Below, piece after piece: positions 1-32,136 of a stretch of DNA of 32,136 nucleotides. The notes beneath the pieces were generated by a model, which did not search any database, was not told where the DNA came from, and saw only the letters and a list, made by a program, of their open reading frames with translations. The stretch comes from Candidatus Staskawiczbacteria bacterium (GTDB lineage: Bacteria > Patescibacteriota > Minisyncoccia > Minisyncoccales > Staskawiczbacteraceae), in NCBI GenBank assembly GCA_026395295.1, contig JAPLYZ010000007.1, positions 130,518 through 162,653 on the forward strand, in the 5' to 3' direction. The first letter of the stretch is position 1. Each line of letters begins with the position of its first letter. The position numbers were made by a program, and so were the translations under genes.

Positions 1-2
1 TT

Positions 3-1106
3 CCGTATTCTTTAACCGCTGTTTCCACTACCCCATCAGATTATTATTGTGGAACAGCCAATGGCACAACAGTCTACAACACCACAAGTCCATCATCAAA
101 CCTTTGCGCGAATGGCGCAGCGATATATGATGTTTGCGGTCCTCTGCCTGCTTATCAGCCTTGCGCAGTCACTCCTGACAAAGATCCCGGTTTTGATTGG
201 CTTCAAGAATGGTACTGCTCTTTGCCAGGAAATTATGGAGCCATAGGAAGTTGGTGTAGCGCTTATAATGTTTCCAAAATTGGCCAATGCGGAACAGCCT
301 CGGCAACAGTTTCGCCTGCTTCGGCAACAACTTTTACCACTGCTCCAACTACAAATCTTTGCGCTTACGGCACAGCTTCTGCTGTTTCCTCCGATATTTA
401 CAGCAATGCTTACAATACCGGCTACTTACCTTGGTATCCGATTTGGCGGTGGACGTGCAGTCCAACAAATGGAGAGGTCTATAGTCTTCCTGGAGGTGGC
501 ACCACTCCTGCCGATGATCACTGCATTGCATGGCAATCGGTGCCATATTGCGGACCAGCTGATGGAATAGCAACTACCACGGCCCCATCTGGCAATGCTA
601 ATCTTTGTTGGTCGGGCACATTAAGCACTCCTTCCTTTGTCTCTGGATCTGGACCTTGGACTTGGACATGCACCGGTTCTGCCGGAACTACACCCGCGTC
701 TTGTTCGGCTCCTCTTCCTCCGACCAGCACTTGCGGACCAGCCGACGGGGTAGCTACTTCTTCAACGCCTACGGACCTTTGTTTAGCTGGCATAGCCTCA
801 TCAGTCTCTGGAACTGGCACCAATACTTGGTCTTGGACTTGCACATTAAGTGGGACCGCGTCTGTTAACTGCACCGCCCCTAATTCATCATACTCCGCTT
901 GTATTGACAGCGGACTACGCATTTATAACGGCAGTAAAACAGTTCACATTGCGGGTCAAGCTCCCGGAACGGTAACCTCGCCCCTAAGAATTAAAGAAAA
1001 CAGCGGAGTCTGGGGGATTCCTTTGGTTGCTCCGAATTCCGCCGGCGATTCCGGCATAAGAATCCAAACCAGCTCGGGAATTAAAGCTTTACAAAAATGT
1101 CCATAA
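3..1106 (+). CDS. Cys-rich repeat-containing surface/secreted protein, 5'-truncated by window edge
   Basis: Frame is open from base 3 through the listed ORF 222..1106. Internal repeats of the type CGPADG(I/V)AT...LC..G.....G...W.WTC.G..G...C.AP. Confidence 0.75.
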   Translation, partial: PYSLTAVSTTPSDYYCGTANGTTVYNTTSPSSNLCANGAAIYDVCGPLPAYQPCAVTPDKDPGFDWLQEWYCSLPGNYGAIGSWCSAYNVSKIGQCGTASATVSPASATTFTTAPTTNLCAYGTASAVSSDIYSNAYNTGYLPWYPIWRWTCSPTNGEVYSLPGGGTTPADDHCIAWQSVPYCGPADGIATTTAPSGNANLCWSGTLSTPSFVSGSGPWTWTCTGSAGTTPASCSAPLPPTSTCGPADGVATSSTPTDLCLAGIASSVSGTGTNTWSWTCTLSGTASVNCTAPNSSYSACIDSGLRIYNGSKTVHIAGQAPGTVTSPLRIKENSGVWGIPLVAPNSAGDSGIRIQTSSGIKALQKCP

Positions 1107-4100
1107 AAAAATACATCTTAGCTGGGGTAATCTCTCTAGTTATAATCCTAACATCAGTATCTGTTTGCTATGCTCTTGGTTGTCCTGCGGGCCCCACTAG
1201 TTTTTCAGGCAATGCCGCATGCGCTGTTATTGGTAAAACCTGTATCGAGATAGTTACAACTTGTAATGGCGGATCAATTGCCTGCTCCGCCAATTGCCCC
1301 TGCTCTCAACTCTCAGCGGCATGCAACAGCGCGCCTACTACAGCTGGCGTATATTGGACACCCCCTAGAATAGATTTTTGTGAAAATACCTGTTCGGGCA
1401 TTGGCAGGTCGTGCACACAAGGTTACGATTACAGTGGTTATCCTTCCCGAACCTCAATGGGAGGAGTGGCTCTGTGTGGCAACCCAATATGCGGGAACAA
1501 CATAGTAACCGCTCCTGAAACCTGCGACACCGGCACCTTTCCGGCAAGCTCAACAAGTTGCACTGGAGGCAGAGTCTGCTTATCTAATTGCCAATGTGGA
1601 TTCCTGCCGGCAACCGTCACCATCAACGCCGCAACAAATATAACATCTTCTACTGCCACAATAACCGGCAACATCACTAACATTGGCGGAGATAATCCAA
1701 CAGTCGCTGTTTGTTTGGGAACAGTCAGTGGAAACCCGAATTGGTGCAGAAATGTTACTAGTCCTGCTCAGCCCCAAGGAGTAGGCGTTTTCTCCTACAA
1801 TATTACTGGTCTGAGCCAAGGAACCACATATTACTTTGCGGCTAGAGCGACTAACGGAGGTGGCGAAAATATTACGGCTTATAAAAGTTTTGTTGCTATA
1901 TCAACTCTGGACACAATTACTCTTACTCCGACAACAGTAAACATTACAAACACGTCCCCTGTGACTTTGACTGCAGTAGGCAAAGATCTATCAGGGAACA
2001 CTATGACTCTTCCGACTTTAAACTGGACTTCAAGCGATAACACCGTCGCTTCAGTCGCTGGCGGAGTGATTACACCATTAAAAGCAGGTACGACAAATAT
2101 CACTACCACGGGCAGTGGAATTACAAGTAACACGGTGGCTGTGACAGTTACTCCAACTCTTTCGTCAATCACCCTTTCCCCGACATCGGTTACAATCACC
2201 AACACAACTCCTGTAACCGTGACAGCAACAGGAAAAGACCAATTTAACAACACAATGACTCTTCCGACACTAACTTGGAGCACACCAAGCCCCAATAATG
2301 GAGTCATCACAGACACTGGTGGTACTATCACGCCATTAAAAACTGGCACGACAAGTTTCTATACCACGGGCGGAGGAGTGCAAAGTAATACGGTAAGTGT
2401 CAATGTTACAATTATCGTACTTCCAAGTATAACTACCTCTACTGTCAGCAGCATAACAACAAACAGCGCAGTACTAAATGTAAGCGTCGCTAACACTGGT
2501 GGAGAAGATCCCTATGTTGCTTTCTATTGGGGAACAAGTGACCAAGGGCAGACTGCAAACTGGGATCATTATTACTTATACCCATCACCTCAAGGAACGG
2601 GTAATTTTTCTTACAATATTACAGGCTTAAATTCGGCAACCAAATACTATTTTTCCGCATCGGCGACTAACCACGCAGGAATTACATGGTCATCAACACC
2701 CCCTTCTCCAAGTTTCACTACCGCGTTCGTTGATACTACTCCGCCGCAAGTAATTGCCGGCGGGAATAAAATAGAGCTTGATCAGTTTCACCAGGATGCG
2801 GCTGTTTCTGATCCTGCTCCATCAAGCGGAATTGCCTCATACAACTGGACAACTGTTTCATGTTCCAGTTTTCCATCTGGTTCTTCGTGCAACAAAAACA
2901 CAGTTGTTTTCACTTCGCCTGCCACCGAAGATACTTTTATTTCTGCAAACGCTCCGGGCATTTATAGAATAAGATTAACTGCAACTGACAACGCTGGAAA
3001 TTCCAATTCTTCTGATTTTTATTTAACTTGGGACAACAGCACAGGTGGAACATCTCATAATGTTTATGGCTGGGCGTGGTCAGAAAACATTGGTTGGATA
3101 AGTTTAAACAGATATGGCACAACAGATTGGCAAGGCAACAACATCCCGGGAGGCACGGCAAATAATTATGATTATGGAGTAAATATAGAATCAAAAGGTT
3201 ATCTTCCGGGCAGTGTCTGGTCAGACAACATTGGTTATCTTTCCGGCTATGGTTGGTCAGACAACATTGGCTGGGTTAGATTTTCTCCAGACCCCGATTT
3301 TACTAAATATCCAACCTGCGGTTATCCCGAAGCGCCATGCTATTCTTCCTGTGTCGATTTACCGGGAGCAGGACAAGCTTGCGACGGAGCAGGAAATTTT
3401 GGCGTTACCGGCTGGATAAGAGCCTGCTCTGTTTTTAACAATCCAAATGCTTGCAGTGGACCACTAAGTCCAAGCAGGGGTAATTGGGGAGGCTGGATAA
3501 AACTACACAATGTTTCCATAGACATAGATCCAAATCATTCGCCTGCTGAGTTCCACAACTGGATGTGGGGTAGCGACGACGATAGTTCTGTTGCCAATGC
3601 CTACAATGAAGCCATCACTGGCTGGACAACTTTTAATTGTGCCGAAGGAAACGCCAGCGGAACATCTATTTGCGGAACAGGAGCAGGATTATCTCAATAC
3701 AAAGCAGTAACCACCTTTCCTTTCGTAGCTCCCAACTCCGCCCCCACTCTCTCGGGCCTCCAAACTTCGTCAGACTACTGTGGAGCCGGATCTGGAACCA
3801 TAAAATTCGGATTGACATACAACGACGCCGACGGCGATTCTAGCGCAGGATTTGATTTGCAAGTGTCACAAACCACAACTATGCCCGGCACATACTTTGC
3901 AACAGCAGCTAAATCATGGCCAAGCCCGTCGTTCACTCCCAACACTCTTAATCCCGCCAATGTTCTACTCGGCCGCGCTGTTACCTTCACCGACACTTCA
4001 ACAACCTGCTACGACGCAGGTAACACTGCTCAATCTTGCGTAAAAAACGGCAACCGAACATATTTCTGGAGCTATGGAGACGGCGCTACTTGTGACAGCA

Positions 4101-4288
4101 TAGCCGATGCCAATTGCAAGGCAAACACTGTCACTCACCCTTACTCTGTGGTGGGAACAAAGACAGCCAACCTGCAAGTTTGCGACAGTCCCGGAACCTA
4201 CTGCTGTAGCACCAGTTACCTCAATAACGTGACTGTGAAGACAAACCTGACTACGCCGACATGGAAAGAGATCTCGCCGTTTCAGTAG
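1097..4288 (+). CDS. Large secreted surface protein with Fn3-like, two Big_2-like Ig, 'GWAWSENIGWIS' and PKD-like modules
   Basis: 1063-aa ORF with N-terminal signal peptide (MSIKKYILAGVISLVIILTSVSVCYA). Two near-identical Ig-like repeats (ITLTPTTVNITNTSPVTLTA.. / ITLSPTSVTITNTTPVTVTA..), two Fn3-like repeats (FSYNITGLSQGTTYYFAARATN / FSYNITGLNSATKYYFSASATN), PKD-like YFWSYGDGA. Start overlaps previous stop by 10 nt. Confidence 0.9.
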   Translation: MSIKKYILAGVISLVIILTSVSVCYALGCPAGPTSFSGNAACAVIGKTCIEIVTTCNGGSIACSANCPCSQLSAACNSAPTTAGVYWTPPRIDFCENTCSGIGRSCTQGYDYSGYPSRTSMGGVALCGNPICGNNIVTAPETCDTGTFPASSTSCTGGRVCLSNCQCGFLPATVTINAATNITSSTATITGNITNIGGDNPTVAVCLGTVSGNPNWCRNVTSPAQPQGVGVFSYNITGLSQGTTYYFAARATNGGGENITAYKSFVAISTLDTITLTPTTVNITNTSPVTLTAVGKDLSGNTMTLPTLNWTSSDNTVASVAGGVITPLKAGTTNITTTGSGITSNTVAVTVTPTLSSITLSPTSVTITNTTPVTVTATGKDQFNNTMTLPTLTWSTPSPNNGVITDTGGTITPLKTGTTSFYTTGGGVQSNTVSVNVTIIVLPSITTSTVSSITTNSAVLNVSVANTGGEDPYVAFYWGTSDQGQTANWDHYYLYPSPQGTGNFSYNITGLNSATKYYFSASATNHAGITWSSTPPSPSFTTAFVDTTPPQVIAGGNKIELDQFHQDAAVSDPAPSSGIASYNWTTVSCSSFPSGSSCNKNTVVFTSPATEDTFISANAPGIYRIRLTATDNAGNSNSSDFYLTWDNSTGGTSHNVYGWAWSENIGWISLNRYGTTDWQGNNIPGGTANNYDYGVNIESKGYLPGSVWSDNIGYLSGYGWSDNIGWVRFSPDPDFTKYPTCGYPEAPCYSSCVDLPGAGQACDGAGNFGVTGWIRACSVFNNPNACSGPLSPSRGNWGGWIKLHNVSIDIDPNHSPAEFHNWMWGSDDDSSVANAYNEAITGWTTFNCAEGNASGTSICGTGAGLSQYKAVTTFPFVAPNSAPTLSGLQTSSDYCGAGSGTIKFGLTYNDADGDSSAGFDLQVSQTTTMPGTYFATAAKSWPSPSFTPNTLNPANVLLGRAVTFTDTSTTCYDAGNTAQSCVKNGNRTYFWSYGDGATCDSIADANCKANTVTHPYSVVGTKTANLQVCDSPGTYCCSTSYLNNVTVKTNLTTPTWKEISPFQ

Positions 4289-4303
4289 AAAAAATATAGT
4301 AGC

Positions 4304-4331
4304 AAAAAATCACCGCCGTCGGTGATTTTTT
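4304..4331. terminator. Bidirectional rho-independent terminator
   Basis: AAAAAATCACCG-CCGT-CGGTGATTTTTT, 12-bp perfect stem with A/T flanks, 15 nt after the CDS ending at 4288. Confidence 0.85.
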
Positions 4332-4340
4332 ATGCATAAT

Positions 4341-4364
4341 AAAAAAGGACGATTGCTCGTCCTT
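4341..4364 (-). terminator. Rho-independent terminator for the minus-strand radical SAM gene
   Basis: On the minus strand AAGGACGA-GCAA-TCGTCCTTTTTTATT: 8-bp stem followed by a T run, downstream of CDS end 4380. Confidence 0.8.
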
Positions 4365-4379
4365 GCGACCTTTGAGGCC

Positions 4380-5870
4380 CTAAGATTTTTGAATGCTTTT
4401 GGCGATTCTGTGAAAGTGCCATCCGTAAACTTGAAGAGTTACTGCCTCGGGAAATGCCCGTCGATATTTGAAAAATGCCAACAGCAAAGTTTTCCAGTAA
4501 TAGTAACTGGTCTTTAGTCCCCCAAAAAAACCTATCACCCAAATGGACACAACAAACACCTTAAGATCTTTCGCTGTTAATTTTTCGCCCACCTTCTTAG
4601 CAGAATTGTACTCCCTCAAAAAAACACAAATCCTTTCGTAGTATTTTTTCGGAGAATAAACCACCCCCATAACCCTTTTGTATCCTGTGACAAGCGCGTC
4701 GAGTGGCATTTTAGGAATAAAATTCGGACGACTATCTGTGTTGTTCCCGGTTGTCGCCGCCAATAGTCTTCCTTCCTTATTTAATCTGTCAAACAACTCT
4801 GTTCTCAAAGGAGCCTGGAGCACACCCGCCATTGGAAAGACTATGCCTGCCTGCCAATAAAACTTAATATGTTTGTCGAAAATATCCGGACCGTCGTTAT
4901 CAAAACCAAGGATAAATCCCGACATAGCCAACAACCCATGATTGTGAATTCTTTTGACACAAGCCAACATATCGCGACTGGCATTATGCGTTTTACGACA
5001 CTCAATTAAAGAAGCTTTGTTGGGAGTTTCCAATCCCAAAAAAACTGACTTAAAACCTGCCAAAACCATTTGATCCATAAGGTCGTGATCGTCGGCAAGA
5101 GTTATGTCAACCTCTACGGTAAAACTAAAAGGATACTCACGATTTTGTTGCCACTTAATCAAATGTGGTAACATTTCCCTCACTTTTCTTTTGTCGCCTA
5201 TGAAATTAGCGTCGGCGAGCATAATAGGACCCTTAAAACCTATTTGATATATTGCATCAAGCTCGCGCAGAAACTGCGTAGGTGACTTGGCGCGCGGAAC
5301 ACGGCCATTAAGCGCCGCTTCATTGCAAAATGTGCATCTGTGAGGGCAACCCCTGCCATATTGCACAAGCATACAAGCGTAATCACCATGGTTTATTATG
5401 TCCCAAAGAGGGATTGGCGAGAGGACAAGATCTGGAAAATCGCCGGGTAGATAAATTTGTCTTGCTTTACCCAGCCGTAAATCTTCCAAAAATTTACTGA
5501 ATGTGTTTTCTACCTCTCCTACCATAAAATGACTAACGCTGGGGAATTTATCGCAACCCATTTCCAGGATTGGACCTCCCAAGACCACTGCGACTCCCAG
5601 CTCCTTGCAACGCGCGATGATCCTCTCCGCGGAATCGCTCTGAGTTATCATGGCGCTTACAAAAACATAGTCTGCCCACTTGATGTCTTCATCTGTAAGC
5701 TGGAGGATGTTCAAATCAACCAGCTTTTTGTTCCATTGTTCCGGCAACATAGCGGCCACAGTGAGTAATCCCAAAGGAGGGAAGGCTGCTTTTTTTGAGA
5801 TGAGCCTCAAAAGATGCTTCCAACTCCAAAAAGTCACCAAAAATTCAGGATAGACCAAAAGGATATTCAT
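4380..5870 (-). CDS. B12-binding-domain radical SAM protein (DUF4070-like C-terminus)
   Basis: 496 aa. GRGCPHRCTFC matches the radical SAM CxxxCxxC motif; N-terminal MNILLVYPEF...FPPLGLLTVAAMLP...VDLN is typical of cobalamin-binding radical SAM proteins. Confidence 0.88.
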   Translation of the reverse strand: MNILLVYPEFLVTFWSWKHLLRLISKKAAFPPLGLLTVAAMLPEQWNKKLVDLNILQLTDEDIKWADYVFVSAMITQSDSAERIIARCKELGVAVVLGGPILEMGCDKFPSVSHFMVGEVENTFSKFLEDLRLGKARQIYLPGDFPDLVLSPIPLWDIINHGDYACMLVQYGRGCPHRCTFCNEAALNGRVPRAKSPTQFLRELDAIYQIGFKGPIMLADANFIGDKRKVREMLPHLIKWQQNREYPFSFTVEVDITLADDHDLMDQMVLAGFKSVFLGLETPNKASLIECRKTHNASRDMLACVKRIHNHGLLAMSGFILGFDNDGPDIFDKHIKFYWQAGIVFPMAGVLQAPLRTELFDRLNKEGRLLAATTGNNTDSRPNFIPKMPLDALVTGYKRVMGVVYSPKKYYERICVFLREYNSAKKVGEKLTAKDLKVFVVSIWVIGFFGGLKTSYYYWKTLLLAFFKYRRAFPEAVTLQVYGWHFHRIAKSIQKS

Positions 5871-5944
5871 AACTTTTTCACTTTCTTTTCCTATCTATTA
5901 AAATGACAAAGTGCATACTTGTAATATAGCACCACCCGTAGCTA

Positions 5945-5973
5945 TTTACAAATCAGAACAATTCTGATAAGAT
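5945..5973 (+). promoter_or_regulatory. Putative sigma70-type promoter of rpsT with inverted repeat in the spacer
   Basis: TTTACA - 17 nt - TAAGAT. The spacer region contains the perfect 7-bp inverted repeat ATCAGAA-CAA-TTCTGAT (5952-5968). Confidence 0.6.
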
Positions 5974-5996
5974 ACAAGAAACTAAAAACTTTTATT

Positions 5997-6260
5997 ATGG
6001 CAATTACACAATCAGCTAAAAAAGCTATCAGGCAGTCTGCTAAAAGAAAAAAGCAGAATGTCGTTTACAAAGATAAAATAAAAGCGCTCGTCAAAGAAGC
6101 GCGCGCTTTGGTTTTGGCAAAAAAAATGGCCGAGGCCGACAAACTTCTTCCCGAAATTTACAGCGCCTTAGACAAGGCCGCTAAGGTTGGAGTGATCAAA
6201 AAAAATAACGCTTCTCGCAGAAAATCCCGCCTTACAAAGCTTATTGAAAAGAAACCCTAA
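5997..6260 (+). CDS. rpsT: 30S ribosomal protein S20
   Basis: 87-aa basic protein MAITQSAKKAIRQSAKRKKQN...ALDKAAKVGVIKKNNASRRKSRLTKL, typical S20. Confidence 0.93.
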   Translation: MAITQSAKKAIRQSAKRKKQNVVYKDKIKALVKEARALVLAKKMAEADKLLPEIYSALDKAAKVGVIKKNNASRRKSRLTKLIEKKP

Positions 6261-7192
6261 ATTTCCGATAACAACATATCCAGCGCAGTTTCTGCTTCAA
6301 TTTTTCCCGTTTTAATATCCGAATCTATCTGAAAAATTTTCCGGTAGATTTTTTTTAGTTCAACCATTGAAAACCTGTCGCACAAGTAAAAACTCTTCTG
6401 GACCACAAAAGGATGCAATCCTGATTTTTTAACGACCATTGCATACGGCTGTTTGCTATCCTGCAATTCTTTTATTATCAAAAGATTTCTAAATTGATAC
6501 GAAATCATTGAAAGCAAATACAGGGCATTATCGCCGTCTTCAAAATGCTTATGTAACAAAGACAAGGCCTGCTTTTTGTCATTAGAGGCCAATGCTTCAA
6601 TTGTTTTGAAAATATCATTTTCAATATTGGGTTTTACAAGAAGCTCTATGTCTTTTTTTTCTATAATAAAACCCTTCTTGTAGTTTGACAATTTATTTAT
6701 TTCGTTAGACATTCTCCACATATCATTTTTTACAAAACTCAATAACAAATCCAAAGCGTCGGGATTAATTTTTGCTTTATTTTTTTCAAACTCTTGTTCT
6801 GCCCACTTTCTCAGCATAGCCGGCGATAAAAAATCAAACTCCTGGCATTTGGCGCATTTTTGTAAAGTTTTAAAAAATTTTGTCCTTTTATCGGGCATTT
6901 CATCTTCAAAAATAACAACAATATCTTCAACATTCTCTATACTTTTTATGTTTTCTAAAAAACCTTCCTGAAATTTTTCGTCGTTGAAAACATTTTTTAA
7001 AACTGCCAATTTTTTCTCTGCAAACATTGAAGTAGCTCTAAGATTGCTATAAAAATCTTTGAAACTATACTCGCCGGCATCAATGTAAATTAAATTAAGC
7101 CCGGACTTGTGGACTTTTTTATATCCCAAAATTATCTCTTCCAATTTCCTCTTCGCCCGGTATGAGTCCTCTCCATAAATAAAATAAATCAT
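6257..7192 (-). CDS. holA: DNA polymerase III subunit delta
   Basis: MIYFIYGEDSYRAKRKLEEII...; ORF track starts at 7240, but the Met at 7192 begins the conserved sequence and avoids overlap with mutM. Confidence 0.85.
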   Translation of the reverse strand: MIYFIYGEDSYRAKRKLEEIILGYKKVHKSGLNLIYIDAGEYSFKDFYSNLRATSMFAEKKLAVLKNVFNDEKFQEGFLENIKSIENVEDIVVIFEDEMPDKRTKFFKTLQKCAKCQEFDFLSPAMLRKWAEQEFEKNKAKINPDALDLLLSFVKNDMWRMSNEINKLSNYKKGFIIEKKDIELLVKPNIENDIFKTIEALASNDKKQALSLLHKHFEDGDNALYLLSMISYQFRNLLIIKELQDSKQPYAMVVKKSGLHPFVVQKSFYLCDRFSMVELKKIYRKIFQIDSDIKTGKIEAETALDMLLSEI

Positions 7193-7193
7193 T

Positions 7194-8069
7194 TTATAAT
7201 TTTTGGCAGCGGGGGCAAAAGAAAGCGCTTCTGCCACCAAATTTTATTCTTTCTATTTTTGTACTGCACCTATGACATTTTTGCCCCTCTCTTTTATATG
7301 CTTCCCTCTCGGTATCAAAGTCCCCTTTACTTCCGTCTGGTTTTCTGTAATCGGAGAAGCTTTCTCCGCCCAACTTAACTGCCAATGTCAAAACTTTTTT
7401 TATTGCTTGGTAAAGCAATCCTAACTCTTTATCACTTAATTTTGCAATATTTTTTTCCGGATGTATTTTTGCCTGCCAGAGAGCTTCTGATGCATAAATA
7501 TTCCCTATGCCCGCAATAACTTCTGGTTTCATTATGACTTGTTTCACTTTACCTCGCTTGTCTTTTAAGGCTTGTTTAAATTTATCAAGGGTGAAACTTT
7601 TCTCCAATGGTTCCGGGCCTAAATTTTTGAACTCTTTCGAACTTAATAATTCTTCTGTTTTCCAAAGCTCAATTTTGGCAAATTTTCTGGCGTCAGAAAG
7701 CGCCATCATTTTTCCATCGTCGAAAAAGAAAACAACATGCAGAAACCGATTATACGGGTCGTTCAGCGGACCCTTTCCCGCCGGGACCCATTTACCACTT
7801 TCTAAATTCCAACTTCCAACTAATAGGTGTCCTGTCATTTTTTGATGAATCAAAAGAGAATATCCTTCAGACAGGTCAAAAATTATATTTTTCGCCCGAC
7901 GCCATATTCTTTTTATTTTTTTATTTTTTATCTCTCGTCTAAACTCTTCAAAAAAAATTGGCTTCTTAACTATTTTCCCCCAATCTGACCATACATCAAC
8001 AAAGGTCCTTTTCAGGACCTTTTTGTTCAGACCATCCACTGTAGTTTGTACTTCGGGCAATTCTGGCAT
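7194..8069 (-). CDS. mutM: Formamidopyrimidine-DNA glycosylase
   Basis: MPELPEVQTTVDGL N-terminus, GIGNIYASEALW, C-terminal zinc finger CHRC...CPRC. Confidence 0.95.
   Translation of the reverse strand: MPELPEVQTTVDGLNKKVLKRTFVDVWSDWGKIVKKPIFFEEFRREIKNKKIKRIWRRAKNIIFDLSEGYSLLIHQKMTGHLLVGSWNLESGKWVPAGKGPLNDPYNRFLHVVFFFDDGKMMALSDARKFAKIELWKTEELLSSKEFKNLGPEPLEKSFTLDKFKQALKDKRGKVKQVIMKPEVIAGIGNIYASEALWQAKIHPEKNIAKLSDKELGLLYQAIKKVLTLAVKLGGESFSDYRKPDGSKGDFDTEREAYKREGQKCHRCSTKIERIKFGGRSAFFCPRCQKL
7797..7820. repeat. Heptanucleotide repeat tract inside mutM
   Basis: + strand ACTTTCT/AAATTCC/AACTTCC/AAC; same heptad family as 12845-12872 and 20128-20155. Confidence 0.45.
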
Positions 8070-8082
8070 TGTCGTAATTTGC

Positions 8083-8649
8083 TTATAATTTCGGCTTGCT
8101 ATATTTGCTTATTTTCTGTTTAAAGTCACCGAGCTCTTTCCTAAGTTGAGTTGTTTCTTCTTTCTTGCCTTTTACATCCTCTTGCAACTTATTCGATTCC
8201 TCAATTAGTCTCTCTAATTCTATTGTCCTATTTTTTACCTTCTGCTCTAACGCATTAATTGTTTCCTCTAATTCTTTGGTTCTTGCCATAACTTTTATGC
8301 CGATAGATTTTTCAACCTCCTCCCCTTGCTGGTGGCTCACTTCAAGTTCTTCGGCTATTTTATTGAAAATTTTGGCAAGTTCAGAAAGCTCATCTTTTGT
8401 TTCAAGATAGACCCTGCTAGACAAATCTCCTTTGCTTAACTCCCTGGCCCCGTCTAATATCTTTTTGACGGGAGATGTAATATTTTGGCCTGTCGCAAAA
8501 CCGAAGAAAAATACGTAAATAGTAAAAAGGATTAGTATGAAATAAAAACCCGGTTCCAGCCTTTCATAATTCAAAGCTATGAAAACAGCTATGCCGAAAA
8601 CACCCACTAAGATTATAGGAATAGCAATTTTTGATGTAAGTTTAGCCAT
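8083..8649 (-). CDS. HAMP-domain membrane protein with C-terminal coiled coil
   Basis: 188 aa, two N-terminal TM segments, NITSPVKKILDGARELSKGDLSSRV..DELSELAKIFNKIAEEL HAMP signature, long heptad coiled coil. Confidence 0.8.
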   Translation of the reverse strand: MAKLTSKIAIPIILVGVFGIAVFIALNYERLEPGFYFILILFTIYVFFFGFATGQNITSPVKKILDGARELSKGDLSSRVYLETKDELSELAKIFNKIAEELEVSHQQGEEVEKSIGIKVMARTKELEETINALEQKVKNRTIELERLIEESNKLQEDVKGKKEETTQLRKELGDFKQKISKYSKPKL

Positions 8650-8667
8650 ATGTTAAATTTTTTAATT

Positions 8668-9540
8668 TTAAATTTTTAAGCGACTAATCAAAGAATTAAA
8701 CTCTAGTTTTCTAAAAATTTCTTCAACTTGATTTCTGTCAAAACTTCCGAATTTGCAATCTTCAATTTTGAAATTTATATCAACATCTTTTTTCATCTGA
8801 GCCAGTTGGCGAGACATCAAGGCAGATTCTTTATTCTTTTTCAACATTTCTTTTACTTTTGGTTTCAAAACAGCTGTGTCTGTTGAAAGTTCGTTGTAAA
8901 GATTTTCTATGCTCTCATATTTTTGGATTATTTCAGCCGCTGTTTTTTTGCCAATGCCCTCAACTCCGGGTATGTTGTCAGAAGGGTCGCCGGTTAATGC
9001 CTTAAAATCCACCATTTGCGAGGGCTCAACCCCAAATCTTTCCTTTACCTTATCTGTGTCATAAATAACCGTATCTTTTATGCCCTTTCCCAAAGTATAA
9101 ACTTTTATATTCTCGTTGACAAGCTGTAAGTTATCCAAGTCTCCGGAAACAATAAATATTTCCATGCCAGGTGCTTTGGCGCAAATTGTCGCAATTAAGT
9201 CATCTGCTTCAACTCCTTCTTTTGCAAAAACAGGAATTTTGAAAGCATCCAGAACTTCTTTGGTAATTGGTATCTGAAAAATAATTCCCGAGGGCGTAGC
9301 CGGTCTTTGAGCTTTGTAATCTTTAAACATTTCGTGCCGAAACGTGGGCATTTTGGTGTCGAAACAAGCAACAATGTAGTCAGCTTTCAAGTCGTTTATG
9401 GCTTTAAACAAGGTAAGCAAATATCCATAAACAGCTCCTGTTTCCTGCCCGGACTTTGTCGCCAGCGGAGGCAAGGCATGAAACGCCCTGTGCAACAGCG
9501 CGTTTGAATCAATAATGATTAATCTTTTTTTATCTTCCAT
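8668..9540 (-). CDS. Stand-alone 5'-3' exonuclease (PolA N-terminal/flap endonuclease family)
   Basis: 290 aa. IIDSNALLHRAFHALPPL, GVEADDLIAT, FKALTGDPSDNIPGVEGIGKKTA; no polymerase domain follows. Confidence 0.9.
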   Translation of the reverse strand: MEDKKRLIIIDSNALLHRAFHALPPLATKSGQETGAVYGYLLTLFKAINDLKADYIVACFDTKMPTFRHEMFKDYKAQRPATPSGIIFQIPITKEVLDAFKIPVFAKEGVEADDLIATICAKAPGMEIFIVSGDLDNLQLVNENIKVYTLGKGIKDTVIYDTDKVKERFGVEPSQMVDFKALTGDPSDNIPGVEGIGKKTAAEIIQKYESIENLYNELSTDTAVLKPKVKEMLKKNKESALMSRQLAQMKKDVDINFKIEDCKFGSFDRNQVEEIFRKLEFNSLISRLKI

Positions 9541-9570
9541 AATTCATTGTATCTCAAAATTCTGAAAACA

Positions 9571-9599
9571 AAAAGCCCCGACAAAAATACGGGGCTTTT
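9571..9599. terminator. Bidirectional rho-independent terminator
   Basis: AAAAGCCCCG-ACAAAAATA-CGGGGCTTTT, 10-bp perfect stem with A/T flanks. Confidence 0.85.
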
Positions 9600-9652
9600 G
9601 TAGTTGTTATTTTCTCCCCCAAATACCACTTTCATTATTATTTTATTTATAC

Positions 9653-9673
9653 TTTTTCACGTGGCGTGAAAAA
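9653..9673. repeat. Perfect inverted repeat
   Basis: TTTTTCACG-TGG-CGTGAAAAA, 9-bp arms. Confidence 0.7.
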
Positions 9674-9682
9674 TCATCCCAT

Positions 9683-9698
9683 GTTGTCACGCGACAAC
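9683..9698. repeat. Perfect inverted repeat
   Basis: GTTGTC-ACGC-GACAAC, 6-bp arms, immediately downstream of CDS end 9706 on the minus strand. Confidence 0.6.
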
Positions 9699-9705
9699 CT
9701 GACAG

Positions 9706-10017
9706 TTAAAATACGCGCAGTTTATCTATTTCCAATGCTTGCTCTTCAGACAAAACTCCTTTGCTTTTCAAGGCGCCGGTGTGAATTTCCAAAACTTTTT
9801 TCTGCCTTTTGTCCTGATCGTCTCCAATTGTTTTTTCTTGTGTAAGAGCATCTAGTTTAGTTATTATCTCGTCTTGTTTATCAAAAAACTCATCTTTGAA
9901 TTCAGCAAACTCTTCTTTAGTGGCGACAATATCTATCAAATTTTCCACGTCTTCTTTAGTGGCAAAAACTTCTCTCTGGGCTTTTATTAGTTTTTGTATA
10001 TCGTTATCATTAAGCAT
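9706..10017 (-). CDS. Small coiled-coil protein of unknown function
   Basis: 103 aa, MLNDNDIQKLIKAQREVFATKEDVENLIDIVATKEEFAEFKDEF...; charged, heptad-like, plausible start and stop. Confidence 0.7.
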   Translation of the reverse strand: MLNDNDIQKLIKAQREVFATKEDVENLIDIVATKEEFAEFKDEFFDKQDEIITKLDALTQEKTIGDDQDKRQKKVLEIHTGALKSKGVLSEEQALEIDKLRVF

Positions 10018-10021
10018 ATTT

Positions 10022-10204
10022 TTATGATTTTTTAATATTTTTTTGTTTTTTATCTAAAAATTTATTCTTTTGCAAAAATTTATAAACAGGAGAGGCACAC
10101 TCCTCACACAAATCAGCATGATCAAAAGATGCGAATCTAACATAAACAGAACCGTCTCCGCCTTCAATTTTTTTCTTGCACAAATCACATTTTTTTATAT
10201 CCAT
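10022..10204 (-). CDS. Small zinc-ribbon-like protein
   Basis: 60 aa with two CxxC pairs (CDLC, CEEC), 4 nt upstream of the next minus-strand gene. Confidence 0.65.
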   Translation of the reverse strand: MDIKKCDLCKKKIEGGDGSVYVRFASFDHADLCEECASPVYKFLQKNKFLDKKQKNIKKS

Positions 10205-10261
10205 GGCTTTATTATATTCTTTCCAACATTACTGTCAAATTTTTGTTTTTCCCCGGTCGCG

Positions 10262-10284
10262 CAGGTTAACATTATGTTAACCTG
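10262..10284. repeat. Near-perfect palindrome overlapping the tsaE stop codon
   Basis: CAGGTTAACAT-T-ATGTTAACCTG, 11-bp arms. Confidence 0.75.
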
Positions 10285-10765
10285 ACGTTTTGAAACTAAT
10301 CTCCCGAGTTTTGGCGTCGATAAATCTGAAATCTATAAAAATTGTGTTTTGGGGCAAAACTTTTTTGATACGCTCGGGCCATTCGACTGCAACAATATTT
10401 TTTGGGTCAGAAATTATTTCATCAAAACCCAGTTCCAGAATGTCTTCTTCGCTTTTTAACCGATAGCAGTCTATATGGTATAAATATTTATATTTTGGGA
10501 CTTGCCCCGTCATTCGACGGGGCACCCTGTCGTATGACAGGGTGAATTTTTTCATTATGACAAAGGTGGGGCTGAGGATTTTTTCTTTGATGCCCAAGCC
10601 CTTGGCGAATCCTTGCAAAAAAGTTGTCTTGCCTCCTCCAAGATTTCCTTGCAAGCCCAAAACCACCGCGGTCTTCTGCGCGGGCATCTTCAAAATTTCC
10701 TCGGCTACTTCTTTACCCAGCTTCTGCGTCTGCTTATAATTGGTCGTAATGTATTTTCTCAACAT
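10277..10765 (-). CDS. tsaE: tRNA threonylcarbamoyladenosine biosynthesis ATPase TsaE with an in-frame insertion
   Basis: Walker A GNLGGGKTT, SPTFVIMKKF, YLYHIDCYRL, VEWPERI. Extra segment TLSYDRVPRRMTGQVPKYK between SPTF.. and LYH.DCYRL. Confidence 0.9.
   Translation of the reverse strand: MLRKYITTNYKQTQKLGKEVAEEILKMPAQKTAVVLGLQGNLGGGKTTFLQGFAKGLGIKEKILSPTFVIMKKFTLSYDRVPRRMTGQVPKYKYLYHIDCYRLKSEEDILELGFDEIISDPKNIVAVEWPERIKKVLPQNTIFIDFRFIDAKTREISFKTSG
10503..10544. repeat. Double palindromic element inserted in frame within tsaE
   Basis: TGCCCCGTC-ATTC-GACGGGGCA (10503-10524) overlapping by 2 nt CACCCTGTC-GTAT-GACAGGGTG (10523-10544); both 9-bp perfect arms with tetraloops. Confidence 0.85.
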
Positions 10766-10816
10766 GTGAATTAAAAAATTTGACTAAAAAAACTAAATCG
10801 AATAGGGTATATTAAC

Positions 10817-11518
10817 ATGGAAAATCAAGAAGTTAAACAACTTATTGCGGATTCAAAAAATATCTATTTAATACCCTCAGAAGAACCAGAGGCAGTGACT
10901 TCTGCGCTGGCTCTTTTCTATACTTTAAAAGATTTAGCCAAAAATGTAAACCTGGTTATAGAAAATCTGCCTGAAAACCTTAAATTTTTATCGCCGTCTC
11001 TTGATTTTATCTCTTACCCCAAAAATTTCGTGATTTCGGTTCCAAATAATGTGGCTCAGGTCTCGCAAATATACTACGAAAAAAACAACGACGATCTCAA
11101 AATACACTTAACAATAGAAAGCGGGAATATAAAAAAAGAAAATATTTTATTTTATTTTGCAGAATCAAAGCCCGACCTCATAATAACCCTGGGCATAAAA
11201 GATTATCAGAAAGAGCTGTCAGATAAATTAAACTCTTTTGGCTTTTTGCTGGATTCTCCTGTTGTGAATATCGACAATAGCCAAGACAACCAAAAATTTG
11301 GTAAGATAAACCTAATAGAAGATAAATCCCTCTCAGAGATAATCTTTGGCTTAACAGAAAACGTGAAAAAGGAATCGGCCACTTGCCTCTTAACGGGTTT
11401 GGTACTATACACCGGAAACTTCAAAAACAAAATAACAGCCGAAATATTTCAAATATCTTCTGTTTTAATGAAGCTGGGCGCAAGTCTTATGGAAATTAAT
11501 AAAAATATAAAATTTTAA
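10817..11518 (+). CDS. DHH/DHHA1 phosphoesterase-like protein, probably catalytically degenerate
   Basis: 233 aa. Overall DHH-like layout (SEEPEAVTSALALFYTL..; LTGLVLYTGNFKNKITAEIFQISSVLMKLGA) without a DHH motif. 5 nt upstream of the pilB-like gene. Confidence 0.55.
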   Translation: MENQEVKQLIADSKNIYLIPSEEPEAVTSALALFYTLKDLAKNVNLVIENLPENLKFLSPSLDFISYPKNFVISVPNNVAQVSQIYYEKNNDDLKIHLTIESGNIKKENILFYFAESKPDLIITLGIKDYQKELSDKLNSFGFLLDSPVVNIDNSQDNQKFGKINLIEDKSLSEIIFGLTENVKKESATCLLTGLVLYTGNFKNKITAEIFQISSVLMKLGASLMEINKNIKF

Positions 11519-11523
11519 AATTT

Positions 11524-12861
11524 ATGGAAGAAAATAAAAAATTATTAGGCGCGGTAACAATTTCTCCAAAAATTATTGACGAAACAGAGGCCCAAGTAAA
11601 AGACCTGGCTGAATTTAAAAAAAAGATCGAGGAGTATCTTGTCGGGAACGTTACAGAACTTTTAGACATTATCTTATATGGAGCAATAACTCTTAGCGTT
11701 TCCGATATTCACATTGAACCCCAAGAAGACGAGGCAAGGTTAAGAATAAGGTTGGACGGCATCTTACAGGATGTTGTTTTTTTTGACCATGACACATATC
11801 ACCACCTTGTTTCGCGCTTAAAACTCCTCTCGAAATTAAAATTAAATGTCACTGACAAGCCTCAAGACGGAAGATACACAATTGAAGTTAAAGACTCTTT
11901 AATTGAAGTAAGAACATCCAGCTTACCGTCAGAATATGGCGAGTCAATTGTGATGAGAATTTTAAACCCGAAAAATTTGATTTCTTTAGAGGAGCTAGGA
12001 TTGCGGGAAGACCTTTACGAAATTTTCCAGAAAGAAATTACAAAACCAAAAGGAATGATAATTGTTACAGGTCCCACGGGATCCGGAAAAACAACTACCT
12101 TGTACGCTTTTTTGAAAAAAATACAAAATCCGGAAATTAAAATTATAACCATTGAAGACCCAATTGAATATCACCTAAAAGGAGTTTCGCAAACGCAAGT
12201 GGCTCCTGAAAAAGGATATGATTTTTCCGACGGGCTAAGGTCAATTGTGAGACAAGACCCCGATGTTATTTTGGTTGGTGAAATCAGAGACCTTGAAACA
12301 GCTAAAATAGCCCTGCAAGCAGCCTTAACCGGCCACTTGGTATTCTCCACCTTGCACACTAATGACGCGGCAGGGACCATCCCACGGCTTGTAGACCTTG
12401 GTGTAGAACCATCATCAATCGCATCAGGATTGAAAATGGCAGTGGCGCAACTGTTAGTAAGAAAAGTCTGTAAAAAATGTTCAACGCTTGTAAAGCCAAG
12501 TTCAAGCGAACTGGTAGACATAAAAAAGGGTTTGAAAAATTTACCCAAAGCTGTGAAACTTCCCGATCTGGATAAAGTAAAAATCGCCGAGGTAAAAAAA
12601 GAAGGGTGCCAAGCCTGCAACTTTACAGGCTACAGGGGCAGACAGGGATTATTTGAAACATTTCTGGTTGACTCGGAAATGGAAAAATTTATCTTAAAAA
12701 ATCCGCCGGTTTCTTCAATTCGCGAGCTTGCAATAAAAAAAGGAATGGTAACTATGTACCAGTCAGGGTTAATTGACATTGTTTTAGGAATAACAACTTT
12801 TGACGAAGTGGCAAGAGTAGTGGAAAAAGATGAACCTCAACCTGAAATTTCTAATTCCTAA
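11524..12861 (+). CDS. GspE/PilB family type II secretion/type IV pilus ATPase
   Basis: 445 aa. Walker A GPTGSGKTTTLYAF, LRSIVRQDPDVILVGEIRDLETA, CKKC...CQACNFTGYRGR zinc motif. Confidence 0.93.
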   Translation: MEENKKLLGAVTISPKIIDETEAQVKDLAEFKKKIEEYLVGNVTELLDIILYGAITLSVSDIHIEPQEDEARLRIRLDGILQDVVFFDHDTYHHLVSRLKLLSKLKLNVTDKPQDGRYTIEVKDSLIEVRTSSLPSEYGESIVMRILNPKNLISLEELGLREDLYEIFQKEITKPKGMIIVTGPTGSGKTTTLYAFLKKIQNPEIKIITIEDPIEYHLKGVSQTQVAPEKGYDFSDGLRSIVRQDPDVILVGEIRDLETAKIALQAALTGHLVFSTLHTNDAAGTIPRLVDLGVEPSSIASGLKMAVAQLLVRKVCKKCSTLVKPSSSELVDIKKGLKNLPKAVKLPDLDKVKIAEVKKEGCQACNFTGYRGRQGLFETFLVDSEMEKFILKNPPVSSIRELAIKKGMVTMYQSGLIDIVLGITTFDEVARVVEKDEPQPEISNS

Positions 12862-12872
12862 TTTCTAATTTC
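12845..12872. repeat. Heptanucleotide tandem repeat spanning the stop codon of the pilB-like gene
   Basis: AAATTTC/TAATTCC/TAATTTC/TAATTTC, 4 units of 7 nt; stop TAA is 12859-12861. Confidence 0.7.
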
Positions 12873-12897
12873 AAAAACGATTAAAATTTTACAAAAA

Positions 12898-13032
12898 AAG
12901 CGGCTCTAGAGTTGGAGGTAGTCTTATGTCTGGGACATAAATAAAGATTTGCCTGAGGAATAATCGAGCCGGAGCAAGATTATCCGAAGCTGAGGCAAGT
13001 CCAAGTAAATACCTCCAACTCTAGAGCCGCTT
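12898..13032. other. 135-bp structured intergenic element (candidate ncRNA or MITE-like element)
   Basis: Perfect 23-bp inverted repeat AAGCGGCTCTAGAGTTGGAGGTA (12898-12920) / TACCTCCAACTCTAGAGCCGCTT (13010-13032). Enclosed hairpins: TTATGTC-TGG-GACATAA (12924-12940), and GATTTGCCT (12946-12954) pairing with AGGCAAGTC (12993-13001) capped by ATAATC/GATTAT. Confidence 0.8.
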
Positions 13033-13098
13033 CACTATTTAGTACGTAAAAAGGCAGTATGCTATCAATATCTTCAAGCATATCACCTTTCAAACCAT

Positions 13099-14103
13099 AT
13101 GTCAAGCCCTACACCCAAAAATGAGCAAGAAGTGCTGGACTCGGCTTTAAGGCCGAGTTCTTGGCATGATTATGTTGGGCAGGACAAAATAAAGGAAAAC
13201 ATACGAATAATTATCACTGCTGCCAAACAAAGAAGCCAAAGTCCCGACCATTTACTGTTTTATGGCAACTCGGGTTTGGGAAAAACCACCCTAGCTTATC
13301 TTGTGGCAAGCGAAATGGGAAAAAAGATAAGGTCAACGTCTGGTCCGGCTTTGGAAAGAGCCGGAGATTTGGCGGCAATTTTAACAAACTTGGCAGAAGG
13401 AGATGTTTTGTTTTTAGACGAAATCCACCGCATCAATAAAACCATTGAAGAATATTTGTATCCTGCCATGGAGGATTATAAATTGAACTTGGTTTTGGGA
13501 AAGGGCCCCATGGCGCGAACAATGGAATTAAAACTGCCAAAGTTCACCTTAATTGGAGCCACAACCAGGCCAGGACTTTTGTCAGCTCCTTTAAGAAACC
13601 GTTTTGGCGCCACTTTCCAGCTTAATTTTTACAGCCACAAAGATATTGAAAAAATAATTGAGAGGTCAGGCCGTCTTTTGAAAATAAAAATTGAACCTGA
13701 AGCAATTGAAATTATTGCCAAGCGTTCAAGATTTACACCAAGGGTGGCAAACCGGCTTATAAAAAGGGTGAGAGATTTTGCCCAAGTCCAAAATTCGCCA
13801 ATTATCACAAGGGAGATTGCAGAAAAATCATTGGATTCTTTAGAGGTGGATTTAATGGGTTTAGAACCAAGCGACCGAAGCATTTTGCGGGCTTTAATTG
13901 AAAAATTTGGCGGAGGGCCGGTTGGCTTGCAATCTTTGTCAGCTGCGGCAATGGAAGAAGAAGACACGATTTTAGACATTTACGAGCCGTACTTAATGCA
14001 ATGTGGTTTACTTGAGCGCACCCCCAAAGGCAGAGTCGCCACCAACTTGGCCTACGAACACTTAAATTTAAAACACCTCAAAAAACAAAGCAATCTATTC
14101 TAA
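13099..14103 (+). CDS. ruvB: Holliday junction branch migration ATPase RuvB
   Basis: RPSSWHDYVGQDKIKENI, GNSGLGKTTLA, LFLDEIHRINKTIEEYLYPAMED, GATTRPGLLSAPLRNRFG. Confidence 0.96.
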   Translation: MSSPTPKNEQEVLDSALRPSSWHDYVGQDKIKENIRIIITAAKQRSQSPDHLLFYGNSGLGKTTLAYLVASEMGKKIRSTSGPALERAGDLAAILTNLAEGDVLFLDEIHRINKTIEEYLYPAMEDYKLNLVLGKGPMARTMELKLPKFTLIGATTRPGLLSAPLRNRFGATFQLNFYSHKDIEKIIERSGRLLKIKIEPEAIEIIAKRSRFTPRVANRLIKRVRDFAQVQNSPIITREIAEKSLDSLEVDLMGLEPSDRSILRALIEKFGGGPVGLQSLSAAAMEEEDTILDIYEPYLMQCGLLERTPKGRVATNLAYEHLNLKHLKKQSNLF

Positions 14104-14200
14104 ACCAACCAACTTAATTTAATCCAAAAAATTTCGCAAAATTTCACTGGGTTCATAAACTACGCGATAGCGTAAAAAGTGAACCTACTTAATGTAACAA

Positions 14201-14227
14201 AAAAGCGCTCGATAAAAGCGACTTTTT
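14201..14227. terminator. Probable bidirectional terminator between convergent ruvB and cofE-like genes
   Basis: AAAAGCGCT...AGCGACTTTTT imperfect stem with A/T flanks, between two convergent stops. Confidence 0.55.
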
Positions 14228-14233
14228 ATTATT

Positions 14234-14980
14234 TTAATTATGCCCACCGCCTTTTTGCCATTTGGCAGATTTTAATAATGGCGAATAAATATCTTGGTTA
14301 ATGTTCATTTCCAGCGGGTCTGCCAGGGAGAAATCTTTTTCACTAAATTCAATATCGCCAGCGCTTTCTATAATAGCAATTGGCGTTTGTTCTGCCCCCT
14401 CGCCCATTTCGTAAACTGCGGCTGCCGACAAAGCGTCAACTATGTTTGTTTGAGACATTCTTAATTTTCTGCCGAAAATATCTTTTTTGCCGCGATAATC
14501 TCTCAGGGGATAAAAACCATAATACGCCAAACCAATTCCCATAATTCCGGTTCTCAAGGGAGTTGTGTGGCTGTCGGAAATTATTACTCCAAAATTTTTC
14601 AACTTAAATTCTTTTTTAATAAAATTATAAATTTCTTTGGCGGCCAAAAATGGCTTTTCCGGCCATAAAATATAATACCCATTAGCATTGCTCTCGTCTA
14701 TCCCCGATGTTGGGATTAGAATATTATTTTTAATAGTCAGCATCACCGGATTCTTTTGCAACTTGTCTTTATCAATATAAAAATCAGCTTCTTTTTTTAC
14801 CAGTTCGTCTTTGTCTTGTCCATTTATCTCAACGCATCTTCCCTGCCAAATGGAAACAACTTTTGAAGTAATAACTATCACGGATTTTTCGGGCAAGCTT
14901 AAAACGCTTTCTTTAATTACAGAAAGTAAATCATCTTTTGGGGGAATTAGAGGCCGAGTTTTAATTGCTTTTACCAGCAT
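14234..14980 (-). CDS. Coenzyme F420-0:L-glutamate ligase-like protein (CofE family)
   Basis: MLVKAIKTRPLIPPKDDLLSVI...VIVITSKVVSIWQGRCVEI...; start moved from 15004 to the Met at 14980, matching the family N-terminus. Confidence 0.78.
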   Translation of the reverse strand: MLVKAIKTRPLIPPKDDLLSVIKESVLSLPEKSVIVITSKVVSIWQGRCVEINGQDKDELVKKEADFYIDKDKLQKNPVMLTIKNNILIPTSGIDESNANGYYILWPEKPFLAAKEIYNFIKKEFKLKNFGVIISDSHTTPLRTGIMGIGLAYYGFYPLRDYRGKKDIFGRKLRMSQTNIVDALSAAAVYEMGEGAEQTPIAIIESAGDIEFSEKDFSLADPLEMNINQDIYSPLLKSAKWQKGGGHN

Positions 14981-15632
14981 TGAACAAAAGCTCCGGCTTA
15001 ACAAATGGTTTTAGAGCAGAAGCGAATTTAAAGTTTGTCAGTTTATCTAAAACAAAGTTGAAAGCAAGACAGCTTGCCCAAATTCCAATGGTAAAAAGCC
15101 CTCTCTCAATAAAAACAATTGGAATTAAAGAAATCCAGATTGCCGGAGTTAAACCAAATGAATAAAGAAAAATCACCGAGCCAACTGCGTGAGCAGTGAA
15201 TGTGGCCCCCAAACTATTAAAAATCAATCTTTTTTTAGCAAAAGTGGCAGCAAAGGGAATTAGCCAAATTAAGGAATACATCCAAGCTTGTCTGCCAATT
15301 GGATTTAACAAAAACAAAGCGATACAAATGGGAAAAATTATAGCTGTCTTTTTTTGCTTCAAGCCAAAATAAACCGCAGCTAACATTGCCGGCAAAAATC
15401 TGATTATTGTTAAAAAATCTAATTTCTGGTGGAACATAACCACATTTAACATCCTGACAACAAAAGCAGACACTGCCCCCAAAACAGGGCCCAAGAACAT
15501 TCCGCCAACAGGGCCCAAAAGTTCAAACAAAGTAAAATTTTGGTTAGATCCCACAATGCGATCAATTGAAATTTGAAAAGCAATCAAACCTATAACTGTG
15601 AAAATTATTAAAAACAAAACTTTTCTTTTCAT
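14961..15632 (-). CDS. Multi-pass membrane protein, ECF-transporter S-component-like
   Basis: About 6 hydrophobic helices; LFELLGPVGGMFLGPVLGAVSAFVVRML resembles S-component/UPF membrane families. Start set at Met 15632 (MKRKVLFL). Confidence 0.6.
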   Translation of the reverse strand: MKRKVLFLIIFTVIGLIAFQISIDRIVGSNQNFTLFELLGPVGGMFLGPVLGAVSAFVVRMLNVVMFHQKLDFLTIIRFLPAMLAAVYFGLKQKKTAIIFPICIALFLLNPIGRQAWMYSLIWLIPFAATFAKKRLIFNSLGATFTAHAVGSVIFLYSFGLTPAIWISLIPIVFIERGLFTIGIWASCLAFNFVLDKLTNFKFASALKPFVKPELLFNAGKSN

Positions 15633-15708
15633 ATTTCTATTTATACTCTGTAACAACAAAAAAAACAACAGAGATTACAACTTTGTTGCTTTTTTATTTT
15701 TAACTTAT

Positions 15709-17835
15709 CTACCTCCCCATAGACTGCGCCTGCAAGGTGAGTATTTGTATCAACTGGGCGATAAGCACGATGAGTTGTTGTTTGATTTGAGTAATAACTT
15801 CGGCTCGGGACACACCCGGTGTGGACACGGGCGTTGGAGTTGATGTTATGGTTTGAGTTGGAGTTTCAACTGCTTGTGAATTGCTGTCTATCGTTGAGTT
15901 GGTGGTAGAGTCAGATGTTGCACTGCTTGCTCCGCTAGATGCGCTTGCTCCTCCACCTCCGCCAAGTACTAGGGAGAAGTCAGCTAAAATGGTGTGGTTG
16001 GTGGTTACGTTGGTAAAGGTGTAGGTGGTTAGCGGGCCTTGTGATGCTCCGTCTACTATGACGTTGGTTGTGTAGGGGGTGTTGGCTGTTATTGCGTATG
16101 TTTGGTTTGCTCCGTAGTCTAGGGTGGTTGTTCCTGCTGGGGTGACAGAACCATTGTTGTTGACTGTTGAGGCTGTGACTGTGAATGTGTCTATGGCAAA
16201 GGTGGCTGAGATTGTGTGATCGGCTGTGACGTTTGTGAAAGTGTAGGTTCCTGCCACAGTTACTGGAGAACCGTCGACGGAGATGCTTGCTACGTGATAG
16301 TGAGAGCTTGGGGTGAGGGTGAAGGTTTGGGAAGCTCCATCGTCTACAGTGGTAGCTCCGGTGGGAGAGATGGTGCCGTTGGTGCCTGCTGATGCTGTTA
16401 CGGTGTGGGAAGATGGAACATCAGCAAGAGCTCCAGCTGATGTGACTTTGGCAACCCAAGCATCTGCAGATATATATGCTCGAGGTGGTGTACCCCAAGT
16501 AGCATCACTATACCCATCAATATAAATATTCCCGCTGGTGTCTACAGCGATCAAAAAACTCTGATGGTAATCACTACCACTACCTCCCAAGAAAGTATTC
16601 CATGTGAGAGCACCAACACTACTTAGCTTCACAACAAAAGCGTCATTGCCTGAACCATAATATTGTCGCACTGGTGAACCCCATGCAACATTAGTATACC
16701 CATCAAAATATACATTGCCGTTTGTGTCTACCGCCACTTTATTTCTGACACCATTACTAAAACCGTTAGTGACACCACCAGCAAAAGTATTCCATGCCAA
16801 ACTACCGTCGCTGTTAAGCTTGGCGGCAAAGGCATTATTTTGAGAGCTGAATCCGTTTTTAGGACTTCCCCATGTAGCAGAGCTATATCCGCTTACATAA
16901 ACATTATTACTGGAATCAACAGCAATTCCTTGACCATAATCAGCCCCACCACCGCCTAAAAAAGTATTCCAAACAATAGTGCCATCGGTATTTAATTTGA
17001 CAGCGTAAGCATCCTGGTTACCAGCAGAAGTGAATGTCCGCATTGGTGAGCCCCAAGTAGCGCTGCTATAACCAACAGCGTAAACATTTCCACTAGTATC
17101 AACTGCGATTCCAAAACAATTATCATATCCACTTCCTCCCAAAAATGTATTCCATATTAGACTACCATCATTGCTACTAAGTTTAGCAATAAAAGTATCG
17201 TTAGTTGAAGTAGTATATGGATTTAATGGGTTACCCCATGTTGCGGTGCTATAACCATCAACATAAACGTTTCCACTAGTATCTACTGCAATCCCATAAC
17301 CTTGGTCATCTCCTGCATCACCTAAAAAAGTATTCCATGCCAAACTACCGTCGCTGTTAAGTTTAGCAACGAAGGCATCGCGAGTCCCGCTGGTTTGAGC
17401 GCGTATAGGAGAACCCCAAGTAGAACCAACACCAGTGGTGTATCCAGTAACATAAATGTTCCCACTTGTATCGACAGCAATTCCGTAACCATTATCAATC
17501 CCACTTCCTCCCAAAAAAGTATCCCAGACTAAAGCGCCTGAGCTGTTAAATTTTGCAACAAAGGCATCATTAGCTGAACCATAATATCCACGAATCGGTG
17601 AACCATAAGTAGAGCTTGCTGTTCCCACAACGTAAACATTACCACTTGCATCCAAGGTGATTCCATAACTGCCACCTCCAAAGAACGGATTCCATGTATA
17701 AGTGGTCGCGCTGGCGTGATTGGCAAATCCAAATAGTCCAAGTATCAAAAAACCAAAGCAGAATATCAGCCCGAGGCTGACCCGCCTTGGGCGGGAAACC
17801 GCAACGGTTTTGAAAAACTGGATTCCCATTTTCAC
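15709..17835 (-). CDS. Secreted SBBP beta-propeller protein with two bacterial-repeat (InlB B-repeat-like) domains
   Basis: About seven repeats of WNTFLGGSG.D.G.GIAVD.SGNVYV.GYS.ATWGSP, then HTVTASAGTNGTISPTG...HTISATFA repeats, Ser/Thr linker and LIVLIAQLIQILTLQAQ tail. GTG at 17835 or ATG at 17829 is the start. Confidence 0.88.
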   Translation of the reverse strand: MKMGIQFFKTVAVSRPRRVSLGLIFCFGFLILGLFGFANHASATTYTWNPFFGGGSYGITLDASGNVYVVGTASSTYGSPIRGYYGSANDAFVAKFNSSGALVWDTFLGGSGIDNGYGIAVDTSGNIYVTGYTTGVGSTWGSPIRAQTSGTRDAFVAKLNSDGSLAWNTFLGDAGDDQGYGIAVDTSGNVYVDGYSTATWGNPLNPYTTSTNDTFIAKLSSNDGSLIWNTFLGGSGYDNCFGIAVDTSGNVYAVGYSSATWGSPMRTFTSAGNQDAYAVKLNTDGTIVWNTFLGGGGADYGQGIAVDSSNNVYVSGYSSATWGSPKNGFSSQNNAFAAKLNSDGSLAWNTFAGGVTNGFSNGVRNKVAVDTNGNVYFDGYTNVAWGSPVRQYYGSGNDAFVVKLSSVGALTWNTFLGGSGSDYHQSFLIAVDTSGNIYIDGYSDATWGTPPRAYISADAWVAKVTSAGALADVPSSHTVTASAGTNGTISPTGATTVDDGASQTFTLTPSSHYHVASISVDGSPVTVAGTYTFTNVTADHTISATFAIDTFTVTASTVNNNGSVTPAGTTTLDYGANQTYAITANTPYTTNVIVDGASQGPLTTYTFTNVTTNHTILADFSLVLGGGGGASASSGASSATSDSTTNSTIDSNSQAVETPTQTITSTPTPVSTPGVSRAEVITQIKQQLIVLIAQLIQILTLQAQSMGR

Positions 17836-17841
17836 GGGAAT
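17766..17841. repeat. Composite palindromic element at the 5' end of the SBBP gene
   Basis: TCAGCC-CGA-GGCTGA (17766-17780), CCCGCC-TTG-GGCGGG (17781-17795) and AAACCG-CAA-CGGTTT (17796-17810) are contiguous; then ATTCCC-ATTTTCAC-GGGAAT (17822-17841). Confidence 0.85.
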
Positions 17842-17864
17842 GACAGACGGGCGGGAGTTATTTA

Positions 17865-17879
17865 CTCTCTCTCTCTCTC
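17865..17879. repeat. Dinucleotide (CT/AG)7 simple repeat upstream of the SBBP gene
   Basis: ctctctctctctctc directly readable at 17865-17879. Confidence 0.9.
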
Positions 17880-17907
17880 GTAAAGTGCTGACATATTTTT
17901 TTGTTCA

Positions 17908-18270
17908 TTATATGAGTTTATTCACTTTTAAGTCTTCTAATATTTTAGATACTTTGTTCTTCAAATCTGGGATCTCAACTTTCGCTGTTTTCCATAATCT
18001 TTTGCAATTTATTCCGAAATAATTATGTATAAAAATATTTCGTAATTTAATTGATTTTTTCCAATCTATACCTTTATAATCTCTTTTCAAATCTGCCGGC
18101 AGATTTTTAACTGCCTCTCCAATAATTTGAATTCGAACAATTACCGCGTCTTTTGTTTTTTCGTCAACCAGAAAATCTTCTAAGGTAAGCCCTTTCATGT
18201 ACTTCTCTATCTTTTCAGAACATTCGATTATATCCTCCAAAAATGTTATATAATCACGTCCTTTCTTCAT
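17908..18270 (-). CDS. HepT-like (DUF86) toxin of an MNT/HEPN module
   Basis: 120 aa with RNIFIHNY (RX4HXY HEPN motif); overlaps the upstream nucleotidyltransferase by 17 nt. Confidence 0.85.
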   Translation of the reverse strand: MKKGRDYITFLEDIIECSEKIEKYMKGLTLEDFLVDEKTKDAVIVRIQIIGEAVKNLPADLKRDYKGIDWKKSIKLRNIFIHNYFGINCKRLWKTAKVEIPDLKNKVSKILEDLKVNKLI

Positions 18271-18547
18271 AAATCAAAACTTGTTCTCTTAATATATTTT
18301 CTTTTATTCTTGGACGAATGGTACAATATTCTCCTAAATCAATTTTCTTTTTCATTTTTTTTTCCAGTTCTAATTGCAAACCAAACAAATCAAACAAGCT
18401 TTTTTCATCATCCAGTTCAACCCAAATATCAATATCGCTTTTCTTTTTTTGATCTCCTCTGGCGTACGAACCGAAAATCGCAGCTCTTTTAACGCCATTT
18501 CTTTTCAAGATAGGATTTATTTTCTTTTTTATCTCTTTTATGCTCAT
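18254..18547 (-). CDS. MntA-like minimal nucleotidyltransferase antitoxin
   Basis: 97 aa with IFGSYARGDQKKKSDIDIWVEL (GSX10DXD). Confidence 0.87.
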   Translation of the reverse strand: MSIKEIKKKINPILKRNGVKRAAIFGSYARGDQKKKSDIDIWVELDDEKSLFDLFGLQLELEKKMKKKIDLGEYCTIRPRIKENILREQVLIYEERT

Positions 18548-18648
18548 TGCTCTATTATATCAAATAGAAAGGAACAAGGAAAGCGAGGATATAGTGGATA
18601 AAATTGTTTATTTTGTTGTATAATATAACAATAATATAATAATTAATA

Positions 18649-19710
18649 ATGAAAAAGATTTTACTGTTATTTTCTTTGTTTGTTTTTTTGTGCTTTCCCG
18701 TAGCCGTGGTTTTTGCAGCGGCGCAGGTGAACATAAACACTGCCTCACTGGCTCAATTGGATGAAATAACAGGAGTGGGGCCGGCAACTGCGCAAAAAAT
18801 AATAGATGCTCGGCCATTTTCTTCGGTTGATGATTTACTGAGAGTAAAAGGAATCGGACCAAAAACCTTGCAAAAAATAAAAGACCAAGGGTTAGCCTGC
18901 GTAAATTGTGCCGCCTCCGCCGAGGCTACGGCGAGCCAAGCAAACTTAACGGTTATTCAGACCCAGACTCCAGCACCCACTCCAACCCCAACACCAAAGC
19001 CAACACCAACGCCAACGCCCGACCTGACTCAAACCCAAACACCTTTGTTAACGCCAGCTCCAGTTATTGTTTATCCTTCTGGAGTATTTATAAATGAACT
19101 TCTCCCCAGCCCTAAGGGCGCCGATGAAACCGACGAATGGATTGAACTGTATAATTCCAATAGCTTTGATGTTGATTTGTCGGGCTGGAAAATGCAAGAC
19201 ACTGCTGGCACCGTAACCACTTTCACAATCAACCCTTCGACGGGCTCAGGGCAGGCAAAAATTTTAGCTAACAGCTTCTTGATTTTTAAAAGGCCAGACA
19301 CGAAAATAATGTTGAACAACGATGAGGACGGTTTAAACCTGCTTACGCCCGACTCGAAAATTGTTGACTCTGTAAGTTTTTCCAAGGCTCCCACTGGCCA
19401 ATCTTATAACAGAAATGCCTCCGGGTGGCATTGGAGCCCGACATTAACTCCCGGAACCGTAAACATTATTACAGCTGCGCAAACAGCGACAATTGCCAAA
19501 GCCTTGCCAAAGGCGAAAAGTTCTGCTAAAAATAGTGTAGCAACTCAAGGATTAGCAGATTTAAGCCAAATGGCAAACCCCGTTAGAAACGAAATTTCTA
19601 ACGGGGCAAGTCCTTGGTTTATGTTTTTTACAGTTTTAGCAATAACCATAATTTTGGCAATAATAGTATTAATTATTAAAATTAAATTTAAAAATTATGA
19701 GCGGACATAG
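18649..19710 (+). CDS. ComEA-like helix-hairpin-helix protein fused to lamin-tail domain, C-terminal TM
   Basis: Signal peptide; VNINTASLAQLDEITGVGPATAQKIIDARPF...LLRVKGIGPKTLQKI (HhH); Pro/Thr linker; VFINELLPSPKGADETDEWIELYNSNSFDVDLSGWKMQD (LTD); TM WFMFFTVLAITIILAIIVLII. Confidence 0.88.
   Translation: MKKILLLFSLFVFLCFPVAVVFAAAQVNINTASLAQLDEITGVGPATAQKIIDARPFSSVDDLLRVKGIGPKTLQKIKDQGLACVNCAASAEATASQANLTVIQTQTPAPTPTPTPKPTPTPTPDLTQTQTPLLTPAPVIVYPSGVFINELLPSPKGADETDEWIELYNSNSFDVDLSGWKMQDTAGTVTTFTINPSTGSGQAKILANSFLIFKRPDTKIMLNNDEDGLNLLTPDSKIVDSVSFSKAPTGQSYNRNASGWHWSPTLTPGTVNIITAAQTATIAKALPKAKSSAKNSVATQGLADLSQMANPVRNEISNGASPWFMFFTVLAITIILAIIVLIIKIKFKNYERT
19233..19256. repeat. In-frame short interspersed repeat in the comEA-like gene
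   Basis: CCCTTCGACGGGCTCAGGGCAGGC, encoding NPSTGSGQA (opposite strand ACPEPVEG), in a loop of the LTD domain. Confidence 0.65.
19578..19613. repeat. In-frame palindromic element in the comEA-like gene
   Basis: CCCCGTTAGAAA-CGAAA-TTTCTAACGGGG (12-bp arms) followed by CAAGTCC; shares GGGGCAAGTCC with the tsaE element. Confidence 0.85.
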
Positions 19711-20434
19711 TCATGCGAAAACAGTCATGGCCACAAAAATGGCTAATGACGCAAAAAAAGGGAAAGTATATTCCAAATATGGCAGGCTTATTACAATAGC
19801 TGTGAAAGAAGGAGGGGGATCGGGCGACCCGGAAAAAAATTCCAAGCTCAAGGCTGTGATAGAACAAGCTAAGGCTATGAATATGCCCAAAGAAAACATT
19901 GAAAGGGCCATTAAAAAAGGAACCGGCGAGCTGGCCGGTGAAAGTTTGGAAGAGGTTTCTTATGAAGGTTTCGGACCGGGCGGAATTGCTTTAATAATTG
20001 AAGGCATTTCAGACAACACAAACAGAACATTGGGTGAGATAAAATCTATTTTAAATCAAAACAATGGAAAAATGGCGGGCGAGGGAGCAGTAAGATGGAT
20101 GTTTGAAAGAAAAGGAGTGATAATAATAAATTCCAAACTACAAATTCCAAATTACAAAAACGAAGAATTGGAAATGCTTGCCATAGAATGCGGGGCAGAT
20201 GATGTGAGGTGGGATGGCGATAAGTTTGACATTTATACGAAACCCGAAGACTTGGAGAAAATAAAAAAAACGGTGGAGCAGAAAGGCATAAAAACTGACT
20301 CTGCTTCTCTGGATTTTGTTGCCAAGGAAGAGGTTGCAATTTCAGAAAAAGAAAAAGCGCAAGCGCAGACACTTTTCGAAGCCCTGGACGAAAACGATGC
20401 CGTCAACGAAATTTACTCAAACCTAAAAAATTAA
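19697..20434 (+). CDS. yebC: YebC/PmpR family protein
   Basis: MSGHSHAKTVMATKMANDAKKGKVYSKYGRLITIAVKEGG...; 245 aa. Confidence 0.94.
   Translation: MSGHSHAKTVMATKMANDAKKGKVYSKYGRLITIAVKEGGGSGDPEKNSKLKAVIEQAKAMNMPKENIERAIKKGTGELAGESLEEVSYEGFGPGGIALIIEGISDNTNRTLGEIKSILNQNNGKMAGEGAVRWMFERKGVIIINSKLQIPNYKNEELEMLAIECGADDVRWDGDKFDIYTKPEDLEKIKKTVEQKGIKTDSASLDFVAKEEVAISEKEKAQAQTLFEALDENDAVNEIYSNLKN
20128..20155. repeat. Heptanucleotide tandem repeat inside yebC
   Basis: AAATTCC/AAACTAC/AAATTCC/AAATTAC; encodes NSKLQIPNYK between GVIII and NEELEMLA. Confidence 0.7.
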
Positions 20435-20441
20435 TTTTCTC

Positions 20442-20939
20442 ATGATAATATTGGGGATCGACCCAGGATCTGTTGTGGTGGGATATTCTATTATCAACAA
20501 ACAAACTGGGCAGGAGCCTTGCCTGGAAGTTATTGATTTTGGTTGCATAATAACCGACAAGCTTGCAACAACAGGTGAAAGGTTAAAAAAAATCCATAAG
20601 GAAATAACAAAACTGATAGAAAAACACAAGCCGGATGTGATGTCCGTTGAAAAACTATTTTTCTTTAAAAACCTTAAAACCGTTATGCCCGTCAGCCAAA
20701 CCAGGGGAGTCATATTGCTTGCGGCTGAAGAGAAAAATTTATGCGTTTGTGAATTTACCCCGCTCCAAATGAAGATGGCTATTGCAGGATATGGCAGGGC
20801 AGAGAAAAAACAAATTAAAGAAATGATAAAAAAAACTATTGATATAAACGCTTTTGACCTCACGCAAAACAATAGAAAAAAAGATGATGCTTTCGACGCC
20901 TTGGGCATGGCGATTTGCGCGGCAATAAAAAGCTATTAG
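20442..20939 (+). CDS. ruvC: Crossover junction endodeoxyribonuclease RuvC
   Basis: MIILGIDPGSVVVGYSII...SVEKLFFFKNLKTVMPVSQTRGVILLAA...KDDAFDALGMAICAA. Confidence 0.94.
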   Translation: MIILGIDPGSVVVGYSIINKQTGQEPCLEVIDFGCIITDKLATTGERLKKIHKEITKLIEKHKPDVMSVEKLFFFKNLKTVMPVSQTRGVILLAAEEKNLCVCEFTPLQMKMAIAGYGRAEKKQIKEMIKKTIDINAFDLTQNNRKKDDAFDALGMAICAAIKSY

Positions 20940-21030
20940 CTCAAAAAAACGACGTGTGGAGAAGCAGGCTATTGACAATAGCTTACAAAAAAATATAATA
21001 GATTAAATTATAATTAAAAAAATAAAAAAA

Positions 21031-21204
21031 ATGGAAGAGGAATTTTTAACCAGGTTAATTAATGCTGACGATGACTTTGAAGATACCGCGTGGGATGAGG
21101 ACTCTGACGATGATAGCGACGACGACAGTGTCGACGATGACGACGAAGATGACACCGATGATGATGCTGACGATGATAGCGTTCCAGAAGAGGAAGAAGC
21201 ATAA
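21031..21204 (+). CDS. 57-aa extremely acidic (poly-Asp) microprotein
   Basis: Hand-translated: MEEEFLTRLINADDDFEDTAWDEDSDDDSDDDSVDDDDEDDTDDDADDDSVPEEEEA*. Absent from the ORF track (under 60 aa); followed by a strong terminator. Confidence 0.75.
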   Translation: MEEEFLTRLINADDDFEDTAWDEDSDDDSDDDSVDDDDEDDTDDDADDDSVPEEEEA

Positions 21205-21219
21205 AGTTAAAACTTATAC

Positions 21220-21256
21220 AAAACAAAACCCCTCTCATAAAACGGGGTTTTGTTTT
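21220..21256 (+). terminator. Rho-independent terminator
   Basis: AAAACAAAACCCC-loop-GGGGTTTTGTTTT, 13-bp perfect stem ending in T-rich tract, 16 nt after the microprotein stop. Confidence 0.88.
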
Positions 21257-21323
21257 ATGACGGGCTATTGCCTTTTTGTCCATTTTGCAACTATAATAGA
21301 TGAATTACTCTTAACTCGCGCTT

Positions 21324-23459
21324 ATGAAACTTATAAACAAAAAAAAATTATTCAATATTATAAAATATCTCTTGTTTTTGTTCTTGGGAGGGTGTCTGTT
21401 GATTCTGGCGCTGTTTATTTACTATACATGGGACTTGCCTCAGCCTGAAAAATTTACGGAAACTCCTTTTATACAATCTACTAAAATTTATGACAGCACG
21501 GGCAAGGTTCTTTTATATGATATATATGGCGAAGAGAAAAGGGAAATTGTTTCTTTTGATAAAATTTCAGACAACTTAAAACATGCCGTCGTCTCGTCGG
21601 AGGACTCCAGGTTTTATCAGCATGGCGGATTAGATTTTGAGGGAATTCTGAGAGCAGTTTGGGTGGACATAACATCCCAGTCAAAAAGCCAAGGCGGATC
21701 CACAATAACTCAGCAATTAATAAGATCTGTTTATTTAACAAACCAAAAGAGCGTATCCAGAAAAATTAAGGAGATAGTTTTGAGCATAGAGTTAGAAAAC
21801 AAATATTCCAAGGATCAAATTTTTGATTGGTATCTGAACAAAATTCCTTTTGGGGAAAATGCCTATGGAGCCGAAGCTGCAAGCCAAGCATATTTTAATA
21901 AGCCCTCTTCTGATCTTTCTTTGCCTGAGGCTGCAGTCTTAACAGCTTTAATTCCGGCTCCAAGCTATTTTTCTCCTTATGGATCAAACAAGGCCGAGCT
22001 ACTCCAAAGAAAAGATATTGTTCTGGAAAAAATGCAAAAGCAGGGATATATTACAGACACGCAATTGGCGGATGCCAAAAAGGAAAAAATAAACTTTGCC
22101 AAGCCGGCATCTTCTATTAAGGCGCCAGATTTTGTAATGTATGTTAAAAAATATCTGGAAGACAAATACGGTAGCGACTATCTGAAAGAAAAAGGGTTAA
22201 GAGTTTATACCACCTTGAACTGGGACCTTCAACAATATACTGAACAGGTAATAAAAGACGCGGATAAAACAAATATCAGCAAAAACGCAAACAATGCGGC
22301 GATGGTAGTTTTAGATCCTAAAACAGGAAAAATTTTGGCGCTGGTAGGATCAAAAGATTATTTTGCCACTTCTTATCCTGTTGGATGCGACGAGAGCACA
22401 ACGAGAAATTGTTTATTTGACCCAAAATACGATGTAGCAACAATGGGGCAAAGACAGCCAGGTTCTTCTTTTAAGCCAATAGTGTATGCGACGGCGTTTA
22501 AAAAAGGTTTCACTCCCAATACTGTTCTATGGGATGTGAAAACTGAATTTAATCCTAATTGCAATCCAAATGGTAATGATATTACAGACATATATGGAAT
22601 AGACTGCTACCACCCTCAGGATTATGATGGAAAAAACAGGGGAGCCGTAACCTTGCGCACCGCTCTAGATTGCTCTCTGAACATACCCGCTGTTAAGGTT
22701 CTTTATCTGACGGGAATTGCCGATTCTCTCCAAACAGCAAGGGATTTGGGAATTACAACTCTTACCGACACCAACAATTACGGATTGTCTTTGGTTTTAG
22801 GAGGGGGTGACGTCAATTTGCTGGAAATGACCTCTGCTTACGGGGTTTTCGCTGCAGAAGGAAACTATATCCCACCAATAAGTATTTTAAAAATTACCGA
22901 TGCCGATGGAAACATTATTGAGCAAGACCAAAAACAGCCAACAAAGGTTTTGGACACTCAGGTGGCGCGACAAGTCAATAATGTTTTGTCTGACAACAAT
23001 GCAAGGTCTCCTATTTTTGGCTCTCACTCTCCGCTATACGTTCCAGGCTACCAAGTGGCTGCTAAAACTGGCACTACACAAAATTTTGTTGACGGCTGGA
23101 CTCTCGGCTACACGCCTTTTGTCGTTGTTGGCGTGTGGACAGGGAATAACAACAACTCCCCGACGAATGACGAGGGCGTGGGCATCGCGGCTCCTATGTG
23201 GAATAAAGTTATGACAAAGATTGCATCATCAAATCCAATTGAAAATTTCACCCCGCCAGATCCAATTACTAATAGAAACCCCATATTACTAGGGCAACTT
23301 CCAACGGGCGACAACCACACTATTTTATATTATGTTGATAAAAATAATCCTCTGGGTTCTCAGCCACAAGATCCGACAATCGATACTCAATACTTCTCTT
23401 GGCAGGCGGGAATAAATAATTGGATATCTTCTGGCGGCGGGACCAATATTTATCCTTAA
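21324..23459 (+). CDS. Class A penicillin-binding protein (transglycosylase/transpeptidase)
   Basis: 711 aa. TM; AVVSSEDSRFYQHGGLDFEGILRA, GGSTITQQLIRSVYL, RQPGSSFKPIVYA, AAKTGTTQNFVDGW. Confidence 0.95.
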   Translation: MKLINKKKLFNIIKYLLFLFLGGCLLILALFIYYTWDLPQPEKFTETPFIQSTKIYDSTGKVLLYDIYGEEKREIVSFDKISDNLKHAVVSSEDSRFYQHGGLDFEGILRAVWVDITSQSKSQGGSTITQQLIRSVYLTNQKSVSRKIKEIVLSIELENKYSKDQIFDWYLNKIPFGENAYGAEAASQAYFNKPSSDLSLPEAAVLTALIPAPSYFSPYGSNKAELLQRKDIVLEKMQKQGYITDTQLADAKKEKINFAKPASSIKAPDFVMYVKKYLEDKYGSDYLKEKGLRVYTTLNWDLQQYTEQVIKDADKTNISKNANNAAMVVLDPKTGKILALVGSKDYFATSYPVGCDESTTRNCLFDPKYDVATMGQRQPGSSFKPIVYATAFKKGFTPNTVLWDVKTEFNPNCNPNGNDITDIYGIDCYHPQDYDGKNRGAVTLRTALDCSLNIPAVKVLYLTGIADSLQTARDLGITTLTDTNNYGLSLVLGGGDVNLLEMTSAYGVFAAEGNYIPPISILKITDADGNIIEQDQKQPTKVLDTQVARQVNNVLSDNNARSPIFGSHSPLYVPGYQVAAKTGTTQNFVDGWTLGYTPFVVVGVWTGNNNNSPTNDEGVGIAAPMWNKVMTKIASSNPIENFTPPDPITNRNPILLGQLPTGDNHTILYYVDKNNPLGSQPQDPTIDTQYFSWQAGINNWISSGGGTNIYP

Positions 23460-23469
23460 ACACAAATTC

Positions 23470-24600
23470 TTAGGCTTGCGTTGACTTAATCGGCATCACT
23501 ACATAAATATAGCTTGCATCTCCAACCGGCCTCAACACACACGGACCCTCTTCTTTGCTTAGTTCAAATATGACCTCCGAGCTTTTTATGTTTATCAGTC
23601 CGTCCGCTAAAAATTTATGATTGAAAGATGCTTCTATCGCCTCACCTTCAATTTTAGCAGGAATACTGGATTGGCTCTCTCCAATATCCGGGTCTTGAGC
23701 AAATATCTGAACCTCTTTTCCTTCCGGGTTTATTTTTACCTTAACCTCGTTAATCTTCCCAGAAAAAAGCGATGCTGCTTTTATTTGACTCAAAAACTCG
23801 TCTCTTTTCACAACAACGTGAGTTTTAAACTTTTTGGGAATTATCTCTTCGTAATTTGGGTATTCTCCCTCAATCAACCTAGAGGTGAGTTGAATCTGCG
23901 GATGCGGAGCTTCTTTCATTGGGAATTCGAACATTGTCTGATTTGGCGAAAAATATATTTTAGTCTTACCTTCTTTATCCCCCAAAGTATTGATTATTTC
24001 TTTAGCTGGTTTCTGAGGAAGAATAAAAGAAACATCTTTTTTCACGGCCTCTTCTAAGGTAATTGTTTTTTCTGCTAAACGAAAACTGTCTGTGGCAACT
24101 ATTTTAATTATATTTTTTGAGAAAATAAAATAGATACCAGAAATTTCCGGCCTCGATTGGGAAGGCGAAGCAACGTCTGCTATTTGGGCTAACCCTTGGC
24201 AAAACTTTTTGTTTTCAACTTCAATATATTCCAGATTTTTGAATTCTGGAATTAATGGAAAATCTTCGGGATTAAATCCCTGAATTTGGTTTTTAAAACT
24301 CTTGCACTCAATAGACAGTCCTTGTTTTTTTTCTTCCAGTGTTATTTTTTCATTAGGCAGCAAAGAAACAAAGTTTGATATAAATTTAGCAGGGACAACC
24401 ACTTTGCCTTTTTTTATAATTTTAGTTAATACCCAAAGCCTTATGGCTGTTTCCAAATCTGTTGAACTTAAACTTAAAAAACTATCTTCCGTGGACAACA
24501 AAACGTTATCCAAAATCGGCAAGGATAAATTCTTCCCGACAATCTTTTCAACGATGCTTAGTCCGTTTTTTAAATTTTCTTTTAAAATTTCTACCTTCAT
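23470..24600 (-). CDS. dnaN: DNA polymerase III beta sliding clamp
   Basis: 376 aa. MKVEILKENLKNGLSIVEKIVGKNLSLPILDNVLL...VATDSFRLAEK...; adjacent to dnaA. Confidence 0.95.
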   Translation of the reverse strand: MKVEILKENLKNGLSIVEKIVGKNLSLPILDNVLLSTEDSFLSLSSTDLETAIRLWVLTKIIKKGKVVVPAKFISNFVSLLPNEKITLEEKKQGLSIECKSFKNQIQGFNPEDFPLIPEFKNLEYIEVENKKFCQGLAQIADVASPSQSRPEISGIYFIFSKNIIKIVATDSFRLAEKTITLEEAVKKDVSFILPQKPAKEIINTLGDKEGKTKIYFSPNQTMFEFPMKEAPHPQIQLTSRLIEGEYPNYEEIIPKKFKTHVVVKRDEFLSQIKAASLFSGKINEVKVKINPEGKEVQIFAQDPDIGESQSSIPAKIEGEAIEASFNHKFLADGLINIKSSEVIFELSKEEGPCVLRPVGDASYIYVVMPIKSTQA

Positions 24601-24840
24601 ATTTTTAGTTTTTAATAATATAATTTATTAATTAAATATTAATTTATTGTTATTGGTGTTCTATTTTTTTTCGTTTTTAAAAAGATAAATAAGTATAGAA
24701 AATATGTTTTTGTTCGCAAATTTTTTTGTGAAAATACTGTGGATAATTATATAGAGCGAAAAGTGCAATTTATTATATATTATTAACTCGTCTAAAATTG
24801 TTACACATTCCAGCACCCCTTATCCACCACTTTATCCACT
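24601..24840. other. Putative oriC spacer (dnaA-dnaN) with DnaA boxes
   Basis: AT-rich tract; TGTGGATAA at 24738-24746 (exact TTATCCACA on minus), TTATCCACC at 24820-24828, TTATCCACT at 24832-24840. Confidence 0.6.
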
Positions 24841-26223
24841 GTATATTTTCTGTTTTATTAAATTTAATTCTTCGGTTAATTTGTTGTTTTCTTCGTTTTC
24901 TTGCAATATCTTTTTATAGGCGTAGATGGCAGTTGTGTGGTCTTTACCGCCGAACTTTCTGGCTATGGCGGGGAAAGAATATTTTAATTCCTTCCTTAAT
25001 AAAAACATAGCGACCTGCCTGGGCTTTACAATTTCCTTGCGTCTTGTGGGGTCAAACAAATTTTTCTCTTCTAGGTTATAAAATTTGGCGACCGTTTCTA
25101 TAATTTTTTTGTAATTTGCCACGTCAAAAGGAGAAAAAATAAATCCTTTAAGTAGTTTTTTAACAGCCTCTATGTTTAACTCTTGGTTAAGCTTGTCACA
25201 AATTAATATTTTATTTAAAGCCCCCTCTAACTCTCTTATATTTTTTTTGACATTGGTGGCTATATAATCTAAAACTTCTTCCGGAAGATTCATGTTTTTT
25301 TCCTGGAGCTTGGTTTTTAAAATGACCAACCTTGTTTCGTAATCGGGCAAGCTTACATCGGCTATCATCCCGCCCTCAAATCTTGATTTTAGCCTTTCTT
25401 CCAATTCTGCAATTGCATTTGGTGGTCTGTCTGAAGAAAGAATAATTTGCTTGTTTTTCTCGTATAAAGAATTAAAAACATGGAAAAACTCTTCTTGACT
25501 CTTATTTTTTCCGGCTATGAATTGTATGTCGTCCAAAATCAAAACATCTATAGGAGCTAAGCTGGCCTTGAAAGCCTCCATGCTATTTGTCCTTATCGCT
25601 GAAACAATACCGGAAACAAATTTTTCAGAGGAAATGTATTTAACCTTTTTCTTTTTTTGTTCATCGCTTATTTTATTGCCTATAGCCTGTATCAGGTGTG
25701 TTTTTCCTAAACCCGTTCCCCCATAAATGAACAACGGGTTATAAGTGAAACCGGGGCTGTCTGCCACGGCCAGGGCCGCTGCATGAGCCAACTCATTAAA
25801 AGATCCAACCACAAAACTAGTGAATGTGTACCGCGGGTTGAGATTTGTGTCTTTGTTTATTTTAAATTCTTCGAACCTTAGTTGAGCCTCTTCTTGTCTT
25901 TGGGTATTAGAAGACGAAGTGGAGTTTATCCCGTCAATTGTTTTTGGCAGAACGTTTTTTGGGGCGCCGTTTGCGTCTTGCGGTTTTATCACAAATTCCA
26001 GCTCTTTTATAGAGTCGTCTATATCGTGGAGCGTCTTTAAAATTAGTTTATTGTACTTATTGCTCAACCACTCTTTTGAAAAAGCATTCGGAACAGAAAT
26101 TATTATTTTCTCGCTATTTTTTGAAATAATTTCTGTGTTTTGAAACCACGTAGCAAAATTTGCCTTGGAGATGTGGAATTGCATTTGGGCTAAAACCGAT
26201 TGCCAAAGTTCCAAATTGTTCAT
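24832..26223 (-). CDS. dnaA: Chromosomal replication initiator DnaA
   Basis: 463 aa. NPLFIYGGTGLGKTHLIQAIGN, VLILDDIQFIAGK, KFGGKDHTTAIYAYKKI. Confidence 0.97.
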   Translation of the reverse strand: MNNLELWQSVLAQMQFHISKANFATWFQNTEIISKNSEKIIISVPNAFSKEWLSNKYNKLILKTLHDIDDSIKELEFVIKPQDANGAPKNVLPKTIDGINSTSSSNTQRQEEAQLRFEEFKINKDTNLNPRYTFTSFVVGSFNELAHAAALAVADSPGFTYNPLFIYGGTGLGKTHLIQAIGNKISDEQKKKKVKYISSEKFVSGIVSAIRTNSMEAFKASLAPIDVLILDDIQFIAGKNKSQEEFFHVFNSLYEKNKQIILSSDRPPNAIAELEERLKSRFEGGMIADVSLPDYETRLVILKTKLQEKNMNLPEEVLDYIATNVKKNIRELEGALNKILICDKLNQELNIEAVKKLLKGFIFSPFDVANYKKIIETVAKFYNLEEKNLFDPTRRKEIVKPRQVAMFLLRKELKYSFPAIARKFGGKDHTTAIYAYKKILQENEENNKLTEELNLIKQKIYSG

Positions 26224-26313
26224 ATTGATTTATAATTTATCGTATAAGATATTTTAGTTCTATTTTATGCTTCGTGTCAAATGAGAGCAGGAGAAAAAGA
26301 AGTGTTATTAACC

Positions 26314-26322
26314 TGTGGATAA
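26314..26322 (-). promoter_or_regulatory. DnaA box in dnaA-rpmH intergenic region
   Basis: TGTGGATAA, exact complement of TTATCCACA. Confidence 0.7.
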
Positions 26323-26365
26323 CTTGTGTGATTTGTTTTTAAGAGAGACGCACAATGAAACAAAT

Positions 26366-26394
26366 TTGACGAAGGTGCTTTTTTAAGCTATACT
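26366..26394 (+). promoter_or_regulatory. Sigma70-type promoter of rpmH operon
   Basis: TTGACG - 17 nt - TATACT, upstream of the rpmH ATG at 26431. Confidence 0.75.
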
Positions 26395-26430
26395 GGTTAT
26401 ATTATTCGTTAATTAAATTAATATACTATT

Positions 26431-26565
26431 ATGAGCTTAACATATAATCCAAAAAAGAAAAAACGAGCCAGAACTCACGGCTTTTTGAGAAGAAGTAAAA
26501 CAAAAACAGGCAGACAAGTGATGCAAAAAAGGAGAAGAAAAGGCAGGGCGAAGCTAAGTGTATAA
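26431..26565 (+). CDS. rpmH: 50S ribosomal protein L34
   Basis: Hand-translated 44 aa: MSLTYNPKKKKRARTHGFLRRSKTKTGRQVMQKRRRKGRAKLSV*. Not in ORF track because of size. Confidence 0.96.
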   Translation: MSLTYNPKKKKRARTHGFLRRSKTKTGRQVMQKRRRKGRAKLSV

Positions 26566-26572
26566 AATAAGT

Positions 26573-26935
26573 ATGTTGCCAAAAGCTAACAGAATAAAAA
26601 AGAAAAAAGATTTTGAGATAATTTTTAAGGACTCCAAGGGCTTTAAAAGCAGTATTCTTATTTTTAGGGTGAGAAAAAACAACTTGGGTTTGAATAGGTT
26701 TGGGTTTGTAGTGAGTCAAAAGGTATCAAAAAGGGCCGTAATCAGGAATAAGGTTAGAAGAAGGCTGTCTGATATGGCAAAAGCTGAAATGGGGATTATA
26801 AAAGCGGGCATAGATATAGTGATGATTGCCCTGCCGGGAATAGAAAAAAAGGAATTTGGAGAGGTAAAAGAAATAATAAAAGAGTCCCTGTCTAATATGG
26901 GGCTAATTAATAAAAACAAACCGATAAATGTTTGA
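26573..26935 (+). CDS. rnpA: Ribonuclease P protein component
   Basis: MLPKANRIKKKKDFEIIFKDSKGF...RFGFVVSQKVSKRAVIRNKVRRRLSD; Met at 26573 preferred over GTG at 26558. Confidence 0.93.
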   Translation: MLPKANRIKKKKDFEIIFKDSKGFKSSILIFRVRKNNLGLNRFGFVVSQKVSKRAVIRNKVRRRLSDMAKAEMGIIKAGIDIVMIALPGIEKKEFGEVKEIIKESLSNMGLINKNKPINV

Positions 26936-27671
26936 ATCTTTAGCAAGTTTTTTTTATATCATATTATACCAGCCGCTGTTTAACCTTCTTGTTCTCCTAT
27001 ACAATTATATTCCGGGCCGCGATTTTGGTCTGGCTATTATTTTTTTGACGCTTATTATAAAGACTATTTTATTTCCCACGTCGGTAAAAGCTGTTAACTC
27101 CCAAAGGAATCTCCAGAAACTGCAGCCGTTAATGAAAGAAATACAGGATAAATATAAAAATGATAAGGAGAAACAGGCGAAAGAAACCTTAGAACTTTAC
27201 AAAAGAGAGAAAATAAACCCATTTTCAGGTTTGTTTCTGGCTTTAATACAATTACCAATTCTTATAGCTTTATATCAAGTTTTTTGGGAAGGGTTGAATC
27301 CGAAAAAACTATCAACTCTCTACGGTTTTGTTCTCAATCCCGGGCAGATAAATCCTTTCTTTTTCCATATCGTGGACCTTTCGAAACCGAATTTGGTTTT
27401 TGCAATTCTGGCGGGCCTTCTGCAATATTTTCAAACGAAAATGTTGCTCCCCGGTAAAAACCAGAAAGACGATAATAAAGGGAAAGGAGCAGACTTTTCG
27501 CAAATAATGCAAAAGCAAACGCTTTATTTTTTTCCTGTGTTTACAGTCATAATATTGTTGAACTTGCCGTCTGCGCTGGGGTTATACTGGATAATTAGCG
27601 GGCTGTTCTCCATAATTCAGCAATACATAATTTTCAAAAAGAATGAGCAAATAGAAAAAGCTAAAAATTAA
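26928..27671 (+). CDS. yidC: YidC/Oxa1 membrane protein insertase
   Basis: 247 aa. FNLLVLLYNYIPGRDFGLAIIFLTLIIKTILFPTSVKAVNSQRNLQKLQPLMKEIQDKYK. Confidence 0.94.
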   Translation: MFESLASFFYIILYQPLFNLLVLLYNYIPGRDFGLAIIFLTLIIKTILFPTSVKAVNSQRNLQKLQPLMKEIQDKYKNDKEKQAKETLELYKREKINPFSGLFLALIQLPILIALYQVFWEGLNPKKLSTLYGFVLNPGQINPFFFHIVDLSKPNLVFAILAGLLQYFQTKMLLPGKNQKDDNKGKGADFSQIMQKQTLYFFPVFTVIILLNLPSALGLYWIISGLFSIIQQYIIFKKNEQIEKAKN

Positions 27672-27676
27672 TTAGT

Positions 27677-28186
27677 ATGATGGAACAAGACCAAATAAAT
27701 AAAATTGAAGAAACGATAAAAGAATTTTTTGAAAAAATGACGATAGATGTCTCTAGAATAGAGGTCAGCTTGTCTGCGATTGAAAAAAGAACTCCGGAAC
27801 ATCCGGGGATCGAAGCCCCAGAAAAAATGGACGTTGTTAATTTGGACATAAAGTTAGATGAACCCCAAATTTTAATCGGTCAACAAGGGCAGACACTTTT
27901 TGAAACTCAGCGCATTTTAAGGGCAATCTTAAGCAGGAAGACCGGGAAAATTTTCTATCTTAATTTAGATATTAACGATTATAAAAAGCAAAAAATGGAA
28001 TATTTAAAAGATATGGCGAGAGAATTGGCGGATCAAGTTTCCTTAACCAAGGAAGAAAAGGTGCTCTCTTCAATGTCATCTTATGAGAGAAGAGTTATAC
28101 ATTCAGAATTGGCGCAAAGAACAGATGTATCTACAGAAAGCAGAGGAGACGGTCAAGATAGGTATGTGGTAATAAAACCCCGTTAA
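27677..28186 (+). CDS. Jag/KhpB-like KH-R3H RNA-binding protein
   Basis: 169 aa downstream of yidC; LIGQQGQTLFETQRILRAILSRK (KH), SSYERRVIHSELAQRTDVSTESRGDGQDRYVVIKP (R3H). Confidence 0.9.
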   Translation: MMEQDQINKIEETIKEFFEKMTIDVSRIEVSLSAIEKRTPEHPGIEAPEKMDVVNLDIKLDEPQILIGQQGQTLFETQRILRAILSRKTGKIFYLNLDINDYKKQKMEYLKDMARELADQVSLTKEEKVLSSMSSYERRVIHSELAQRTDVSTESRGDGQDRYVVIKPR

Positions 28187-29370
28187 GGTACTTTTTTAAT
28201 TGGGAGAATAATAACGTAATTAGGGACTACCCCTCCGTTATTTTTTATTTTTTCCCATTTTATTTGTTGAGGACCTATTCTATTTATGTCGTCAACCGTA
28301 GGAAAAGCCTGGCATGAGGTCCATGGTCCCGAAGAGCTATCTTGCGGTCCCATGTAAACGAGCAGAACCAGATAATTTCCATTTATTATTATAGAAGAGA
28401 TATTTTCTCCCGCCAAAGATGGCGGAGTTCTGTTGCTACATTTCCCGCTGTTGTCGTATTTGGCGCAGTCCTGTTCTTCTTCGGGAACGTTCTGGAATTT
28501 CAAGTCGTCCAATTTTTTGGCGCCGTTGATTTGCGAGTTTTCGATTTTATAATATCCCCCGCTATGTTCTTTGCAATAGGCTATTGTGTCTGGAAGCTGC
28601 CCGCTGATTTGGTTATTGAAACAAGATTTGCGGAAGAAATATATTCCGTCGCCATTGGGGCTTAAATCATATTCATTTACAGAGGCTGATGCCGCGAAAG
28701 GGCTCACCGATTGGCAGGCCTGGTTAGGATTAAGATATTGGCACTTTCCTTGGAGATTTATAGCGTCATATAAAATTGATATATAATATGCTTGTTCGTC
28801 GGGGTTTTGTATAGTGCCCACAGAGTTTATTTTGTTTTTTAGCTGGGCCAAGTCAGGGACATCTGCCGTATAGGGTTGCGCCCTGTTATCAGGACAGCCC
28901 GCAGTCTTGTAAAAATAAACGCCAGCAGGCTTTTGCGCAACCGGCGGAGGAGGAACCGGTGTAGGCTGATTAATATTCAAAATGCTTAATTGAGGATTTA
29001 TAGTTGTTATAATTAAATATGTTAACGCCAAAATGAGCAATCCGGAAATTGCTCCGGAAAATCTATCTTTGGCGCCACTGTGCATTTCCACGCTTATAGG
29101 AGATAGAAAATACATTACCCCTGCTATAATCAGCGAAACAAACACAGCCAAAAACCCCAAAAACATTCCGCCATTGAATAAGTATTTTACATAACTTGGC
29201 AGTGTTAAATTTACTTCAGTGTTTATGTTTTGCCCGGATATTATGGGATATTGTATTTCTAAGCCGGCTGCAAAAATTTTATTTGTTGGATAACAAAAAA
29301 AACTAATACACAAGCACAACAAAAAACATAATCCAATAAAGATAAATTTTTTATTTGTTGTTTCAATCAT
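28183..29370 (-). CDS. Membrane protein with TrbC/VirB2-like N-terminal module and Cys-containing, possibly beta-gamma-crystallin-like ectodomain (paralog A)
   Basis: 395 aa. Signal/TM; YLFNGGMFLGFLAVFVSLIIAGVMYFLSP..KDRFSGAISGLLILALTYLIITTINPQLSIL; then GVYFYKTAGC...INSV...ISILYDAINLQGKC...ISSIIINGNYLVLLVY. Confidence 0.7.
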   Translation of the reverse strand: MIETTNKKFIFIGLCFLLCLCISFFCYPTNKIFAAGLEIQYPIISGQNINTEVNLTLPSYVKYLFNGGMFLGFLAVFVSLIIAGVMYFLSPISVEMHSGAKDRFSGAISGLLILALTYLIITTINPQLSILNINQPTPVPPPPVAQKPAGVYFYKTAGCPDNRAQPYTADVPDLAQLKNKINSVGTIQNPDEQAYYISILYDAINLQGKCQYLNPNQACQSVSPFAASASVNEYDLSPNGDGIYFFRKSCFNNQISGQLPDTIAYCKEHSGGYYKIENSQINGAKKLDDLKFQNVPEEEQDCAKYDNSGKCSNRTPPSLAGENISSIIINGNYLVLLVYMGPQDSSSGPWTSCQAFPTVDDINRIGPQQIKWEKIKNNGGVVPNYVIILPIKKVP

Positions 29371-30431
29371 TATGGTATGTTGTTTCCTCCGCCGGTTGGA
29401 ATGACATATACATCTCCCATGTTCATCATACCGGAAGCCACAAATGGTTCTGTGTTTAGGTTCTCAACGAATTTATTAAACGTTTGGCAATACGATGTTC
29501 CGCTTGAATAAAGGGCAACTAAGTAACTTCCTTTTATGTCTATTGAGCCCGGGCATTTTCTAAAACTTAAACAGTCGGTCTGATATGCCTCCGGTCTGTC
29601 AACGTTTGTATAATCAAAAGTCATGGCGTGAGGACTTTTTTGAGAAAAAGGGGCGCGTATTTCTCCGTCGGGCATTTGATAAAATCCGGCGTTAGCTCCG
29701 GCATCCCAGCCGTACGGCTCGCTGTAAAAAGTTACTCCATCTCCTGACAAACCCGGTTCTTGGTTTATCTCAAAAACATCGGCGGCCGAAGCGCTTATAT
29801 TAACAGCCTGGCATCCTTCGTTTGTTATAGGCTGGCTGCATTCTCCTCCATTATCAAGTCCGGCTGTTTTGTGAAAGATTACTCCGAAAAAAACGCCGTT
29901 TGCCGGATCATTAACAATTTTTACAGATTTTAATTTCCCTTTGAATGGGCTCTGTATGGCATCTTCAGACCCGGTTATCACATTAGAGCCGTCTCCTGTA
30001 CAGCCTGCATTCATAAAATAATAAATTCCGGGTTGAGTGTATGGAGCTATAACAACTGTTGGAGGCTGGGTAACAGTTGGAGTTGTAAGATTGGGGTTTA
30101 TGGTGTTTATAATTATGAAAGAAGAGAAAGTTAAAACTAGCCCCAAAACAGCGCCCTTCATTCTGTCTTTTGCATCGCTGTGCGCCTCAACATTAGGATT
30201 TATTAACCCGATGGCGCCTATTGTGAAAGATATCAAAGCCAAAATTCCCGCCAAGTATATTCCTAGTCCGAAAAAATATCTGACATAGGAAGCTATATCA
30301 GTGTTGACCCCATTTATACTTGGCAGTCCGGGAATATTAGGGTAGGTTGTTTCTAGCGCGAGGGCATAACCGGCGCTCGTGAAAAAGAGCGAGAGAAGGA
30401 TGGCTGAGAACAATAAATATTTTTTCTTCAT
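29370..30431 (-). CDS. Membrane protein paralogous to 28183..29370 (paralog B)
   Basis: 353 aa. YFFGLGIYLAGILALISFTIGAIGLINP..KDRMKGAVLGLVLTFSSFIIINTINPNLTTP; then GIYYFMNAGC...LKSVKIVNDPANGVFFGVIFHKTAGLDNGGEC...GSYLVALY. Confidence 0.7.
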   Translation of the reverse strand: MKKKYLLFSAILLSLFFTSAGYALALETTYPNIPGLPSINGVNTDIASYVRYFFGLGIYLAGILALISFTIGAIGLINPNVEAHSDAKDRMKGAVLGLVLTFSSFIIINTINPNLTTPTVTQPPTVVIAPYTQPGIYYFMNAGCTGDGSNVITGSEDAIQSPFKGKLKSVKIVNDPANGVFFGVIFHKTAGLDNGGECSQPITNEGCQAVNISASAADVFEINQEPGLSGDGVTFYSEPYGWDAGANAGFYQMPDGEIRAPFSQKSPHAMTFDYTNVDRPEAYQTDCLSFRKCPGSIDIKGSYLVALYSSGTSYCQTFNKFVENLNTEPFVASGMMNMGDVYVIPTGGGNNIP

Positions 30432-30446
30432 TGTAGTATTTTTTAA

Positions 30447-32136
30447 TTATTTTGTTGTTGAATTTTTACTCCATTCTTGAGCGCAGAACCAGTTGTCAGT
30501 GAGGGATTCGTCAAAGAGATTTCCAAGATCTTTTCCATAGCAGTAGCCGTCGATTTTTTTGTTGTTATATTCTATTTTGCCGTTATTAATAGGGGCTATC
30601 AACTCGTCTTCAACCCTGGTACAGCTTAAAAGTCTGGCCTTTGCCCCATAAGCGCTGTTTACTAAACTGCAGTCGTTGGTGGCTTTTCTCGAGTAGGTCA
30701 ATTCTTTCATTATATCGCTTCTGGGTTCTACAACAACCTCATTGTAGAAAGTCATAAAATCAAGTTTAAGCTGTCTAAAACTATTCCAAAGTTCTGAAAG
30801 ATAATCAACAATCTGCTGGCATGGGCTTCCCTTGCATGGAACAGTGGAACAAGTGCAGGCCCAGTATCCGTTAGCCCCTCCACCTCCTCCGGCCACTCCA
30901 TTACCTATGTTCCCACCTGCAATAGGTCCGGCTACGCCATTTCCTCCCCCAGCGCCATTCGTACCACCCTTGTCTCCCACAACAGTAAAGTTGCTTCCGG
31001 TGCTTGGATTATTAAAATCCCAGCTTCCATCGTTGTTCGCGCCCCAGTTCCAAATTCCATCGCTACCTCCTCCGCCCATTCCCCCCGTGCTACTGCTAAA
31101 ATTACTGCCACTACCTGTGTTTAACGTATTGCAGAGGCATTCACAGAGAGAGCCTCCGCACATTAATGAGCCCGTGAGAGAACCGAAAAGATTTCCGAAA
31201 AGATTTCCGAATAAAGATTTAGCAAGAGAACTCGTGGCATCGCTGGATATGCTGATATTGGGTCCGGCGCTAAGACCCCATTTAAACCACTTATTATCTC
31301 CTCCGCTATATGTCCTGCTCAATGTGCCAGTACCTGCTGCGCTCCCGCTGGCAGTACCGGTACCGCCTCCGCTGGCAGTTCCGCCCCGCGTATTTCCGAA
31401 TAATCCTGCCAGCGCATCGGCCCTGGTGTTTCCAGAAAGTTGACCAGGACTGGTGCCGCCAACTCCGCCCACGGTTCCTCCCGTGCTTCCAGCGGCACTT
31501 CCTGTTGAGCTCCCGCCGGTGTTCGCGCTTGAGCCGGCAACACTTGCTGCATCAGCAGCTAATCCGCTTGTTTTTCCGCTGATAAGATAATTTAAAAGGG
31601 TATTCTCTTGCGGGCTAAGCCCATTCACGTTTACTCCGCAGTTAGCTGTGCTGGTATGTGAACTGCTGGCATTGGTTACCCCTCCAATATTGCTGTAACT
31701 GCTCCTACTGCTTGAACTGCAATTAATATTTCCGCTTGCAATATTTTTTCCACCACTACCGGCATTTCCAGCTCCTGCGCTAGGCCCCCCTATAGTCAAT
31801 CCTCCGCCTCCGCTGTTTGGATTGCCAAAGTTGAGCTGAGCCAGCAAAGGCGATTCTGCGCTGGCGGTTTCTATTTGTATGCTTGATTTTAGGCTGTCAA
31901 TTATGCTGGCAGTCGTATATTTAGATGGACTATCCGGGGCGTTGTTATAATAAAAACCATCCCACATACCGCCTCCCTGATCTGGAGGAGGTATCACCCA
32001 AAACTGATTGTATTGACATCCGGTTGTGCAAATTGGATCTCCTGTTTCAAATCTTGCGCCACACCTGCAATAATCTTGGACAGGAGAAGTATTTTTTGCT
32101 TGGCCCACTTTTGTTGTTTGTATAATCACTTTTTCT
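30447..32136 (-). CDS. Gly/Ser-rich Cys-containing secreted protein, 5' end beyond window
   Basis: At least 560 aa, open through the window edge (listed start at 32129 is GTG; frame continues upstream). Low-complexity Gly/Ser body plus Cys-rich C-terminal region. Confidence 0.7.
   Translation of the reverse strand, partial: EKVIIQTTKVGQAKNTSPVQDYCRCGARFETGDPICTTGCQYNQFWVIPPPDQGGGMWDGFYYNNAPDSPSKYTTASIIDSLKSSIQIETASAESPLLAQLNFGNPNSGGGGLTIGGPSAGAGNAGSGGKNIASGNINCSSSSRSSYSNIGGVTNASSSHTSTANCGVNVNGLSPQENTLLNYLISGKTSGLAADAASVAGSSANTGGSSTGSAAGSTGGTVGGVGGTSPGQLSGNTRADALAGLFGNTRGGTASGGGTGTASGSAAGTGTLSRTYSGGDNKWFKWGLSAGPNISISSDATSSLAKSLFGNLFGNLFGSLTGSLMCGGSLCECLCNTLNTGSGSNFSSSTGGMGGGGSDGIWNWGANNDGSWDFNNPSTGSNFTVVGDKGGTNGAGGGNGVAGPIAGGNIGNGVAGGGGGANGYWACTCSTVPCKGSPCQQIVDYLSELWNSFRQLKLDFMTFYNEVVVEPRSDIMKELTYSRKATNDCSLVNSAYGAKARLLSCTRVEDELIAPINNGKIEYNNKKIDGYCYGKDLGNLFDESLTDNWFCAQEWSKNSTTK

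Follow-up and report, generated by a model that had tools for sequence, protein, structure and literature searches.

Between a pilB-like gene and ruvB in the window, the 32,136-nucleotide stretch of a Candidatus Staskawiczbacteria contig analysed here, lies a 135-bp element bounded by a perfect inverted repeat. Is it a structured RNA in its own right, a leader or attenuator of ruvB, or a palindromic mobile element, and from which strand is it read? The original prediction had left the three interpretations side by side and had worked on the plus strand; only the structured RNA has held. The terminal repeat was confirmed as perfectly reverse-complementary over 23 bp, and the Y-shaped fold, with a 23-bp closing stem, a side hairpin and a long arm, is real and as had been described (coordinates in Table 1). 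A simple estimate from base statistics puts the number of such repeats (spacer of at most 100 nt) expected by chance in 32 kb at about 6e-8. The plus strand of the element folds at -69.1 kcal/mol (z = -10.2; 0 of 200 shuffles were equally low) and the minus strand at -71.2 kcal/mol over 163 nt (z = -8.9). Read from the minus strand, the element shows wobble pairs and UNCG-type loops. A search of its own genome (0.9 Mb in 20 contigs, 97.6% complete) found the element once.

A DNA search of relatives returned a single homolog for almost every genome of its genus and family. With covariance model R1, built from alignment A1 (33 same-genus or same-family sequences), the RNA was found in 133 of 247 genomes of the order, with R2, built from order-level sequences, in 127 of 289 sampled genomes of the class (about 44%), and with the minus-strand model R3 in 126 of these 289, all genome counts being lower bounds because few candidates per genome were scored. 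Such a search of relatives had been suggested along with the original prediction, and it did recover homologs with conserved, compensated pairing, one per genome; dispersed copies at unrelated loci, the alternative outcome named there, were not found. The RNA is nearly always single copy, and the second match seen in some genomes is the same place on the other strand. The core motif is carried by Staskawiczbacteria, Yanofskybacteria, Nealsonbacteria, Portnoybacteria, Azambacteria, Harrisonbacteria and Colwellbacteria, the Harrisonbacteria and Colwellbacteria loci (L202 and L218) being confirmed by R3. In a sample of the phylum (n = 382), one family alone, f169, gave clear matches beyond the class; its homolog is convincing and lies near ruvB in one locus, with no clear promoter. 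Other matches in the phylum were marginal. Two metagenome-assembled genomes named Alistipes (L191, L210) match the core DNA pattern, but not R3, and were taken as chance or as misbinned sequence.

The pairing is upheld by substitution. In alignment A4 (60 minus-strand sequences at the order level), compensatory double changes occur in 34 of the 39 consensus pairs, 94.0% of cells are paired (79.3% in shuffles), and covariation scores 0.603, compared with 0.295 for shuffled alignments and at most 0.196 for slid structures. Single-copy homologs with such changes bear out the structured non-coding RNA of the original prediction. The long arm P3 is the most conserved part of the RNA. It is built from an outer stem, an asymmetric internal loop (YYYAG...GG opposite CCUC), an apical stem and a UNCG-type tetraloop, which is UCCG in the window; loops of the UNCG type are the commonest apical loops on the minus strand. 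Many members of the class outside the order are longer, and the folds of several of them show an additional hairpin 5' of the junction. One same-family locus (L036, contig C7 of genome G026) carries a self-complementary insert of about 216 nt in the tip of the long arm, the remainder of the RNA being intact. Two further ideas about the fold were discarded: GGAGG/CCUCC in P1 as an SD/anti-SD device, as the class-level stems do not keep these sequences, and a k-turn or UAA/GAN motif in P3, which applies to the wrong (plus) strand only.

The strand was decided by several features. In the flanks of order-level homologs, TTGTCAAG recurs downstream of the element on the plus side; read on the minus strand, it is a -35 box with a TATAAT-like box 17 nt further on, pointing into the element. 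The exact pattern TTGACA-N16-18-TAnnnT directed into the RNA was present on the minus strand in 111 of 128 loci (26 of 33 in the same family, 54 of 58 in the order and 31 of 37 in the class), compared with a single order-level locus, and none in the same family or the class, on the plus strand; in shuffled sequence about 0.4 would be expected in all. The plus-strand reading of the original prediction is overturned by this count. In 100 of 120 sequences the minus strand also folds lower (means of -60.8 kcal/mol for the minus and -52.1 kcal/mol for the plus strand), and the structure, read as minus, has 228 G-U as against 49 A-C cells, a count that rests on a structure predicted on the minus strand and thus favours that strand somewhat. 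On the minus strand, U residues are enriched after P1 in same-family and order-level loci, and weakly in the rest of the class. In the window a run of seven T follows the closing stem on this strand, so that the element, contrary to what had been noted, is U-tailed. Judged by these sequence features, the RNA is read from the minus strand, not the plus strand. The plus-strand reading, on which models R1 and R2 were based, was abandoned on the strength of the promoter, energy and wobble tests; these models recover the same loci because both strands fold.

Transcription is predicted to start near 13070, as placed from the two promoter boxes in Table 1; the -10 box in the window, TATGCT, matches the consensus at only four of six positions. 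A possible proximal promoter, seen in some same-genus loci only, would have transcription begin at the closing stem itself. In most loci of the genus, 22-71 nt separate the best promoter from the stem, as compared with 3-20 nt in most other loci of the order.

Table 1. Features of the RNA locus and its neighbours (positions in the window)
Feature	Position	Strand	Basis or remark
Proposed RNA gene	12893..13070	-	Conserved promoter, covariation, U-run; transcript ends predicted
Structured part of the RNA gene	12898-13032	-	
-35 box TTGACA	13100..13105	-	Inside the first codons of ruvB (ATGTCAAGC)
-10 box TATGCT	13077..13082	-	17 nt from the -35 box
Possible second, proximal promoter TTGATA-N18-TACTAA	13039..13068	-	Sequence; weaker
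Closing stem P1, 5' arm on the RNA strand	13010..13032	-	Compensatory changes in 17/17 P1 pairs (order-level alignment)
Closing stem P1, 3' arm on the RNA strand	12898..12920	-	Reverse complement, covariation
Long arm P3	12946..13001	-	Most conserved part; sequence conservation and covariation
Hairpin P2, 3' side of the junction	12924..12940	-	Minus-strand fold; length varies among homologs
Seven-U run after P1, predicted intrinsic terminator of the RNA gene	12893..12899	-	
pilB/GspE-type ATPase (T2SSE)	11524..12861	+	Pfam PF00437; convergent with the RNA
ruvB	13099..14103	+	Pfam PF05496/PF17864/PF05491; divergent from the RNA

The locus thus combines a promoter of its own, directed into a structured region, with a covarying structure and a stem followed by a U-run, and from the minus-strand promoter, the fold energy, the G-U excess and the stem with its U-run we infer an autonomous, intrinsically terminated small RNA gene. 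Its nature as an RNA gene appears close to certain, and strand, promoter, fold, covariation, single copy and class-wide conservation are established at the level of sequence comparison. According to our proposal, RNA polymerase would start at a near-consensus sigma70-type promoter whose -35 box overlaps the start codon of ruvB, head away from ruvB through the structured core of about 135 nt, and stop at the closing stem and U-run, just short of where the convergent pilB gene ends. The promoter suggests abundant expression. In the folded transcript, a long closing stem would lead to a junction that bears a side hairpin and a long arm, the latter with an internal loop and a UNCG-type cap; the RNA would act in trans via a protein bound to the conserved arm. 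This mode is suggested because the RNA is nearly all paired, with its conserved unpaired bases in the arm, and because it has neither an open seed region nor a fixed target gene on its own strand; we give the trans-acting, protein-bound mode about an even chance. Taken whole, an autonomous, trans-acting and protein-bound small RNA encoded on the minus strand is in our view very probably the best account of the locus.

Several observations count against this account: the proximity of all 134 loci to pilB, which may point to a cis role on that gene; the fact that a plus-strand pilB transcript would fold too; and, within the genus, the greater distance of the best promoter from the stem, together with the imperfect -10 box in the window. 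The first leads to the strongest alternative, which we regard as rather unlikely, namely a cis-acting convergent or antisense RNA controlling pilB, either by pairing of the minus-strand transcript with read-through pilB mRNA or by transcriptional interference; levels of the type IV pilus ATPase would then be tied to the RNA. It is favoured by the arrangement, as pilB is upstream in 134 of 134 loci examined, usually at most 60 nt away and convergent with the RNA. However, in seven loci (L014, L028, L030, L035, L036, L159 and L161) the spacing is 0.4-1.5 kb, and an antisense RNA would need complementarity only, which leaves the compensatory changes, the internal loop and the tetraloop unexplained. 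The pilB gene itself is preceded in the window by a gene (10817-11515) for a 233-aa protein that has no Pfam match and is kept beside pilB in many relatives.

With regard to known families, the locus had no match on either strand to any of 4227 Rfam families (E<=5), and we found no description of the RNA in the open-licence papers searched; it is a previously uncatalogued small RNA gene. 6S RNA, SRP RNA and RNase P RNA are all unlikely as its identity. 6S RNA (RF00013) resembles it in being a single-copy RNA with a strong promoter, a long closing stem, a terminal arm and an open junction with a hairpin on the 3' side. The RNA described here is shorter, at 125-165 nt, and has its conserved sequence in the distal arm, unlike 6S RNA, in which conservation does not lie there. 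RF00013 had no match in the host genome of the window and none at the RNA's locus in 39 genomes (E<=10). Sub-threshold matches lie elsewhere in two genomes that carry the RNA (G284 contig C21, E 1.8e-5; G060 contig C17, E 1.8e-4). Identity with 6S RNA was therefore rejected. A functional analogue of 6S RNA, which would mimic melted promoter DNA and bind RNA polymerase, seems improbable to us: the similar minus-strand layout, the strong promoter, the single copy and a host genome devoid of an RF00013 match would suit it, but the lack of a match at the locus, the sub-threshold matches elsewhere in two carriers and the conservation of the distal arm speak against it. The two sub-threshold matches themselves, L222:1501-1653 (G284 C21:26908-27060), with a TTGACA/TATAAT promoter and a long closing stem, and G060 C17:6834-6953, are judging by sequence probable unannotated 6S RNAs of Paceibacteria.

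SRP RNA, or 4.5S RNA (RF00169), is likewise a single-copy structured RNA of the housekeeping type. The conserved SRP apical motif is not seen in the RNA described here. Neither RF00169 nor Ffh (TIGR00959) has a match in the host genome of the window, and a replacement of SRP RNA was rejected because the Ffh family match is missing there. RF00169 matched in only one of 100 genomes of the order; the scarcity of SRP RNA, together with the missing Ffh match, agrees with the SRP loss already published for Parcubacteria (PMC4508563). RNase P RNA (RF00010) is another structured housekeeping RNA, diverged in bacteria of the candidate phyla radiation (CPR) yet recognisable there with the RF00010 structure (PMC8172020). 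The RNA described here is far smaller, and the Rfam scans gave no RF00010 match at the locus. In kind, though not as a family, it is closest to orphan structured small RNA classes from comparative genomics, which are found by covariation and have their own promoter and terminator; it differs from them in matching no Rfam family and in being lineage-wide in Paceibacteria.

The third alternative, a cis element on the plus strand that would act as a leader or attenuator of ruvB or as a 3'UTR structure or terminator of pilB, we regard as very improbable. The plus strand does fold strongly, and pilB or ruvB is adjacent and co-directional in most loci: ruvB is the next gene in 34 of 34 same-family loci, in at most 33 of 60 other loci of the order and in 36 of 40 class loci. 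However, ruvB was not found downstream of the RNA in at least 27 of the 60 other order loci, two or three of which are on contigs too short for a decision. Where it is missing, its place is taken by a lamin-tail/ComEA-like gene with yebC and ruvC behind it, or by a gene on the opposite strand. Directly downstream on the plus strand, no gene of the same strand follows in six loci (L155, L161, L168, L071, L074 and L081), and L159, L161 and L166 have an inverted gene between pilB and the RNA; in L161 both flanking genes are opposite in strand to pilB, one of them separating pilB from the RNA. A plus-strand operon can therefore not be the general source of the RNA. Its position is independent of ruvB, and it is thus no ruvB leader; the leader or attenuator of the original prediction fails on this ground and because the promoter lies on the other strand and points away from ruvB. 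A plus-strand element is further contradicted by fold energy and wobble counts, and a pilB 3'UTR was rejected on strand and synteny.

A non-autonomous, MITE-like palindromic mobile element, the remaining interpretation of the original prediction, is hardly credible despite the perfect terminal inverted repeat, since the RNA occurs once per genome at an orthologous place beside pilB across the class, its stem is upheld by compensatory changes, and no relative was found in phage or plasmid records. The 9-mer GGCAAGTCC, by which the element had been linked to other palindromic elements of the window, is indeed present there in four exact copies (10498-10506, 12994-13002, 19605-19613 and 21431-21439); with at most one mismatch it has 11 matches in the window, a number reached in 2 of 100 shuffles. 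The copy inside the element sits in covarying stem positions and is therefore treated as coincidence; the repeated copies are probably unrelated to the RNA.

The Parcubacteria (class Paceibacteria) rank among the largest uncultured bacterial groups, and their genomes, often below 1 Mb, are without SRP. A single-copy RNA gene kept class-wide with a near-perfect promoter probably matters to these bacteria, and it offers a concrete way into the RNA biology of the CPR. Tentatively, and at somewhat less than an even chance, we propose that this class-wide RNA of Paceibacteria, strongly transcribed from a consensus promoter, has a function served by no known RNA family; if true, it might, for example, provide the RNA core for a ribonucleoprotein that is specific to the lineage, in cells without SRP. 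The -35 box also constrains the start codon of ruvB in the window, where the first codons, ATG TCA AGC (Met-Ser-Ser, 13099-13107), coincide with it. Many RuvB proteins of the same family start with MSS, and the constraint exerted by the promoter may therefore shape the N-terminus of RuvB.
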